Of a DNA stretch of 64,000 nucleotides, positions 1-64,000 are shown piece after piece. The DNA comes from Gemmobacter caeni (GTDB taxonomy: Bacteria; Pseudomonadota; Alphaproteobacteria; Rhodobacterales; Rhodobacteraceae): positions 186,001-250,000 of the forward strand of contig NZ_QBKP01000001.1 in NCBI RefSeq assembly GCF_003054195.1, written 5' to 3'. The position numbers and the translations under genes were made by a program. Position 1 is the first letter of the stretch; each line of letters begins with the position of its first letter. The notes under the pieces were generated by a model. The model saw only the letters and a program-made list of their open reading frames with translations. It was not told the DNA's origin and did no database searches.

Positions 1-368
1 ACCTCCATTCCGATCCAGCCTTCGGAGGCGATGCGCGCGGCCATCCGCGCCGCTGTATCGCCCGGCTGGCCCAGATCCTCCAGCCAGACCGCGACACCCA
101 GCATCATGCGGTAATATTGCGGGTGAAAGGCAAGCTGATCCTCCAGCCCGTCATGGAAAGGCTGGTAGACCGCAAGCGCTGCCTCGGGCACATCGTGGTT
201 CAGCGCCGAAAGGATCATCAGAAGTTCGGCATTTTCCTTCAGCCACCACGCATCGCCCTGGCGCCTGCGCCCGGTGGCAAAGCCCGACAGCAGTGAAACA
301 AGCCCGCCGGTTGCGCCCATGGCAGGACGGGCCGCGCGACGCGCGGCGAAACTCACGATGTTGGTCAT
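1..368 (-). CDS. Hypothetical protein, 3' end cut by the window edge
   Basis: The minus-strand frame starts at the ATG at 368-366, behind a GGAGAGGG ribosome-binding sequence, and runs off the window start after about 122 codons without a stop. The visible protein begins MTNIVSFAARRAAR, has a short glycine/serine-rich stretch and then a helical, tryptophan-rich segment (DAWWLKENAE, VAVWLEDLG). No catalytic motif or membrane helix is obvious. It lies directly downstream of the LMPCSN-repeat gene on the same strand, with a hairpin between them, so the two may be cotranscribed. I do not recognise the family; a Rhodobacteraceae-restricted domain of unknown function is the likeliest label. Confidence 0.7.
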   Translation of the reverse strand, partial: MTNIVSFAARRAARPAMGATGGLVSLLSGFATGRRRQGDAWWLKENAELLMILSALNHDVPEAALAVYQPFHDGLEDQLAFHPQYYRMMLGVAVWLEDLGQPGDTAARMAARIASEGWIGME

Positions 369-399
369 TGGCCCTCTCCGGCAGATTGCCCGGCAGGAA

Positions 400-439
400 A
401 GCCCCCCTTTGGCGCCGGGCCCGGGCGAAAAGGGGGGCT
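400..439 (-). terminator. Hairpin between repeat-peptide gene and downstream gene
   Basis: An 11-bp perfect inverted repeat (400-410 with 429-439, core GCCCCCC/GGGGGGC) follows the repeat-peptide gene. On the minus strand it is followed by only three T residues. It could be a weak terminator or attenuator that sets the ratio of the small protein to the downstream gene. Confidence 0.5.
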
Positions 440-445
440 GTCAGA

Positions 446-700
446 TCAGTTGGAGCAGGGCATCAGCGCGACGCCGGCGCCTGCAACCATGGTCTCGCCT
501 TCGATGTTCGAGCAGGGCATCAGATCGGCGGCCACGCCGGTTTCGATGTTCGACGCCGGCATCAGCGCCACGCCGCCGCCCAGGATCATCTCGGTGCCCT
601 CGATGTTCGAGCAGGGCATCAGATCGGCGCCAAGACCCATGGTCATGTCCGCCACATCGGCCGCTTCGGTGACTTCGACGAATTTACGCAGTGCGCTCAT
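446..700 (-). CDS. Small protein of tandem LMP(C/A)SN repeats
   Basis: This 84-residue protein starts at the ATG at 700-698, behind a GGGGG sequence; a longer in-frame start at 778 lacks such a site. After a roughly 22-residue leader (MSALRKFVEVTEAADVADMT) it consists of four copies of a unit built on A-x-LMPCSNIE. The units alternate between a longer form (LMPCSNIEG plus about 8 residues) and a shorter one, and the protein ends at LMPCSN. Copies 1, 3 and 4 keep the cysteine; copy 2 has alanine. There is no signal peptide or membrane helix. Evenly spaced Cys-Ser-Asn motifs behind a leader would fit a modified peptide precursor or a scaffold, but this is only an analogy. I know no characterised homologue. 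Confidence 0.75.
   Translation of the reverse strand: MSALRKFVEVTEAADVADMTMGLGADLMPCSNIEGTEMILGGGVALMPASNIETGVAADLMPCSNIEGETMVAGAGVALMPCSN
501..629. repeat. Exact 30-bp direct repeat inside the repeat-peptide gene
   Basis: The 30 bases at 501-530 recur identically at 600-629, encoding the two long LMPCSNIE units. Identity at the nucleotide level implies recent duplication or gene conversion within the gene. Confidence 0.9.
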
Positions 701-787
701 GATAAACCCCCGTGGTTCGAGCAGTGTTTGCCCCCTGAGCCTTGCACCTAGTAATTGATTTTTCAAAGAAAATTGCATTCACAGGTT

Positions 788-948
788 GTATCCAGCCTTA
801 TCCACATGCCGGGCTGGCAACAACTATCGGATAGAGTTAACCAATTGGGCGAAATTATGACTTATCCACGCGTCAGTCTCATGCGAACAATCCACAGCCC
901 CGGCCGGAAAGCATGATTCGCGAATATTAACAAAGCCTTAATTCCACA
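788..948 (+). promoter_or_regulatory. Cluster of DnaA-box-like sites in an AT-rich gap
   Basis: The 350-bp gap 701-1050 separates the divergent repeat-peptide and xth genes. It holds a perfect DnaA box TTATCCACA at 798-806, a one-mismatch TTATCCACG at 862-870, and weaker matches at 888-896 (CAATCCACA) and 940-948 (AATTCCACA), all in the same direction. The first box sits in the loop of a CCAGCC/GGCTGG inverted repeat (792-797, 812-817). The stretch 750-790 and the stretch around 915-945 are AT-rich for this genome. Either DnaA-controlled promoters or a replication-origin-like site could explain this; the sequence alone cannot decide. Confidence 0.45.
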
Positions 949-1050
949 GCATTTCCGAGCGGCACTCCCGGCGCACCGCATCGGGGTTGCGGTCTGTCCC
1001 CTCGCGGGCGATAGAGGTCTGGCCAGATGTCCGACAGAAGCGGAGAGCCG

Positions 1051-1860
1051 ATGAAACTCGCAACTTTCAACATCAACGGGATCAAGGCCCGGATCGAGGC
1101 CCTGCCCCGCTGGCTGGACAGCGCCCGCCCCGATGTCGTGGCCTTGCAGGAAATCAAGTCGGTCGACGAAGGCTTTCCGCGCGCCCTGTTCGAGGACATG
1201 GGATACCGCGTCGAAACCCACGGGCAGAAAAGCTTCAACGGTGTCGCCCTGCTGTCGCGCCTGCCGCTGGAAGATGTGACACGCGGTCTGCCCGGCGCGC
1301 CCGAAGACGAACAGGCCCGCTGGATCGAGGCGAGCGTGATCGGCGAGAAACGCGCCGTCCGGTTCTGCGGGCTGTATCTGCCGAACGGCAACCCCGTCAG
1401 CTTCGGCCCCGATGGCGCCCCTGAGGCCGAGGGGAAATACGGCTACAAGCTCTCGTGGATGGCGCGCATGCGCCAGCGCGCGACCGAACTTCTGGCGACG
1501 GAAGAGCCGATGGTGATGGCCGGTGACTACAACATCATCCCGCAGCCCGAGGATGCGGCGCGTCCCGAGACCTGGACCAAGGATGCGCTGTTCCTGCCCG
1601 AAAGCCGCGCGGCCTTCCGCCGGATCGTGAATCTCGGTTTCACTGATGCGTTCCGGGCGCGGGTAACCGGCCCGGGCCATTACAGTTTCTGGGATTATCA
1701 GGCGGGCGCATGGGAACGGAACAACGGCATCCGCATTGACCACTTGCTCCTCTCTCCGCAGGCGGCAGATCTGTTGCGTGACGTGCAGATCGACCGGGCG
1801 GTGCGGGGCGGCGAAAAACCCTCCGATCACGTCCCGGTCTGGATCGACCTCGACGCCTGA
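1051..1860 (+). CDS. xth: Exodeoxyribonuclease III
   Basis: The 269-residue product removes 3' blocks and incises at abasic sites in base-excision repair. It has the full exonuclease-endonuclease-phosphatase fold signature: NINGIKAR near residue 7, LQEIK (metal-binding Glu), FNGVALLSR, the GDYNIIP active-site loop, NGIRIDHLLLS and a C-terminal SDHVPVW with the catalytic Asp-His. The length is normal for the family. I chose the ATG at 1051, which follows CGGAGAG, over an upstream ATG at 1027 that would add eight unconserved residues. The SLC13 permease gene follows after 21 bp and may share the transcript. Confidence 0.93.
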   Translation: MKLATFNINGIKARIEALPRWLDSARPDVVALQEIKSVDEGFPRALFEDMGYRVETHGQKSFNGVALLSRLPLEDVTRGLPGAPEDEQARWIEASVIGEKRAVRFCGLYLPNGNPVSFGPDGAPEAEGKYGYKLSWMARMRQRATELLATEEPMVMAGDYNIIPQPEDAARPETWTKDALFLPESRAAFRRIVNLGFTDAFRARVTGPGHYSFWDYQAGAWERNNGIRIDHLLLSPQAADLLRDVQIDRAVRGGEKPSDHVPVWIDLDA

Positions 1861-1881
1861 TCCCCCGGAACAGGAGCTGCG

Positions 1882-3672
1882 ATGACCACGGACCAAGGGC
1901 TCAGCCTGCTTCTGATCTGCGCCACCGTTCTGTTGTTCCTCAGCGGGCGCCTGCGGCATGACATCGTGGCGCTGTCCGCCCTGATTGCTGCCGTGACCGT
2001 CGGTCTGGTTCCGGCAGACAGGGCCTTCGACGGCTTCGCGCAGCCTGCCGTGATCACCGTGGCCTGCGTTCTGGTGCTGAGCCGGGCCTTGCAGGTTTCG
2101 GGGGCTGTCGACTGGCTCGCGCGGAACGCGCTGCCATCTTCGGGCGGGCCGGTGCGCACGCTCCTGACGCTCTGCGGGCTGGGCGCGTTTCTCTCGGCCT
2201 TCATGAACAACGTCGGCGCATTGGCGCTGCTGATGCCTGTCGCGCTTCAGATCGCACCGCGTGCGGGGCTGACCGCGGGTCAGGCGCTCATGCCGCTGGC
2301 TTTCGGCACGGTTCTGGGCGGGACCGTCACGCTGATTGGCACGCCGCCCAACCTGATCGTCGCGGGTTTTCGTGCACGCTCGGGCGAGGCACCTTTTGCC
2401 ATGTTCGATTTCACCCCCGTCGGTCTGGCGGTCACACTGGCCGGACTTGCCTTCATCACGCTGGTCGGCTGGCGGCTGGTGCCGAAACGACAGGGCAGCA
2501 CCGGCGAGGATTTCGATACCGGCGCCTATATGGCAGAGCTGACCGTCCCGCCCGAGGCTGCGGCCATCGGCATGACGCTGGCAGAGATCGAGGCGAAGCT
2601 GGCAGAGGCCGGAGGCCAGATCGTCGCGATGGAGCGGCGCGGCACCTGGCTGACCGCACCGCGCGCCAGCCGCAAGGTGATCGAGGGCGACCTGCTGGTG
2701 ATGGAGGCCGATCTTGCCACGCTGATCGAGGCGGCACAGCCGCTGGGTCTGAAGCTGGCGGAACGCGATCCCGAACAGGAAAGCCGCCGCAACGATGAGG
2801 TTCTGCTGCGCGAATATGTGGTGCGGCCTGACAGTGCCCTGGCAGGATCGACCCCCGCCGACCTTGGCCTGCGCTCGCGCTATGGCATCAACCTGCTTGC
2901 CGTCGCGCGCAGTGGCCAGCGTGCCGCGACCCGGCTGCGGGAATGGCGCATCCGGGCGGGGGATGTGCTGCTGCTTCAGGGACAGGCCGAGGCACTTTCA
3001 GGCTTCAGCGCCCATGCGGGCTTCATTCCGCTGGCCGAGCGTGATCTGCATCTGCCGCGCCCGCGTCAGGCGCTGCTTGCCTCGGGCATCATGGCGGCGG
3101 CGGTTGCGGCAGCGGCACTGGGTTTTGCCCCGCCCGCCATCGCCTTTACCTGCGGCATGCTGGCGGTGATGATCACCCGCCTCGTGCCGCTGTCCGATGT
3201 CTATGACAGCATCGACTGGTCAGTCATCGTGCTGCTGGCGGCAATGATGCCGGTCGCCGATGCGATGGAAAGCTCGGGCGCGGCAAAGCTGGTTGCGGAA
3301 ACCCTGATGACCCATGTGGCGCAGGGCAATGCGGTTGTCGCACTGGGCCTGATCCTTGTCGTGACCATGACGCTGTCGGATGTGATGAACAACGCGGCCA
3401 CCGCAGCCGTCATGTGCCCTATCACCCTCGGAGCGGCCAGCGCGCTGTCGGTGAATCCCGATGCCTTTCTGATGGCGGTGGCCATCGGCGCGTCCTGTTC
3501 CTTCCTCACGCCCATCGGCCATCAGAACAACACCCTGATCCTTGGCCCCGGCGGATTCCGCTTTGGCGACTACTGGCGGCTGGGCCTGCCGCTGGAGGCG
3601 GTGGTGGCCGCCGTGGCGATTCCGGTCATCCTCTGGGTCTTTCCGCTTCAGGCGGTCGCGTCGAACCCGTGA
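1882..3672 (+). CDS. SLC13-family permease with two internal RCK_C domains
   Basis: A 596-residue inner-membrane transporter of the ion transporter superfamily (divalent anion:sodium symporter type). The N-terminal half holds several membrane helices with FMNNVGALALLMP and IGTPPNLIV, the hairpin motifs typical of this family. The middle (about residues 210-380) is hydrophilic and looks like two TrkA_C/RCK_C repeats. The C-terminal half repeats the core (SDVMNNAATAAVM, PIGHQNNTLI). The substrate cannot be read from the sequence; sulfate, dicarboxylates and other anions are known for relatives. The 3' end overlaps the convergent monooxygenase gene by 25 bp. Confidence 0.88.
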   Translation: MTTDQGLSLLLICATVLLFLSGRLRHDIVALSALIAAVTVGLVPADRAFDGFAQPAVITVACVLVLSRALQVSGAVDWLARNALPSSGGPVRTLLTLCGLGAFLSAFMNNVGALALLMPVALQIAPRAGLTAGQALMPLAFGTVLGGTVTLIGTPPNLIVAGFRARSGEAPFAMFDFTPVGLAVTLAGLAFITLVGWRLVPKRQGSTGEDFDTGAYMAELTVPPEAAAIGMTLAEIEAKLAEAGGQIVAMERRGTWLTAPRASRKVIEGDLLVMEADLATLIEAAQPLGLKLAERDPEQESRRNDEVLLREYVVRPDSALAGSTPADLGLRSRYGINLLAVARSGQRAATRLREWRIRAGDVLLLQGQAEALSGFSAHAGFIPLAERDLHLPRPRQALLASGIMAAAVAAAALGFAPPAIAFTCGMLAVMITRLVPLSDVYDSIDWSVIVLLAAMMPVADAMESSGAAKLVAETLMTHVAQGNAVVALGLILVVTMTLSDVMNNAATAAVMCPITLGAASALSVNPDAFLMAVAIGASCSFLTPIGHQNNTLILGPGGFRFGDYWRLGLPLEAVVAAVAIPVILWVFPLQAVASNP

Positions 3673-4832
3673 ACCCAGTCATAGCGGGCCAGCCCCGCAC
3701 CCGGTGCCACCCTGCCGCCGATCCTGAGGCCAAGATGCGCCACCTCGCGCACCACGCCCCGCAGGTGATAGGCGCGGGCATTGCTGTTCGCTGCCGCAAC
3801 GATCTTCGCACAGCGCGGGGCGCGGGCGGCGGTATAGGCCGCCAGCGCAGTTTCACCCGGCCCGTGCCGGTCCAGCAGATCGGCCAGCACCCAGGCATCC
3901 TCCAGCGCCATATTGGCGCCCTGCGCCAGAAACGGCAGCGTCGGATGCGCCGCATCCCCCAGAATGGCGGCAAACCCGGCAGGCAGCACCCTGCCCCAGC
4001 TTTCGGCCACCGGATGCCGGAACAGCCCCCAGAGCCACAGATCCTCCACCCTGTCCAGCCAGCCGCGCACGCGCGGGCCGAATTCCTCGAACGCCAGACG
4101 CAGCGCCAGCGGGTCGTCACGCAGGTTCCAGCCCTCGTCGACCCAGCGGTTCCGTTCTTCCACCGCCACGATATTACGCAGCCGCCCGCCGCGCAGCGGA
4201 TAGCTGACCAGATGCCGCCCCGCGCCCATATGCACCTCGGCCACCGGCGCGGTGTCGGTGGTTTCGGGGATTACCGCCCGCCAGGCCACCTGCCGGGTAA
4301 AGAACGGCGCCACCACGCCGGTCAGTGCCGCGCGCAGGCGGGAATGCAGCCCGTCCGCCCCGATCAACAGGGCAGGCCGCAGTTCGACGCCCTGCGCCGT
4401 CATCAGGCTGGGCTGATCGCCGGACAGATCCACCTTCTCGATCTTCTGAAGCAGGCGGATCTGCACCCCGGCCACCCGTGCGGCAGCCGCCAGCAGCTCG
4501 ATCAGGTCGGCCCGGTGCGTCAGATGCCAAGACAGACCGGGCCGCAGCCGCGCCAGATCCATCCGCAGGATGGTGCCACCACCATAGCCGTCACGCAGTT
4601 CCACCGCCTGCGCCTGTGGCGCCACCGCAGCCAGCGCCTCGCCCAGACCCAGCGCGCGCAGCACGGCCACGCCGTTGGGGGTGATCTGCAATCCGGCACC
4701 GACCTCGCGGATCGCTTCGGCCTGTTCCAGCACGGTGACGCTGGCCCCGCGCCGCGCCAGCGCAACGGCCAGCGCAAGCCCCGCGACACCCGCCCCCAGA
4801 ACCGTGATCTCGGTGCCGTTCAGCCGTCCCAT
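3648..4832 (-). CDS. FAD-dependent aromatic-ring monooxygenase (salicylate hydroxylase-like)
   Basis: A group A flavoprotein monooxygenase of 394 residues from the ATG at 4832, which follows GGGGGA; an ATG five codons upstream (4847) has no ribosome-binding sequence. It has the N-terminal dinucleotide fold (VLGAGVAGLALA), the DG motif (IGADGLHSRLR) and the GD motif (ILGDAAHPTLPFLAQGANMA). These mark NAD(P)H- and FAD-dependent hydroxylases of phenolic acids. The substrate is unknown and no other aromatic-catabolism gene is adjacent. A terminator for dksA lies just upstream, so expression probably needs a promoter between 4833 and 4921 or readthrough. The stop codon lies inside the convergent permease gene. 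Confidence 0.85.
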   Translation of the reverse strand: MGRLNGTEITVLGAGVAGLALAVALARRGASVTVLEQAEAIREVGAGLQITPNGVAVLRALGLGEALAAVAPQAQAVELRDGYGGGTILRMDLARLRPGLSWHLTHRADLIELLAAAARVAGVQIRLLQKIEKVDLSGDQPSLMTAQGVELRPALLIGADGLHSRLRAALTGVVAPFFTRQVAWRAVIPETTDTAPVAEVHMGAGRHLVSYPLRGGRLRNIVAVEERNRWVDEGWNLRDDPLALRLAFEEFGPRVRGWLDRVEDLWLWGLFRHPVAESWGRVLPAGFAAILGDAAHPTLPFLAQGANMALEDAWVLADLLDRHGPGETALAAYTAARAPRCAKIVAAANSNARAYHLRGVVREVAHLGLRIGGRVAPGAGLARYDWVHGFDATA

Positions 4833-4849
4833 CCATCCCCCGAACATGC

Positions 4850-4873
4850 AAAAGCCGGACCTGAGGGTCCGGC
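4850..4873 (-). terminator. Rho-independent terminator of dksA
   Basis: An 8-bp perfect stem (GCCGGACC with GGTCCGGC) with a 4-base loop is followed on the minus strand by TTTT. It lies 49 bp beyond the dksA stop codon. Confidence 0.85.
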
Positions 4874-4921
4874 CTCACACTGCCGTTCCGCCCGCGCCAC
4901 CGCAAGCGGCAGCGGCTGCGT

Positions 4922-5344
4922 TCAGTCGTCGCGGTGAACCTTTTCGCGACGCTCGTGCTTTTCCTGCGCTTCCAGCGTCATGGTCGCAATGGGGCGGGCG
5001 TCCAGCCGCTTGAGGCTGATCGGCTCGCCCGTCATCTCGCAATATCCGTATTCGCCATTTTCGATCCGGCGCAGCGCCGCGTCGATCTTGGAGATCAGCT
5101 TGCGCTGCCGGTCGCGGGTCCGCAGTTCCAGCGCCCGGTCGGTTTCCTCGCTGGCGCGATCCGCCAGATCGGGAACGTTGCGCGCGCTTTCTGTCAGGTT
5201 GTCCAGCGTCTCGGCACTCTGATCCAGAAGCTCCTGCTTCCAGACCAGAAGCTTGCGGCGGAAATATTCCAGTTGCCGTTCATTCATGAACGGCTCGTCC
5301 TCCGCGGGGCGGTAATCGTCGGGGAGAAACATCTCTGCCTTCAT
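4922..5344 (-). CDS. dksA: RNA polymerase-binding transcription factor DksA, one-cysteine type
   Basis: A 140-residue regulator that binds the RNA polymerase secondary channel and acts with ppGpp. The coiled coil spans about residues 22-98 and keeps the tip motif DLADRA with both aspartates (D59, D62). The C-terminal globular part carries one cysteine (C102 in GYCEMTGEPIS) where the E. coli protein has a four-cysteine zinc site. Rhodobacter DksA proteins are known to have this reduced form and to work without the full zinc finger. The ATG at 5344 follows GGAG; the frame stays open to 5443 but the extra residues look like noise. A clear terminator follows. Confidence 0.92.
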   Translation of the reverse strand: MKAEMFLPDDYRPAEDEPFMNERQLEYFRRKLLVWKQELLDQSAETLDNLTESARNVPDLADRASEETDRALELRTRDRQRKLISKIDAALRRIENGEYGYCEMTGEPISLKRLDARPIATMTLEAQEKHERREKVHRDD

Positions 5345-5676
5345 CGCAGCACTCCACATAGGCGATCTGCGCCGGATTCGGCCGACCAAGGCCGGAAGGC
5401 GCGTCGTGTGCGCCCTCGTAACGGAAGCGTCAGGCATTGTCACTAGCCGTTGCGCCGATTTGGCGGCGGGACGGCACGCTTGTTAACGATTTGCAGGCGG
5501 CGGACAGCGGGACCACCTGATTTCCGTCCCGGACTACAAGAAATATGGCGCGCGCCCCCAAGCTCTTCTGTCTATTGTGCCGCCCTGTGCTAGACATCGG
5601 CCAAGGCTTTTCCCGCGGGCCCTGAGTTTCCTCATGCGGGATACACCAAATCACCTTTCCTCCAGCGGACCCGGAC
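5345..5676. other. Gap between divergent dksA and secreted-protein gene
   Basis: These 332 bp must hold both outward promoters. Two small stems (5379-5383 with 5090-type spacing to 5390-5394, and 5398-5402 with 5410-5414) lie just upstream of dksA and could structure its leader. I see no protein frame with a ribosome-binding site, no tRNA and no strong promoter consensus. Confidence 0.5.
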
Positions 5677-6198
5677 ATGATGCCCAAGATCCATTTCCTG
5701 TGCGCCGTGCTTGCCCTGACGGCAGCACCCGCCCTCGCCGAAACCCCCGATTATTCCGCAGGCGGCGGCAAGGTCTACGCCTCGGTCCGGGGCTGGACCG
5801 TCGTGCAAAGCGACCGCTACGGATGTTCAGCCTATCCCGAGGCCATGCCCATCGTCTTCAACACCCCGCCCGCAGGCGGCTGGCAACTGATCTTCCCCTA
5901 CAGCACTTCGGGCGGAGAAGGCACATTCGCGGGTTCCATCGACGTCGACAAGTCCAGCTTCACGGAAGAGTATTACGGCGATGGCGAGTGGATGTATTCA
6001 TCCTTCCCACTGAACATGCGCAAGGCGGCAGCCGCCGGAAGCCGTATCTATGCCAATATCGGCCCGGCGGTCGCGGATGTCGGTCTGGACGGCGCCACCG
6101 CTGCCATGCTGAAGGTCGAGGAATGCTGGCAGAACCTGACGGGGTGGAGCACCGCCACATCAAGCCGCGCCGGAACCTTCGCCCTGTCGGGCGACTGA
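5677..6198 (+). CDS. Secreted hypothetical protein
   Basis: The 173-residue protein has a clear Sec signal peptide, MMPKIHFLCAVLALTAAPALA, with cleavage after A21, so it is periplasmic or outer-surface. The mature part is rich in Gly, Tyr and Ser and has two cysteines (YGCSAYPEA and EECWQNL) that could form a disulfide. No enzymatic motif is visible and I do not recognise the family. The second Met is an equally possible start. It is 79 bp upstream of moxR in the same direction and may be cotranscribed, although the two products have no evident link. Confidence 0.75.
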   Translation: MMPKIHFLCAVLALTAAPALAETPDYSAGGGKVYASVRGWTVVQSDRYGCSAYPEAMPIVFNTPPAGGWQLIFPYSTSGGEGTFAGSIDVDKSSFTEEYYGDGEWMYSSFPLNMRKAAAAGSRIYANIGPAVADVGLDGATAAMLKVEECWQNLTGWSTATSSRAGTFALSGD

Positions 6199-6277
6199 AC
6201 TGCCGCCCCTGCCCTTGCCCTCGTCGGCCCGAGGGCTTACCCCTCGGTCCGGTATCCGCTTCACGAAGGACAGTCCC

Positions 6278-7117
6278 ATGCGTTTCGACGGCACCGCCGA
6301 TTATGTCGCGCCCCCCGATCTGGTCGTCGCGGTCAATGCGGCGGTGGCGCTGCAACGCCCGCTGCTGGTGAAGGGCGAGCCCGGAACCGGCAAGACCGAA
6401 CTGGCGCGGCAGGCGGCCACTGCGCTGGGTCTGCCCTTCATGGAATGGAACATCAAGTCCACCACCAAGGCGCAGCAGGGGCTTTACGAATACGATGCCG
6501 TCTCGCGCCTGCGCGACAGCCAGCTTGGGGACGAGCGCGTCCATGACGTGAAGAACTATATCCGCAAGGGCAAGCTCTGGCAGGCGTTCGAGGCCGGAGG
6601 GCGCGTGGTTCTGCTGATCGACGAGATCGACAAGGCCGACATCGAATTTCCGAATGATCTGCTGCAAGAGCTCGACCGGATGGAGTTCCACGTCTACGAG
6701 ACGGGCGAGACGATCCGCGCGCAGCATCGCCCCGTGGTCATCATCACCTCGAACAATGAAAAGGAACTGCCCGACGCGTTTCTGCGCCGCTGTTTCTTCC
6801 ACTACATCCGCTTCCCCGAAATCGACACCTTGCGCGCCATCGTCAACGTGCATTTCCCCGGCATCAAGGAGGCACTGCTGACCACCGCGCTGACGCAGTT
6901 CTACGAAATCCGCGAAACGCCGGGACTGAAGAAAAAACCTTCCACCTCGGAAGTGCTGGACTGGCTGAAGCTCCTGCTGGCCGAGGATCTGGGCCCCGAG
7001 GATCTGAAGCGCGACGGGCGCAACCTGCTGCCGCGCCTGCATGGGGCACTGCTGAAGAACGAACAGGACGTTCATCTTTTCGAAAGACTCGCCTTTATGG
7101 CGAGGGGGCGAGGCTGA
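6278..7117 (+). CDS. MoxR-family AAA+ ATPase
   Basis: A 279-residue MoxR-type chaperone ATPase. Walker A is GEPGTGKTE (residues 33-41), Walker B is LLIDEIDKAD (about 112-121), and sensor 1 is in IITSNNEKELPD (about 155) followed by the arginine finger region FLRRC. MoxR ATPases normally remodel or load metal centres together with a von Willebrand partner. The matching CoxE-type protein is encoded at 9571-10752, separated by the candidate RNA, a DUF2927 lipoprotein gene and a 54-residue membrane protein gene. The ATG at 6278 follows GAAGGA; the frame is open from 6215 but the upstream residues do not belong to the family. The target enzyme is unknown. Confidence 0.9.
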   Translation: MRFDGTADYVAPPDLVVAVNAAVALQRPLLVKGEPGTGKTELARQAATALGLPFMEWNIKSTTKAQQGLYEYDAVSRLRDSQLGDERVHDVKNYIRKGKLWQAFEAGGRVVLLIDEIDKADIEFPNDLLQELDRMEFHVYETGETIRAQHRPVVIITSNNEKELPDAFLRRCFFHYIRFPEIDTLRAIVNVHFPGIKEALLTTALTQFYEIRETPGLKKKPSTSEVLDWLKLLLAEDLGPEDLKRDGRNLLPRLHGALLKNEQDVHLFERLAFMARGRG

Positions 7118-7130
7118 TCCGCGACAAAAA

Positions 7131-7166
7131 TGCGGGGCCTGTGGATAGTTTCAACAACGCCCCGCA
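7131..7166 (+). terminator. Hairpin after moxR
   Basis: An 8-bp perfect stem (TGCGGGGC at 7131-7138, GCCCCGCA at 7159-7166) with a 20-base loop lies 14 bp after the moxR stop. There is no T-tract, so it may be a 3'-end stabiliser rather than an intrinsic terminator. The loop contains TGTGGATAG, one base from a DnaA box. Confidence 0.4.
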
Positions 7167-7212
7167 AACCCTTGCCCAACCGCAAGAATCAGCGCCATAG
7201 ATTCGCCGTTTC

Positions 7213-7347
7213 CGCCACAATCACGCCACAATTAAGCCAATTTCACCCCACTAGCGCCACAATTAAAGAAACATTCTGAAATATTACGTGATAACCGCAT
7301 CGCAAATCTGGCGCGCGGTCCTCACGCGACCGCGATGGATTGTGGCG
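7213..7347 (+). promoter_or_regulatory. Four copies of a CGCCACAAT box upstream of the candidate RNA
   Basis: The nonamer CGCCACAAT occurs at 7213-7221, 7224-7232 and 7255-7263 in the same direction and once inverted (ATTGTGGCG) at 7339-7347. Two of the copies continue as CACAATTAA. All lie in the AT-richer stretch before the TTGACA element at 7384. Repeated boxes at this density suggest binding sites for a regulator that I cannot name. Confidence 0.5.
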
Positions 7348-7383
7348 CGCCCTAATGCCGTCACGCCCCAGGATTTCCCGAGA

Positions 7384-7412
7384 TTGACATAAATCGGCCC
7401 CGGTGCAGACAC
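7384..7412 (+). promoter_or_regulatory. Candidate promoter of the structured RNA / DUF2927 transcript
   Basis: A perfect -35 element TTGACA (7384-7389) is followed after 17 bp by a poor -10 (AGACAC, 7407-7412). A start near 7418 would put the first base at the beginning of a perfect 9-bp hairpin, an arrangement seen in stable RNAs. The weak -10 is the main doubt. Confidence 0.45.
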
Positions 7413-7417
7413 TCTGC

Positions 7418-7893
7418 TCACGTTCTCTGACTGCAATGAAGAACGTGACAACAACAAGCACAGGTCGAGCGGAGACATGACCCCTGTAACGTGCAGCCCG
7501 CTGCGCCAGCCGATGGCGTATGCGCAAAATTCCGGCCCCGCTGCTGCGGCGGCGCCGGTGGGCTGTGCCGTGACACGGGTTCCGGTTCTGCAAACGTCCT
7601 GTGACACCCCGCCCCCGGCCCTGCCGGCCGGGATGCGGGTTTCGCGCCGGTCGGGGGACTGGGGCGATGCCGGACAGTCGGGCAGAAAGGCGGCGGGGGC
7701 CGCCCATCTGACCGGCAGGACGGCGAAGGGTGCCGGGGATCTGCGGTTCATCCTGTCTCGGGGGAGACAGGACGCAGGCTCCGGTTTCCGGGGGACCGGC
7801 CGGGCTGGCGATGCGGGGGCATCGTCACAGGGTCAGGCACGGCCCCGCACAACCGGGGCCATGATCCGGCGCATCTGTCTGCTCCGCCGGATC
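7418..7893 (+). ncRNA. Candidate structured RNA: array of perfect hairpins with GGGG loops
   Basis: This stretch holds about ten clean inverted repeats in a row. A 9-bp stem opens it (7418-7426/7440-7448). Others are 7614-7620/7626-7632 (7 bp), 7647-7652/7657-7662 (6 bp, one GU), 7689-7694/7699-7704 (6 bp), 7712-7717/7731-7736 (6 bp), 7751-7759/7764-7772 (9 bp, with an outer CTGCG/CGCAG clamp), 7781-7785/7795-7799, 7809-7814/7819-7824 (6 bp), 7841-7847/7854-7860 (7 bp) and 7863-7871/7885-7893 (9 bp). Four of these have exactly GGGG as the loop, closed by C-G, and a fifth carries CGGGGG in its loop. A 164-codon frame (7477-7971) with a GGAG site crosses the region but looks like no protein. 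It could be a long leader of the DUF2927 gene or a free RNA; the strand is inferred from the promoter element. Confidence 0.5.
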
Positions 7894-7934
7894 GCGGTCT
7901 CATACGACCACCGCACTCACGGGGCTGCCAACCC

Positions 7935-9329
7935 ATGCGTATCACCGCCGTACTCGCGCTCGCCGCACTGACCGCCTGCGCCCAGACACCCGATTCCGGC
8001 TATCGTGCCGAGGTCTCGATGAACCGGCTGGTCGAACAGCCGGGTTCATCCGTCACCAGCGCGGTCAACCTGTTTTCGGGCCAGACCCCGCAGCGTGTCA
8101 GCCGCTCGAACGCGGAAATCGCGCAGGATTTCCTTGATCTCGAATTCCGCATGGAAAGCGGGCGCGCACTGCCGGTTCTGACCCGGTTCGAGGGCGGCCC
8201 GATCACCGTCGCCCTGACCGGACAGGTGCCACCCACAGCCGAGGCCGATCTGGCGCGGCTGATCTCGCGCTTCCGCAACGAGGCCGGGCTGGATGTGCGG
8301 CGCGCCAGCGGACCGGCGAATATCAACGTGGTCTTCGTGCCGCGCAAGACCATCCGCGCGACCTTCAGCAATGTTGCCTGTTTCGTTGCACCCCGCGTTG
8401 CATCTTGGGAAGAATACAAGGCTGCGCGCGGCACTGGCACGCTGGACTGGACAACGCTGCGTCAACGCGAGCGGCTGGCGATCTTTGCCCCGGCGGATTC
8501 CACCCCGCAAGAGGTGCGGGATTGCCTGCACGAGGAAATCGCACAGGCCATGGGGCCGCTGAACGACCTGTACCAACTGCCGGACAGCGTGTTCAACGAC
8601 GACAATTTCCACACCGTCCTGACCAGCTTCGACATGCTGATGCTGCGCGTCCACTATGCGCCGGAACTGCGCAGCGGCATGACACGCGAGCAGGTGGCGG
8701 CAGTACTGCCCGGCCTGCTGGCGCGGCTGAACCCCACCGGCGCCACCGGCCGCACCCATCAGGGGGGCCAGACGCCACGGGCCTGGATCCGCGCCATGGA
8801 AACCGCGCTTGGACCGCGTGGCAGCGTCTCTGCCCGCAATGCCGCCGCACATGAGGCGCTGGCCATTGCCCATGCGCAGGGCTGGCAGGCGAGCCGTCTG
8901 GCTTTCTCCTGGTTCGCTGTCGGGCGTCTCAATGTCAGCAACGATCCGGTGGCTGCGGCCAATGCATTCGCCAATGCAGAACGTATCTACCGCCGCCTGC
9001 CGGGCGCGCAGATCCAGGCCGCGCATGTCGACATGCAGCTTGCCGCCCTGGCGCTGAGCCAGGCCAACCCGGCTCAGGCCATAGCCTTTGCAGACCGCGC
9101 GATCCCGGTGGCGCGTCAGGCGCAGAACGCCTCGCTTCTGGCGACCGTGATGCTGGTCAAGGCGCAGGCGCTGGAGGCGCAGGGCAACGTGGCGGCGGCG
9201 CGGGCGCTGCGGCTCGACAGTCAGGGCTGGGCACGGTATGGCTTCGGCTCGGATGCGGCGACGCGGGCCCGGATGCGTGACATCGCATCGCTGGTGCCCT
9301 CGAAACTGCGGCAGTTGTTCAGGGGCTGA
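7935..9329 (+). CDS. DUF2927 lipoprotein
   Basis: A 464-residue predicted lipoprotein: MRITAVLALAALTAC is a short signal peptide with lipobox LTAC and the lipidated Cys at 15. The central region (about residues 60-260) fits DUF2927, with PANINVVFVP, NVACFVAP and DCLHEEIAQAMGPLNDLYQLPDSVF; the HEE followed by a conserved NDLY is suggestive of a metalloprotease-like site but is not proven. The C-terminal 150 residues are alanine-rich helical repeats resembling TPR. In Rhodobacteraceae this gene sits with MoxR and CoxE-type genes, as here. The predicted place of action is the periplasmic face of a membrane. Confidence 0.82.
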   Translation: MRITAVLALAALTACAQTPDSGYRAEVSMNRLVEQPGSSVTSAVNLFSGQTPQRVSRSNAEIAQDFLDLEFRMESGRALPVLTRFEGGPITVALTGQVPPTAEADLARLISRFRNEAGLDVRRASGPANINVVFVPRKTIRATFSNVACFVAPRVASWEEYKAARGTGTLDWTTLRQRERLAIFAPADSTPQEVRDCLHEEIAQAMGPLNDLYQLPDSVFNDDNFHTVLTSFDMLMLRVHYAPELRSGMTREQVAAVLPGLLARLNPTGATGRTHQGGQTPRAWIRAMETALGPRGSVSARNAAAHEALAIAHAQGWQASRLAFSWFAVGRLNVSNDPVAAANAFANAERIYRRLPGAQIQAAHVDMQLAALALSQANPAQAIAFADRAIPVARQAQNASLLATVMLVKAQALEAQGNVAAARALRLDSQGWARYGFGSDAATRARMRDIASLVPSKLRQLFRG

Positions 9330-9401
9330 GGGGCCGCGCGCCCCCTGCCCGTCCGCGATGGCGCCCCGGCGCCGCGCGGCAGCAGCAGGAGAGGCTGAGG
9401 C

Positions 9402-9566
9402 ATGATCGTCATTACCGCCGCGATATTCGGGGCGCTTCTGGGTGCAGGACGCGCCCGCGCCCATGGCGGGCGGCTGGCCGACATGCTGCAATGGGGCGGC
9501 AGCTTCGCCATCCTGTTCGCGGTTGTCGGCATGATCGTTACCATCATCATCGAAAGGTCGATCTGA
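9402..9566 (+). CDS. 54-residue membrane protein
   Basis: A short frame beginning MIVITAAIFGALLGAG behind GGAGAGGCTGAGG. Two hydrophobic segments (about residues 1-16 and 33-51) flank a basic loop RARAHGGRLADM, and the protein ends IIIERSI. The gene lies 72 bp after the DUF2927 stop and only 4 bp before the CoxE-type start, so it is surely in the same transcript. Its size and position suggest a membrane anchor or assembly factor for the MoxR/CoxE module. It is below the usual gene-calling length and easily missed. Confidence 0.75.
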   Translation: MIVITAAIFGALLGAGRARAHGGRLADMLQWGGSFAILFAVVGMIVTIIIERSI

Positions 9567-9570
9567 GCCG

Positions 9571-10752
9571 ATGTTCCTGCCGTTCTTTGAAACCCTCCGC
9601 CGCACCGGCGTTCCGGTCTCGCTGCGCGAGTATCTTGGGTTTCTGGAAGGCATGGCCGCAGGGCTCGCCACCTATGATGCGGAGGCGTTCTACTACCTCG
9701 CCCGCACCGCCATGGTGAAGGACGAGCGCCATCTGGACCGTTTCGACCGCGCCTTCGCCGAAAGCTTCAGGGGTCTGGATGCCATCACCGCCGATCAGGT
9801 GCTGGAGGCGATCGACCTGCCAGGCGACTGGCTGGCGAAGCTGGCCGAAAAGCACCTGACGGCCGAGGAAAAAGCCCAGATCGAAGCCCTGGGTGGCTTC
9901 GACAAGCTGATGGAAACGCTGAAGAAGCGGCTGGAGGAACAGAAGGGCCGCCATCAGGGTGGCAACAAATGGGTCGGCACCGCCGGCACCTCGCCCTTCG
10001 GTGCCTATGGCTACAACCCCGAAGGCGTGCGCATCGGGCAGGATCAAAGCCGCCACCAGCGCGCCGTGAAAGTCTGGGACAAGCGCGAGTTCCGCAATCT
10101 GGACGACAAGGTGGAACTGGGCACCCGCAACATCAAGGTCGCGCTGCGCCGTCTGCGCCGCTGGGCGCGCGACGGTGCGGCGGATGAACTGGATCTGGAC
10201 GGCACCATCCGCGCCACTGCCGATCACGGCTATCTGGACGTCCAGACCCGGCCCGAACGGCGCAATGCGGTGAAGGTGCTGCTGTTTCTGGATGTCGGCG
10301 GCAGCATGGACCCATACATCCGCGTGCTGGACGAATTGTTTAGCGCCGCGAAGGCGGAATTCAAGCATCTGCGGCATTTCTACTTCCACAACTGCCTTTA
10401 CGAAGGGGTGTGGACCGACAACATCCGCCGCTGGGATCAGCAAACCCCGACATGGGAGGTGCTGCGCACCTATGGCGCCGATTACAAGGCGATCTTCGTG
10501 GGCGATGCCTCGATGTCGCCTTACGAGATCCTGCATCCCGGCGGCGCCAATGAACACTGGAACCCCGAGGCGGGTCAGGTCTGGCTGGAACGCGCCTGCG
10601 CACAATGGCCGAACCATCTGTGGATCAACCCGGTCCGCGAGGAACACTGGGGCTACACCCAATCCATCCGGCTCATCCAGGGCATCTTCGCCAATCGCAT
10701 GGTGCCGATGACGCTGGAAGGCATCTCGCGCGGGATCAAGGAACTGCGATGA
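9571..10752 (+). CDS. CoxE-type von Willebrand factor A protein
   Basis: A 393-residue protein with an N-terminal helical region and a C-terminal VWA domain of the CoxE class, the usual partner of MoxR ATPases. The metal-ion-dependent adhesion motif near residue 241 reads LDVGGSMDPYI, that is D-x-G-x-S instead of the canonical D-x-S-x-S, so one metal ligand is replaced by glycine. Other landmarks are the acidic/basic linker KKRLEEQKGRHQGG and GDASMSPYEIL. It is probably cytoplasmic and acts with the ATPase on an unidentified client. The ATGA overlap at 10749 couples it translationally to the next gene. Confidence 0.88.
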   Translation: MFLPFFETLRRTGVPVSLREYLGFLEGMAAGLATYDAEAFYYLARTAMVKDERHLDRFDRAFAESFRGLDAITADQVLEAIDLPGDWLAKLAEKHLTAEEKAQIEALGGFDKLMETLKKRLEEQKGRHQGGNKWVGTAGTSPFGAYGYNPEGVRIGQDQSRHQRAVKVWDKREFRNLDDKVELGTRNIKVALRRLRRWARDGAADELDLDGTIRATADHGYLDVQTRPERRNAVKVLLFLDVGGSMDPYIRVLDELFSAAKAEFKHLRHFYFHNCLYEGVWTDNIRRWDQQTPTWEVLRTYGADYKAIFVGDASMSPYEILHPGGANEHWNPEAGQVWLERACAQWPNHLWINPVREEHWGYTQSIRLIQGIFANRMVPMTLEGISRGIKELR

Positions 10753-11087
10753 TCCCGCTTGCCCGTCGCCATCCGAAGCTGTTCGCGGCCTTCGTGCTGG
10801 CGCTGGTGCTGGCGCTGTTCTTTGCCGGGCGGATCGTGGTGCGGGCGGTCTACTGGTCACAGCACCGGGAAGAAGCCGTGGCCCCCTGGATGACCGTGGG
10901 CTATGTCGGGCGCAGCTGGCGGCTTGACCCGCGCGCCATAGATGCAGAGGCGGGCCTGCCGCCGCCGGAAGGGCGGCCGCTGACGCTGGAACAGATTGCC
11001 GCCGGTCGTGGTGTGCCGGTGGCGCAGGTGATTGCCGAGGTCGAGGCCGCCATCGCCACCCTGCGCGCCGCATCGCCAAAGCCATGA
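10749..11087 (+). CDS. Single-pass membrane protein of unknown function
   Basis: A 112-residue protein whose start overlaps the CoxE-type stop (ATGA). It has one membrane helix (about residues 12-33, LFAAFVLALVLALFFAGRI) followed by a soluble tail with WMTVGYVGRSWRLDP and a helical segment near LTLEQIAAGRGVPVAQVIAEVEAAI. That tail resembles a small helix-turn-helix-like fold but I cannot name it. Tight coupling on both sides (it also overlaps the DedA gene by 4 bp) places it in the MoxR-CoxE operon. Confidence 0.8.
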   Translation: MIPLARRHPKLFAAFVLALVLALFFAGRIVVRAVYWSQHREEAVAPWMTVGYVGRSWRLDPRAIDAEAGLPPPEGRPLTLEQIAAGRGVPVAQVIAEVEAAIATLRAASPKP

Positions 11088-11698
11088 CCGACTGGCTGCT
11101 GGCGCTTGTGCCCACCTGGGGGCTGTGGCTGATCGGGCTTTGCACCTATGCCTCCTGCCTTGCCCTGCCCATCCCGGCCTCGGTGGTCATGCTGGCGGCG
11201 GGCGGCTTTGTCGCCTCGGGCGATCTGGTGCTGTGGCAGGTGATCGGCGCGGCACTGCTGGGGGCGACACTGGGCGACCAGACCGGCTATCTGGCGGGCC
11301 GCACCGGCGGGGTTGCGCTGGTGGAAAGGCTGGGCCACGAGGGCAGCCGCGCCGCGATCCTGACCCGCGCCCGCGACCTGATGCAGCGGCGTGGCGGTAT
11401 CGCGGTCTTTCTGTCGCGCTGGCTGTTTTCGCCGCTGGGGCCTTATGTCAACCTGATCGCAGGCGCCATGCGACAGGGCTGGGCCGCCTTCACCCTTTGG
11501 GGCGTGGCGGGTGAAGCGGTCTGGTGCGGGCTTTATATCCTCATGGGCCGCGCCTTCGCGGGCAATCTTGCGGTCGCTTCCGATCTGCTTGGGTCCGTGC
11601 TGGGCCTTGTCGCCAGCGGTGCGGCGGTGCTGGGTCTGGGCTGGTGGCTGCTGACGCTGGCCCGGCGCGAGCGGGATTTGCCCCACAGGCCGGACTGA
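11084..11698 (+). CDS. DedA-family (SNARE-associated/VTT) membrane protein
   Basis: A 204-residue inner-membrane protein of the DedA family, which flips undecaprenyl phosphate or phospholipids in characterised members. Visible family marks are the early LPIPASVVMLAAGGF, the GATLGDQTGYLAGR segment with the conserved Gly-Asp, and the FLSRWLFSPLGPYVNLIAGAM stretch with the essential Arg and Pro-Gly region. About five hydrophobic segments are present. The start overlaps the preceding stop as ATGA, and the M48 protease follows after 14 bp, so it is part of the same operon. Confidence 0.88.
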   Translation: MTDWLLALVPTWGLWLIGLCTYASCLALPIPASVVMLAAGGFVASGDLVLWQVIGAALLGATLGDQTGYLAGRTGGVALVERLGHEGSRAAILTRARDLMQRRGGIAVFLSRWLFSPLGPYVNLIAGAMRQGWAAFTLWGVAGEAVWCGLYILMGRAFAGNLAVASDLLGSVLGLVASGAAVLGLGWWLLTLARRERDLPHRPD

Positions 11699-11712
11699 CC
11701 CATATTCCCTCC

Positions 11713-12402
11713 ATGCTGAAATTCGCCCCCATCCTTCTGGCCATCGCCTATGCCCTGCTGATGTACCGCTTCTCGGTCTGGCGCAGCGCGAAAGAGCTTG
11801 ATGCCCGCTCGCATCCGCTGCGCGATGCGGGGCTGGAGCCGGTGATGCGCCGCATGGCCACGGCGCTGGAGATTCCGCGCATCGCCGTACATGTCTATGA
11901 CGTGGCGCCGGTCAATGGCCTCGCGGCTCCGGACGGGCGCATCTTCCTGACCTCGGGGTTCATGCAGAAATACCGCGCGGGCGAAGTGTCGGCGGATGAG
12001 CTTGCCAGCGTCATCGCGCATGAACTGGGCCATGTCGCCCTGGGCCATACCCGCCGCCGGATGATCGACTTCACCGGGGCCAATGCGGTTTTCGTGATGC
12101 TGACCGCGCTGCTCGCGCGGTTCGTCCCGGTTCTGGGCATCTGGATCGCCAACCTGATTTCCACCGCTCTGATGGCCCGGCTGTCGCGGCGCGATGAGTT
12201 CGAGGCCGATGCCTATGCCTCGGCCCTGCTGGTGAAGGCCGGGATCGGCACCGCGCCGCAGAAATCGCTGTTTCGCAAACTGGCCGGGCTGACCGGGAGC
12301 CGTGGTACCGCCCTGCCCGCCTGGCTTCTGAGCCACCCTGCTGCCGAGGAGCGCATTCGCGCCATCGAAACCAACGAGGCGCGCTGGAAAGTGAACGGCT
12401 AG
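11713..12402 (+). CDS. M48-family membrane metalloprotease
   Basis: A 229-residue zinc protease of the HtpX/M48 class. It has an N-terminal hydrophobic anchor, the zinc motif HELGH (about residues 105-109), a membrane-inserted hairpin after it (ANAVFVMLTALLARFVP) and the third ligand Glu in DEFEADAYA. The active site would face the cytoplasm or membrane interface, consistent with quality control of membrane proteins. The chosen ATG at 11713 gives the typical N-terminus; longer starts run into the DedA gene. Its stop overlaps the stop of the convergent PIN gene by 3 bases. Confidence 0.88.
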   Translation: MLKFAPILLAIAYALLMYRFSVWRSAKELDARSHPLRDAGLEPVMRRMATALEIPRIAVHVYDVAPVNGLAAPDGRIFLTSGFMQKYRAGEVSADELASVIAHELGHVALGHTRRRMIDFTGANAVFVMLTALLARFVPVLGIWIANLISTALMARLSRRDEFEADAYASALLVKAGIGTAPQKSLFRKLAGLTGSRGTALPAWLLSHPAAEERIRAIETNEARWKVNG

Positions 12403-12950
12403 ACGCCCCCGGCGCCAAATGCCTTGGCGAAGCGGTTCAGCTTCACCCGTTTCAGCAGGGCTTTCAGCGAGACGGGCTGCCCCGCGCGCCGTTCCGCCTC
12501 GGCATGAACCCTCGCGATGACCGCGGCCACCTCGGCAGGGTTACGCGACCAGAGTTCCCAGACGAACCCGTCGGGGTCACGACGCTCGATCCCCTCGGCC
12601 GCCAGAACATGCCGGGGGAAATCGCTGGCGTTGAAGGTGAGGATGGCATCGGCGCCCGACGAAATCGCCACCGCCAGAACATGCAGGTCGTTTTCATCCG
12701 GCAGCACCAGCCGCGCCTCGATATTCGGCTGGGCACGCTGCATGGCGCGGGGGAAAGCCGTCCGCATCAGCAGCCCCTCGGCCCGCGCCTCGGCCTGCGC
12801 ATCAGCGCCAAGACGGATCACCGCCCGCGCCCATTCCTCCAGAATACGTTCCGACCAGACGGGTTCGTAAAGCCCACGCGCTGCCATCCCCAGCAGGATG
12901 TCGCGCAACACGCTGGGGAACAGCACGCAGGCGTCCAGAACGACGCGCAT
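12399..12950 (-). CDS. PIN-domain protein, probable RNase
   Basis: A 183-residue PIN-domain protein. The acidic metal-binding residues are visible in MRVVLDACVLFPS (D6), in the LPDENDLHVLAVA segment and in ILTFNASDF. It matches, as far as I recall, the Rhodobacteraceae family named after R. sphaeroides RSP_2648, which is paired with an RNA methyltransferase exactly as here. There is no upstream antitoxin gene, so it is unlikely to be an ordinary VapC toxin. The start ATG overlaps the methyltransferase stop (TGATG), so the two are translationally coupled. Confidence 0.85.
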   Translation of the reverse strand: MRVVLDACVLFPSVLRDILLGMAARGLYEPVWSERILEEWARAVIRLGADAQAEARAEGLLMRTAFPRAMQRAQPNIEARLVLPDENDLHVLAVAISSGADAILTFNASDFPRHVLAAEGIERRDPDGFVWELWSRNPAEVAAVIARVHAEAERRAGQPVSLKALLKRVKLNRFAKAFGAGGV

Positions 12951-14143
12951 CAATCCAGCCGGAAGAACACGGCCTTCAGATAGCCGCTTTCGGCAAGCTG
13001 CGGCAGCAGCGGATGATCCGGCCCGGCAAAGCCCGTATGGATCACCTGCGCCCGCCGCCCGCCGCGCCCGATGCCGCGTGCGCTGGCGTTGCGGAAAGCG
13101 GTCAGATCGGCGGCATGGGAACAGGAACACAGCACCAGATAGCCGCCCGGCGCCACCAGAGGCGCGGCAAGGCGGGCGATGCGTTCATAGGCGCGCAGGC
13201 CCGCCTCCAGCGCGGGCTTGGCGGGTGCAAAGGCGGGCGGGTCGCAGATCACCAGATCGAATTGCGCGCGCTCCCTGCCAAGCGTTTCCAGAACGTCAAA
13301 GGCATCGCCCTGCCGGGTGCTGAAGCGGTCGGCGACGCCCGTCGCCTTTGCGCCCTCTGCGGCCAGCGCCAGCGCGGGTGCACTGGCATCCACCGCCAGC
13401 GCGCTTTCGGCGCCGCCCGCCAGCGCCGCCAGCGCAAACCCCCCGACATGGGTGAACATATCGAGCACCCGCGCGCCTTTCGCCAGACGTGCGGCAAAGG
13501 CGTGGTTCGGCCGCTGATCGAAGAACAGCCCGGTTTTCTGCCCGCCCAGCACATCGGCCATATAGGTCGCGCCATTCATCTGCACCGGCACCGGCGCGTC
13601 GATCCCGCCCGACAGCACAGCCGTCTCCTCGGTCAGCCCCTCCAGCCCGCGGGCGCGGCCCGTGCCGTTCTTGATGATCGTGCCGACCCCGGTCACGGCG
13701 CGCAGCGCGGCGGCAAGCGCCTCCAGATGCGCCTCGGCCCAGGCGGCATTGGGCTGGATCACCGCCACATCGCCGAAACGGTCAATCACCACGCCGGGCA
13801 GGCCATCGGCCTCGGCATGGACCAGCCTGTAAAACGGCGCGTCGAACAGCCGCGCGCGCATGTCCAGCGCCCTGCGCAGACGGGCGGCGAACCAGGCCTC
13901 GTCGATGACCGCCTCGGGGTCGCGATCCAGCATACGGGCGATGATCTTCGATTTCACATTGACGGTCACAAGGCCCAGCGGTCGCCGTTCGCCATCTTCC
14001 AGCACGGCCAGCGAACCGGGCTCCAGCGCCTGGGTGCGCCGGTCGGTCACCAGCTCGTCGGCATAGACCCAGGGAAAGCCATGGCGGATCGCCCGCGCCT
14101 CGGCCTTGGGTTTCAGTCTTACGGTGCGGCGGGTCTCGGTCAT
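12950..14143 (-). CDS. Class I SAM-dependent rRNA methyltransferase, RlmI-like
   Basis: A 397-residue enzyme with an N-terminal PUA domain (LKPKAEARAIRHGFPWVYADEL, GSLAVLEDG), a central EEHxG-like region and a C-terminal Rossmann methyltransferase domain (VLDMFTHVGGFALAALAGGA; catalytic motif FDLVICDPPAFAP; CSCSHAA). This is the RlmI/YccW architecture for m5C formation in 23S rRNA. It corresponds to the Rhodobacter RSP_2647-type family, again next to the PIN gene. The ATG at 14143 is preferred; it lies only 13 bp from a terminator for the upstream gene, and its ribosome-binding site is weak. Confidence 0.88.
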   Translation of the reverse strand: MTETRRTVRLKPKAEARAIRHGFPWVYADELVTDRRTQALEPGSLAVLEDGERRPLGLVTVNVKSKIIARMLDRDPEAVIDEAWFAARLRRALDMRARLFDAPFYRLVHAEADGLPGVVIDRFGDVAVIQPNAAWAEAHLEALAAALRAVTGVGTIIKNGTGRARGLEGLTEETAVLSGGIDAPVPVQMNGATYMADVLGGQKTGLFFDQRPNHAFAARLAKGARVLDMFTHVGGFALAALAGGAESALAVDASAPALALAAEGAKATGVADRFSTRQGDAFDVLETLGRERAQFDLVICDPPAFAPAKPALEAGLRAYERIARLAAPLVAPGGYLVLCSCSHAADLTAFRNASARGIGRGGRRAQVIHTGFAGPDHPLLPQLAESGYLKAVFFRLD

Positions 14144-14156
14144 CGGCTCACATGCG

Positions 14157-14178
14157 AAAAAGGGGGGCAATGCCCCCC
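14157..14178 (-). terminator. Rho-independent terminator of the lipoprotein gene
   Basis: A 7-bp stem (GGGGGGC with GCCCCCC) with a 3-base loop is followed on the minus strand by TTTTT. It lies just past the lipoprotein gene and just before the methyltransferase start. Confidence 0.85.
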
Positions 14179-14213
14179 TCTAGCCTGTCACGGCCCATAA
14201 CGAAAGCCCGGCG

Positions 14214-14882
14214 TCAGTAAAGTGCGGCGACAGTCCCGGTCGCGAGCGTGCTGTTGCGCGACATCGGCGCGGTGCTTTCCGGCATCGGGATCGACAGTTC
14301 CTGGCGGATCACCTCGGCCAGACGTTCCTCGATGACCACCCGCATGGTGCGCCCCGCCGCCTCTTCCGCAATGGCGCGCGTGCCACCCGCGCCCTTGGCA
14401 TCGGCCCAGACCTTGCGCGGCTTCTCGATCACCGCGCCGGTCGCCGCATCGCGCACCGTCAGGATGAAATGCACCGAATGCACACCGCCAACCGTATAGC
14501 GTGTCTTTTCCGTCAGCGAATGGAAGCGCGTGAGCTCCACATCCAGCATGACCTTCGGCCCCTGATGCATCGCGGCCGTGCCCTTGGCAAAGCCCTCTTC
14601 CAGAATGGCCTGCACCTGGGTGTAACGATCCCCCAGCACATCCCCCCGCCAGACGATGTCGGCAATCGGGTAGAACATGTTGGCTTCCGAGACCCGCAGG
14701 TCGCGCGGCACCGACACCCGGATGCCCTGCACGTCATATTTAGATGCCATCACCACGGGGTTCTTCGTCGCCACAGTGATGCCGCCCGGCGTGGTGCCAC
14801 CGCGCGACGCCACACCGCCGCCGCAGGCCGACAGACCGAAAGCAAGCCCCAAGGCAATCATAATCCGAATCGCAGATTTCAT
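14214..14882 (-). CDS. Predicted lipoprotein, DUF6778-like
   Basis: The 222-residue product has a lipoprotein signal, MKSAIRIMIALGLAFGLSAC, with the lipidated Cys at position 20 followed by a Gly-rich linker. The mature part contains DVQGIRVSVPRDLRVSEAN and KVMLDVELTRFHSLTEKTRYTVGG, a pattern seen in Rhodobacteraceae envelope lipoproteins of unknown function. The ATG at 14882 sits behind GGAGG; a TTG two codons earlier is less likely. A strong terminator follows. It is monocistronic and divergent from edd. Confidence 0.78.
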   Translation of the reverse strand: MKSAIRIMIALGLAFGLSACGGGVASRGGTTPGGITVATKNPVVMASKYDVQGIRVSVPRDLRVSEANMFYPIADIVWRGDVLGDRYTQVQAILEEGFAKGTAAMHQGPKVMLDVELTRFHSLTEKTRYTVGGVHSVHFILTVRDAATGAVIEKPRKVWADAKGAGGTRAIAEEAAGRTMRVVIEERLAEVIRQELSIPMPESTAPMSRNSTLATGTVAALY

Positions 14883-15091
14883 TTCCAACCTCCGGCTTCT
14901 CCGGTTGCGCTTTCATCTGTTTTCCTGCCGGATCGGGGCGGAATTGCGTTGGACTCGGCGCATTGTTGCGGAAAGCCCGGGGAATTACTGTGCCCTTTGA
15001 AAGCGCCGGACGATTGACGCGGGGGCGTGGACAGTCCAGACTCGCCTTCTCGCCGGAACCTGCCGATTGCGGGTCCGGCGGGGAACATGGG

Positions 15092-15107
15092 TTGTTAGCG
15101 CTAACAA
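15092..15107. promoter_or_regulatory. LacI-family operator upstream of edd
   Basis: TTGTTAGCGCTAACAA is a perfect 16-bp palindrome with the central CG step typical of LacI/GalR-family operators. It lies 40 bp before the edd start, and its left half could serve as a -35 element (TTGTTA), so binding would block transcription. No LacI-type regulator is encoded in the window, so the repressor must be elsewhere. Confidence 0.75.
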
Positions 15108-15147
15108 AATCTGCTACATCACCGGCACCGCAAGAACGGAGCCCGCC

Positions 15148-16953
<1,806 letters not shown>

Positions 16954-16988
16954 TTCCGCCCCGGCGGGGCATGGGCGCAGGATTGCCC

Positions 16989-17022
16989 TTTCATCCTGGC
17001 CCCAATATCCCCGCCGGAGGCA
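16989..17022 (-). repeat. Dispersed GGGATATT repeat, copy 1
   Basis: On the minus strand the edd-eda spacer reads TGCCTCCGGCGGGGATATT followed by a GCCAGGATGAAA-like end. The same arrangement recurs at 24697, 24755, 37181 and 60056. Confidence 0.7.
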
Positions 17023-17061
17023 TCCACCCCATCCACCTGCCCCAACGCCCGGAACATCGCC

Positions 17062-17703
17062 ATGACCCCCGCCGAAGCCTCTGCCCGCGCCGCCGAAATC
17101 TGCCGCCTTGCCCCCGTGATCCCGGTTCTGGTGATCGAGGAGGTCGGCCATGCCGCTCCGCTGGCGCGCGCGCTGGTCAAGGGCGGCCTGCCGGTGCTGG
17201 AAGTCACGCTGCGCACCCCGGCGGCGCTGGAGGTCATTCGCGCCATGGCCGATGTAGAGGGCGGCGTCGTGGGGGCGGGCACCCTGCTCACCCCCGCCGA
17301 TGTGAAAGCGGCCAAGGCGGCTGGTGCCACTTTCGGCGTCTCGCCCGGTGCGACGGAACGGCTGCTCGACGCCTGCGAAGAGCACGACCTGCCGTTGCTG
17401 GCCGGGGCCGCCACCTGTTCCGAGGTCATGACGCTGATGGAGCGTGGCTATACGGTGCAGAAATTCTTCCCGGCAGAGGCGAATGGCGGCGCTGCCGCGC
17501 TTGCCGCCATCGGTGCCCCGCTGCCGCAGGTAAGCTTCTGCCCGACCGGCGGCATCACGCTGGCCAAGGCCGCCGATTACCTGGAGCTGAAGACCGTGCT
17601 CTGCGTCGGCGGCAGTTGGGTTGCGCCCAAGGCAATGATGCAGGCGGGCGACTGGGCCGGGATCGAGGCGCTGGCCGCCGAAGCCGCCGCCCTGCCGCGC
17701 TGA
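17062..17703 (+). CDS. eda: KDPG aldolase
   Basis: The 213-residue class I aldolase cleaves 2-keto-3-deoxy-6-phosphogluconate to pyruvate and glyceraldehyde 3-phosphate. Family marks are PVIPVLVIEE at the N-terminus, VLEVTLRTP with the catalytic Glu, VGAGTLLTPADV, GVSPGAT, and KFFPAEANGG with the Schiff-base Lys. The C-terminal FCPTGGIT and CVGGSW bind the phosphate. It completes the Entner-Doudoroff pair with edd and probably shares its operator-controlled transcript. Confidence 0.95.
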   Translation: MTPAEASARAAEICRLAPVIPVLVIEEVGHAAPLARALVKGGLPVLEVTLRTPAALEVIRAMADVEGGVVGAGTLLTPADVKAAKAAGATFGVSPGATERLLDACEEHDLPLLAGAATCSEVMTLMERGYTVQKFFPAEANGGAAALAAIGAPLPQVSFCPTGGITLAKAADYLELKTVLCVGGSWVAPKAMMQAGDWAGIEALAAEAAALPR

Positions 17704-17706
17704 GCC

Positions 17707-17937
17707 TTACTTCAGCGCCATCCGCACCAGCTTCGCGCCCAGCAGGATGAAGGGCGCGGCATGCAGCAGCAGGTCGAAGATGTCGATCGGCTTCGCCAGT
17801 GTGCCCGAGGCCAGCATCTTCAGCTTTTCCCAGATATGTGGCTCGGGCACGAAAGGCGCGAGCCCCAGCGTCAGCGCGGCGAGGATCAGCAGGTTCAACG
17901 GCATCTGGTCGAGAAGGTTCAGCATCTTCGGCCTCAT
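17707..17937 (-). CDS. Small membrane protein, conserved in Rhodobacteraceae
   Basis: A 76-residue protein (72 residues if the second Met at 17925 is used) with two hydrophobic stretches, LNLLILAALTLGLAPFVPE and IDIFDLLLHAAPFILLGAKL, separated by a basic loop. The PEPHIWEKLKML segment between them looks conserved. The function is unknown, and no enzyme motif is seen. It is convergent with eda, leaving only 3 bp between the stop codons. Confidence 0.7.
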   Translation of the reverse strand: MRPKMLNLLDQMPLNLLILAALTLGLAPFVPEPHIWEKLKMLASGTLAKPIDIFDLLLHAAPFILLGAKLVRMALK

Positions 17938-17987
17938 TCATATTCACCCCCATGAATACGAAAACCGGCAGCGATGCAAGCCACAAC

Positions 17988-18021
17988 GAAAAACCCGCCG
18001 GGCAGATGCCTCAGGCGGGTT
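17988..18021 (-). terminator. Terminator of the tRNA-Asp transcript
   Basis: AACCCGCC and GGCGGGTT (8 bp) form a stem with a 14-base loop, followed on the minus strand by a T-run. It lies 15 bp past the second tRNA in the direction of transcription. Confidence 0.85.
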
Positions 18022-18035
18022 ATTTTCGTGTGAAG

Positions 18036-18112
18036 TGGCGCGGTTGACGGGGCTCGAACCCGCGACCCCCGGCGTGACAGGCCGGTACTCTAACCGACTG
18101 AGCTACAACCGC
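18036..18112 (-). tRNA. tRNA-Asp (GTC), copy 2 of tandem pair
   Basis: The minus strand folds as a complete cloverleaf of 77 bases: acceptor GCGGTTG/CAACCGC, D-loop AGCTCAGTCGGTTAGAG, anticodon loop CCTGTCACG with anticodon GTC, T-arm GGTTCGAGCC, and an encoded CCA end. GTC with this body is tRNA-Asp. It is identical to the copy at 18144. Confidence 0.97.
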
Positions 18113-18143
18113 GCGATCACACATCCGGGGAGCTGGCGGGCGG

Positions 18144-18220
18144 TGGCGCGGTTGACGGGGCTCGAACCCGCGACCCCCGGCGTGACAGGCCGGTACTCTA
18201 ACCGACTGAGCTACAACCGC
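18144..18220 (-). tRNA. tRNA-Asp (GTC), copy 1 of tandem pair
   Basis: This tRNA is identical to the one at 18036-18112, with encoded CCA and anticodon GTC, and is the first of the pair to be transcribed. The 31-bp spacer suggests one precursor. tRNA-Asp with G34 is normally modified to queuosine, the substrate of the GluQ enzyme encoded at 49056. Confidence 0.97.
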
Positions 18221-18332
18221 ATTGCCGCCCGGGCCAGCGCCCGGATGTGGGGGTGTATTACGGGGCCACGCCGCCGCCGTCAAGCGCCCCCGATGCGATT
18301 TTTTCACATTCTCGCATCTTCCTGAAATCCGG

Positions 18333-19271
18333 TCACTTTTCCGGCGCCGGGATGAACTCGGCATCGTCGCCCGGCGGCAGCCGGAACCGGCCATGCGCCC
18401 AGTCCCCGGCGCGCCAGGCCTCTTTCGCAGCCTCGATCCGTTCCTTGCTGGAGGCCACGAAATTCCACCAGATATGGCGCGATCCTTCCATGGTGGCGCC
18501 TCCCAGAACGATCAGCCGCGCACCGGAAGCCCCGGCTTTCACGGCGATCCGGTCACCGGGACGGAACACCAGCATGCGCCCCGCCTCAAAGCTTTGTCCC
18601 GCCACCGTCACCTCGCCGGTGAGCACATAGACCCCGCGGTCCTCGTGATCGTCCGGCAGCGGCAGTACGGCACCCGGCGCCAGCGTCGCATCGGCATAGA
18701 GCGTCTCCGAGGCCAGCGGCACCGGCGCCCGTTCGCCCCAGCCATGGCCGAGGATCAGCCGCAGATGCTTGCCCTCACCCTCCAGCTCCGGCAGATCGCC
18801 CCTGGGCGTGTGATGGAAGGCGGCGGGGTCGTCCTCACGCTCCACCGGCAACGCCATCCAGCTTTGCAGCCCCAGCATGGCATGCGGCTTCTCGCGCAAC
18901 TCGCCATCAGTGCGTTCGGAATGGGTGATCCCGATACCGGCGGTCATCAGGTTCACCGCGCCCGGCTCGATCCAGCGGTCGGTGCCAAGGCTGTCACGGT
19001 GATGCAGCTTGCCCTTCAGCAGATAGGTCACGGTCGCCAGCCCGATATGCGGATGCGGGCGGACGTCGATGCCCTGCCCGGTCAGAAACTCAGCCGGACC
19101 CATCTGGTCGAAGAAAATGAAGGGGCCGACCATCTGGCGCTGCACGGCCGGCAGGGCGCGGCGCACCTCGAAACCGCCAAGGTCACGGGCGCGGGCAACG
19201 ACAACGGTTTCAATGGCGTCCACGGCATCGCCAACGGGGATATCGGGGTCCAGTGCGGGGTTCCAGCTCAT
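18333..19271 (-). CDS. Pirin-family protein
   Basis: The 312-residue product has the two-cupin pirin fold. The N-terminal metal site is visible as PHPHIG, LHHRDSLG and GITHSE (three His and a Glu). Characterised bacterial pirins include quercetin dioxygenases and redox-sensing regulators; which applies here is unknown. The ATG at 19271 follows AGGAGG. It is transcribed toward the tRNA genes from a promoter between 19272 and 19402. Confidence 0.88.
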   Translation of the reverse strand: MSWNPALDPDIPVGDAVDAIETVVVARARDLGGFEVRRALPAVQRQMVGPFIFFDQMGPAEFLTGQGIDVRPHPHIGLATVTYLLKGKLHHRDSLGTDRWIEPGAVNLMTAGIGITHSERTDGELREKPHAMLGLQSWMALPVEREDDPAAFHHTPRGDLPELEGEGKHLRLILGHGWGERAPVPLASETLYADATLAPGAVLPLPDDHEDRGVYVLTGEVTVAGQSFEAGRMLVFRPGDRIAVKAGASGARLIVLGGATMEGSRHIWWNFVASSKERIEAAKEAWRAGDWAHGRFRLPPGDDAEFIPAPEK

Positions 19272-19402
19272 CTCGTCCTCCTGTGTGTTGCAGGAAAGAT
19301 AGGCCGGATTGCGACGCCGCGCATCTGCCGCGATCGCCGAAGTCCTGTGCATGGCTGCGCCGCAGTCTTGACCCCGCCGCAGGATTGGACGAGATCACCG
19401 CC

Positions 19403-19603
19403 ATGAAGGCAGAACTTTCCGAAGACGGGCAAAGCTTCACGCTGACGCGCGGCGCATGGTCGAACAGCTATCCGCTGGCCGATCTGCCGAAATGGCTGGC
19501 CTTCTATCGCAAGCAGCCGCTCGATTTTCCGAAATCGGGTGATTCCTATGCCGCGTCGATTGCGGCGCTGGAGGCACTGGCCGCCCGCCTGGGTCAGGGC
19601 TGA
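19403..19603 (+). CDS. Small hypothetical protein
   Basis: The 66-residue product begins MKAELSEDGQSFTLTRGAW, contains YPLADLPKWLAFYRKQP and ends in an alanine-rich helix. There is no signal or membrane segment. Codon usage matches the neighbours, and the ATG is 131 bp from the divergent pirin start. The function is unknown; a small cytosolic protein is likely. Confidence 0.65.
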   Translation: MKAELSEDGQSFTLTRGAWSNSYPLADLPKWLAFYRKQPLDFPKSGDSYAASIAALEALAARLGQG

Positions 19604-19630
19604 TCCGCGACGGAAACCCGGCTGCGCGGC

Positions 19631-19655
19631 GTATCAGGAGAACTGAACCTGATAC
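19631..19655. promoter_or_regulatory. Inverted repeat upstream of the DUF4405 gene
   Basis: GTATCAGG (19631-19638) and CCTGATAC (19648-19655) are perfect inverted arms separated by 9 bp, 16 bp before the DUF4405 start. It looks like an operator for a dimeric regulator or a small hairpin; there is no T-tract to support termination. Confidence 0.5.
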
Positions 19656-19670
19656 ACCGGAATCCTCCTC

Positions 19671-20171
19671 ATGAAATCGCTGTTTCTTCGTTATGCGACC
19701 CCGTTCACCACCGGGCTGTTCCTCGTATCGCTCGTGTCCGGGGTGGCGCTGTTTCTTCACATCGGCCCTGCGGCCTTCCATGGCATGCATGAATGGCTCA
19801 GCATGGTGCTGATCCTGCCCTTCGTGCTGCATCTCTGGCGGAACTGGCGGCCGATGACGGCCTATTTCCGCCATACCCCAATGATCGTGGCGCTGGCGGC
19901 CTCAGTTCTGGCCGGGGCCGTATTCTTCCTGCCGTCCGGCAGCGCGCAGGGCGGGCGTCCGCCTCAATTCGCCGTGGCGAACCGGCTGCTGGCGGCCACG
20001 CCCGCCGAAGTTGCGCCCGCGCTGGGTCTCAGCGAAACCGGGTTGCGTGACCGCCTGACGGCCGCCGGGTTTGCCGTGCCCACCGGGGCCGAGACCCTGC
20101 ACGATCTGGCCATCGCCGCCGGGCAGGAAGACAGCGCGATTCTGACGGTTCTGGCCAGTGCCGGGAACTGA
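19671..20171 (+). CDS. DUF4405-like membrane protein
   Basis: The 166-residue product has two or three membrane helices in the first 95 residues (TTGLFLVSLVSGVALFLHI, WLSMVLILPFVLHLWRNW, VALAASVLAGAVFFLP). The His residues in FHGMHEWLS and VLHLWRNW are placed as in DUF4405/cytochrome b-like heme ligands, so a heme-binding role is possible. The C-terminal 70 residues are soluble and helical (PAEVAPALGLSETGLRDRL), perhaps a small ligand or DNA-like domain. The ATG at 19671 follows a CCTCCTC-rich stretch rather than a good ribosome-binding site. Confidence 0.7.
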   Translation: MKSLFLRYATPFTTGLFLVSLVSGVALFLHIGPAAFHGMHEWLSMVLILPFVLHLWRNWRPMTAYFRHTPMIVALAASVLAGAVFFLPSGSAQGGRPPQFAVANRLLAATPAEVAPALGLSETGLRDRLTAAGFAVPTGAETLHDLAIAAGQEDSAILTVLASAGN

Positions 20172-20200
20172 TTGCAGCGCCAGAGCACCTGGATCGGCCA

Positions 20201-20219
20201 GATTAGGAAAAACCTAATC
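20201..20219. promoter_or_regulatory. LysR-type operator, site 1 (before the HpaB operon)
   Basis: GATTAGG-AAAAA-CCTAATC is a perfect 7-5-7 dyad with the LysR consensus T-N11-A. It lies 79 bp before the HpaB-family start. The same TTAG-N7-CTAA core recurs at 26996 and 28049. Confidence 0.8.
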
Positions 20220-20297
20220 CAAGCTGACAAACAGTTTGCTTTCGCCTGACATGCCGGTGCGGCACTCTGGGGGCGATCCCAAAGGACTCCCGCAACC

Positions 20298-21794
20298 ATG
20301 ATCCGCACTGGCACAGAATACCGCGAGTCGATCCGAGACGGACGCGAGGTTTTCGTGAACGGGGACCGGGTTGCGGATGTCACGAGCCATCCCGCCTTCC
20401 GGTCGATGGTCGAGATTCGTGCCCGGATGCAGGACATGGCCCACGCGCCGGACACGCGCGACCTGATGACCGTCACCCGCAACGGCGAGGCGCAGGTGCT
20501 GCTGAACGCCCTGCCCTTCGCGCAGGCCGACTGGTGGGCCAAGCGCCGCGCCACCGATGCGGTGCTGGATATGGCGGGCGGCATTGTCACACGGATCGGT
20601 GACGAAACCGTGGGCGAGATGTGGTCGCTGCACGATTGCGCCGCTGCGCTGAACGACATCGACCCGCGCTTCGGCCCCAATATCATCGCCCATGTCGACC
20701 GGGCGGTCTCCGCCGATCTGTTCCACGTCTCGGGCAATGCCGGGCCTGCCACCGATGGCACGGAAATGGCACTGCGTGTGGTGCGCGAAACCGATGCGGG
20801 CGTGGTGGTGCGTGGCGCCAAATACGAAACCGCAGCCGCCTATGCCAATCAGGCCTTCATCAAGCCGACGCTGACGAATTGGGGCGATGCCGAACAATCC
20901 AGCCGCGCCATCGGCTTTGTTTGCGACATGGCCACGCCGGGGCTGAAATTCCTTTGCCGCGAGAGCTTTGCCACCCGCGCCCCGGCAGAGGATTACCCGC
21001 TGGCCAGCCGTCTGGACGAGGCGGATACGCTGCTGGTTTTCGATGATGTGCTGGTGCCGTGGGAAAACGTGCTGTTTTATCGCCATACCCGCGCGGCCAT
21101 GCAAGTCCGGGCAACACTTCACCGTTATTCGGCCTTCGCCTTCGTGCAACGCAACCTGCGTCTGGCCGACATGCTGATCGGGGTGGCGCTTCTTGCCACC
21201 CGTCGCAGCGGACTGAACCGGCAACAGCCGGTGCAGGAGAAGCTGTCGCAGCTTGCGCTGTATCGTGAGACCATCAACGCCCATCTGACGGCGGCGATCA
21301 CGCTGGCCGAACGCTCGCCCGCCGGGCTGATGATGCCGAACCAGAGCCTGCTTTATGCGGGCAGGATGCAGGCGGTCAGCCAGTTGCCCGCCATGATCCA
21401 CCTGACCCGCGAATTGTGCGGCGCCCAGCTTGCGCTGATGCCGGACGCCGCCGCCTTCCGCGCGCCCGACACCGCCCGCTGGCTCGACCGCTGCTATGCC
21501 GGTGACGACTGGACCGCCGAGGACCGCCGCCGCCTGATGGCCTTCGCGCGCGACCTTCTGAACTCCGATTACGCCGGTCACCGGCTGACGTTCCAGCTTT
21601 TCGCACAAGGCCCGCCTTTCGCGCAGCTTGCCGCCGTCTACCGCAATTTCGACTGGGAAGGACCGCTGGCGCTGGTGAAAGACTGCGCCGGGCTTTCTGA
21701 AAGCATATCCGAACGGGACAGCCTGAGCGCAGGCGACTCGACCGTGTCGAAATGGTTCGCAACCGTGGCCCCGCAGGGCGTGGCCGCTCATTAG
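20298..21794 (+). CDS. HpaB-family FADH2-dependent monooxygenase
   Basis: A 498-residue member of the 4-hydroxyphenylacetate 3-monooxygenase large-subunit family, which oxygenates aromatic or heteroaromatic rings using reduced flavin. The fold is acyl-CoA-dehydrogenase-like; recognisable parts are RTGTEYRESIRDGREVFVNG at the start, FHVSGNAGPATDGTEM, and FDDVLVPWENVLFYRH. Members need a separate flavin reductase, and none is encoded in this locus. It is the first gene of the operon behind operator site 1, with AAAGGA before the ATG. The substrate is not 4-hydroxyphenylacetate by context. Confidence 0.88.
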   Translation: MIRTGTEYRESIRDGREVFVNGDRVADVTSHPAFRSMVEIRARMQDMAHAPDTRDLMTVTRNGEAQVLLNALPFAQADWWAKRRATDAVLDMAGGIVTRIGDETVGEMWSLHDCAAALNDIDPRFGPNIIAHVDRAVSADLFHVSGNAGPATDGTEMALRVVRETDAGVVVRGAKYETAAAYANQAFIKPTLTNWGDAEQSSRAIGFVCDMATPGLKFLCRESFATRAPAEDYPLASRLDEADTLLVFDDVLVPWENVLFYRHTRAAMQVRATLHRYSAFAFVQRNLRLADMLIGVALLATRRSGLNRQQPVQEKLSQLALYRETINAHLTAAITLAERSPAGLMMPNQSLLYAGRMQAVSQLPAMIHLTRELCGAQLALMPDAAAFRAPDTARWLDRCYAGDDWTAEDRRRLMAFARDLLNSDYAGHRLTFQLFAQGPPFAQLAAVYRNFDWEGPLALVKDCAGLSESISERDSLSAGDSTVSKWFATVAPQGVAAH

Positions 21795-21810
21795 GAAAGG
21801 ACAAGCGCAG

Positions 21811-22944
21811 ATGAACCGCCATGCCCCGCTGAGCCCCGCCGCCGAACTGCATGCCAATGTCTCGGTCCCGTTCGAGCGCGCATTCGCCATGCCGAAAGCG
21901 GTCTATACCTCGCCCGAGTTTCTGGCGCTGGAACAGAAACACGTCTTCGCACAGGACTGGCTGTGCGCCGGTCGCGCCGAAAGCCTGCCTGATGCGGGCG
22001 ATTATCTGACCATGGAAATCGCGGGCGAGCCGGTTGTGGTATTGCGCGACCGTGACGGCGCCATCCGCGCGATGTCAAACGTCTGCCGTCATCGCATGTC
22101 CACCCTGTTGCAAGGTCGCGGCAAGGTGCGGGCCATCACCTGCCCCTACCATGCCTGGACCTACAACCTCGACGGCAGCCTGCGTGGGGCGCCCGCGATG
22201 ACGCTGAACGAAGGCTTCTGCAAAGAGGCGCTTGGCCTGCCCGCCATCCGCTGCGAGGTCTGGCAGGGCTGGATCATGGTCACGCTCAACCCCGAGGCAC
22301 CCGCCCCGGCAGAGGCGCTGTCCGAAGTGACCGATCTTATCGCCCCTTTCGACATGACCGGCTATCGCGAGACCTTCCGCGAAAATTTCCGCTGGGCGAC
22401 CAACTGGAAGGTGCTGGCCGAGAATTTCATGGAAAGCTACCACCTGCCGATGTGCCACGCGGGCACCATCGGCGGCGCGTCAAAGCTGGAGGAAATGGTC
22501 TGCCCGACCGGCGGCGCGGGGTTCAACTACCACTGGATTCTGAAGAATGATTCCGTGCCGCTGGCACTGGCGCATCCGTCGAACACCACGCTGGAAGGCG
22601 ATGACCGGCGCAAAACCTGGCTGCTGGCGATCTACCCCTCGCTGCTGATCACGCTGACGCCGGGCTATTTCTGGTATCTCTCGCTCACCCCCGACGGACC
22701 GGGCCATGTGCAGGTGCTGTTCGGCGGCGGCATGTCGGAAGACTGGCTGGCAGATCCGGCGGCGGAGGCGCATCTGGCCTCGGTACGCGCGCTGCTCGAC
22801 GATGTGAATGTCGAGGACAAGGGTTGCACCGAGAAGGTCTATCGCGGGCTTTGCTCGGACCTCGCGCAGCCCGGCCCCCTCAGCCATCTGGAGCGGCCCA
22901 ATTTCGAATTCGCCCAATACCTTGCCCGCCGCATCCCGGCCTGA
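21811..22944 (+). CDS. Rieske non-heme iron oxygenase, alpha subunit
   Basis: A 377-residue ring-hydroxylating or demethylating oxygenase. The Rieske cluster ligands are C92, H94, C111 and H114 (CRH, 16 residues, CPYH). The mononuclear iron site is in NWKVLAENFMESYHLPMCH, with its two histidines. There is no small subunit, so it belongs to the alpha-only class that includes many N- and O-demethylases and betaine-cleaving enzymes. No ferredoxin or reductase gene is nearby, so electrons come from a partner elsewhere. It follows the HpaB gene after 16 bp. Confidence 0.9.
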   Translation: MNRHAPLSPAAELHANVSVPFERAFAMPKAVYTSPEFLALEQKHVFAQDWLCAGRAESLPDAGDYLTMEIAGEPVVVLRDRDGAIRAMSNVCRHRMSTLLQGRGKVRAITCPYHAWTYNLDGSLRGAPAMTLNEGFCKEALGLPAIRCEVWQGWIMVTLNPEAPAPAEALSEVTDLIAPFDMTGYRETFRENFRWATNWKVLAENFMESYHLPMCHAGTIGGASKLEEMVCPTGGAGFNYHWILKNDSVPLALAHPSNTTLEGDDRRKTWLLAIYPSLLITLTPGYFWYLSLTPDGPGHVQVLFGGGMSEDWLADPAAEAHLASVRALLDDVNVEDKGCTEKVYRGLCSDLAQPGPLSHLERPNFEFAQYLARRIPA

Positions 22945-22972
22945 GGCACGACCGATCTCAAGGATGGAACCC

Positions 22973-24241
22973 ATGTCAGTCGAAAGAACCGAGGCGCTGG
23001 TGGTCGGCGCCGGGCAGGCGGGAATCGCCGCCAGCGAACACCTGACCCGTGCGGGCGTGCCGCATCTGGTGCTGGAAAAGGACCGCATCGCCGAACGCTG
23101 GCGCAGCTGCCGCTGGGATTCGCTGGTGGCAAACGGCCCGGCCTGGCACGACCGCTTTCCGGGGCTGGAATTTGACACCGACCCCGATGCCTTCGTCGGC
23201 AAGGAAGGGGTGGCCGACTACCTTGCGGCTTACGCCCGCAAATATGACGCCCCCATCCGCTGTGGGGTCGAGGTGAAGGGCGCGACCCGCCTGCCCGACC
23301 GCGCGGGCTTCCGCGTCGAAACCTCGCAAGGCGTGATCGAGGCCACCTATCTGATCTCGGCAACCGGCGCGTTCCAGACCCCGGTCATCCCGCCACTGGT
23401 GCCGGAAAACGCCGGGATCACCCAGATCCATTCCAACAGCTACCGCAACCCCGGCCAATTGCCCGAAGGTGGCGTGCTGGTGGTGGGTGCAGGATCGTCC
23501 GGCGTGCAGATCGCGGACGAACTGCTCGCTTCCGGGCGCAAGGTCTGGCTCTCGGTCGGGCCGCATGACCGCCCGCCGCGCGCCTATCGCGGCCGTGACT
23601 TCGTCTGGTGGCTGGGCGTGCTGAACAAATGGGACGCCGACGCGCCGGAAGGCGCCGAACATACCACCATCGCGGTCAGCGGTGCCCATGGCGGCGCGAC
23701 GGTCGACTTCCGCAAGCTCGCCGCGCGCGGCATGGTGCTGCTGGGCCGGACCGAAAGCTTCGAAGGTGGCAGGCTGCGCTTCGCCGATGACCTTGGCACC
23801 AATATCCGCCGGGGCGATGCCAATTATCTGTCGCTGCTGGCCGAGGCCGATGCCTGGATCACCCGCAACGGCCTGTCCCTGCCCGAGGAACCGCAGGCCC
23901 GCGAGATCGGACCCGACCCCGCCTGCATGACCGACCCGATCCATGAACTTGACCTGAAGGCCGCTGGCATCACCACGATCCTCTGGGCCACCGGCTTCAG
24001 CAATGATTTTGGCTGGCTTCAGGTCGATGCGCTGGATGACAAGGGCCGCCCCCGCCACCAGCGCGGCGTGTCGTCGGAACCCGGCGTCTATTTCCTCGGC
24101 CTGCCTTACCAGTCGCGGCGCGGATCCTCCTTCATCTGGGGCGTCTGGCACGATGCGAAATTCGTGGCCGACCATATCGCCAAGCAACGCAGCTACCTTG
24201 CCTATCGCGCGCCCGGCGAAACCGCCGCCGCCGCAGAATGA
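22973..24241 (+). CDS. FAD/NADPH-dependent monooxygenase, CzcO/FMO type
   Basis: A 422-residue flavin monooxygenase. It has two dinucleotide-binding motifs, VVGAGQAGIAASEHL at the N-terminus and VLVVGAGSSGVQIADEL near residue 170, and a degenerate FMO signature around IHSNSYRNP. Such enzymes perform N-hydroxylation, S-oxidation or Baeyer-Villiger reactions. The ATG at 22973 has AAGGA 10 bases upstream; the frame is open from 22808, and an ATG at 22964 is an alternative. It lies 28 bp after the Rieske gene and 14 bp before the Rid gene. Confidence 0.85.
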   Translation: MSVERTEALVVGAGQAGIAASEHLTRAGVPHLVLEKDRIAERWRSCRWDSLVANGPAWHDRFPGLEFDTDPDAFVGKEGVADYLAAYARKYDAPIRCGVEVKGATRLPDRAGFRVETSQGVIEATYLISATGAFQTPVIPPLVPENAGITQIHSNSYRNPGQLPEGGVLVVGAGSSGVQIADELLASGRKVWLSVGPHDRPPRAYRGRDFVWWLGVLNKWDADAPEGAEHTTIAVSGAHGGATVDFRKLAARGMVLLGRTESFEGGRLRFADDLGTNIRRGDANYLSLLAEADAWITRNGLSLPEEPQAREIGPDPACMTDPIHELDLKAAGITTILWATGFSNDFGWLQVDALDDKGRPRHQRGVSSEPGVYFLGLPYQSRRGSSFIWGVWHDAKFVADHIAKQRSYLAYRAPGETAAAAE

Positions 24242-24255
24242 CCCGGAGAGACCCA

Positions 24256-24672
24256 ATGGCCCACACCCATTACCGCAAGTTCAACACCCGCGACACCTAC
24301 CCCGAGCAGCGCCTCGACAACGACCTCTGTCAGGCGGTCGCAACCCGCGGCGGCACAACGCTCTGGATGCGTGGCCAATGCCCGCAGGATCTGGACACCG
24401 CGCAGAACATCGCCTCGCACGACCCGGTGGAACAGACCCACAAGGTCATGCAGAACATCCGCCAACTGGTCGAGGAAGCCGGCGGAAAGATGGAACATGT
24501 GGTGAAACTGGTGGTCTACCTGACCGATGTGCGCCACCGCGAGGCGGTCTACCGGACCATGGGCGAATATATCAAGGGCGTGCACCCGGTCTGCACCGGC
24601 CTGACCGTGGTGGCGCTCGCCCGCCCCGACTGGCTGGTGGAAATCGACGCCACCGCCGTCATCCCCGATTGA
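24256..24672 (+). CDS. Rid-family (YjgF/RutC-like) protein
   Basis: A 138-residue Rid-superfamily protein, which typically hydrolyses reactive enamine/imine or aminoacrylate-type intermediates. The stretch GTTLWMRGQCPQDLDTAQNI, the VEEAGGKMEHVVKLVVYLTDV segment and the C-terminal RPDWLVEIDATAVIPD place it there, although the canonical RidA arginine context is altered. In a catabolic operon with amine-oxidising enzymes it would process an imine or enamine from the ring-opened product. The ATG at 24256 follows GGAGAG. Confidence 0.88.
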   Translation: MAHTHYRKFNTRDTYPEQRLDNDLCQAVATRGGTTLWMRGQCPQDLDTAQNIASHDPVEQTHKVMQNIRQLVEEAGGKMEHVVKLVVYLTDVRHREAVYRTMGEYIKGVHPVCTGLTVVALARPDWLVEIDATAVIPD

Positions 24673-24696
24673 TCCCACAGGACCGGGGGTTTCACA

Positions 24697-24791
24697 CCCC
24701 CGGACCCCCGTGGGATATTTCTGGACAAAAAATGAGCCTGTAAAGCGCCCTCGCCATTTTCTGTCCGAAAATATCCTCGGGGGTCCGGGGG
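24697..24791. repeat. Inverted pair of the dispersed GGGATATTT repeat (copies 2 and 3)
   Basis: Left arm 24697-24734 and right arm 24755-24791 are near-identical inverted copies of a unit starting CCCCCGGACCCCCG and ending in AAAATG, separated by 20 bp. The transcript could fold into a roughly 37-bp hairpin. The element splits the operon between the Rid and DUF1028 genes, as BIME-type repeats do in other bacteria. Confidence 0.85.
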
Positions 24792-24827
24792 CAGACAGCC
24801 CCCGGCGTTTTCCGAAAGAGACCCGGC

Positions 24828-25502
24828 ATGACCTTTTCCCTTGTCGCCCGCTGCGCGAAGACCGGCCAGTTCGGCATGGTGATCTCCTCCTCCTCCCCCG
24901 CCGTGGCGGCGCGCTGTGCGCATGTGCGGGCGGGCGTGGGCGTGGTGGCGAGCCAGAATGTCACCGATCCCGCGCTGGGGCCGCTGGTGCTGGAGGCGCT
25001 GGCCTCCGGCCTTGGCGCGCAGGCGGCGCTTGAGACCGTGACGGCAGGCCGCGCGCATATTGATTACCGGCAATTGCTGGTCGTCGATGGCAGCGGCGCG
25101 ACCGCGATCCATTCCGGACGGCAGGTACTGGGCATCTGGGCCGAGGCGCAGGGGCAGGATTGTGCAGCGGGCGGCAATCTTCTGGCAAATGATGGCGTGC
25201 CTGCTGCCATGGTGGCGGGGTTCGAGACGGCCACCGGCCATCTGGGTGACCGCCTGATCGCCGCCCTACGCGCCGGGCTGGCGGCGGGTGGCGAGGCCGG
25301 GCCGGTGCATTCCGCGGGGCTGAAGATTGCCGACCGGCTGGACTGGCCGCTGGCCGATCTGCGCTGCGACTGGACCGAAGCCTGCCCCATCGAGGCGGTG
25401 GCGACGGCCTGGGAGGTCTACAAGCCGCAGATGGCCGCCTATGTGCAACGCGCCGAAGATCCGACGCAGGCGCCTTCCTACGGAGTTCCCGGCGATGAAT
25501 GA
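24828..25502 (+). CDS. DUF1028 protein, Ntn-hydrolase superfamily
   Basis: A 224-residue DUF1028 protein. The N-terminus MTFSLVARCAKTGQFGMVIS and the ASQNVTDPALGPLVLEAL, AAGGNLLAN and ADRLDWPLADLRCDW segments are typical. Family members have an N-terminal-nucleophile hydrolase fold, and they often sit with Rid proteins and aminohydrolases, so an amide-hydrolysing step is plausible but unproven. It follows the inverted repeat pair and overlaps the aldehyde dehydrogenase start by 8 bp. Confidence 0.88.
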   Translation: MTFSLVARCAKTGQFGMVISSSSPAVAARCAHVRAGVGVVASQNVTDPALGPLVLEALASGLGAQAALETVTAGRAHIDYRQLLVVDGSGATAIHSGRQVLGIWAEAQGQDCAAGGNLLANDGVPAAMVAGFETATGHLGDRLIAALRAGLAAGGEAGPVHSAGLKIADRLDWPLADLRCDWTEACPIEAVATAWEVYKPQMAAYVQRAEDPTQAPSYGVPGDE

Positions 25503-26991
25503 CGTGACGCAATTCACCCGTGCCGACTGGCAGGCGCGCGCTGCTGCGCTGCGCTTCCGCAATGAGATCTGGATCGACGGGCGCGCCGTGCCCGCCGCCT
25601 CGGGGGCGCGGTTCGAAAGCGTCAACCCGGCCTCCGGCGCCGTGCTGACCGATGTGGCGCGGGGCGGCGCGGAGGACATCGACCGCGCCGTCGCCTCGGC
25701 CCGCCGCGCGTTCGAGGATGGCCGCTGGAGCCGCAAGACCCCGGCTGAGCGCAAGGAGGTGCTGTTGCGTCTTGCTGCGCTGATCCGCGAGAATGTGCCG
25801 GAGCTGGCGCTGCTGGACAGCCTGGACATGGGCAAGCTGGTGAAGGATGCCGCCACCATCGACGCCCCCGGTTCGGCGCATTTCTTCCAGTGGCATGCCG
25901 AGGCAATCGACAAGCTTTATGACGAGATCGCCCCGACCGGCGGCCGTGATCTGGCGATGATCCGGCGTGTGCCGCTGGGCGTGATCGGCGCGGTGGTGCC
26001 GTGGAACTTCCCGCTGGATATGGCGACATGGAAGCTGGCGCCGGCGCTGGCCACCGGCAACTCCGTCGTGCTGAAACCGGCTGAACAATCGCCGCTGTCG
26101 GCACTGCGTCTGGCCGAGCTGGCGGCCGAGGCCGGTCTGCCCGATGGCGTTCTGAACGTGGTGCCGGGCTTTGGCGAGGATGCCGGGCAGGCACTGGGCC
26201 GTCACGCGGATGTGGATTGCCTCGTTTTCACCGGCTCGACCGCCGTGGGCAAGATGTTCCAGCGTTATGCCGGCGAGTCGAACATGAAGCAGGTCTGGCT
26301 GGAAACCGGCGGCAAGAGCCCGAACCTGATCTTCCCCGATGCCGATCTGGACGCCGCCGCCGACATGGCCGCCTTCGGCATCTTCTTCAATCAGGGTGAG
26401 GTCTGTTCGGCCAACAGCCGGATGCTGGTCCATGCCTCGATTGCCGAGGAAATGATCGAACGCATGGCCGCCCGCGCCGCGCAGGCGCAGCCGGGCGACC
26501 CGCTGGACCCGGCCTCGGCCATGGGGCCGCTGGTGGACCGCAAACATGCCGATACGGTGATGGGATTCATCGCCAGCGGCAAACAGGCCGGGCGGCTGGT
26601 CTGCGGTGGCGAGCGGATCGCGCGCGACGCCTCCGATGCCTATGTGCAGCCCACCATCTTCACCGATCTGCGCCCCGACGCTCGCGTGGTTCGGGAGGAG
26701 ATCTTTGGCCCGGTGCTGACCATCCAGACCTTCAAGACCGAGGACGAGGCGCTGGCCATGGCCAATGACTCGCCCTATGCGCTTGCCGCCTCGGTCTGGA
26801 CCCGCGATCTGGGGCGGGCGCTGTCGGTCTCGGACCGGCTGAATGCGGGGACGGTTTCTGTCAACACGGTCGATGCGCTGAGCGCGATGACCCCGTTCGG
26901 CGGCATGAAACAATCGGGCTTCGGGCGTGATCTGTCGATCCACAGTTTCGACAAATATTCCGCGCTGAAGACGACTTGGATCAAATACTGA
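25495..26991 (+). CDS. Aldehyde dehydrogenase, PuuC-like
   Basis: A 498-residue NAD(P)-dependent aldehyde dehydrogenase. It has VPWNFPLDMATWKLAPAL for cofactor binding, LETGGKSPNL with the general-base Glu (about residue 270) and the catalytic Cys (about residue 304) in NQGEVCSANSR. The closest class by sequence feel is gamma-glutamyl-aminobutyraldehyde/betaine-aldehyde dehydrogenase. It would oxidise an (semi)aldehyde formed after ring cleavage or demethylation. The ATG at 25495 overlaps the DUF1028 stop. It is the last enzyme before lysR. Confidence 0.92.
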   Translation: MNDVTQFTRADWQARAAALRFRNEIWIDGRAVPAASGARFESVNPASGAVLTDVARGGAEDIDRAVASARRAFEDGRWSRKTPAERKEVLLRLAALIRENVPELALLDSLDMGKLVKDAATIDAPGSAHFFQWHAEAIDKLYDEIAPTGGRDLAMIRRVPLGVIGAVVPWNFPLDMATWKLAPALATGNSVVLKPAEQSPLSALRLAELAAEAGLPDGVLNVVPGFGEDAGQALGRHADVDCLVFTGSTAVGKMFQRYAGESNMKQVWLETGGKSPNLIFPDADLDAAADMAAFGIFFNQGEVCSANSRMLVHASIAEEMIERMAARAAQAQPGDPLDPASAMGPLVDRKHADTVMGFIASGKQAGRLVCGGERIARDASDAYVQPTIFTDLRPDARVVREEIFGPVLTIQTFKTEDEALAMANDSPYALAASVWTRDLGRALSVSDRLNAGTVSVNTVDALSAMTPFGGMKQSGFGRDLSIHSFDKYSALKTTWIKY

Positions 26992-26995
26992 TCCG

Positions 26996-27014
26996 GGTTA
27001 GGCTATCCCTAACC
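26996..27014. promoter_or_regulatory. LysR-type operator, site 2 (before lysR)
   Basis: GGTTAGG-CTATC-CCTAACC is a perfect 7-5-7 dyad, 5 bp past the aldehyde dehydrogenase stop and 22 bp before the lysR start. Its core matches sites 1 and 3, pointing to autoregulation. Confidence 0.8.
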
Positions 27015-27035
27015 TGATCACGGCCGAGGTAAGCC

Positions 27036-27989
27036 ATGCCCTTGCGATTCACCCTGCGGCAGTTGGAATACCTCGTGGCCGTGGGCGAATGCGGCTCGAT
27101 TGCGCTGGCATCGGAACGGGTGAATGTGTCTTCGCCCTCAATATCCGCAGCGATTTCGCAACTGGAGCAGGAATTCGGCCTGCCGCTGTTCGTGCGGCGC
27201 CATGCGCAGGGACTGTCGCTGACGCAGGGCGGCAAGCAGTTCGTGGAACAGGCGAAAGTGGTGCTGGCACAGGCGGCGCGGCTGAACGATCTGGCCAACA
27301 GCATCACCGGCAAGGTGCGCGGGCCGCTGAACGTGGGATGTCTGCTGACCTTCGCGCAGGTGGTTCTGCCGCAGCTCCGGCGGAGCTTCGTCGATGCCTG
27401 GCCGGAGGTCGATTTCCACCAGTTCGAGCGCAACCAGTCGGAAATCTTTGACGGATTGCGCAATGCGACGCTGGATCTGGCGCTGAGCTATGATCTGAAC
27501 ATCCCCGCAGATCTGGAATTCGTGGCGCTGGCGACGCTGCCGCCTTACGCTGTCTTGCCCGATACGCATGAGCTCGCACACCTGGCCGCAGTCTCGCCCG
27601 CCGAACTGGCGGACTATCCGATGGTGCTGCTCGACCTGCCGCTGAGCGCCGAATATTTCCTGTCTTTCTTCACCGAAATCGGTGTGCGGCCGCAGATTGC
27701 TGAACGCACCCGCGACATGGCGGTGATGCAAAGCCTTGTGGGTCAGGGCTTCGGCTATTCCATCGCCAATATCCGGCCCTGGTCGGACAACAGCCCCGAC
27801 GGGCGGCGGCTGCGCTATGTGCCGCTGACCGGGCCGGTCAGGCCCATGCGGTTGGGGCTGGTGCTGTCGGAAGGGGCCAGCGCCTCGCAGACGGTGCGTG
27901 CCTTTGTCGACCATTGCCGCGCCAATGTCAGCGCGGAGCGCGCCGCCGGGCTGCGGCTGCGGCTGGACGGGCCGCAGCGCGATTTCTAG
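27036..27989 (+). CDS. LysR-family transcriptional regulator
   Basis: A 317-residue LysR protein with an N-terminal winged helix-turn-helix (RFTLRQLEYLVAVGECGSIA, then SSPSISAAISQLEQEFGLPL) and a C-terminal periplasmic-binding-like effector domain. It sits between the two catabolic operons, all on the plus strand. Sites with its expected T-N11-A geometry lie before the first operon, before itself and before the second operon. The inducer is probably the pathway substrate or an intermediate. Confidence 0.92.
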   Translation: MPLRFTLRQLEYLVAVGECGSIALASERVNVSSPSISAAISQLEQEFGLPLFVRRHAQGLSLTQGGKQFVEQAKVVLAQAARLNDLANSITGKVRGPLNVGCLLTFAQVVLPQLRRSFVDAWPEVDFHQFERNQSEIFDGLRNATLDLALSYDLNIPADLEFVALATLPPYAVLPDTHELAHLAAVSPAELADYPMVLLDLPLSAEYFLSFFTEIGVRPQIAERTRDMAVMQSLVGQGFGYSIANIRPWSDNSPDGRRLRYVPLTGPVRPMRLGLVLSEGASASQTVRAFVDHCRANVSAERAAGLRLRLDGPQRDF

Positions 27990-28048
27990 GCTTCCCCGGT
28001 TGCACAAGACCACGCCACTTCGCCCAAAGCGAAGGCATGACCACCTTG

Positions 28049-28067
28049 CGTTAGCCGCAGCCTAATT
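28049..28067. promoter_or_regulatory. LysR-type operator, site 3 (before the second operon)
   Basis: CGTTAGC-CGCAG-CCTAATT keeps the TTAG-N7-CTAA core of sites 1 and 2 with the same spacing but weaker outer symmetry. It lies 111 bp before the TTG start of the TMADH-like gene. Confidence 0.7.
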
Positions 28068-28178
28068 CCAGCTTCCGAAGGCGATTATTTACCCGAAGCC
28101 CCCTGCCGGGTTCTGCTGCGGCAACCCCGCGTCCCATCGACGCCCCTTCCCGCCCCTCTCAAGACGGAGCCCGGAGCC

Positions 28179-30260
28179 TTGCGCGATCCCCGCTACGACA
28201 TCCTGTTTCAGCCCATGGCCATTGGCCCGCTGACCGCGAAGAACCGTTTCTATCAGGTGCCGCATTGCAATGGCGGCGGCTACCGCGATCCATCCGCCGC
28301 TGCGGCGATGCGTGGCATCAAGGCCGAAGGCGGCTGGGGCGTGATCTTTACCGAACAGACCGAGATGCACCAGACCTCGGAAATCACGCCCTTCATCGAG
28401 CTGCGGCTGTGGGAGGACAAGGATATTCCCGGCCTGCGCAAGATGTCGGAGGCGATGAAGACGCATGGCGCGCTGGCGGGTATTCAGCTTGCTTACAGCG
28501 GTATCAACGGGCCTAATTTCTACACCAAGGAGGTGCCGCTGGCGCCGACCGCGCTGCCGATCCGCACCTTCACCAATGATCCGGTGCAGGCGCGCGCGAT
28601 GGATAAAAGCGACATCCGCAATCTGCGCCGCTGGTTCGTGAACGCGGCGAAACGGTCAAAACTGGCGGGGTTCGATCTGATCTGCCTTTACGGCGCGCAT
28701 GGATTCGGCATCTTCCAGCATTTCCTCAGCCGCGCCACCAACCAGCGGTCCGACGAATATGGCGGCAGTCTGGAAAACCGCTCGCGATTTGCGCGCGAGG
28801 TGGTGGCAGATATGCGCGACGCCGTGGGCGATACCATGGCGCTGACGATGCGGGTCAGCCTTGACGAAAGCATCGGCGACCTGGGCTTTTCCAATGCCGA
28901 GGTGCGAGAGTTCATCGAGATGAACGCCGATCTGCCCGACCTGTGGGATCTGGCGCAGGGGACGTGGGAAGATTGCTCCGGCCCATCGCGCTTCAAGGAG
29001 GAAGCCGCGCAAGAGGTGCTGGTGAAGGGCATCCGCGAACTTTCCTCGAAACCCGTGGTGGGCGTGGGCCGCTTCACCTCGCCCGATGTGATGGCGCGGA
29101 TGATCCGGCAGGGCACGCTGGATTTCATCGGCTGCGCGCGGCCCTCGATTGCCGATCCCTTCCTGCCGAAAAAGGTGGAGGAAGGCCGGATCGAGGATAT
29201 CCGCGAATGTATCGGCTGCAATATCTGCATCACCGGCGACATGACCATGTCGATCAGCCGCTGCACCCAGAATCCCACCTTCATGGAGGAATGGCGCAAG
29301 GGCTGGCACCCCGAAAAGATCGCCGCGCGGGGCGAAAGCGAGAATGTGCTGGTGATCGGTTCCGGCCCCGCCGGGCTGGAGGCGGCGCGGACGCTCAGCC
29401 TGCGCGGCTATGACGTGGCGCTGGCCGAGGCGGGCGATGCGTTCGGCGGTCGTGTGGCGCGCGAACGCTTGCTGCCCGGCCTGTCGGCCTGGGGGCGGGT
29501 GATGGATTACCGGCTCTATCAGATCGGCCAACGGCCGAATGTGCAGATGTATCCGGGGTCGGAACTCGGCGTGGAGGAGGTGCTGGACTTCGGCTTCCAG
29601 AACATCTGCGTCGCCACCGGCAGCCAGTGGCGCGCGGATGGTGTGGCGCGGCAGCATGTGGTGCCAATGCCGGGCTTGGGCAGCCTGCCCGCCTTCACGC
29701 CCGATGACCTGATGGCGGGGCGGATGCCTGCGGGCCGCGTCGTGGTCTATGATGACGATCATTATTACATGGGCGGCGTGCTGGCCGAGCTTTGTGCCAA
29801 AGCCGGTTGCAAGGTCACGCTCGTCACCCCCGCCGCCTTCGTCTCGGACTGGACGCGCAACACGCTGGAACAGGGCGCCATTCACCGCCGTCTGGCGGAG
29901 GCAGGCGTGAAGATCGTGCTGAATACGGGCGTGACCGCCCTGCGCGCCGACGGGGTGGAGGCCAACTGCGCCTATACCGATGCCCGCCGGGTGATCGAGG
30001 CGGATGCGGTGGTGCTGGTCGCCTCGCGCGCCTCGAACGATGCGCTTTACCACGGGCTGAAGGCGCGGCAGGCCGATTGGGCCGATGCCGGCATCCGCAG
30101 CGTGCAGATCATCGGCGACGCCGCCGCCCCCGGCCCGATCGCCTGGGCGACCTATGCCGGCCACCGCTATGCCCGCGAACTCGATACCGGGGTCTGGGGC
30201 GAGGACTGGGGCGATACGCTGTCCTTCCGGCGCGAGATCACCGAACTGGCGGTGGATTGA
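28179..30260 (+). CDS. Trimethylamine-dehydrogenase-like FMN/4Fe-4S/FAD oxidoreductase
   Basis: A 693-residue old-yellow-enzyme family protein with the full trimethylamine/histamine dehydrogenase layout. An FMN barrel (RDPRYDILFQPMAIGP, FYQVPHCNGGG, LYGAHGF) is followed by a 4Fe-4S site with Cys 344, 347, 350 and 362 and a C-terminal FAD/NAD-like domain (VLVIGSGPAGLEAARTL). The start is TTG at 28179, behind GGAG, and gives the normal N-terminus. Relatives oxidatively demethylate trimethylamine, dimethylamine or N-methylproline. Here it most likely N-demethylates a substrate imported by the adjacent ABC system. Confidence 0.9.
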   Translation: MRDPRYDILFQPMAIGPLTAKNRFYQVPHCNGGGYRDPSAAAAMRGIKAEGGWGVIFTEQTEMHQTSEITPFIELRLWEDKDIPGLRKMSEAMKTHGALAGIQLAYSGINGPNFYTKEVPLAPTALPIRTFTNDPVQARAMDKSDIRNLRRWFVNAAKRSKLAGFDLICLYGAHGFGIFQHFLSRATNQRSDEYGGSLENRSRFAREVVADMRDAVGDTMALTMRVSLDESIGDLGFSNAEVREFIEMNADLPDLWDLAQGTWEDCSGPSRFKEEAAQEVLVKGIRELSSKPVVGVGRFTSPDVMARMIRQGTLDFIGCARPSIADPFLPKKVEEGRIEDIRECIGCNICITGDMTMSISRCTQNPTFMEEWRKGWHPEKIAARGESENVLVIGSGPAGLEAARTLSLRGYDVALAEAGDAFGGRVARERLLPGLSAWGRVMDYRLYQIGQRPNVQMYPGSELGVEEVLDFGFQNICVATGSQWRADGVARQHVVPMPGLGSLPAFTPDDLMAGRMPAGRVVVYDDDHYYMGGVLAELCAKAGCKVTLVTPAAFVSDWTRNTLEQGAIHRRLAEAGVKIVLNTGVTALRADGVEANCAYTDARRVIEADAVVLVASRASNDALYHGLKARQADWADAGIRSVQIIGDAAAPGPIAWATYAGHRYARELDTGVWGEDWGDTLSFRREITELAVD

Positions 30261-30263
30261 GCC

Positions 30264-31334
30264 ATGGAACGCAAGAAAGCCATCGAGGTTCAGAACGTCG
30301 CCAAATCCTTCGGCACCTTTCAGGCGCTGAAGGGGGTCAGCTTCGACATCTACGACAACGAATTCTTCACCATGCTGGGGCCGTCGGGCTGCGGCAAGAC
30401 CACGCTTCTGCGCATGATTGCCGGGTTTGAAAGCCCGACCTCCGGCACCATCCGCCTGCATGGCCGCGACATCCTTGACCAGCCGCCGCACAAGCGCCGG
30501 GTCAACACGGTGTTCCAGAGCTACGCCCTGTTCCCGCACATGACGCTGGAGGCAAATATCGCCTTCGCGCTGGAAAATCTGGGCTGGGAAAAGGCGCGCA
30601 TCCGGGACCGCGTGGCGCAGATGCTGGATCTCGTCCACATGACGCAATTCGCCCGCCGCCGCCCGGCGCAGCTTTCGGGCGGGCAGCGGCAGCGCATCGC
30701 ACTGGCGCGCGCGCTGGCCTCGGAACCCGAGGTGCTGCTGCTGGACGAGCCGCTTTCCGCGCTGGACCTGAAACTCCGACAGGCGATGCGGGACGAGTTG
30801 CGCGCCTTGCAGCGCGCCACGGGCATCACCTTCATCTTCGTGACCCACGATCAGGAAGAGGCGCTCGACATGTCCGACCGCATCTGCGTGCTCGGCGCGG
30901 GCGAGGTGCAGCAGATCGGCGCCCCGAACGAGATCTACGAAGACCCCGAAAACCGCTTTGTCGCGGATTTCATCGGCGAGACGAATTTCCTGCCCGCCGA
31001 GGTGGTCTCGGTTGAGGGCGACCGGGCCACGGTGACAACGCCGCTGGGGCCGGTCACCACCTGGCACAAGGGCGCGGTGGCGGGGGCGCCGGCGATGCTG
31101 TCCCTGCGCCCCGAAAAGATCGGGATGGAGGATCAGGCGCAGGGCCACGCGCTGCATGGCACGATCACCGGACGCAATTACATGGGCGGCTATACCCATT
31201 ACACGGTCACGGTGAACGGCATCGAACTACGGGTGTCGAAGCGCAACGCGGTGTCGCATGGTGCGAGCCTTGCCGTCGGCGCCCCGGTGCGACTGGCATT
31301 CCGCCCCGACAGCGCCCGGGTGCTCGCACGATGA
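30264..31334 (+). CDS. ABC transporter ATP-binding protein, PotA-like
   Basis: The 356-residue ATPase of a polyamine/opine-type importer. It has Walker A GPSGCGKTT, the signature LSGGQRQRIALARAL, Walker B VLLLDEPLSALD and the switch FVTHDQEEAL, followed by a TOBE domain in the last ~110 residues. It begins 3 bp after the flavoenzyme stop and overlaps the first permease gene by 4 bp. The transported compound is probably a cationic or betaine-like amine, by analogy with PotABCD. Confidence 0.93.
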   Translation: MERKKAIEVQNVAKSFGTFQALKGVSFDIYDNEFFTMLGPSGCGKTTLLRMIAGFESPTSGTIRLHGRDILDQPPHKRRVNTVFQSYALFPHMTLEANIAFALENLGWEKARIRDRVAQMLDLVHMTQFARRRPAQLSGGQRQRIALARALASEPEVLLLDEPLSALDLKLRQAMRDELRALQRATGITFIFVTHDQEEALDMSDRICVLGAGEVQQIGAPNEIYEDPENRFVADFIGETNFLPAEVVSVEGDRATVTTPLGPVTTWHKGAVAGAPAMLSLRPEKIGMEDQAQGHALHGTITGRNYMGGYTHYTVTVNGIELRVSKRNAVSHGASLAVGAPVRLAFRPDSARVLAR

Positions 31335-32209
31335 GCTGGCGCGATTTCCGCATCTGGGGCCTTGCCCCCGCCTGGGTCATCATGGCGCTGACGCTGGTCT
31401 TGCCCATCGCCATCGTGGTGCTGGTGAGCCTTTCCACCCGCGGCGCCTATGGCGGGTTTGACTGGGGCCTGTCCTTCGACAGCTACGCGAAGATCCTGTT
31501 CGAGGAGGATTGGGACGGCAACCTTGCCTTTACCCCGCAATACCTGGCCATCATCGGGCGCACGCTGTGGCTTGCCGGGCTGACGACGCTGATCTGCGCG
31601 GTGCTTGCCCTGCCCGCCGCCTATGTCATCGCGCAGGCCCCGGCGCGCTGGAAGGCGGTGCTGGTCTATCTGGTCACTCTGCCCTTCTGGGTGTCGATGA
31701 TCGTGCGGGTCTATGCCTGGATCATCATTCTGGGCAATGACGGGGTGATCGAGAAAACGCTGCGCGGACTTGGCCTTGTCACCGATATGGACAGCCTTCT
31801 GTTCACCAATGGCGCCATGCTCACGGGGTTGGTCTACAGCTATATCCCGCTGATGATCCTGCCGGTTTTCGCCAGTATCGAGAAGCTGGACCCCGCACTG
31901 ATCGAGGCAAGCCACGATCTTTACGGCTCGCGCTGGGTCACCGCGCGGCGGGTGATCCTGCCCCTGACCCTGCCGGGGCTGATGGCTGGCGCGGTGCTGG
32001 TCTTCGTGCCCTGCCTTGGCGCGGTGCTGGAGCCGATCCTTCTGGGCGGCGGCAAGACCATGATGATGGGTAACCTGATCCAGACCCAGTTCGGCGGCGG
32101 GCGCAACTGGCCCTTCGGTGCGGCGATTGCCGTCACACTCATGGTGCTGGTGATGGTGTTCCTGATGCTGAACGCGCTGCGTGCGCGGCGGGAGGTGGGC
32201 CATGCGTGA
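31331..32209 (+). CDS. ABC transporter permease, PotB-like
   Basis: A 292-residue inner-membrane permease with about six helices. The EAA loop that contacts the ATPase reads EASHDLYGSRWVTARRVILP. The last helix region ends FLMLNALRARREVGHA. The start overlaps the ATPase gene as ATGA, and the end overlaps the second permease gene by 8 bp, so all four transport genes form one unit. Confidence 0.92.
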   Translation: MSWRDFRIWGLAPAWVIMALTLVLPIAIVVLVSLSTRGAYGGFDWGLSFDSYAKILFEEDWDGNLAFTPQYLAIIGRTLWLAGLTTLICAVLALPAAYVIAQAPARWKAVLVYLVTLPFWVSMIVRVYAWIIILGNDGVIEKTLRGLGLVTDMDSLLFTNGAMLTGLVYSYIPLMILPVFASIEKLDPALIEASHDLYGSRWVTARRVILPLTLPGLMAGAVLVFVPCLGAVLEPILLGGGKTMMMGNLIQTQFGGGRNWPFGAAIAVTLMVLVMVFLMLNALRARREVGHA

Positions 32210-32993
32210 CGTGCGGCGCTATCCCGGCGCGCGGATCTTCACCGCGCTGTTCTTCGTCTGGCTTTATCTGCCGATCCTTGTGGTCATCGCCTACAGCTTC
32301 AACGAAAACCGCCTCGCCTCGGTCTGGACCGGGTTTTCCTGGCGGTGGTATGAAAGTGCTCTGCAAAACCGGGCGCTGCTGGATGCGGTGCAGATCTCGC
32401 TGACCGTGGCCGGCATCGCCACCGCCATCGCCACTACGGTCGCCCTGATGGCGGCGCTGGTGCTGGTGCGGGGGCGTGAGGTGAAACTGCGGCGACTGTC
32501 GGAGACCGTGGTGAACCTGCCGCTTCTGCTGCCGGAAATCGTGCTGGCGGTGGCGGTGCTGATCCTGTTCTCGCAGATCGGGTTGCAGAACGGCCTTCTG
32601 AAACTGGTGATCGCGCATTCCGCCTTCTGCATCCCCTTCGCCTTCCTCCCGATCCGCGCCCGCCTGCAAGGAATGGAGGCCGACTTCGAGGAAGCCGCAC
32701 AAGATCTTTACGCCTCGCCCTGGGTCACCTTCCGCCGTGTCACCCTGCCGCTGATCGCACCGGGGGTCTTTGCCGGGGCGATGCTGGCCTTCGTGATCTC
32801 GATGGATGATTTCATCACCTCGAACCTGCTCAACTCCGGCGGCTCGACCACGTTGCCGGTCTATATCTTCGGCCTGATCAAGCAGGGCACCACGCCCGAG
32901 CTGAACGCGATTTCCACGCTGATCGTGCTGGGCTCGCTGATCCTTGCCACCACAGCCCTCGTGCTGACCTTCCGCAACCCCGACCGGGCATGA
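32202..32993 (+). CDS. ABC transporter permease, PotC-like
   Basis: The 263-residue second permease. It has six hydrophobic segments and the EAA loop EEAAQDLYASPWVTFRRVTLP. The chosen ATG at 32202 follows GGAGG inside the end of the PotB-like gene; an earlier in-frame start at 32181 is less likely. The binding-protein gene follows after 29 bp. Confidence 0.92.
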   Translation: MRDVRRYPGARIFTALFFVWLYLPILVVIAYSFNENRLASVWTGFSWRWYESALQNRALLDAVQISLTVAGIATAIATTVALMAALVLVRGREVKLRRLSETVVNLPLLLPEIVLAVAVLILFSQIGLQNGLLKLVIAHSAFCIPFAFLPIRARLQGMEADFEEAAQDLYASPWVTFRRVTLPLIAPGVFAGAMLAFVISMDDFITSNLLNSGGSTTLPVYIFGLIKQGTTPELNAISTLIVLGSLILATTALVLTFRNPDRA

Positions 32994-33022
32994 AGACCCG
33001 ACCATCCTGACAGGAGAGACAG

Positions 33023-34051
33023 ATGACCAGAACCACCCGCCTTCTTGGCCTGACCGCCGCCCTTGCCACCCTGCCGCTGGCCGCCATGGCCGAGGGAGAG
33101 CTGCATATCTACGCATGGTCCGACAGCATCGCCCCCGATCTGGTGGCAAAGTTCGAGGCCGAGACCGGCATCAAGGTCACCATGGACGGCTTCAACGCCA
33201 ATGAGGACCTGCTGACCAAGTTGCAGGCCGGGGCCTCGGGCTATGATCTGGTCACGCCCTCGCAGCATTTCGTGCGGCTCATGATTGATCAGGGGTTGCT
33301 GGAAGATATCGACGCCCATGACCTCGCCGCCTATCAGGCCGTCGATGAAAAATGGCGCGGCCAGTGGTGGGATGAAACCAACGAATATTCCATTCCGCTG
33401 GCCTATGGCACCGCTGGCTTCACAGTGAACCGCGACCAGTACAAGGGGCCGGTGGATAGCTGGTCTGTGTTCTTTGAGCCGACGGAAGACCTGAAGGGCA
33501 AGATCGCGCAGCTTTCCTATCCCGACGAAATCGTGGGCGCGGCGCAGCTTTACCTTGGCATTCCCTTCTGCACCGAGGACTCGGCCGAAATGAAGCGCGT
33601 CTACGACCTGCTGGCCGCGCAGAAGCCCTTCGTCGCCGCCTATACCAGCGACAATATCGAAAACCGGATCGGCGGCGGTGAAGTGGCGATGCATTTCTGG
33701 TGGGACGGCAATTCGATGAAGACCCGCGCCAATGATGGCGCGCCCATCGAATATGCCATGCCGAAAGAGGGGCTGGTGGGCTGGCTGGACAGCTTCGTGG
33801 TGCCGAAGGGCGCGTCGAATGTCGAAAACGCCAAGAAGTTCATCGACTTCATGTCGACACCTGAAAATGCGACGGCGCAGTACAATTACTACGGCCATTC
33901 CGCTCCGGTGAAGATCGACACCGCCACCGCGAAATACACGCCGGAGAACGCGCCCGAGCTGTTCCCGACGGTGAAGGTGGAATTCTCGCGCGCCTGCTCG
34001 CCCGCCGCGCAGGATCTCGTGACCAAAGTCTGGACCCAGCTTCTGCAATGA
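33023..34051 (+). CDS. ABC transporter substrate-binding protein, PotD-like
   Basis: A 342-residue periplasmic binding protein. The signal peptide MTRTTRLLGLTAALATLPLAAMA is cleaved after residue 23, and the mature protein opens EGELHIYAWSDSIAPDLV, the PotD/PotF pattern. FNANEDLLTKLQAG and ASGYDLVTPSQHFV line the ligand cleft region in homologues. Its ligand decides what the locus consumes. A strong terminator follows before the amidohydrolase gene. Confidence 0.92.
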   Translation: MTRTTRLLGLTAALATLPLAAMAEGELHIYAWSDSIAPDLVAKFEAETGIKVTMDGFNANEDLLTKLQAGASGYDLVTPSQHFVRLMIDQGLLEDIDAHDLAAYQAVDEKWRGQWWDETNEYSIPLAYGTAGFTVNRDQYKGPVDSWSVFFEPTEDLKGKIAQLSYPDEIVGAAQLYLGIPFCTEDSAEMKRVYDLLAAQKPFVAAYTSDNIENRIGGGEVAMHFWWDGNSMKTRANDGAPIEYAMPKEGLVGWLDSFVVPKGASNVENAKKFIDFMSTPENATAQYNYYGHSAPVKIDTATAKYTPENAPELFPTVKVEFSRACSPAAQDLVTKVWTQLLQ

Positions 34052-34058
34052 TCCCCTC

Positions 34059-34089
34059 GCCCGGCGGCGCCTGTCGCCGGGCCTTTTTT
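34059..34089 (+). terminator. Rho-independent terminator after the binding-protein gene
   Basis: GCCCGGCG and CGCCGGGC (8 bp) with an 8-base loop are followed by C and six T residues. It lies 7 bp after the binding-protein stop and only 15 bp before the amidohydrolase start, so that gene depends on readthrough or its own signal. Confidence 0.88.
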
Positions 34090-34103
34090 CACCGGAGACA
34101 GCC

Positions 34104-35726
34104 ATGGACCTCGTGATCCGCAATGCCCGCAGCTTCCCCGAAGGTGCCGCCGTGGCGCTGGCGGTACAGGACGGCCTGATCGCATGGGTCGGGCCGGACG
34201 CAGAGGCTCCGGCTGCCGCGCGTGTCATCGACGCGGGCGGTGACACGCTGCTGCCAGCCTTCACCGAAAGCCATGTGCATCTGTTTCTGGGCGGCACCGC
34301 GCTTGGCCAGCTGAACCTCGCAGCGGTCAGTGACACGGCAAGCTTCCATTCGGCGTTGCGCCGTTTCGCAGAAACACTGGCCCCCGGAGAATTCCTGTGC
34401 GGCTACGCCGCAAATTACGAGATGCTCGGCCCCGGCACCCGGCCCGACCGGCATGCGCTGGATGCGGCAGTGGCGGATCGGCCCGTGTTCATCACCTCGA
34501 CAGATTACCACGCGGCTTGGGCCAATACGGCGGCGCTGCAACTGGCCGGCATCCTGTCGGGCGCTGAAACACCGCCGGGCTCTGAAGTGGTGATGGGGCC
34601 GGACGGCCTCGCCACTGGCGAACTGCGCGAAGGCGCAGCGATGGAACTGGTCCGCCGTCTGACGCCGACCGGCGGGCGTGACAGCACGGCCATGATCGGG
34701 CAGGAACCGCCCGGCACACCCGATGCCGCGATGCGCGCCCGCGACAAGGCCACCATCCTGCGTGCCTGCCATGAACTCGCCCGCCACGGCATCACCAGCG
34801 CGGTGAACATGGATGGCAACCTTTATCAGGCCGGGCTGTTCACAGAACTGGCCGAGGAATTGCCGATCCGGGTCAAGCTGCCGATGAACCTGACCGAGGA
34901 TCAGGACAAGGCCCGTGTCGCCGCCCTGATCGCACAGGCGCAGGCCGCGCCGGTCGGGCTGCTGGAATTCGGCATGATCAAGATGTTCATGGACGGGGTT
35001 TATGACACCTGGACCGCGCATGTGGTCGGCGGCTACCCGGACGATCCGGCCCATGACGGCCCGCGCCTGATTTCCGCCACCGCCTTCGCGCGGCTTTGCA
35101 CCATGGCCGATGCGGCGGGGTTGCAGATCGCGGTTCATGCCGTGGGCGATGGCGCGGTGCGCGCGGTGCTGGACGGGTATCAGGCCGCCCGCACCGCCAA
35201 CGGCCCGCGCGACAGCCGCCACCGGATCGAACATATTGACACGATCACCGAAGCCGACCTGCCACGCCTGCGCGATCTTGGCGTTATGGCCTCGATGCAG
35301 CCGGTGCATCCACCGGGCAGCGCAGGCCTGCCGCTGGAGCCGACCATCAGCATCATGGGGCGCGCCCGTTGGCCCACCGCCTTCCCCTGGGCGCGGATCG
35401 CGGCACAAGGCACCCCCCTGGCCTTCGGCACGGATTGGCCGGTCTCGCCGCTTGATCCGCTGCACTGCCTGCATTGCGCGATGGCCCGCCGCCCCTGGGC
35501 GCCCGGCATGCCCGACCAGCGGCTGCACCTTGCCGATGCCCTTGCCGCCTATTCCGCAGGCGGCGCCTACCTAGGCTTTGCAGAAAACCGTCGTGGCCAG
35601 TTGCGCGTCGGGATGCAAGCCGATGTGATTCTCGTCACCGGCAGCCTGACTGCGCTGGCGGAACGGGCCGATGCCGCCCGCCTCACCCTGACCCTGCGCG
35701 AGGGCGAGGTGATCTGGCAAGCCTGA
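34104..35726 (+). CDS. Amidohydrolase, YtcJ/N-substituted formamide deformylase-like
   Basis: A 540-residue metal-dependent hydrolase of the amidohydrolase-3 class. Metal ligands are visible in ESHVHLFLGG (HxH, about residue 55), AVHAVGDGAVR, RIEHIDTI and FGTDWPVSPLDPL. Characterised relatives hydrolyse N-substituted formamides, which would fit release of formate from an N-formyl-N-methyl ring-cleavage product; this is inference. The ATG follows CCGGAGA. It is the last gene of the catabolic locus. Confidence 0.87.
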   Translation: MDLVIRNARSFPEGAAVALAVQDGLIAWVGPDAEAPAAARVIDAGGDTLLPAFTESHVHLFLGGTALGQLNLAAVSDTASFHSALRRFAETLAPGEFLCGYAANYEMLGPGTRPDRHALDAAVADRPVFITSTDYHAAWANTAALQLAGILSGAETPPGSEVVMGPDGLATGELREGAAMELVRRLTPTGGRDSTAMIGQEPPGTPDAAMRARDKATILRACHELARHGITSAVNMDGNLYQAGLFTELAEELPIRVKLPMNLTEDQDKARVAALIAQAQAAPVGLLEFGMIKMFMDGVYDTWTAHVVGGYPDDPAHDGPRLISATAFARLCTMADAAGLQIAVHAVGDGAVRAVLDGYQAARTANGPRDSRHRIEHIDTITEADLPRLRDLGVMASMQPVHPPGSAGLPLEPTISIMGRARWPTAFPWARIAAQGTPLAFGTDWPVSPLDPLHCLHCAMARRPWAPGMPDQRLHLADALAAYSAGGAYLGFAENRRGQLRVGMQADVILVTGSLTALAERADAARLTLTLREGEVIWQA

Positions 35727-35759
35727 CCCGCGCCCTGGCCTCCGGGGCGCGCGGCATCG

Positions 35760-36428
35760 TCAGGGCTGCGGGCTGACCCCGATCACCGGCTCATGCAGGT
35801 GCCACAAAACCGCCCAGACCACGATGGCCAGCCCGATCCGCCACCATTCAGGCCGCCAGCCGCGCCAATCCCCTGCGAAAGGCAGGTTGGAGGTTCCGCG
35901 TGACAGTTCCGCCCAGGCCCCTGCCCCCCAGAGCCGGCGGTTACGGGCATCAATGGCCAGCATGCCGAGGGCCGAAAAGCCAGCGAACAGCCCAAAGAGA
36001 ATCACATGGGCCAGATCACCGTTCACCACCAGATGCACGCCTGACCAGATCAGCAGCGCCCAAAGCAGCGGATGCCGGACCAGCCCGGCCACACCGGGCC
36101 GCGCCGGGTCGAAGCCCGAGGCCCTGCCCCCAAAGCTCAGCGGATTGGCCGCCCCCAGCGCGAGCGCGACCAGCAGCAGCGCCACCGGCATCGCAAGGTT
36201 GGCAAGCCAGCGCATCCAGATCGCCTGATCCCACAGCGGCACAAAGGGCGCCCGCCCGGCCGCCGCGATGACCCAGATCAGCAAAACCAGTGACAGCAGA
36301 CCATAGGCCGCACCATAGCCCGCCCGACCCAGCCGCGCCACCAGCGCCCCGCGCAAACCGGGACGCGACGGCACCATATGGCTCCCCAGAAATGCCGCCA
36401 TCGCCAGGATGAATTCCGTCCAGCCCAT
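35760..36428 (-). CDS. NnrU-family membrane protein
   Basis: A 222-residue inner-membrane protein with about six helices. The N-terminal GSHMVPSRPGLR, the PLSFGGRASGFDPARPGVAGLVRHPLLWALLIW stretch and LVVNGDLAHVILFG are typical of NnrU, a protein linked to nitric-oxide reduction or isoprenoid metabolism in relatives (it resembles isoprenylcysteine methyltransferases). No denitrification gene is adjacent. It is convergent with the amidohydrolase and divergent from cbiX. Confidence 0.88.
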   Translation of the reverse strand: MGWTEFILAMAAFLGSHMVPSRPGLRGALVARLGRAGYGAAYGLLSLVLLIWVIAAAGRAPFVPLWDQAIWMRWLANLAMPVALLLVALALGAANPLSFGGRASGFDPARPGVAGLVRHPLLWALLIWSGVHLVVNGDLAHVILFGLFAGFSALGMLAIDARNRRLWGAGAWAELSRGTSNLPFAGDWRGWRPEWWRIGLAIVVWAVLWHLHEPVIGVSPQP

Positions 36429-36503
36429 GACTTACCTCCCCGTCAAGCCTTACGCCCTTCGCCGGCGCTGGACAATCGCCGCGCCGCCCCTATCTTCGGC
36501 GCC

Positions 36504-37250
36504 ATGCCCGACGCCCTTCTCATCGCCCATGGCTCACCCGCCGATCCCGAACCGCAGGAACGCGCGCTTCAGGCGCTGGCAGCGCGGGTGCGTCTCTGGT
36601 GCCCCGGCTGGCGCATCCGTGGCACCACGCTGGCGCTGCCCGGCGCGCTGGAACGGGCGATTGCGGGCCTGCCCGATGCGGTGATCTTCCCCTTTTTCAT
36701 GGCCGAGGGCTGGTTCACGCGCAAACAATTGCCCAAACGGCTGGCCGAGGCCGGAATGACCGCACCGCGTCAGCTTGCGGCCTTCGGCCATAGTGCCGGA
36801 CTGACCGCCCTCGCCCGCGAGATCGCCCTGAAAGCCGCCCGCCAGCATGGCCTGCCCGAGACCGCGACCCTGCTTCTGGCCGCTCATGGCAGTCAGGTCT
36901 CCCGCGCCTCCGCCAACCGGACCGAGGAAATCGCCGCGACCCTGCGCACAACCACCACCTTCCGCGTCGTGACCGGCTATGTCGAGGAAACCCCGCTGCT
37001 GCACGATGCCGCCCGGATTGATGGCCCTGCCCTGTGCCTGCCACTTTTTGCCACACGCGCGGGCCATGTCGCACAGGATGTGCCCGAGGCGCTCGCCGCC
37101 GCCGGTTTTTCCGGCCCGTTGCTCCCCGCCATCGGCGAATCCCCGGAAGCGGCCCGGCTCATCGCCGACGCGCTTCAGAGTTTTCTGTCCGAAAATATCC
37201 CTGCCGGAGGCACCCGAGCCGATCCGGCACAGCCGGTCGGCGAGACATAG
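36504..37250 (+). CDS. CbiX/SirB-type chelatase
   Basis: A 248-residue protein with two CbiX half-domains: LLIAHGSPADPEP at the start with the metal-binding His, and LLLAAHGSQVSRAS in the second half. Such proteins insert cobalt or iron into sirohydrochlorin or a related tetrapyrrole. The ATG at 36504 gives the normal N-terminus; there is little sequence for a ribosome-binding site. The last 20 or so residues (SFLSENIPAGG...) are encoded by a copy of the dispersed repeat, so the native C-terminus was extended or replaced by it. Confidence 0.85.
   Translation: MPDALLIAHGSPADPEPQERALQALAARVRLWCPGWRIRGTTLALPGALERAIAGLPDAVIFPFFMAEGWFTRKQLPKRLAEAGMTAPRQLAAFGHSAGLTALAREIALKAARQHGLPETATLLLAAHGSQVSRASANRTEEIAATLRTTTTFRVVTGYVEETPLLHDAARIDGPALCLPLFATRAGHVAQDVPEALAAAGFSGPLLPAIGESPEAARLIADALQSFLSENIPAGGTRADPAQPVGET
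37181..37214 (-). repeat. Dispersed GGGATATTT repeat, copy 4, inside the cbiX 3' end
   Basis: On the minus strand it reads TGCCTCCGGCAGGGATATTT followed by TCGGACAGAAAA, almost the same as the right arm at 24755 and, at its start, as copy 1. It is translated as the tail of the chelatase. Confidence 0.8.
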
Positions 37251-37295
37251 GCTTGCACGGCCCGCAAGGGACGTGCTCCGCCTGAAAGGTGCCGG

Positions 37296-37826
37296 TCACT
37301 TCGCGGGGCGGAACGCCTTGCAGACCTCGGGATCGGTCTCGATCCAGCCCGCCCCCATCAGGTCAAGGCAATAGGGCACCGCCGGAAATACCGCGTTCAG
37401 ACAGGTGTCAATGGCCGAGGGCTTGCCCGGCAGCGTGATGATCAGCGTCTTGCCCCGTGTGCCCGCTCCCTGACGCGACAGAATGGCGGTCGGCACCTCG
37501 CGCAGCGACACCGCGCGCATCAGCTCGCCAAAGCCCGGAAAGACCCGCTCTGCCACATCTTCCATCGCCTCGGGCGTCAGGTCGCGCGGGCTGGGACCAG
37601 TGCCGCCTGTGGCAAGGATCAGGTCTGCGCCGCCTTCATCAGCCCAGCGACGGAATGCGCCAGCGACAACCTCGCGCCCGTCGGGCACGATCTCGCGGAT
37701 GATCTCCACCTCCGAGGTCACCGCCCGGCGCAGCCAGGCCTCGATGGCCGGGCCGCCCCGATCCTCATACTCACCGCGCGAGGCGCGGTCGGAAACCGTC
37801 AGAACCGCAATCCGGGCCGCTGTCAT
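37296..37826 (-). CDS. mog: Molybdopterin adenylyltransferase
   Basis: The 176-residue product adenylylates molybdopterin before molybdenum insertion. It has VLTVSDRASRGEYEDRGGP at the N-terminus, ILATGGTGPSPRDLTPEA and the C-terminal LPGKPSAIDTCL, all typical of MogA. Its start overlaps the DUF2478 stop by 4 bp. Together with that gene it forms a small molybdenum-cofactor operon. Confidence 0.92.
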   Translation of the reverse strand: MTAARIAVLTVSDRASRGEYEDRGGPAIEAWLRRAVTSEVEIIREIVPDGREVVAGAFRRWADEGGADLILATGGTGPSPRDLTPEAMEDVAERVFPGFGELMRAVSLREVPTAILSRQGAGTRGKTLIITLPGKPSAIDTCLNAVFPAVPYCLDLMGAGWIETDPEVCKAFRPAK

Positions 37827-38323
37827 TGTCCGCCCTCCACCAGCACCTGCGACAGCCAGCGCGCCACCGCCTCTGGCGGCACCGGCTCGGCCAGATCGCC
37901 CGCAAAGGCATGGAAGGCACCCAGATTGGTCGCATTGACCCCGATCAGCACCGGCAGGCCGTCTGCCACGGCATCGGCGACCATCTGGCGAAAGCCCCGC
38001 CCCTCGGATTCATGCTTGCCGAACTTGTTGATGATCAGCAAACGCGCGCCCTGCATCCGGCCCGCGACCTCGGCCACAGCCGTCTCCAGCGCCCCCGCGT
38101 CCAGACGGCAGCCGCTGGACCCGGCGCCAAGCTTCTGACTGATGCGGATGACCGGCCCGTCGGGCAGCACCTGCACATCCATTTCGCAGTCCACGCCGCA
38201 ATCGACATTGTTCTGCACCGCCCCGGCCACGGCAACGCCCTCGGCCAGCAGACCGCGCGCCAGATCGGCCAGCAGCCGGTCGGTCGCCCCGCGTTCTTCC
38301 AGCGTCACATATCCGATGCGCAT
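37823..38323 (-). CDS. DUF2478 protein, molybdenum-associated NTPase-like
   Basis: A 166-residue DUF2478 protein, usually encoded with molybdenum uptake or cofactor genes. Conserved parts are GYVTLEERGATDRLLADL, VQNNVDCGVDCEMDVQVL and LLIINKFGKHESEGRGF. The latter stretch resembles the Walker B/NKxD region of small P-loop proteins, although no clear Walker A is visible. Two paired cysteines (CGVDC) could bind metal. It is translationally coupled to mog. Confidence 0.85.
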   Translation of the reverse strand: MRIGYVTLEERGATDRLLADLARGLLAEGVAVAGAVQNNVDCGVDCEMDVQVLPDGPVIRISQKLGAGSSGCRLDAGALETAVAEVAGRMQGARLLIINKFGKHESEGRGFRQMVADAVADGLPVLIGVNATNLGAFHAFAGDLAEPVPPEAVARWLSQVLVEGGQ

Positions 38324-38400
38324 GCCGTTACCCTTCCGTTGCTTCGCAAGGAATGCCTGCGCCGCAGATCAAGCGCAAGCCGCCTTTCGCGACGAAACGC

Positions 38401-39450
38401 TCAGCCGCCCAGAACGATCAGATCGCGCGACGACAGGCTCAGCTCGACCGCCGCGCCCGGTGCGGGCGGGGGTTGGTCGGCCCGGTTGAACGTGTCCAGC
38501 GCCACGGGCATGCCCGCGACATTGGCCCCAATGCGGATGACCGATCCAAGGAAATGCACATCGCGCACCGTGGCAGGCAGGATCACATCGTTGCCCTCGC
38601 GGCGGCCCAGATACAGCGCCTCGGGCCGTGCCGCCAGATCGACGCTTCCCCCCGAGACCGGCGCGGGCAGCGTGACAGGCACACCGCCCAGACGAACCCG
38701 CCCCGCGGCACCATCCTCCACCGTGGCGGTGAAGGCATTAAGCTGGCCGACAAAGTTCGCCACGAACCGTGTGGTCGGCCGGTTGTAGATCTCGAACGGG
38801 GGCCCAACCTGATCAGCGATGCCGCCGTTCATCACCACGATGCGGTCAGAGATCGACAGCGCCTCTTCCTGATCATGGGTCACGAAAATCGTGGTGATCC
38901 CCAGCTCGCGCTGAATCTCGCGGATTTCATTGCGCAGCGAGACCCGCACCTTGGCATCCAGCGCCGAAAGCGGTTCATCCAGCAACAGCACCTGCGGTTT
39001 GGGCGCCAGCGCGCGGGCCAGCGCCACGCGCTGCTGCTGGCCGCCCGACAACTGGAACGGATAGCGCGCGCCCAGATCCGGCAGGCCGATCAGGCGCAGC
39101 ATCTCGGTCACGCGCGCAGAAATCTCGTCACGGCCCGCGCCCTTGATCTTCAGCCCGAAGCCCACATTTTCCGCCACGGTCATGTTGGGAAACAGCGCAT
39201 AGGCCTGAAACACCATGCCGATATTGCGCTGGTTCGGCCGCTTGCCCACCACATCGGTGCCTCCGATGCGGATCGCGCCCGAGGACGGGGTTTCAAACCC
39301 CGCCACCATGCGCAGCACGGTGGTCTTGCCACAGCCGGAGGGGCCCAGAAGCGAGATGAACTCCCCCTGCCCGACATCGAGGTTGAAATCCTTTACCACG
39401 CGGTTGGAGCCGAAGGATTTTTCCAGATGCGAAAGTTCGAGGAAGGCCAT
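38401..39450 (-). CDS. ABC transporter ATP-binding protein (second importer)
   Basis: A 349-residue ATPase with Walker A GPSGCGKTT, signature LSGGQQQRVALARAL, Walker B VLLLDEPLSALD, switch FVTHDQEEAL, and a C-terminal TOBE domain with substrate-class features of the polyamine/iron/phosphonate group. The start overlaps the permease stop by 1 base. It is the last gene of a four-gene importer operon read on the minus strand. Confidence 0.92.
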   Translation of the reverse strand: MAFLELSHLEKSFGSNRVVKDFNLDVGQGEFISLLGPSGCGKTTVLRMVAGFETPSSGAIRIGGTDVVGKRPNQRNIGMVFQAYALFPNMTVAENVGFGLKIKGAGRDEISARVTEMLRLIGLPDLGARYPFQLSGGQQQRVALARALAPKPQVLLLDEPLSALDAKVRVSLRNEIREIQRELGITTIFVTHDQEEALSISDRIVVMNGGIADQVGPPFEIYNRPTTRFVANFVGQLNAFTATVEDGAAGRVRLGGVPVTLPAPVSGGSVDLAARPEALYLGRREGNDVILPATVRDVHFLGSVIRIGANVAGMPVALDTFNRADQPPPAPGAAVELSLSSRDLIVLGG

Positions 39451-40241
39451 CAGCGCGCTACCTTGCTGTGCTTTGAAAAACGGGTGACAAGCTGGATCAG
39501 GCCCATGCAGGCCCAGGTGATGCCAAAGGCGATCACCGCCAGCGCGAAGGGCTCGTAAGGCTTGTTGGCGCCGATCCGTTGCAGATACGGGCCAAAGGCC
39601 GGACGATCCAGCAGCGCCGCGAGGGTGAATTCGCCGATCACGATGGCGAAGGTCAGGAAGGCCCCCGACAGCACAGCCGGAATGACGTTGGGCAGGATCA
39701 CCCGGCCAAGGATGGTGACCCAGCCGGCGCCAAGGCTTTGCGCCGCCTCGGTCAGCGTCGCCACGTCAATGGTACGCAGGCCGGTGTCGACGGCGCGATA
39801 CATATAGGGCAGCGCCAGGATGGTATAGCCGAAGGCCAGCAGCAGGTTGGTGCCCATGATGCTGCCGGTCAGCGGCAGCCAGCTGGAGGTATTGTAGAGC
39901 CGGATATAACCGAAGACGATCACGATGGCCGGAATGACCAGTGGCATCAGCGTGATGAATTCCACATAAGGTCGCGCCCAGGGCATCTTCAGCCGCACCC
40001 AGAAGGCCGTGGGCACCACGATCAGGATACCCAGCGCGATGGTGACCAGCGCCATCATCACCGAATAGCCGAAGGTCGCCTGAAACTCCGGGTCGGCGAT
40101 GACCTTGGCATAGGCATCAAGGCTGTAGACCCCGCGCCGGGCCTTGAGGCTGAATTCGGTCAGGCCCAGCAGCGGCAGGGCGAAATAGGTCAGGCCGAAG
40201 ATCAGGACGATCCAGCCGGTGAGGCGGCCCCAGAGGCTCAT
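39450..40241 (-). CDS. ABC transporter permease (second importer, subunit 2)
   Basis: A 263-residue permease starting MSLWGRLTGWIVLIFG, with about six helices and the EAA loop TEAAQSLGAGWVTILGRVILP. The ATGA overlap with the preceding permease gene couples their translation. A longer frame upstream (to 40559) is an antisense-like extension inside the partner gene and is not part of this protein. Confidence 0.9.
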   Translation of the reverse strand: MSLWGRLTGWIVLIFGLTYFALPLLGLTEFSLKARRGVYSLDAYAKVIADPEFQATFGYSVMMALVTIALGILIVVPTAFWVRLKMPWARPYVEFITLMPLVIPAIVIVFGYIRLYNTSSWLPLTGSIMGTNLLLAFGYTILALPYMYRAVDTGLRTIDVATLTEAAQSLGAGWVTILGRVILPNVIPAVLSGAFLTFAIVIGEFTLAALLDRPAFGPYLQRIGANKPYEPFALAVIAFGITWACMGLIQLVTRFSKHSKVAR

Positions 40242-41113
40242 TTCATCCACCTTTCGGCCCGAATGCGCAACCAGATGTAAACGATATTGGCGATGGCAGT
40301 GACCACGATCATGCCAAAGGCCATGGCATAGCCAAGGTTCGGATTGCCCAGCACATCGCCCCGGATCTGGGCGAAAAGCTGGATCGGCACGATGTTCAGC
40401 GCCGAGCCGGTCAGTGCGATGGCGGTCGCCACGGCACCGAAGGCATTGGCGAACAGAAGCGCGAAAGTGCCCAGCAGCGAGGGGAACAGGATCGGAAAGG
40501 CCACCATGCGCCAGTATTGCGCGGTGGTGGCGCCCAGAACCTCGGCCGCCTCTTTCCATTCGCGCCGCAGCCCCTCCAGCGCCGGGGTGATGATGAGGAT
40601 CATCAGGGGGATCTGGAAGAACAGATATGTGACCGTCAGCCCCCAGAAGCTGAGGATCGAGAAACCGAGATCACGTTGCAGCACGATGCCGAAATTGTTG
40701 CGCAAAAACAGCGTGACAAGGCCGACCGGCCCGAAAGTCGCCAGAAAGGCGAAGGCCAGCGGCACGCCCGCAAAGTTCGAGGCGACGCCTGAAAAGGTCA
40801 TCAGTGGCGCCTTCATCGCCTTTGGCACCGCGCCAAAGACCACCGCCGCCGCCATGCCAAACCCGATCAGGCATCCCAGAGCCGAGGAGGCGACAGAAAT
40901 CTTGATGGAAATCCAATAGCTTGACGGGATGGTCCCGGTGTTCAGGTCGCGCAGATTCTGAAGTGTGAACCCACCACTACGGTCCTGAAAGGCACCGATG
41001 ACGATATACATGGTCGGCAGGATCAGGAACAGCGTGACGAAGATGACAAAGGGCAGAAGCCCCAGCCATGTCAGCGGCAGGCGCCGCCGGGGCGCGGTGG
41101 ATGCGGTGCTCAT
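40238..41113 (-). CDS. ABC transporter permease (second importer, subunit 1)
   Basis: A 291-residue permease with a cytoplasmic N-terminus (MSTASTAPRRRLPL) and about six helices. The EAA loop is EAAEVLGATTAQYWRMVAFP. The gene lies 97 bp after the binding-protein gene. The family is the same as the permeases of iron(III), thiamine, phosphonate and polyamine importers, so the substrate cannot be fixed from this subunit. Confidence 0.9.
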   Translation of the reverse strand: MSTASTAPRRRLPLTWLGLLPFVIFVTLFLILPTMYIVIGAFQDRSGGFTLQNLRDLNTGTIPSSYWISIKISVASSALGCLIGFGMAAAVVFGAVPKAMKAPLMTFSGVASNFAGVPLAFAFLATFGPVGLVTLFLRNNFGIVLQRDLGFSILSFWGLTVTYLFFQIPLMILIITPALEGLRREWKEAAEVLGATTAQYWRMVAFPILFPSLLGTFALLFANAFGAVATAIALTGSALNIVPIQLFAQIRGDVLGNPNLGYAMAFGMIVVTAIANIVYIWLRIRAERWMK

Positions 41114-41210
41114 GCGGCGCGGGTCTCCGGCTGTGCGGGCGCTGGGTTCCGGGGCGAAGGAACGGGAAACCCGGCCCGCGCAACGCGGGCCGGGCCGGAT
41201 ACATCAGACC

Positions 41211-42311
41211 TTACTGGACGTTGGCGCCGACGACGGCATCCCAGCCGCCGGTCACGGCCGCCTTGTTGGCGTTCACCTCGTCCAGCGTCGGGAAGTAGGC
41301 GGCTTCATAGGCCGCGGCCGGGGGCAGCTTGGCCATGGCATCGGCATCCAGCTTGCCCGCCGCCGACATCGCGTTGAAGCGCGCCGGGTGGCAGTAGCCC
41401 TTCAGCCAGAGGTTCTGGCCTTCATCCGAATACAAGTATTCCATCCACAGCTTCGCGGCATTCGGATGCGGCGCATAGGCCGAGATGCCCTGAACGTAGA
41501 CACCGGCCAGAACGCCCGACTTCGGCACGACCACCTCGACCGGCGGGTTGCCGGCAAGCTCGTCCGACCAGGCAAGGGCGTTGTAGTCCCATGCCACGAC
41601 GATCGGCGTGGCCCCCTGCGCGATGGTGCCCGCCTTGCCGATGACCGGGACGAAGTTGCCCGCCTTGTTCATCTCTGCAAAATAGTCGAGCCCGGCCTTG
41701 CCCGCAGCTTCGCCCGAGGCGGCACCCGTCGAGAGGCCAGCAGCCAGAACGCCGAGAATCGCCTGGTTCGAGGCGCGCGGATCGCCCGCCAGTGCCACCT
41801 GACCGGCATATTCCGGCTTCAGCAGATCCGACCAGTCGCCCGGAGCATTGGCCACCAGGTCCTTGTTCACGATGAAGGACATGACGCCGTAATAGTCACC
41901 ATACCAGTGGCCTTCCGGGTCCTTGATGCTGTCCGGGATGTCATCCCAGGTCGACACCTTGTAGGGCATCAGCAGCCCTTCGTCCTTCATCGAGGGACCA
42001 TAGGCCAGACCCACGTCGACAACATCCGGGGCCTGCGGGCCCTTGTTGTCCTTGTTGGCCTTCACGGCCTCCACCTCGTCAGCCGAACCCGCATCGGGGT
42101 TCAGTTCGTTCACCTGGATTTCCGGGTATTTGGCCTTGAAGCCGGCGATCACGTCGCCATAGCCACACCAGCTGTGCGGCAGGGCGATGGTGGTCAGCAT
42201 CCCTTCGGCCTTTGCCGCGGCCTCCAGATCGGCCATCGCATCGGCCGAGACCAGACCCGTGGATGCCATCAGCATCCCCACGGTCACGGCGGCGGTGAGT
42301 TTCATCTGCAT
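41211..42311 (-). CDS. ABC transporter substrate-binding protein (second importer)
   Basis: A 366-residue periplasmic binding protein with signal peptide MQMKLTAAVTVGMLMASTGLVSA, cleaved after residue 23. The mature part has ALPHSWCGYGDVIAGFK, KGPQAPDVVDVGLAYGPSM and IVVAWDYNALAW, a type I solute-binding pattern related to Fe(III)/phosphonate/polyamine binders. The start at 42311 has GGGAG nine bases upstream; the next Met at 42305 is an alternative. The upstream gap holds tandem CTGTTAC repeats. The transported substrate is unknown. Confidence 0.87.
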   Translation of the reverse strand: MQMKLTAAVTVGMLMASTGLVSADAMADLEAAAKAEGMLTTIALPHSWCGYGDVIAGFKAKYPEIQVNELNPDAGSADEVEAVKANKDNKGPQAPDVVDVGLAYGPSMKDEGLLMPYKVSTWDDIPDSIKDPEGHWYGDYYGVMSFIVNKDLVANAPGDWSDLLKPEYAGQVALAGDPRASNQAILGVLAAGLSTGAASGEAAGKAGLDYFAEMNKAGNFVPVIGKAGTIAQGATPIVVAWDYNALAWSDELAGNPPVEVVVPKSGVLAGVYVQGISAYAPHPNAAKLWMEYLYSDEGQNLWLKGYCHPARFNAMSAAGKLDADAMAKLPPAAAYEAAYFPTLDEVNANKAAVTGGWDAVVGANVQ

Positions 42312-42441
42312 TCCGGTCAACTCCCTTGGGGCCACATCGGCCCATTTCGTCTCAGTCGGGTCTTATTCTTGGCATGTGACAGTTTTGTTTCACCGCCCTG
42401 CCAGATGATCTAAGCGCGGAAGAAAGTCTCGCGCAATGAAT

Positions 42442-42459
42442 CTGTTACGTCGCTGTTAC
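42442..42459. promoter_or_regulatory. Tandem CTGTTAC direct repeat, Pho-box-like
   Basis: CTGTTAC occurs at 42442-42448 and 42453-42459, 11 bp apart and followed by a T-rich tract. This 7-4-7 geometry equals that of a PhoB half-site pair. It lies 131 bp upstream of the second importer's binding-protein gene but is oriented away from it, which weakens the reading. Confidence 0.35.
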
Positions 42460-42510
42460 TTTTTCTTCACGCGCCGCGCGCATGAATGATCGTTTTCACG
42501 CCGAAATGCG

Positions 42511-42545
42511 CAAAAAAGCGAAACGGGCACCTTTGGGGTGCCCGT
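42511..42545 (-). terminator. Rho-independent terminator of the aminotransferase gene
   Basis: ACGGGCACC and GGTGCCCGT (9 bp) with a 5-base loop are followed on the minus strand by TTTCGC and a second T-run. It lies 40 bp past the aminotransferase stop. Confidence 0.85.
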
Positions 42546-42584
42546 CTGCATCTTCGTTTCGCAGCGTTCGGGGCCGAATCGGCC

Positions 42585-43982
42585 TCAGGCTTCGGTGAAC
42601 AGCCCCTCGGCCCTGACCTCGGCATAGGCTGCATCAAGCGACCTTGTGGCGCGGTCGATCAGCACGTCGATCTCTTCAGTCGTGATGACCAGCGGCGGCG
42701 AGATGATCATGCGGTCATAAACATGGCGCATGATCAGATTGTTGCGGAAGCAATGTTCGCGGGTGCGGAAACCGATGGTGCCGGGCTTGGCCGCGAACTT
42801 CGCCCGCGTGGCCTTGTTCGGCGTCAGCTGGAGCGAGCCCATGAGGCCGACAAGACTGGTCTGCCCCACCATCGGGTGATCGCCCAGCTTGTGCCATTTC
42901 TCGGCCAGATAGGGATGCGCCACGTCGCGCACATGGTCGATGATGCCGTCTTCCTCGATGATGCGCAGGTTTTCCAGCGCGACGGCCGAGGCGACGGGGT
43001 GCCCGGAATAGGTATAGCCATGGTTGAAATCATCATCGGCATTGCCGATCACATGCGCCACCTCGTCACAGACGATGGAGCCGCCGATGGGCTGATAGCC
43101 CGAGGACAGGCCCTTGGCGATGGTGATGATATGCGGCTTGATCCCGAAGGTTTCGCAGGCGAACCAGTTGCCGGTGCGGCCAAAGCCGGTGATGACCTCG
43201 TCCACGATCAGCAGGATGCCGTATTTGTCGCAGATGCGCTGGATTTCCGGCCAGTAGGTCGAGGGGGGTACGATCACGCCGCCGGCACCCTGGATCGGCT
43301 CGCCGATGAAGGCAGCCACCTTGTCGGCGCCGACTTCAAGGATCTTCTCCTCCAGTTCGCGGGCGCGCAGCAGGCCGAAATCTTCCGGCGTCATCTCGCC
43401 GCCCTCGGCCCACCAATGCGGCTGGCCGATATGTTCGATCCCGTCGATCTTGCCGCCCGCCGCATGGATGTAGGGCATACCCCCAAGGCTGCCGCCACCC
43501 ATGGTGGAGCCGTGATAGCCGTTCTTGCGCGCGATGATCACCCGACGCTCGGGCTGACCCTTGATATCCCAGTAGCGGCGCACGAGGCGGATATTGGTGT
43601 CATTGGCCTCGGACCCCGAAGAGGCGAAGAACACATGGTTCAGGTCACCCGGCGCCAGTTCTGCCAGCTTCGCGGCCAGCGCGATGGCTGGCACATGGGT
43701 CGTCATGAAGAAGGTGTTGTAATAGCTCAGCTCACGCATCTGGCGCGCGGCGGCATCGGCCAGTTCACCCCGGCCGTAGCCCACGTTCACGCACCACAGA
43801 CCGGCCATGCCGTCAATGATGCGGCTGCCCTCGCTGTCGGTCAGCCAGACGCCCTGCCCCGAGGTGATGACGCGCACGCCCTTCTTCGCCAGCGCCCCGT
43901 CCGAGGTGAAAGGGTGCATGTGATGCGCCGCGTCCAGCGCCTGAAGCTCTGCCGTCGGCAGGTGGTTGGTGATCTTGTTCAT
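42585..43982 (-). CDS. Class III aminotransferase
   Basis: A 465-residue PLP-dependent omega-aminotransferase. The PLP Lys is K290 in IAKGLSSG, the cofactor-binding Asp is in LIVDEVITGFGRTG, and FFASSGSEANDTNIRL and ARKNGYHGSTMGG are typical. It resembles the putrescine/beta-alanine:pyruvate group (SpuC-like). Its substrate may relate to the ABC importer downstream, but a terminator separates them. GAGG precedes the ATG, and a palindrome lies 88 bp upstream. Confidence 0.9.
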   Translation of the reverse strand: MNKITNHLPTAELQALDAAHHMHPFTSDGALAKKGVRVITSGQGVWLTDSEGSRIIDGMAGLWCVNVGYGRGELADAAARQMRELSYYNTFFMTTHVPAIALAAKLAELAPGDLNHVFFASSGSEANDTNIRLVRRYWDIKGQPERRVIIARKNGYHGSTMGGGSLGGMPYIHAAGGKIDGIEHIGQPHWWAEGGEMTPEDFGLLRARELEEKILEVGADKVAAFIGEPIQGAGGVIVPPSTYWPEIQRICDKYGILLIVDEVITGFGRTGNWFACETFGIKPHIITIAKGLSSGYQPIGGSIVCDEVAHVIGNADDDFNHGYTYSGHPVASAVALENLRIIEEDGIIDHVRDVAHPYLAEKWHKLGDHPMVGQTSLVGLMGSLQLTPNKATRAKFAAKPGTIGFRTREHCFRNNLIMRHVYDRMIISPPLVITTEEIDVLIDRATRSLDAAYAEVRAEGLFTEA

Positions 43983-44069
43983 TCTCGGCCTCGTCGTCAG
44001 AAGTGCGGAACCCGGATGCGGATTCGACGGATTGCCCCCACCTTACGGGCTTCGTGTGACAGGCGCAAG

Positions 44070-44083
44070 AATTTGATCAAATT
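44070..44083. promoter_or_regulatory. Perfect palindrome before the aminotransferase gene
   Basis: AATTTGATCAAATT is a 14-bp perfect palindrome in an otherwise GC-rich gap, 88 bp upstream of the aminotransferase start. It is a likely operator of an unidentified regulator; no regulator gene is adjacent. Confidence 0.5.
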
Positions 44084-44093
44084 AAACCTGCCG

Positions 44094-44363
44094 TCAGTGC
44101 AGCCGGAATTCGCCGACCATGTTGCGCCACTCCCCCGGCCCGATCAGCTTGCGATGGGTGAAGCGGACGGAATGCAGCGGCCCCTCGATCTGTTCCTGCC
44201 AGAATTCGACAAAGCGGAACAGACGCGGGTAATCCGGCGCCAGATCGTAGTCCTGCCAGATGAAGCTGTTCAGCACATGACGGAAATCCGGCATTCGGTA
44301 ATAGAATTCCGCGGTCGTCAGGCCATAGCCCTTCAGCATCAGTTCCGTCTCTTGGTGGTCCAT
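44094..44363 (-). CDS. usg: Usg family protein
   Basis: The 89-residue product matches the alphaproteobacterial Usg family: LMLKGYGLTTAEFYYRMPD, FIWQDYDLAPDYPRLFRFVEFW and the C-terminal FTHRKLIGPGEWRNM. Its function is unknown; the name comes from the gene upstream of trp genes in other species. The ATG at 44363 follows GGAGG. It is divergent from gyrA. Confidence 0.9.
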   Translation of the reverse strand: MDHQETELMLKGYGLTTAEFYYRMPDFRHVLNSFIWQDYDLAPDYPRLFRFVEFWQEQIEGPLHSVRFTHRKLIGPGEWRNMVGEFRLH

Positions 44364-44481
44364 ATCATGCCTCCACGTTTCTTCTTGTGGAATCATCCTG
44401 CCAAATCCGGGTTATTTTTCAATGAAAACAGTTTGTTGTCAGACTGCCTCCCCGGCTGCCAGATCGCGGCCAGATGCGCGG

Positions 44482-44511
44482 TTGCACCCCATATCTGCGA
44501 TGGTCTATAGT
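44482..44511 (+). promoter_or_regulatory. gyrA promoter
   Basis: TTGCAC (44482-44487), an 18-bp spacer and TATAGT (44506-44511) form a good sigma-70 promoter. The expected start is about 48 bp before the GTG codon. Confidence 0.75.
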
Positions 44512-44565
44512 GCCGCCAACTAGATCCGGGGCCTTGAAACCCCAAGTCAGAAGAAGGCGCCCCGC

Positions 44566-47280
44566 GTGTCCGATCAGCCGGAAGATATTGAAAACATGGA
44601 AGAACCGCCGCGTGGCACCTATGATGGCCCGCAGGTTTCCATCGAGAAAGAGATGAAGACGGCCTATCTCGATTACGCGATGAGCGTGATCGTGAGCCGT
44701 GCCATCCCCGATCTGCGCGACGGCCTGAAACCTGTGCATCGGCGCATTCTTTACGCGATGCATGAAACCGGCAACACGCATGACAAGCCCTATCGCAAGT
44801 CGGCGCGTCCGGTGGGCGACGTGATGGGGAAATACCACCCGCATGGCGATGGCGCGATCTATGACGCGCTGGTGCGGATGGCGCAGCCCTTCAGCATGTC
44901 GCTGAAACTGCTGGACGGTCAGGGCAACTTCGGCTCGATGGACGGCGATAACGCCGCCGCCATGCGTTATACCGAAGTGCGGATGGACAAGCCTGCCGCC
45001 TTCCTGCTGGCCGATATCGACAAGGATACCGTCGATTTCCAGGACAATTACGACGGTAAGGACAAGGAACCGACCGTCCTTCCCGCCCGCTTCCCCAATA
45101 TGCTGGTCAATGGCGCGGGCGGCATCGCTGTCGGCATGGCGACCAATATCCCGCCGCACAACCTTGGCGAGGTGATCGACGGATGCCTTGCCATGATCGA
45201 GAACCCCGACCTTTCGACCGAGCGGCTGATGGAGCTGATCCCCGGCCCCGATTTCCCGACCGGCGGCCAGATCCTCGGGCGCGGCGGCATCCGCAAGGCT
45301 TACCTTGAGGGGCGTGGCTCGGTCATCATGCGAGCCAAGACGCGGGTCGAGGAAATCCGCAAGGACCGCTGGGCCATCGTCGTCGATGAGATCCCCTATC
45401 AGGTGAACAAGGCCACGATGATCGAAAAGATCGCCGAGCTTGTGCGCGAGAAACGGGTGGAAGGCATCGCCAATATCGCCGACGAATCCGACCGGATCGG
45501 CGTGCGTGTGGTGATCGAGCTGAAACGCGACGCGACGCCGGATGTGGTGCTGAACCAGCTTTTCCGCTTCTCGCCGCTGCAAGGCTCGTTCGGCTGCAAC
45601 ATGCTGGCGCTGAACGGCGGGCGTCCCGAAACGCTGGCGCTGCGGGATTTCATCAGCCATTTCCTGACCTTCCGTGAGGAAGTTGTTGCGCGCCGCACTT
45701 CTTACGAACTCCGCAAGGCGCGCGAGCGCAGCCATATCCTCTGCGGTCTGGCGGTCGCTGTGTCGAACGTGGACGAGGTGGTCGCCACCATCCGGTCCTC
45801 GGCCGATCCGGCCGAAGCGCGCGAGCGGCTGATGACGCGCCGCTGGCCCGCGCATGATATCGCGGCCTATATCCGGCTGATCGACGATCCGACCCACAAG
45901 ATGAACGACGATGGCACCTATAACCTGTCGGAAACGCAGGCCCGCGCCATCCTCGACCTGCGCCTGCAACGCCTGACGGCGATGGGCGTCAAGGAAATCA
46001 CCGACGAGCTGGAAGAGCTGGCCGCCAAGATCAAGGACTACCTTGATATCCTGTCGTCGCGCGACCGCATCATGGGCATCATCTCGGCCGAACTGACCGA
46101 GGTGAAAGACCTGTTCGCCATCCCCCGCCGCACCGAGATCATCGACTGGGCCGGCGACATGGATGACGAGGATCTGATCGAGCGCGAGGATATGGTCGTC
46201 ACCATCACCTCGGGCGGTTATATCAAGCGCACCCCGCTGGCAGAATTCCGCAGCCAGAACCGGGGCGGCAAGGGTCTGGCCTCGATGCAGACCAAGGAAG
46301 ACGATGTGGTGACCACGCTGTTCGTGGCCAACACCCATACGCATCTTCTGTTCTTCACGACCGACGGCATGGTCTACAAGCTGAAATGCTGGCGCCTGCC
46401 ACTGGCGGGGCGCACCGCGCGCGGCAAGGCCATCGTCAACATCCTGCCGATCGAAACCGGCATTTCCATCGCTGCGCTGATGCCGGTGGATGTGCCCGAG
46501 GCCGAATGGGACAGCCTGCAAATCGTCTTCGCCACCTCGGATGGGGATGTGCGGCAGAATGACCTCAGCGATTTCACCAATGTGAAGCGCAATGGCAAGA
46601 TCGCCATGAACCTGCCCGAAGGCGTGTCGCTGGTGAATGCCGCGATTGCCGACGAGAATGACGATGTGATGCTGGTCACTTCGGGCGGGCGGGCGATCCG
46701 CTTCTCGACGACCGACATCCGGGTGTTCAAGTCGCGCGGCTCGACCGGCGTGCGCGGCATCCGTCTGGCCGAGGGCGACCGCGTGGTGTCGATGTCGATC
46801 ATCCGCCATTTCGAGGCCGAACCGGCCGAACGCGCGGCCTATCTGAAACAGCGCCGCCTGATGGCGGGCACGGTGGAGGACGAGGTCGAGGCAGATGATG
46901 AAGAGGCCGTGGCCGAAGGGCAGCTTTCGCCCGAACGCTATGCCGAAATGTCGGCGGCAGAGGATCTGATTCTGACCGTGACGGCCAAGGGTCTGGGCAA
47001 GCTGTCCTCCAGCCACGATTACCCGGTGCGCGGGCGCGGCGGCATGGGTGTGACCGCTTTTGAAAAGACCATGCGTGGCGGGCAACTGGTGGCCTCTTTC
47101 CCGGTCGATCCGTCGGATCAGATCATGCTCGCGACCTCCACCGGGCAGTCGATCCGGGTGCCGGTGGACCAGATCAGCTTCCGCTCGCGTTCTGCCGGGG
47201 GGGTGAAGGTGTTCAACACCGGCGGCGACGAAGAGGTGGTTTCGGTCGCCCGCGTGGCCGAAACCGGCGAGGAAGAGTGA
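44566..47280 (+). CDS. gyrA: DNA gyrase subunit A
   Basis: The 904-residue breakage-reunion subunit of gyrase. The catalytic Tyr is Y135 ([10 protein letters not shown]). [13 protein letters not shown] is the gyrase form of this region, and QNRGGKG near residue 563 is a GyrA box, so it is not ParC. The quinolone-region sequence is [10 protein letters not shown], with Gly at position 96 where E. coli has Ser83. The start is GTG at 44566, after AAGAAGG. The six-bladed C-terminal DNA-wrapping domain is intact, with an acidic insertion [16 protein letters not shown] hairpin follows the stop. Confidence 0.95.
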
Positions 47281-47282
47281 CA

Positions 47283-47307
47283 AAGGCCGGGGCAACGCCC
47301 CGGCCTT
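47283..47307 (+). terminator. Hairpin after gyrA
   Basis: An 11-bp perfect stem (AAGGCCGGGGC with GCCCCGGCCTT) and a 3-base loop start 3 bp after the stop. The T-tract is only two bases, so termination may be partial. Confidence 0.6.
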
Positions 47308-47358
47308 AACCGTTTCGCAAGGCGACTCGGGGTCTGATGCGTCGAAAGGGAGACGCGG

Positions 47359-47709
47359 ATGAACCTTTATCACTGCATGATCGAACTGAAGTCGGAGGCG
47401 CGGGCGCTGGCCTTCTCTGCGGCGGTGGATGGCTGGATGGCCTATCTGAAATCGGCGGGGCTGGTGCTGGACTGGCGGTTGATGCGTCGGAAACTGGGGC
47501 TTGCCTCGGGGCGGCACACCGATTTCCTGCTGGAAATCTCCCTCCCCGACATGGCCGCGCTGGATGCGGCCTTTGCGCTGCTGGCCAATGCTGATGAACA
47601 GGCGGCCCGGCGCTATGACCAGATGCATCAGATGATTGCCGGGGTGGAGGTCGGGCTGTACCGCCCCTATCCCGACCCCGCGCAGAGGGAGCGCATTGCC
47701 TTGATCTGA
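47359..47709 (+). CDS. DUF6614-like small protein
   Basis: A 116-residue protein, MNLYHCMIELKSEARALAF..., with GWMAYLKSAGLVLDWRLMRRKLG, DFLLEISLPDMAALDAAF and a C-terminal YDQMHQMIAGVEVGLYRPYP. The pattern resembles a dimeric alpha+beta-barrel (NIPSNAP-like) fold and matches a small Rhodobacteraceae family. The function is unknown. The ATG follows AGGGAGACGCG; the trmFO start is 27 bp past the stop. Confidence 0.75.
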   Translation: MNLYHCMIELKSEARALAFSAAVDGWMAYLKSAGLVLDWRLMRRKLGLASGRHTDFLLEISLPDMAALDAAFALLANADEQAARRYDQMHQMIAGVEVGLYRPYPDPAQRERIALI

Positions 47710-47736
47710 GCCGCGCATGGGTCTATCTGCGGGTCC

Positions 47737-49074
47737 ATGCACGAGAAAATTCATATCATCGGCGGCGGAATGGCCGGATCGGAAGCGGCATGGCAGGCGG
47801 CTCAGGCCGGTGTGCCGGTGGTGCTGCATGAAATGCGGCCCGAGGTTGGCACTTTCGCCCATCGCACCGGCAGCTTTGCCGAAATGGTCTGTTCCAACTC
47901 CTTCCGCTCGGATGATGACGAGCGGAATGCCGTGGGCCTGCTGCATTGGGAAATGGGGGCGGCGAACGGGCTGATCATGGAAACCGCGCGCGCGCATCGC
48001 CTGCCTGCGGGTGGCGCGCTGGCGGTGGACCGCGATCCCTTTGCCGAAGCGGTGACTGCGCGACTGAAGGCGCATCCGCTGATTTCGGTGGAGTATGGCG
48101 AGATCACCGAACTTCCACGCGAGGGCCACTGGATCGTGGCGACCGGGCCGCTGACCTCCGGCGCGCTGGCGCAAAGCATCCGGGCAGAAACCGGGGCCGA
48201 AAGCCTTGCCTTTTTCGACGCCATCGCCCCCATCGTCTATGCCGAAAGCATCGACATGTCGGTGGCTTGGCGGCAAAGCCGCTATGACAAGGGCGAGACC
48301 GAGGAAGAACGCACCGCTTATATCAACTGCCCGATGACCAAGCCACAATATGAGGCGTTCATCGACGCGCTGCTGGCCGCCGACAAGACCGAGTTCCACG
48401 AAGGCGAGACGGCGGGTTACTTCGACGGTTGTCTGCCGATCGAGGTGATGGCCGAGCGCGGGCGCGAAACCCTGCGCCACGGGCCCATGAAGCCGGTGGG
48501 CCTGACCAATGCGCACAAGCCCGAGGAAAAGGCCTATGCGGTGGTGCAACTGCGCCGCGACAACCAGCTTGGCACGCTCTATAATATCGTGGGCTTCCAG
48601 ACCAAGATGAAATACGGCGCGCAAACCGCTGTTTTCAAAATGATTCCGGGGCTGGAGAATGCGAGCTTCGCCCGCTTGGGCGGCATCCACCGCAACACAT
48701 TCATCAACTCGCCCCGGTTGCTGGACAACCAGATGCGGCTGCGCTCGCGCCCGAATATCCGCTTTGCGGGTCAGGTAACGGGGGTGGAGGGCTATGTCGA
48801 AAGCGCCGCGATGGGCCTGCTGGCGGGCCGCATGGCCGCAGCGGAAATCAGGGGCGAGACCCTGCCGCCGCCGCCGCCCGAAACCGCGACGGGCGCGCTG
48901 ATCACCCATATCACCGGCGGGGCGGAGGCCAAAACCTTCCAGCCGATGAATGTGAATTTCGGGCTGTTCCCGCCGATTGATGCGAAAGGCGGGCGCCGGG
49001 GCCGGAAGGACCGTTACAAGGCCTATACCGATCGCGCCAAGGATGCCTTCACGCAATGGCTGGCGGCGCAGTAA
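47737..49074 (+). CDS. trmFO: tRNA (uracil-54-C5)-methyltransferase, folate/FAD-dependent
   Basis: A 445-residue TrmFO that makes ribothymidine 54 in tRNA using methylenetetrahydrofolate and FADH2. It has the FAD-binding [37 protein letters not shown], the [17 protein letters not shown] segment with the catalytic Cys, and [11 protein letters not shown] near the C-terminus. Its end overlaps the gluQ start by 19 bp, coupling two tRNA-modification genes. Confidence 0.95.
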
Positions 49075-49901
49075 CCCGTTTCGCGCCCTCGCCCACCGGG
49101 CCGCTGCACCTGGGCCACGCCTTCGCCGCTATCGTCGCGCATGACATGGCGCGCGACGATAGCGGGCGGTTCCTGCTACGGATCGAGGATATCGACCGCG
49201 CCCGCTGCCGCCCGGAATGGGAGGCGCAGATTTCCGATGATCTGCGCTGGCTGGGCCTGACATGGGATCAGCCTGTGCTGCGACAATCCGACCGCCTGCC
49301 GGTCTATGCCGCCGCGCTCGACACCCTTGCCGCGCGCGGGTTGACCTATGCCTGCACCTGCACGCGTGGCGATATCCGTGCCGCGCTTTCCGCCCCGCAG
49401 GAAGGCGCGCCGTTGATCGGGCCGGATGGGCCGGTCTACCCCGGCACCTGCCGCCATGCCGGGCATGACCGCCGGGAGGCCGCGATCCGGCTGGACATGG
49501 CGCGTGCCATGGCTGCGGTCGGGCCACTGGCGTTTACCGAAACCGGCCCTGCTCATGCCGGACATCACCGGATCGACGCGGCGCAGATGATTGCCGGCGT
49601 TGGTGACATCGTGCTGGCGCGGCGCGATATGGGCACCTCTTACCATCTGTCGGTGGTGCTGGATGACGCGGCGCAGGGCGTGACGCATGTGACGCGGGGC
49701 GAGGATCTGTTTGAGGCGACCGCCATTCATGTTCTGCTGCAACGCCTGCTGGACCTGCCGACGCCGGTCTATCACCACCACCGCCTGATCCGCGATGCAG
49801 CGGGCAAGCGGCTGGCCAAGCGCGACGATGCGCGCGCGTTGTCGAAATACCGGGCAGAAGGCGCCACCCCGCAAGATATTCGCGCCCTGATCGGATTGTG
49901 A
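49056..49901 (+). CDS. gluQ: Glutamyl-Q tRNA(Asp) synthetase
   Basis: A 281-residue truncated glutamyl-tRNA synthetase paralogue that attaches Glu to queuosine 34 of tRNA-Asp. It has the ATP motif [14 protein letters not shown], the second motif KRLAKRDDA and the zinc site CTCTRGD ... YPGTC, and it lacks the anticodon-binding domain. Its substrate, tRNA-Asp(GTC), is encoded twice at 18 kb. It overlaps trmFO. Confidence 0.93.
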
Positions 49902-50030
49902 CGACGGAAAATGCCGCGCCATGCGTATCATCCGCCGGAACCGCGTGCAGCCGGTTGCCGGAGGATGTGGCCTGACCTAGCTTCTGCGGGCGCCCCACCG
50001 CCTGCGACCCAAAAAGAACAGGACCTACAG

Positions 50031-51191
50031 ATGATTGCATCCCGCACAGCCAGCCTGATCGTGCTGGCCGTCACATTGGCCTCGGCGACAGCCTGGGCGC
50101 AGACCCCGCCTTCGGAGGCCGCGCGCGGACCTGCCAAGGTGGGCGTGATCGAGATGCGGTTGCAGCCGGTGCGGCGCAGTTCCACAGTGCCCGGACGCGC
50201 GGTGGCGTTTGAGCAGGCCAATATCCGCCCCCGCGTCGGTGGCATCGTGACCGAAATCCTTTACACGCCGGGCGCCGAACTGGCCCCCGGCACACCGATG
50301 TTCCGGCTGGACCGCACGCAATACGAGGCGGCGGTGGAAACTGCACGGGCGGCGCTGGCGCGGGCACAGGCGGCGTTGCCGGTGGCACTGGCGACGCTGG
50401 AACGGGCACGGGCGCTGGAAGGCTCGGGCAGCACACGCGCGACGGTCGAAAGCGCCGAGGCTGCTGCTGCCTCTGCCCGCGCGGATGTCCAAAGCGCCGA
50501 AGCCGCGCTGAACGTGGCGGAAACCGAACTGTCCTGGACCGTCGTCACCAGCCCCATCGAAGGGATTGCCGGGGTGCCCGAAGTTTCGGTCGGCGATCTG
50601 GTGACGGCGGGGCAAGGCGATGCGCTGGCGACGGTAACCCGTCTGGACCCGATTTATGTCGATATGTTCGAGCCTTCGGCGCGTATCCTGTCGATTCAGG
50701 ATCAGATCGCGCGGGGAGAGCTGAAGCCTGACGAAACGCTGGAGGTGAAGCTGACGCTGGAAAACGGCCAGACCCATGCCAGCGGCGGCACGCTGGTCGC
50801 GCCCTCGGTCACGGTCTCGCCCACCACCGGAACGCAGGACATCCGGTTTCGCTTCGACAACCCCGATCACCGTATCCTGCCCGGCATGTTCCTGCGCGGC
50901 GAAGTGGTTCTGGGCACCGTGCAGGCCTATCTGGTGCCGCAGCGCGCCACCACGCTGGGCCGTGACGGCACGCTGTCAGCCTGGGTGGCCACCACTGAAG
51001 GGAAGGCCGAACAGCGCCGGTTCGAGGCGCGCGGAACACATGAAAATGCCTGGATCGTGACGGCGGGGCTGTCGGAGGGCGACCGGCTGATCATCGACGG
51101 GCTGAACGGGCTGCGCGACGGCGCGGCGGTGGAGCCGGTGCCGGTCACCATCGACGCCATGGGCGTGGTGCAGGATGTGAAGGCGAACTGA
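50031..51191 (+). CDS. RND efflux periplasmic adaptor, AcrA/MexA-like
   Basis: The 386-residue membrane-fusion subunit of a tripartite efflux pump. The signal peptide is MIASRTASLIVLAVTLASATAWA, cleaved after residue 23, with no lipobox. The lipoyl half-motif IRPRVGGIVTEILYTPGA, a coiled-coil rich in Ala/Arg and the beta-barrel DPIYVDMFEPS are all present. The ATG at 50031 has an AGGA site; earlier in-frame starts lie before the signal peptide. The pump gene follows after one base. Confidence 0.9.
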   Translation: MIASRTASLIVLAVTLASATAWAQTPPSEAARGPAKVGVIEMRLQPVRRSSTVPGRAVAFEQANIRPRVGGIVTEILYTPGAELAPGTPMFRLDRTQYEAAVETARAALARAQAALPVALATLERARALEGSGSTRATVESAEAAAASARADVQSAEAALNVAETELSWTVVTSPIEGIAGVPEVSVGDLVTAGQGDALATVTRLDPIYVDMFEPSARILSIQDQIARGELKPDETLEVKLTLENGQTHASGGTLVAPSVTVSPTTGTQDIRFRFDNPDHRILPGMFLRGEVVLGTVQAYLVPQRATTLGRDGTLSAWVATTEGKAEQRRFEARGTHENAWIVTAGLSEGDRLIIDGLNGLRDGAAVEPVPVTIDAMGVVQDVKAN

Positions 51192-51192
51192 G

Positions 51193-54100
51193 ATGGCGGG
51201 TTTCTTCATCGACCGGCCGGTCTTTGCCTGGGTTCTGGCCATCATCACCATGCTGGCGGGCGCCTGGGGGCTGACGACCCTGCCCGTCTCGCAATACCCC
51301 GACATCGCACCGACCACGATCCGCATTTCCGCAAGCTATCCCGGCGCCTCGGCGGAAACCATTGAGAACTCGGTCACTTCGGTAATGGAGGACGGGCTGA
51401 CCGGCCTTGACGGCCTGCTTTACATGACCTCGTCCTCTTACGCATCGGGGCGCGCCACGGTCACGCTGACCTTCGGGGATTCGACCGACCCCGACATGGC
51501 GCAGATCCAGGTGCAGAACAAGTTGCAGCTGATCCAGAACGGCCTGCCGGAAACCGTGCGCCAGCGCGGCATCAGCGTCACGCGGTCGTCCTCGTCCATC
51601 CTGATGGTGGGGGCGCTGGTGTCGCGTGACGGGCGCTTCACCTCGTTGCAACTGGGCGATCTGATGGGCCAGATCGTCGAGGATGCGGTCTTGCGGACCG
51701 AAGGTGTTGGCTCGATCAACTCTTTCGGATCAGGCTATGCCATGCGCATCTGGCTCGATCCCCTGAAGATGGCGCAGTATCGGGTGACGACCGCAGATGT
51801 GACCTCGGCCGTATCGGAACAGAACAGCACAGTCACCGTGGGCAGCCTTGGCAGCCAGCCGGTCGTGCCGGGGCAGCAGTTGAGCGTGGCACTGAACGCG
51901 CAGGCGCAGCTTGCCACGGTGGAGGAGTTTGAACGCATCATCCTGCGCACCACCGCCGATGGCTCGACCGTCTTTCTGGGCGATGTCGCGCGGGTAGAGA
52001 TCGGGCAGGAAAGCTATGGTGCGAGTTCGCGTTACAACGGCATGCCTGCCGCCGGTTTCGGTATCAACCTGGCCACCGGCGCCAATGCGGTGGACACTGC
52101 CGAGCGGGTGCGCGACACCCTGACCCGTGTCAGCGCCGCCCTGCCCGAAGGGGTCGAGGTGGTCTATCCCTATGACACCTCGCCCTTTGTGGAGGCCTCG
52201 ATCGAGAAGGTCTATCACACGCTGGGCGAGGCGGTGGTGCTGGTGTTCCTCGTCATCCTCGTGTTCCTGCAAAGCTGGCGCGCGACGATCATCCCGACCA
52301 TCGCTGTGCCGGTCGTGCTGCTGGGCACCTTCGGGATTCTGGCCGCGGCGGGCCTGACGATCAACACGCTGACCATGTTTGCGCTGGTGCTGGCCATCGG
52401 CCTCCTGGTCGATGACGCCATCGTGGTGGTGGAAAACGTTGAACGGGTGATGGAGGAAGAAGGGCTGGAGGCGCGCGAGGCCACGCGCAAATCCATGCAC
52501 CAGATCACCCCCGCGCTGGTCGGCATTGCGCTGGTCCTGTCGGCGGTGTTCCTGCCGATGGCCTTCATGTCCGGCTCCACCGGCGTGATTTACCGGCAGT
52601 TCAGCGTCACCATCATCTCGGCCATGATACTGTCGCTGGCTGTCGCATTGATCCTGACCCCGGCGATGTGTGCGAGCCTCCTGCGCCCGCGCCGCCATGG
52701 TGACGGCATTGCCCCGGCGCGCTGGTTCAACCGGGGGCTGGACGCCTCGACCAACGGCTATGTGCGAGTGGTGAAACACACCGTGTTGCGGCCTTTCCGC
52801 ATGGTGATCCTGCTGGGTGCCATCGGCGGTGGAGCGTTCTGGCTGTATCAACACCTGCCCGGCTCGTTCCTGCCGCAGGAAGATCAGGGCGTGTTGATGG
52901 CCCAGGTCCGGCTTTCGGAGGGATCGACCACCGCACAGACGCAGGCGGTGTTGGAAGAGGTGGAAAACTGGCTGCTGACGGAACAGGATGGGGTCGTCGC
53001 CTCTGCTTATGGCGCGCTTGGCTTTTCGTTCGGCGGTGGCGGGCAGAACTCTGCCATGCTGTTCGTGCGGCTGAAGGACTATGACGAACGCGCGGGCGGC
53101 GTGACGGCGGCGCAGTTTGCCCAGACCGCGAACCAGCGGTTTGGCGGGCATCGCGCCGGACGCATCGTCTTTACTCAGCCGCCCGCCATTCAGGGTCTTG
53201 GCAATTCCTCGGGCTTCACGATGTATCTGCTGGATCAGGCCGGGAACGGACAGGCCGCGCTGCAGGATGCTGCCACCGATCTGGTGGACCGCGCGACCGA
53301 GGACGGGCGCACCGGCTCGTTCCGGGGCTATGAGCAGACCTTCCGCCCGGCCCTGCGGCTGGACATCGACCAGCAGAAGGCCCGCGCCATGGGGCTGAGC
53401 CTCAGCGAGGTGAACAGCATGCTGGCGGTGATCTTCTCGGGGCGCGAGGTCAATGATTTCCCGCTTGGGACCGAGCTGAAGCCGGTGATCGTGCAGGGCG
53501 AGCCGGAATGGCGCATGCAGCCAGAGGATATCGACGGCTGGTTCGCCCGCAATTCCAGCGGTGAGATGGTGCCTTTTGCCGCCTTCATGTCACAGCGCTG
53601 GGATGAAACCTCACCCTCGCTGGATCGCTACGGCGGCGCGCGCGCCATCGAACTGTCGGGCGCGCCAACCGAGGGCACCAGCTCCGGTCAGGCGATGGAG
53701 GTGGTGGAGCAACTGGTCGCCGACCTGCCGGGCGGCTATGGCCTTGCCTGGACGGGGCTGTCCTATCAGGAACGGCTGTCGGGCAATCAGGCCCCCCTGC
53801 TGTTCGCCATGTCGGCGCTGGTAGTCTTCCTGTGCCTTGCCGCGCTTTACGAAAGCTGGACGGTGCCTTTCGCCGTCATGCTGTCGGTGCCGGTCGGCAT
53901 TCTGGGGGCGCTGGGGTTTGCGCTGCTGTTCGGCCAGTCGAATGACGTCTATTTCAAGGTGGGGTTGCTCACCACCATCGGCCTTGCGGCGCGCAACGCG
54001 ATCCTGATCGTTGAGTTCGCGCAAAGCTTGACCGAACGTGGCTATTCACTGGCCGAGGCCGCCGCCATGGCCGCGAAACAACGGTTGCGACCGATCCTGA

Positions 54101-54297
54101 TGACCACATTCGCCTTCATGCTGGGGGTGTTGCCGCTTGCCATTGCGACCGGCGCCGGGGCCATGGCACAGCGCGCCATCGGCATCGGGGTGCTGGGCGG
54201 TATGACCTCTTCTGCGGTCATCGGCATCTTCATGGTGCCCGCCTTCTTTGTGATTGTGCGGCGGATGTTCCCGTCGAAGAAGCCGGTGACGGCTTAA
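51193..54297 (+). CDS. RND efflux pump inner-membrane subunit, AcrB/MexB-like
   Basis: The 1034-residue proton-driven multidrug pump. It starts MAGFFIDRPVFAWVLAIITM, has 12 expected membrane helices and two large periplasmic domains. The proton-relay helix has LLVDDAIVVVENVERVM with the two Asp residues, and the matching Lys helix occurs near the C-terminal half. Classic motifs FFIDRP and GLAARNAILIVEFA are present. No outer-membrane TolC-type gene or TetR regulator is adjacent, so the outer channel is shared. Drug substrates cannot be read from the sequence. Confidence 0.93.
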   Translation: MAGFFIDRPVFAWVLAIITMLAGAWGLTTLPVSQYPDIAPTTIRISASYPGASAETIENSVTSVMEDGLTGLDGLLYMTSSSYASGRATVTLTFGDSTDPDMAQIQVQNKLQLIQNGLPETVRQRGISVTRSSSSILMVGALVSRDGRFTSLQLGDLMGQIVEDAVLRTEGVGSINSFGSGYAMRIWLDPLKMAQYRVTTADVTSAVSEQNSTVTVGSLGSQPVVPGQQLSVALNAQAQLATVEEFERIILRTTADGSTVFLGDVARVEIGQESYGASSRYNGMPAAGFGINLATGANAVDTAERVRDTLTRVSAALPEGVEVVYPYDTSPFVEASIEKVYHTLGEAVVLVFLVILVFLQSWRATIIPTIAVPVVLLGTFGILAAAGLTINTLTMFALVLAIGLLVDDAIVVVENVERVMEEEGLEAREATRKSMHQITPALVGIALVLSAVFLPMAFMSGSTGVIYRQFSVTIISAMILSLAVALILTPAMCASLLRPRRHGDGIAPARWFNRGLDASTNGYVRVVKHTVLRPFRMVILLGAIGGGAFWLYQHLPGSFLPQEDQGVLMAQVRLSEGSTTAQTQAVLEEVENWLLTEQDGVVASAYGALGFSFGGGGQNSAMLFVRLKDYDERAGGVTAAQFAQTANQRFGGHRAGRIVFTQPPAIQGLGNSSGFTMYLLDQAGNGQAALQDAATDLVDRATEDGRTGSFRGYEQTFRPALRLDIDQQKARAMGLSLSEVNSMLAVIFSGREVNDFPLGTELKPVIVQGEPEWRMQPEDIDGWFARNSSGEMVPFAAFMSQRWDETSPSLDRYGGARAIELSGAPTEGTSSGQAMEVVEQLVADLPGGYGLAWTGLSYQERLSGNQAPLLFAMSALVVFLCLAALYESWTVPFAVMLSVPVGILGALGFALLFGQSNDVYFKVGLLTTIGLAARNAILIVEFAQSLTERGYSLAEAAAMAAKQRLRPILMTTFAFMLGVLPLAIATGAGAMAQRAIGIGVLGGMTSSAVIGIFMVPAFFVIVRRMFPSKKPVTA

Positions 54298-54300
54298 AGA

Positions 54301-54335
54301 AAAACCGCCGCAGGGCATTCCCCTGCGGCGGTTTT
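54301..54335. terminator. Bidirectional terminator between the pump gene and map
   Basis: AAAACCGCCGCAGGG and CCCTGCGGCGGTTTT form a 15-bp perfect stem with a 5-base loop, and have T-runs on both strands. It serves both the pump gene and the convergent map gene. Confidence 0.92.
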
Positions 54336-54356
54336 ACCCTGACGCGTGGTGCTGTG

Positions 54357-55106
54357 TCAGCCCGGCAGCGTCACCACTATCGGCCCGCGATCCGTGGCGA
54401 CGACGGTATGTTCATATTGCACCACCGGGGCCGAGGGTTCGGCATAGAGCGTCCAGCCATCCTCGCCCTCCTCTGCCCAAAGCCCGCCGGTGGACAGGAA
54501 TGGCTCTACCGTCAGCACAAGCCCTTTGGAAATGCGCCGCCGGTCGCCGCGCGTGGGCCAGGTGGCGATTTCCTCGGGCGCTTCGTGAAGGGCGCGACCG
54601 ATGCCGTGACTGGCCAGATTGCGGATCAAGGTGTAACCCCGCGCCGAGGCAAAGCGCCCCACCGCCGCCCCGATCCCCGCGAGCGGTTTGCCGCTGCCAA
54701 CCTGCGCCACACCGATCTCGGTCGCGCGCTTGCCGTCGCGGCAGAGCCGGTCCAGCACGGGCGAGACCTTGCCCAGCCGGAAGGTTGCGCCGGTATCGGC
54801 GAAGAAACCATCGCGCGAAGCGGAGACGTCGATATTCACCAGATCCCCCAGCGCCAGTTCGCGCGCGCCGGGAATGCCGTGGGCGATTTCCTCGTTCACA
54901 CTGATGCAGGTTGCGCCGGGAAAGCCGTAGGTCGACTCAGGCGCCGAAATCGCCCCCTCCCGCTCCAGATGCGCGCGGCCGATTGCATCGAGCTCCAGCG
55001 TAGTCATGCCGGGCTGCATGGCACGGGCCATGACCTGAACGGTATCGGCGACAATACGACCGATACGGCGCAGCGCCTCCAGCTCGTCTTCCTGGGTGAT
55101 CGTCAT
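54357..55106 (-). CDS. map: Methionine aminopeptidase, type I
   Basis: The 249-residue enzyme removes N-terminal Met. The metal ligands are two Asp in NIDVSASRDGFFADTG, His in ASHGIGRALHE and two Glu in LTVEPFLS and QYEHTVV; SVNEEIAHGIPG is the substrate loop. The length is standard. It overlaps the Mth938-like gene by 4 bp and is thus at the end of the yajC-secDF operon. Confidence 0.93.
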   Translation of the reverse strand: MTITQEDELEALRRIGRIVADTVQVMARAMQPGMTTLELDAIGRAHLEREGAISAPESTYGFPGATCISVNEEIAHGIPGARELALGDLVNIDVSASRDGFFADTGATFRLGKVSPVLDRLCRDGKRATEIGVAQVGSGKPLAGIGAAVGRFASARGYTLIRNLASHGIGRALHEAPEEIATWPTRGDRRRISKGLVLTVEPFLSTGGLWAEEGEDGWTLYAEPSAPVVQYEHTVVATDRGPIVVTLPG

Positions 55107-55468
55107 TCCGCGCCGCCGACCGGCAGCACCGCGATGGCGATGCGGCGGCCTTCGCTCAACAGCACGTTGTAGGTGCGGCAGGCAGCGGGCGAGGACATGA
55201 CCTCGACGCCAAGCCCCGCGGCCTCAAGTTCCGCGCGCAGGGTCGCCGGGGCATGGGCGATGTCGGCCCCCATGCCGAGGAAGATCACATCCACCTGGCC
55301 CGCCAGCGCCAGCAGCGCGGCTGTATCCTCCAGCCCGCCCCAGGGGCCGGCGTCCCAGGGCGTGATGATGGCCGCGCCTTGCAGGGCGCGGCCCCCGATG
55401 CGGAAGAAGCCGGGGCCATAGCCCTCGACCGGCTGCGCCTCGCCATAGCTGATCTCGGTCAGGCGCAT
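55103..55468 (-). CDS. Mth938-like (NDUFAF3 family) protein
   Basis: A 121-residue Mth938-domain protein with RLTEISYGEAQPVEGYGPGFF, FRIGGRALQGAAII and DVIFLGMGADIAHAP. The eukaryotic relative is a complex I assembly factor; bacterial function is unknown. It follows secF by 10 bp and overlaps map by 4 bp. The secDF neighbourhood is a conserved alphaproteobacterial arrangement. Confidence 0.85.
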   Translation of the reverse strand: MRLTEISYGEAQPVEGYGPGFFRIGGRALQGAAIITPWDAGPWGGLEDTAALLALAGQVDVIFLGMGADIAHAPATLRAELEAAGLGVEVMSSPAACRTYNVLLSEGRRIAIAVLPVGGAE

Positions 55469-55478
55469 CCGGTCCTCC

Positions 55479-56459
55479 TCAGGCGTCGATATTGGCGAAT
55501 TCGTGATCGCCTTTCGACCGCTCTTTCTTCTGCTTCTCGCTGCGGTCCACCCCGAGCATCAGAACGATGTTTTTCGCCACATAAAGTGTCGAATAGGTGC
55601 CGATGATGACGCCGAAGAACATGGCGAAGACGAAGCCGCGGATCACGTCGCCACCGAAGATGATCAGCGCGGCCAGCGCCAGAAGCGTGGTTGTCGCGGT
55701 CATCACGGTGCGCGACAGGGTTTCGTTGGTGGTCAGGTTCATCATGTCGCGCAGCGGCATGGCCTTGTATTTCGCAAGGTTTTCCCGAAGCCGGTCGAAG
55801 ATCACGACGGTATCGTTCACCGAATACCCAAGGATCGTCAGCAACGCCGCCACGATGGTCAGGTCGAACTTGAGCTGGAAGATCGCGAAGATGCCGACGG
55901 TGACCAGCACGTCATGTACAAGCGCGGCGACGGTTCCAACCGCGAACTGCCATTCGAAGCGCAGCCAGACGTAGAAGGCAATCCCCGCAGAAGCGGCAAC
56001 TACGGCGATGACAGCCTTCCAGATCAGCTCTTGCGAGACTTTGGGGCCGACGGATTCGACCGAAGGAAAGGTGATCGCCTCGTCAACCTTCTTCAGCGCC
56101 TGTTCCACCGCGTCGATGGACTCGGGCGTCACGGCCTCGTCCCCTTCCTGTGGCGCGATGCGCAGCATGGCGACATGCTGATCCTCGCGGAAGGACGGGT
56201 CGAACACCTGCGTGATCGACACATCGCCCAGCCCCAGATCGGAAACAGCGGCGCGGTAGACCCCGACATCCACCGCATTGGTGCTTTCGGTACGGATCGT
56301 GGTGCCGCCCTTGAAGTCGATGCCGAAGTTCAGCCCCATGATGACGACCGCAAGGATCGACACGATGGAGGCGACGATGGACCCCCCGAAGGTGATCCAC
56401 TGCCAGCGGAAGAAGTCGATGTTCGTCCTGGTCGGAACAAGTTTCAGACGGAAAGCCAT
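55479..56459 (-). CDS. secF: Protein-export membrane protein SecF
   Basis: A 326-residue subunit of the SecDF complex that helps complete Sec translocation using the proton motive force. It has FGIDFKGGTTIR in the first periplasmic domain and the membrane segments LGYSVNDTVVIFDRLREN and VIIGTYSTLYVA, with the conserved Asp and Arg. It is 13 bp downstream of secD and ends ahead of the Mth938-like gene. Confidence 0.95.
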   Translation of the reverse strand: MAFRLKLVPTRTNIDFFRWQWITFGGSIVASIVSILAVVIMGLNFGIDFKGGTTIRTESTNAVDVGVYRAAVSDLGLGDVSITQVFDPSFREDQHVAMLRIAPQEGDEAVTPESIDAVEQALKKVDEAITFPSVESVGPKVSQELIWKAVIAVVAASAGIAFYVWLRFEWQFAVGTVAALVHDVLVTVGIFAIFQLKFDLTIVAALLTILGYSVNDTVVIFDRLRENLAKYKAMPLRDMMNLTTNETLSRTVMTATTTLLALAALIIFGGDVIRGFVFAMFFGVIIGTYSTLYVAKNIVLMLGVDRSEKQKKERSKGDHEFANIDA

Positions 56460-56472
56460 GGCTGCCCCCTCC

Positions 56473-58140
56473 TCAGACGGTGATCGTCTTGGGGTGGCGC
56501 CACCCCAGATACAGATTGATGATCGCCCGCGTCACATAAACGGCGGTGAACATCGAGGTCATGATGCCGATGCCGGTGGTGACGGCGAAGCCGCGCACCG
56601 GGCCCGAGCCCACGACAAACATGATGACAGCGGTAATGATGCTGGTCAGGTTCGAGTCGACGATGGCCGACAGCGCCTTTCCAAAACCAATCTCGATGGC
56701 CGCGCCGGGCGATTTGCCCTCGCGCAACTCCTCGCGCACGCGTTCATAGATCAGCACGTTGGCATCGACCGCGACCCCCATGGTCAGAACGATCCCCGCA
56801 ATCCCCGGCAGCGTCAGCGTGGCCCCGATGACCGAAAGCACGGCAAAGATCATGGCGATGTTGAAGGCCAGCGCGATCACGGCGAAGGTGCCGAAGATCC
56901 CATAGCTCGCGATCATGTAAAGCGCGACGAGACCCGCCCCGACCAGCGCCGCCTTCTGGCCCGCGTCGATACTGTCCTGCCCAAGTTCCGGGCCGATGGT
57001 CCGCTCTTCAAGGAAGGTCATTTCGGCCGGAAGCGCACCTGCGCGCAGCAGCACGGCCAGTTCGGTGCTTTGCTCGACGGTGAACTTGCCGGTGATGATG
57101 CCGCGTCCGCCGGGGATGTGGCTCTGGATCACCGGGGCAGAAATCACCTCGTTGTCCAGCACAATGGCGAAGGGCTTGCCGATGTTGTTGGCGGTATAGT
57201 CACCGAACTTGCGGGCGCCGCCCGCGTTGAACTGGAACTCCACCGCCGGGCGACCGTTCTGGTCGAAGGCGGGCTGGGCGTTCGTCAGTTCCTCGCCGGT
57301 CACAACCGGGGTCTGCTCGACAATATAGTAGACGCCCTTCTCATCCATCGACGGAAGAAGCTCATTGCGCGGCCCCGGATTGGCGCCTGCATCCTGCGTA
57401 ACACTGACAACCGGATGGAACGTCAGCTTCGCGGTGGTGCCGATCAGCGATTTCAGTTCGGCCGCCGATCCGATGCCAGGCACCTGGATCAGGATGCGGT
57501 CTTCGCCCTGACGCTGGATCGTCGGTTCGCGGGTGCCAACCTCGTCGACCCGGCGACGAATGATTTCAAGGCTTTGCTGGATCGTGCGCTGATCGGTGGC
57601 CTGCCGTTCGGCCTCTGAAAGCTGCACCACGATATCGGTGCCCTCAGAGGTGACCTCGATGTCGTTCGAGCCGATGCCCGTCAGGCTGACCACCGGGGTC
57701 GCCAGCGCGCGCACCTTCTCCAGCGCAACGGCCATGCCATCGGGATTGGAGATGGCGACGCGCAACACCCCGTCGACGGAGGGCTGGCGGCGCACATTGC
57801 CGACCTGATCGCGCACACCGCGCAGGGCGTCGCGCACATCGGGCCACATGGCGTCGATGCGGGCGGCATAGACATCCGCCACCTTGACTTCGGCCAGAAG
57901 ATGCGCACCGCCCCGCAGGTCAAGCCCCAGCGGCACCACATAAGAGGGCAGCCAGTCGGGCCAGAGGCTGCGATCCGCCTCCTGCTCGGGCGTGGCCGTT
58001 CCGCCCGCCGTGGTGATCGCCGCTACGGCGTCGTTATGCTTTTCCACCCTGTCATAGAACAGGTTCGGTACGGAAAACGCGACACCGAGGAGCACAATGC
58101 TCCAGATCAGCAGGTTTTTCCACAGCGGGGTATGGGTCAT
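56473..58140 (-). CDS. secD: Protein-export membrane protein SecD
   Basis: A 555-residue partner of SecF. The first periplasmic domain opens with VPLGLDLRGGAHLLAEV, and IQVPGIGS, VLDNEVISAPVI and AVDANVLIYERVREELREG mark the proton-translocating helices. The length is usual for alphaproteobacteria. yajC lies 29 bp upstream. Confidence 0.95.
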   Translation of the reverse strand: MTHTPLWKNLLIWSIVLLGVAFSVPNLFYDRVEKHNDAVAAITTAGGTATPEQEADRSLWPDWLPSYVVPLGLDLRGGAHLLAEVKVADVYAARIDAMWPDVRDALRGVRDQVGNVRRQPSVDGVLRVAISNPDGMAVALEKVRALATPVVSLTGIGSNDIEVTSEGTDIVVQLSEAERQATDQRTIQQSLEIIRRRVDEVGTREPTIQRQGEDRILIQVPGIGSAAELKSLIGTTAKLTFHPVVSVTQDAGANPGPRNELLPSMDEKGVYYIVEQTPVVTGEELTNAQPAFDQNGRPAVEFQFNAGGARKFGDYTANNIGKPFAIVLDNEVISAPVIQSHIPGGRGIITGKFTVEQSTELAVLLRAGALPAEMTFLEERTIGPELGQDSIDAGQKAALVGAGLVALYMIASYGIFGTFAVIALAFNIAMIFAVLSVIGATLTLPGIAGIVLTMGVAVDANVLIYERVREELREGKSPGAAIEIGFGKALSAIVDSNLTSIITAVIMFVVGSGPVRGFAVTTGIGIMTSMFTAVYVTRAIINLYLGWRHPKTITV

Positions 58141-58169
58141 GGCGGCCTTCTGTCCTCAGATGCCGGGCC

Positions 58170-58499
58170 TCAGGCGGCCGCGGCAGGCTCGGTCTTGTTC
58201 ATCACCTGGGCGATGGTCTGGCGCGGGGTCTTGACCACGACACCTTGCGCGATCTCGACATCCAGCATGCCGTCGTCATGCACCTTCACCACCTTGGCGA
58301 CGATCCCGCCCTGGGTCAGCACCTGATCACCGCGGCGCAGCTGTTCCACCATGGCCTTGTGGTCTTTCATCTTCTTCTGCTGCGGGCGGATCAGCAGGAA
58401 ATACATGATGCCGAAAATCAGGATCAGCGGCACGAAGCTGGTAAAGGCCGAGGCGGCGCCTGCTCCGGCGGCCTGCGCATAGGCGGGGGTTACGAACAT
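58170..58499 (-). CDS. yajC: Preprotein translocase subunit YajC
   Basis: A 109-residue protein with one membrane helix ([18 protein letters not shown]) and a cytoplasmic domain with [27 protein letters not shown]. It associates with SecDF. The ATG at 58499 gives the normal N-terminus [10 protein letters not shown]; the longer frame to 58556 adds an unlikely extension. It is the first gene of the Sec operon, divergent from serS. Confidence 0.93.
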
Positions 58500-58716
58500 G
58501 GGCGGTCGTCCTCTCGTTAGGCATGGGCCGGCGGGCCGGCTCTTTCGGTGGCGCAACCTATCCGCGCCCCGGGTTCAAGGCAAGGCACGCAGGTGCCTGC
58601 CCGCGCTGCACATAGGTGTGAGCGAGCGGGCAGCCAAGGGGCGCACTGCCTTTCCGCTTCACCACGGCGCGCCGATGTTGCATATGAAGGGCATTCGTGA
58701 CTTGGAGATCAGAGAA

Positions 58717-60006
58717 ATGCACGACATCCGCGCCATCCGCGAAAATCCCGCCGCTTTCGATGCCGCCCTGGCACGCCGGGGTCTTTCGCCGCTGTCGTCG
58801 GAGGTGCTGGCGCTGGACGAGGCACGGCGCGCGCTGATCCATGCGGCCGAAACCGCACAGGCGGCGCAGAACGCGGCCTCCAAACAGGTGGGCGCGGCCA
58901 AGGCTAAGGGCGACGACGCGGAATTCGAGCGTCTGCGCGCGCTGGTGGCCGAGAAGAAGGCCGAGATCGCCGCGATGACCGCCGAGGCCGACCAGAAGGA
59001 TGCCGCGCTGCGCGACATGCTGATGCGCATTCCGAATAGCCCGCTGCCCGAAGTGCCCGAAGGCGCCGATGAGGCGGGGAATGTGGAACTGCGCCGCTGG
59101 GGCACACCCCGCACCTTTGATTTCGCGCCGAAAGAGCATTTCGACATCGCCGGCGTGAAACCGGGGATGGATTTCGCAACTGCCGCGAAACTGTCGGGCT
59201 CGCGCTTCGTGGTGCTGCGCGGCGCGGTGATCCGCGTGCATCGTGCGCTGGCGCAGCTTATGCTGGACACCCATGTCGGAGACCACGGGCTGACCGAGAC
59301 CTGGACCCCGGTTCTGGTCAAGGAAGAGGCGATGTTTGGCACCAACCAGCTGCCGAAATTCGCCGAAGACAGCTATCAGACCACGAATGGCTGGTGGCTC
59401 GTGCCCACATCGGAAGTGACGCTGACCAACACGGTCGCGGGCGACATTCTGGACGAGGCCGCGCTGCCGATCCGCATGACCGCTCATACCCAGTGCTTCC
59501 GGTCCGAGGCCGGATCGGCGGGCAAGGACACGACCGGGATGCTGCGCCAGCACCAGTTCGAGAAGGTCGAGATGGTGTCGATCACCACGCCCGAGGCCAG
59601 CCTTGCCGAACATGAGCGCATGACCCGCTGTGCCGAGGCGATCCTTGAGAAGCTGGGCCTGCCCTACCGGACCATCGTGCTTTGCACCGGCGACATGGGC
59701 TTTGGCGCGACCAAGACCCATGACCTTGAGGTCTGGCTGCCGGGGCAGAACACTTATCGCGAGATCAGCTCGGTCTCGGTCTGCGGCGATTTCCAGGCGC
59801 GGCGGATGAATGCGCGCTATCGCCCTGCGGGAGGGAAGCCCGAGTTTGTACATACGCTGAACGGATCGGGTCTGGCGGTCGGACGCTGCCTGATTGCGGT
59901 GCTGGAAAATGGCCAGCAGGCCGACGGCTCTGTCGATCTGCCCGAAGCGCTGTGGCCCTATCTGGGCGGCAAGCGGCGCATCGCAGCGAACGGCGATCTG
60001 GTCTGA
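58717..60006 (+). CDS. serS: Seryl-tRNA synthetase
   Basis: The 429-residue class II synthetase. It has the N-terminal coiled-coil arm (about residues 30-105, rich in Ala, Glu, Lys), motif 2 [21 protein letters not shown], and motif 3 [19 protein letters not shown]. The ATG at 58717 gives [11 protein letters not shown], the standard start, with GGAG upstream; the frame is open from 58498. A terminator follows. Confidence 0.96.
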
Positions 60007-60017
60007 CAGAACGAAGG

Positions 60018-60041
60018 GAGGGGGCTTTCTGCCCCCTCTTG
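60018..60041 (+). terminator. Terminator after serS
   Basis: GAGGGGGC and GCCCCCTC (8 bp) with a TTTCT loop are followed by TTG. It lies 11 bp after the stop. Confidence 0.75.
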
Positions 60042-60055
60042 CCTGCGGCAATTCA

Positions 60056-60084
60056 CCCCCGAGAATATTTTTGCCAGGATAAAG
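60056..60084 (+). repeat. Dispersed GGGATATTT repeat, copy 5 (degenerate)
   Basis: CCCCCGAGAATATTTTTGCC followed by AGGATAAAGG resembles the left arm at 24697 and the end of copy 1. It lies between serS and the convergent lytic transglycosylase. Confidence 0.6.
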
Positions 60085-60109
60085 GCGCAGGGTGCGGGAC
60101 AGCGGCCGA

Positions 60110-60715
60110 TCAGCTGCCGAGGATCACCTTCACATAGTTCTTGGTTTCGGCATAGGGCGGGATGCCCCCATGCTTTTCCACGGCCAGAGGACCGGCGTTA
60201 TAGGCCGCGAGCGCATGACGCCAGTTGCCGAATTTGCCATACATCATCGCCAGATAGCGCGCGCCACCTTCCAGGTTCTGATGCGGGTCATTGATGTCGA
60301 CGCGCAGCAGTCTTGCGGTATCGGGCATCAGTTGCGCAAGGCCGGTTGCCCCCTTGGGTGAGACGGCATTCGGGTTCCAGCCGCTTTCCTGCTGCACCAG
60401 CCGCAGGAACATGTCTTCCGGCACGCCATGCTTGCGCGCCATGGCCTTGGCAACCTCAAGATACTGGCCCTTGTAGCGCCCCGAATAGCGCGGCACCGCC
60501 GCGGCGGCCGCGTTCTCGATCTTCGGCTTGTTGGGCTTCAGACGGTCGGAACCTTCATATTGCTTGGCCAGACGGCCATCCAGCAGCGCCGTCTGCGACT
60601 TGAACAGCAAACCCCGGTTCTTGGTGGAGCCCGAAAGTTTCAGCCCGTCCGCATGAACCGGCCCGCAGAGCGAGACCCCCGCGACCAGGGCGAGCGAAAC
60701 CACTTTCCGACGCAT
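60110..60715 (-). CDS. Lytic transglycosylase, SLT domain
   Basis: A 201-residue periplasmic murein-cleaving enzyme. The signal peptide is cleaved after A22 ([22 protein letters not shown]). The SLT domain in the second half has the catalytic Glu in [19 protein letters not shown], then LAQLMPDTA and [14 protein letters not shown]. The start at 60715 is preferred to a TTG two codons upstream. Short size and no LysM domain suggest a specialised role, such as opening the wall for an envelope apparatus. Confidence 0.9.
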
Positions 60716-60808
60716 GAGCAAACCTTCGGCACCTAATTCCGTTGGGCAGGACTATACGAATTTTCGTCTCGTCTGCCAGAGGATTCGCCGCCCCCCGCCC
60801 CGGCCCGG

Positions 60809-61345
60809 TCAGCCCTGCGCCGGAGCGTTCGGCAGGTTCCCGCCGCCACCGACCAGCGGCGCGCGCAGAAGATCCTCGATCAGGAGCGAGGTCAATTGCC
60901 CGCGCCCCGTCACCCCGGCCTTGCGGTAGATGGCGTTCAGATGGGTCTTCACCGTCGCTTCGGCAGAGCCGCGGAAGCCCGCGATCTCAGCGATGGAATA
61001 GCCCTTGATGGTGAAGGCCGCGATGTCCTGCTCCGAGGGGGTCAGCTTCCAGTCGCGGAAATAGTTCTCCATGACCTCGTGCAGCGCCCCGGCCGCCACG
61101 CTCATCTGTCGTTCCAGCTGCGCCTGGCGGCGCAGAAGCCGAAGCAGGTAGCGCAATTCGAAAGCGACCCCCAGCACAAGGCCGATGGTCGCCCCCAGTT
61201 CCGGCATGGTGTGCAGGTCGCGGACGCTTGCCCAGCCCTCGGCCCCGATATCCTCGATCACATCGGCGATGAAGAACAACACGCAGACACTTTGAAACAG
61301 GATCAGCGCGGCGAGGCCGATCGGGCGCGCGGGAGTGAAAGGCAT
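60809..61345 (-). CDS. Membrane-anchored LuxR-type HTH regulator
   Basis: The 178-residue product has two membrane helices (about residues 8-28 and 46-70) followed by a short linker and a C-terminal LuxR/GerE helix-turn-helix (LTPSEQDIAAFTIKGYSIAEIAGFRGS, then EATVKTHLNAIYRKAGV). It has no receiver domain. It is the last gene of the pepSY-cytochrome b operon, so it may sense membrane redox or heme state and act on transcription from the membrane. Confidence 0.87.
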   Translation of the reverse strand: MPFTPARPIGLAALILFQSVCVLFFIADVIEDIGAEGWASVRDLHTMPELGATIGLVLGVAFELRYLLRLLRRQAQLERQMSVAAGALHEVMENYFRDWKLTPSEQDIAAFTIKGYSIAEIAGFRGSAEATVKTHLNAIYRKAGVTGRGQLTSLLIEDLLRAPLVGGGGNLPNAPAQG

Positions 61346-61368
61346 GGTCGGGCAGTTCCGTCTGTCGG

Positions 61369-61896
61369 TCAGTCGCGGGGAAGTCTCTTGTAACCCGTAA
61401 CCATCGACACGGGAAGGTTGATCCGCAGGCGGCGGCTTTCCAGCGCAACGGCAGCGATATGGGCGACCACCGAAATCTCGGCCCAGGTCACCGCGACCTC
61501 GTGCAGTTCCTCAACCCATTCCCGCCCGAAGAACATGAGCGTGGTCTGCATATAGCCACTGATACCGACAATAATCAGCGTGATCAGCAGGTTATAGATC
61601 ATCAGCGCACCCAGCGGCGAATGGCCGTGATGCGGACGGCGGCGCCATGCAGCCATTTCGGCGGCCTGATCGAAGGCGGCGGAAAGGCTGGGCGGGAAAT
61701 CGCTGAACCGGGCGTGGCGGCTGCCAATCACCCCCCAGACGATCCGCGCGGCGACAAGGGCCAGCACGAAATACCCGATCCAGTGGTGCAGATCGTGTTC
61801 GGGATTGGTGAACAGGGCATTGGCCGCAAAGGCCAGCGCCAGTGACCAGTGAAAGAGACGCACGAAGCCGTCCCATATGTAGGTTTTTTCAGTCAT
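61369..61896 (-). CDS. Cytochrome b561-type membrane protein
   Basis: The 175-residue product has four expected membrane helices and paired His residues for b-heme: RLFHWSLALAF, DLHHWIGYFVL, ELHEVAVTW and VVAHIAAVAL. It is typical of the cytochrome b/b6 domain that transfers electrons to or from the quinone pool. The ATG at 61896 follows AGGA. It lies between the PepSY gene and the LuxR-type gene, all minus strand. Confidence 0.9.
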   Translation of the reverse strand: MTEKTYIWDGFVRLFHWSLALAFAANALFTNPEHDLHHWIGYFVLALVAARIVWGVIGSRHARFSDFPPSLSAAFDQAAEMAAWRRRPHHGHSPLGALMIYNLLITLIIVGISGYMQTTLMFFGREWVEELHEVAVTWAEISVVAHIAAVALESRRLRINLPVSMVTGYKRLPRD

Positions 61897-61974
61897 GCTT
61901 CGCATCCTGCTTCATCACTGCACACCGTCGACAGCCGGTCCGCCCTCCCGGACGAACCGGCCGGGTGCGGCGGA

Positions 61975-62220
61975 TTATTCGTCGTTCGACTTGACGATGT
62001 TCATGGCGTCATCAAGGTACAGTTCGAAAGTCTTGCCGTCTTTCACGGCGTAAACTTCGATCATGCCGTCTTCCATATCGACCTTGCGGACCTCGTAGCC
62101 CTGCGCGGTCATGGCGGCGGTGACCTTCTCGCGGGTCGCATCGTCAATCTTGTCGCCCGAAGCGAAGACCGGAGCGGCAACGGCGAGGAAAGCGGCGGCG
62201 AGGAGGGGAAGGGTTTTCAT
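61975..62220 (-). CDS. Periplasmic PepSY-domain protein
   Basis: An 81-residue protein with signal peptide cleaved near A20 (MKTLPLLAAAFLAVAAPVFA) and one PepSY domain (TREKVTAAMTAQGYEVRKVD, then EVYAVKDGKTFELYLD). Small PepSY proteins are commonly encoded with cytochrome b561 genes and may deliver or sense a redox partner. It starts the operon, divergent from ssb. Confidence 0.9.
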   Translation of the reverse strand: MKTLPLLAAAFLAVAAPVFASGDKIDDATREKVTAAMTAQGYEVRKVDMEDGMIEVYAVKDGKTFELYLDDAMNIVKSNDE

Positions 62221-62332
62221 CTTGCGTCCTTTCGGGAGCGTTTCGGGTTGCGCCGTGCCGTTGTGGCAGGGCTGGGGCCGATTTGCCCGGTGATCTGCCG
62301 GGCCGCCATCCGCAGCGGGTCGCAGGAACCGG

Positions 62333-62354
62333 CCCTGCAACCCCGGTTGCAGGG
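62333..62354. promoter_or_regulatory. Inverted repeat in the pepSY-ssb promoter gap
   Basis: CCCTGCAACC and GGTTGCAGGG (10 bp) flank only CC, followed by GGTTTT. It sits 15 bp before the ssb -35, so it may be an operator of ssb or a transcript hairpin. No Rhodobacter-type GTTC-N7-GTTC LexA box was seen. Confidence 0.5.
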
Positions 62355-62368
62355 GGTTTTCGCAGGCG

Positions 62369-62397
62369 TTGAAGCCCGCCCCCCGGCCCGTTATAGG
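62369..62397 (+). promoter_or_regulatory. ssb promoter
   Basis: TTGAAG (62369-62374), 17 bp and TATAGG (62392-62397) make a plausible sigma-70 promoter, giving a 5' leader of about 60 bases before the ssb ATG. Confidence 0.6.
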
Positions 62398-62465
62398 AGA
62401 GACAACGGAATGTTTACCAAAGCGGGCCAGCCTTGGCCTCGCGGACGAGAATCGAGGGAGTGCGC

Positions 62466-63032
62466 ATGGCGGGTTCGGTCAACAAGGTCATCATCGTGGG
62501 GAACCTCGGCCGCGACCCGGAGGTGCGCAGCTTCCAGAACGGCGGCAAGGTCGTGAACCTGCGCATCGCCACCTCTGAAACCTGGCGCGACCGCAACTCG
62601 GGCGAGCGCAAAGAGCGCACCGAATGGCATTCGGTCGCCATCTTCAGCGAGCCGCTGGCCAAAATCGCCGAGCAATATCTGCGCAAGGGCAGCAAGGTCT
62701 ATATCGAAGGCCAGCTGGAAACCCGCAAATGGCAGGATCAGAGCGGCCAGGATCGCTACACGACCGAAATCGTGCTGCGTCCCTATCGGGGGGAGCTCAC
62801 GTTGCTGGATGGGCGCGGCGAAGGCGGCGGCTCGGGCGGTGGCGGCTATGACGATCAGGGTGGCGGCTACGGCGGCGGCAATGATTACGAGGGCGGCCGG
62901 GGCGGTGGCAGCTATGGCGGCAGTTCGGGTGGTGGTTACGGCGGTGGCCGTTCAGGTGGCGGCGGTGGCCAGCAGGGTGGCTTCGGCGGCGGCGGTGGCC
63001 GCAACGATATGGATGACGAAATCCCGTTCTGA
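62466..63032 (+). CDS. ssb: Single-stranded DNA-binding protein
   Basis: The 188-residue SSB has an OB fold in residues 1-115 ([49 protein letters not shown]), a long Gly-rich linker with GGGYGGG-type repeats and the acidic tip MDDEIPF that recruits repair proteins. The ATG at 62466 follows GAGGGAG; the upstream frame start is unlikely. The gene shows normal codon use. Confidence 0.96.
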
Positions 63033-63057
63033 GCCCCGGACAAGCTGACCGACCGCC

Positions 63058-63999
63058 ATGCAACGCCGCCGCACGCTTGACCTGTTGAAGCTGGCGCTGG
63101 CCGTCATGGTGGTCGGCATCCACGTCAATCCCTTTGGGATCGACAGCCGCGCCGTGGTGCTGATCACCGGTGACGGGCTGTTTCGGGTCGCCGTGCCCGC
63201 CTTCTTTGTGATCAATGGCTATTTCTTCCAGCCGCGCGTGGCTGCCGGCACCGTCGGCCCCTATCTGCGGCGGCTGGTCTGGCTGTATCTGGTTTGGATG
63301 GCGCTGTACCTGCCGGTCTGGCAAAGTGCCTTCTTCGCCTCGGACTGGCTGACCATCGGACGGGTCTGGGCGGTGGGCTGGTGGCATCTGTGGTATCTGA
63401 TCGCCGCCGCGCTGGCTGCCGCGCTTGCGACTCTGGTCGCGCACTGGTCAACCCAACGCCTGCTGGCACTGGCCGGTCTGGCCTTTCTGGCCGGAGCGGC
63501 GGTGATGTGGGGCTTTGCCTGGCAGATCTGGCCTCCGACGCCCTATTGGGTGGGCAGCCCGGTCTGGTTGCACCGGAACGGGCTGTTCCTCGGTCTGCCC
63601 TTCTTCCTGCTCGGCCTGCTGATCCGCCGTCACGACCTGCCTGCCCGGCTGGACCGGAACCATGTCGGCATTGTCGCCCTGCTGGCCTGCGCCGCGCTGC
63701 CACTGGAATCGCTGGCGCTGGAGGCCATCGCCCCGCAGGGCGTCAGCCATGACAACCTGCTGGGGCTGGCCGTCGCCGCACCTGCGCTTGTGCTCTGGGC
63801 GCTGATGGGCCGCAGCAAGACCACCCGCGATTACGGCACCATGGCCAATGCGATCTACTTTTTACATGTGTTCTTCGTGGCCTGGACGATCCGCCTGACC
63901 GACCTGCCCTACCCTCTGGTTTTCCTCTGGGCGCTCGCCGGCTCTGCCCTGCTGGGCTGGGGGATGATCCGCAGCGGGCTGGCGCGGCGGTTGCTGTAA
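63058..63999 (+). CDS. Acyltransferase-3 family membrane protein
   Basis: A 313-residue integral membrane protein with about ten hydrophobic segments. It opens RRRTLDLLKLALAVMVVGIHV with the conserved His, and has GDGLFRVAVPAFFVINGYFF and WWHLWYLIAAALAAAL. The family O-acylates sugars, lipopolysaccharide or exported polysaccharide. The stop at 63997-63999 is complete, and the window ends 1 bp later. The acyl donor and acceptor are unknown. Confidence 0.85.
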   Translation: MQRRRTLDLLKLALAVMVVGIHVNPFGIDSRAVVLITGDGLFRVAVPAFFVINGYFFQPRVAAGTVGPYLRRLVWLYLVWMALYLPVWQSAFFASDWLTIGRVWAVGWWHLWYLIAAALAAALATLVAHWSTQRLLALAGLAFLAGAAVMWGFAWQIWPPTPYWVGSPVWLHRNGLFLGLPFFLLGLLIRRHDLPARLDRNHVGIVALLACAALPLESLALEAIAPQGVSHDNLLGLAVAAPALVLWALMGRSKTTRDYGTMANAIYFLHVFFVAWTIRLTDLPYPLVFLWALAGSALLGWGMIRSGLARRLL

Positions 64000-64000
64000 C

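Follow-up and report, generated by a model that had tools for sequence, protein, structure and literature searches.

A conserved structured leader with repeated GGGG tetraloops upstream of a DUF2927 gene in Gemmobacter and other Rhodobacteraceae

The window analysed here is a stretch of 64,000 nucleotides from a genome of the genus Gemmobacter (G000), in which 817 bases separate two genes reading in the same direction. The upstream gene encodes an AAA+ protein that we take to be MoxR, Pfam itself giving the AAA+ families PF00004 and PF07728. The downstream gene encodes a DUF2927 protein with a lipobox-like LTAC close to its N-terminus, and farther downstream there is a CoxE-like VWA gene. As far as a paper on CoxD indicates (PMC3471820), the downstream genes are of a kind tied to the assembly of the CO dehydrogenase metal cluster. 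Regarding known RNA families, none of the Rfam 15 covariance models matched the element described below when positions 5500-10000 were searched; the best match in that region was ALIL (E 0.48, below the cut-off), within the DUF2927 gene and on the opposite strand. The features of the locus are the following:

6278-7117, forward strand: MoxR-type AAA+ gene (Pfam PF00004, PF07728)
7214-7383, forward strand: upstream region with GCCACAAT boxes and TGAAATATTACGTGAT, CAAATCTGGCG and GCGATGG blocks (by eye and from the alignment)
7384-7413, forward strand: predicted promoter TTGACA-N18-GACACT (TTGACA-N18-GACA in 15 of 15 RNA-type loci, a variant in G398)
7418-7448, forward strand: 5' hairpin TCACGTTCT...AGAACGTGA at the predicted transcript start (from the fold; identical in G001)
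7477-7971, forward strand: open frame of 164 codons with GGAG upstream of its ATG, running through the hairpins
7538-7553, forward strand: hairpin X region, CCGCTGCTGCGGCGGC (related sequences in seven Gemmobacter)
7647-7662, forward strand: hairpin D, CCGGTC-GGGG-GACTGG (seen in G000 and G001 only)
7689-7704, forward strand: hairpin A, GGCGGC-GGGG-GCCGCC (covariation in nine sequences of three genera)
7751-7772, forward strand: hairpin B, TCCTGTCTC-GGGG-GAGACAGGA (perfect 9-bp stem)
7806-7827, forward strand: hairpin C, TGGCGATGC-GGGG-GCATCGTCA, the most widely kept (covariation in 13-14 sequences)
7863-7893, forward strand: terminal hairpin GATCCGGC...GCCGGATC (from the fold)
7921-7937, forward strand: start-codon block GGGGCTGCCAACCCATG (identical in 7 of 7 Gemmobacter)
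7935-9329, forward strand: DUF2927 protein gene (Pfam PF11150, E 3.6e-49)
9571-10752, forward strand: CoxE-like VWA gene (Pfam PF05762)

The first-pass annotation of this DNA had proposed a structured RNA or leader here, with G-rich loops as its repeated feature, and both parts of the proposal held up. The segment 7400-7900 folds to -294 kcal/mol, whereas 100 dinucleotide shuffles averaged -246.2 (sd 6.8) with none as low (z -7.07), and a separate folding run of the predicted transcript with 60 shuffles gave z -4.42; the covarying stems described below point the same way. Four perfect stems closed on GGGG are present as had been claimed, two of 6 bp at 7647 and 7689 and two of 9 bp at 7751 and 7806, and the recurring CGGGGG can be read at all five of its positions (7652, 7694, 7759, 7789 and 7814), the one at 7789 being without a perfect GGGG-closed stem of 6. 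Four GGGG hairpins with a stem of at least 6 compare with a mean of 0.06 in 2000 shuffles, where no shuffle reached four. Furthermore, when G-T pairs and loops of 4 or 5 were allowed, only two sites on the forward strand and four on the reverse strand reached 6 pairs in the rest of the 64 kb.

The hairpins are not equally shared among the relatives. The 5' hairpin has a similar stem in G002, and around the terminal hairpin a stem is present by eye in many relatives with a different sequence. The motif of hairpin B, TCTC(C/T)GGGGGAG or TTTCGGGGGAG, occurs in 5 of 7 Gemmobacter elements and in none of the eight other elements. We dropped a G-quadruplex reading, as the GGGG stems go down to one in several genera. 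The stretch GGGGCTGCCAACCC was also considered as a small hairpin, and it makes few pairs at best and is unsupported by eye across genera.

Upstream of the first stem, TTGACA stands perfect at 7384-7389, so that a transcript would begin at about 7418, as had been proposed. The -10 hexamer (GACACT) is recognisable solely through conservation, and a sigma-70 scan found no promoter-like site here. TTGACA-N18-GACA is common to 15 of the 16 element loci (G398 has TTGACT instead), but a relaxed version of the same pattern had served to anchor these loci, and both the promoter and the CTGCCA end entered into our assignment of loci to the RNA type, so that the presence of both is partly by definition. 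At the level of sequence, a promoter belonging to the structured RNA or leader itself is supported. Farther upstream, the GCCACAAT boxes lie at 7214, 7225 and 7256 in G000, with one more inverted at 7339, and by eye many of the 20 aligned loci carry similar blocks about equally far from the promoter. The block of about 170 bp before the promoter (window 7190-7383) looks conserved across genera, with the motifs GAATCGGGCGATT, TTGCCACAATC, TGAAATATTGCGTGAT, CAAATCTGGCG and GCGATGGGTAGA, and is perhaps a transcription-factor region. An upstream TGTGGATA had suggested a replication origin; this idea was rejected, there being no clear skew switch at 4-kb steps.

Regarding the distribution, a full DUF2927 match was found in 9 of the 11 genus genomes, and only a weak one in G003 and G007, both of them incomplete. 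The element precedes DUF2927 in 7 of the 9 Gemmobacter species examined, while in the other two (G006 and G010) the downstream gene is present after a short gap without it. In other genera we examined the regions upstream of 89 DUF2927 genes (29 + 20 + 40), which are the best-matching loci from 120 and 394 family genomes. The element is also present in nine other Rhodobacteraceae genera, one of them (G062) without the GGGG loop: the RNA type was seen in G333, G415, G212, G155, G401, G281 and G138, weakly in G062, and G398 was added through a covariance-model search. With an E limit of 0.001, that search matched 12 of the 394 family genomes, eight of them at the DUF2927 locus; it misses the known elements of G333 and G401 and is thus not exhaustive. 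The matches elsewhere are in G347, G153, G410 and G069, plus a second match in G281. In the window's genome, the genus model had a single match at E <= 0.1.

Several further matches were set aside. The genus-model match in G009:C7 (E 1.4e-4) shares bases with the end of an opposite-strand open frame, and among the weaker ones L179, L181 and L183 lie within open frames and L180 between two converging frames. Weak second matches in G000 (C9:41452, L002) and G001 (C53:216938, L018) were considered as paralogues and are attributed to chance, both being the same site in a bestrophin gene (assigned by Pfam for L002 and by eye for L018). When the start-codon block GGGGCTGCCAACCCATG was searched with one mismatch in the 394 family genomes, 19 matched and only two Gemmobacter did so exactly; the other matches had no GGGG array, and three of them had a single GGGG stem.

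The stems of the element vary around a constant loop. The core of hairpin C is GATGC-GGGG-GCATC, and in 14 loci 95.5% of its cells are standard pairs, 8 of 8 pairs have changed on both sides, and the covariation score is 0.571 against 0.174 (sd 0.036) for shuffled rows, slid controls reaching at most 0.174. Without G401, whose homology is doubtful, the 13 remaining sequences give 96.2% paired, two-sided changes in 5 of 8 pairs, and a score of 0.482 against 0.159 shuffled. For hairpin A (9 loci, three genera), 92.1% is paired, 5 of 7 pairs have two-sided changes, and the score is 0.690 against 0.288 shuffled. The rows of these comparisons were picked as GGGG-closed stems upstream of DUF2927, which favours the paired share and makes the location partly circular; G062 was omitted for lack of a GGGG stem and G398 was not included. 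The two-sided changes are harder to ascribe to this choice of rows than the paired percentages. Thus the covariation that had been suggested as a check on the homologous moxR-DUF2927 gaps is present in hairpins A and C, and the GGGG is kept across genera.

The loop also stands out by number. The 15 elements hold 25 GGGG hairpins with a stem of at least 6 (0 to 4 per element), against 0.70 in shuffles with a maximum of 3. Among their tetraloop hairpins with a stem of at least 7, GGGG closes 17 of 31 and no other loop occurs twice, a count that includes both of the close relatives G000 and G001. G062, without the GGGG loop, has by eye GATGC-GCGG-GCATT. Folding excess is present in 12 of 15 elements (z -2.42 to -6.14), and not in G333, G138 and G062 (z -0.59 to -0.95); the controls gave z -1.93 to 0.34 for six GNAT-slot sequences and -1.24 to 1.15 for six DUF2927-coding ones.

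One could instead read the repeats as a DNA-level element, that is, as protein-binding palindromes around a GGGG spacer, and TGC-GGGG-GCA is indeed a dyad. We give this hardly any probability: the half-sites of hairpins A, B and C differ within one genome, the stems reach 13-17 bp (allowing G-T pairs and one mismatch), and the outer pairs covary freely.

Elsewhere the slot between moxR and DUF2927 often has another content: of 88 loci in other genera, 50 have a GNAT acetyltransferase gene there (15 of 28 by motif, and 8 of 20 and 27 of 40 by a profile made for this analysis). A promoter of the same kind is followed by a GNAT gene in G419, G424 and G036, and by only a short leader in G209, G189 and G319. 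As judged from the sequences, the RNA thus occupies the place where relatives have a GNAT gene, in some genera behind the same kind of promoter, but the two have no detectable sequence relationship. Depending on the genus, the slot (L072-L160) holds a GNAT gene, holds a structured RNA or is nearly empty, sometimes with a similar promoter. The element might then be a decaying GNAT gene whose frame is kept only by translational coupling to DUF2927, and the frequency of GNAT genes in the slot, as well as the diverged GNATs under the same kind of promoter in G036 and G424, agree with it. Nevertheless, we regard this as very improbable, as none of the seven Gemmobacter elements has any similarity to GNAT (hmmsearch --max; hhalign probability 0.1%) and covarying hairpins with a single loop are not a product of decay. 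What we do see is that a structured RNA takes the place of a protein gene found in many relatives, in one genus with a frame kept open through the hairpins, and the passage from gene to RNA might be traced at this locus from one genus to the next.

That frame, 7477-7971, overlaps the DUF2927 gene by 37 nt, as the first-pass annotation had noted in saying that it invades the next gene. In 7 of 7 Gemmobacter the frame in this register, counted from the DUF2927 ATG, stays open through the hairpins, although in G002 and G005 a stop precedes the ATG and G008 lacks a clear ATG start. The other two forward frames have 0 to 5 stops in these elements. Furthermore, the X-A, A-C and C-ATG distances vary (A-C from 60 to 156), with a remainder modulo 3 that is constant in 7 of 7 Gemmobacter. 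Since the same frame is open in all seven and the spacings change in whole codons, we judge the frame to be kept in this genus, where the leader frame is probably translated, to go by the sequences. The chance of an open frame in dinucleotide shuffles was 0.13 to 0.32 for six Gemmobacter lineages. The GGGG of hairpins A, C and D falls in one codon phase and that of hairpin B in another. We also considered antisense coding and rejected it, as the reverse frames contain between 0 and 5 stops and not one of them stays open across all the Gemmobacter elements.

The encoded amino acids show little conservation. In the one species pair compared, G000 and G001, omega was 0.77 for the leader frame and 0.96 and 0.87 for the shifted frames, whereas DUF2927 gave 0.11 and the moxR piece 0.035; by halves, the leader frame gave 1.22 in the first and 0.43 in the second. 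Its dS of 0.21, against 0.52 for DUF2927, fits a constraint at the nucleotide level, but the moxR piece is low too (0.28). The GC content of the leader frame is almost flat across codon positions, and at the second position it is 0.63-0.72 in nine frames, compared with 0.37-0.52 in three neighbouring genes. The only short stretches in common, DAGAS (9 of 9 aligned frames) and GAANPC (within Gemmobacter), both derive from conserved nucleotide motifs. A Pfam search of the leader-frame protein gave no match, and AlphaFold2 with nine sequences predicted no fold (mean pLDDT 48.8, pTM 0.16). The earlier statement that the open frame reads like no protein needs amending: the amino acids are barely conserved, but the frame is kept in 7 of 7 Gemmobacter.

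In the other genera, G415, G281 and G062 have the frame open and G212 has it nearly open but without an ATG; it is broken in G155, G138, G333 and G401, where a C-like hairpin persists. As the frame is broken there, translation is not a general part of the mechanism, and as the hairpin persists in the same genomes, the RNA structure looks more widely kept than translation, which looks like a Gemmobacter feature. These observations bear on another explanation, in which a fast-evolving or new small protein took the GNAT slot and the hairpins are secondary to it. The frame open in all Gemmobacter and in G415 and G281, the whole-codon spacings in Gemmobacter, DAGAS in all nine aligned frames and the omega of the second half agree with such a protein. 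We nevertheless think it distinctly unlikely, given the omega of the whole frame and of its first half, the high second-position GC, the lack of a Pfam match or predicted fold and the broken frames beside a persisting hairpin; furthermore, stem changes that compensate each other replace amino acids, as in G212 (GAT..TC to GGT..CC).

Turning to the leader itself, the loop of hairpin C is 83-120 nt before the DUF2927 ATG in 14 loci and 91 nt in G398, although these loci were mostly found by looking upstream of DUF2927; the genome-wide model search, however, also placed its match there in 8 of the 12 matching genomes. Hairpin C is thus a structure at a near-constant distance upstream of one gene, as expected of a cis leader; the predicted transcript from promoter to ATG measures 268-532 nt. 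CTGCCA, at 7925-7930 in the window and just 5' of the DUF2927 ATG, is constant in RNA-type loci: it is at most 20 nt from the ATG in 15 of 15 of them, a count that is partly by definition, and in G398. It is absent from all six loci in which a promoter of this kind precedes a GNAT gene or a short leader, a contrast that is not by definition. Spacers just before start codons usually drift. No terminator hairpin with a U run, such as an intrinsic-terminator attenuator would need, was found in 7100-8000 of the window. The near-constant distance of hairpin C, CTGCCA at the ATG, the lack of a terminator and the single genomic match favour a cis leader.

We are highly confident that the leader is real as a conserved structured element in which a GGGG tetraloop recurs, and we found no description of it; its structure, covariation, constant loop, place by the DUF2927 start and kept Gemmobacter frame are all seen by comparing sequences. 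That it acts in cis through a partner binding the GGGG loops we consider about evenly balanced. Under this explanation, the DUF2927-CoxE genes would have a structured 5' leader of about 270-530 nt made from its own promoter, and a protein (or RNA) recognising the GGGG tetraloops would bind it and alter downstream expression in cis. In Gemmobacter, ribosomes on the leader frame would melt the hairpins, so that binding would track how well the leader is translated, and the peptide would probably be unimportant except for the residues dictated by the hairpins. We count against a cis leader that G333, G138 and G062 lack folding excess and G062 also the GGGG loop, that the GGGG hairpins go down to 0 in some elements, that G006 and G010 lack the element, that 4 of the 12 genomes matching the family model and the second G281 match are away from DUF2927, and that parts of the leader change quickly between G000 and G001. 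These two (G001 is G. lutimaris) align over 1001 bases with no gap, and their substitution differs by segment, with 31% over 7120-7372, 3.8% over 7373-7476, where the promoter and the 5' hairpin lie, 26% over 7477-7600, 12% over 7601-7700, 19% over 7701-7800 and 6.7% over 7801-7934; those counted against are the 26% and the 19%.

A further-reaching version, which we put forward as speculative and possible rather than probable, would make GGGG the recognition element of a Rhodobacteraceae RNA-binding protein and the Gemmobacter leader a translated switch, the RNA having arisen in the slot of a lost acetyltransferase under the same promoter. The frame would then be kept free of stops and frameshifts, though not for its peptide: passing ribosomes would erase the GGGG hairpins, and idle leaders would display them. 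In any case, a GGGG loop that is kept while the stems are rewritten points to a specific binder and makes a clean bait for finding it.

The leader resembles known RNAs in which hairpins repeat one loop motif. The decoy RNAs CsrB, CsrC and RsmZ are arrays of this kind, and the leader is likewise an array of hairpins with one repeated loop. However, the loops of CsrB and RsmZ are GGA, whereas those of the leader are GGGG (hairpins A and C) and do not show the GGA repeat; moreover, CsrB and RsmZ are separate sRNAs, whereas the leader stands directly before a gene and, in Gemmobacter, within a reading frame. CsrA (PF02599) was not found in the window's genome (0 of 1), and 3 of 14 control genomes were positive. 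The CcsR/cuckoo/alpha-r14 RNAs are, in the part of their description consulted, alphaproteobacterial hairpins with an invariant loop motif on highly variable stems (PMC10746234), to which the leader, with one constant loop and variable stems, is similar to that extent; they are associated with DUF1127 genes, as a partly consulted account has it (PMC10253847). Nevertheless, the leader is not a CcsR in sequence, as had been stated before: the C-rich CCUCCUCCC of those RNAs is absent from the window element, whose loop is GGGG, and CcsR lies downstream of a DUF1127 gene, whereas the leader has no such neighbour and lies between the MoxR-type AAA+ gene and DUF2927.

A CcsR-type array does occur elsewhere in the same genome. 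Nine exact CCTCCTCCC motifs (and a variant) lie in 434 bp downstream of a DUF1127 gene in G000, on the minus strand (L171, G000:C8:102800-105200), and this locus is a long CcsR/cuckoo-type array. The paired-motif pattern matches in 10 of 11 genus genomes, in nine of them 4 to 10 times, but its backward-read control also matches (up to 12 per genome), the C-rich motif being similar backwards. As G006 and G010, both without the GGGG element, are among the matching genomes, the co-occurrence of array and element is uninformative. The best duplex of the C-rich motif is with hairpin B (GGGGGAG) in G000, G002 and G005, at about -12 to -13 kcal/mol, in a calculation on five elements with no shuffled control and ignoring accessibility.

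These data bear on the idea that the leader, or a processed piece of it, is a decoy acting in trans, soaking up an RNA or a protein through its G-rich loops, the obvious RNA candidates being the C-rich CCUCCUCCC loops of the CcsR/cuckoo sRNAs. Repeated identical loops, which are typical of decoy RNAs, speak for it, as do the nine CCTCCTCCC motifs in the same genome, the 4 to 10 pattern matches in eight other genus genomes and the duplex with hairpin B in 3 of 5 elements. Still, we hold it unlikely: GGAG or GGAGG would pair better than GGGG with CUCC/CCUCC, hairpin B is restricted to five of the seven Gemmobacter elements, the C-rich array is also present in the two genomes without the element, and the narrow range of distances between the hairpin and the DUF2927 start speaks for action in cis. 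For the cis leader itself, an RNA-binding protein is the likelier partner, and the C-rich loops of a CcsR-type RNA are only possible in that role.

Other Rhodobacterales leaders offer a comparison by position. The SAM/SAH riboswitch (RF01727), uORFC-8-2 and HRC-8-4 are, as far as the relevant parts of two papers go, order-restricted structured RNAs beside particular genes (PMC2864571, PMC8632094), as the leader is, but those genes are others, and in the same parts arrays of one tetraloop are not described. In the open literature, which leaves most subscription journals outside our scope, nothing relevant was found on DUF2927, on a GGGG tetraloop or loop or on Gemmobacter small RNA, and no report of GGGG as a recognition tetraloop; a term search of large structured-RNA surveys gave no mention of moxR in the text covered.

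Finally, two similar hairpins were noticed away from this locus. G281 has a second TGCGGGGGCA hairpin, placed between two open frames but on the strand opposite to theirs and away from DUF2927 (L194, G281:C7:434373-434412), and might be a copy of the motif acting in trans, or chance. In G347, a CGATGC-GGGG-GCATCG core lies about 60 nt before the possible start codon of another gene (L188, G347:C44:43179-43218).
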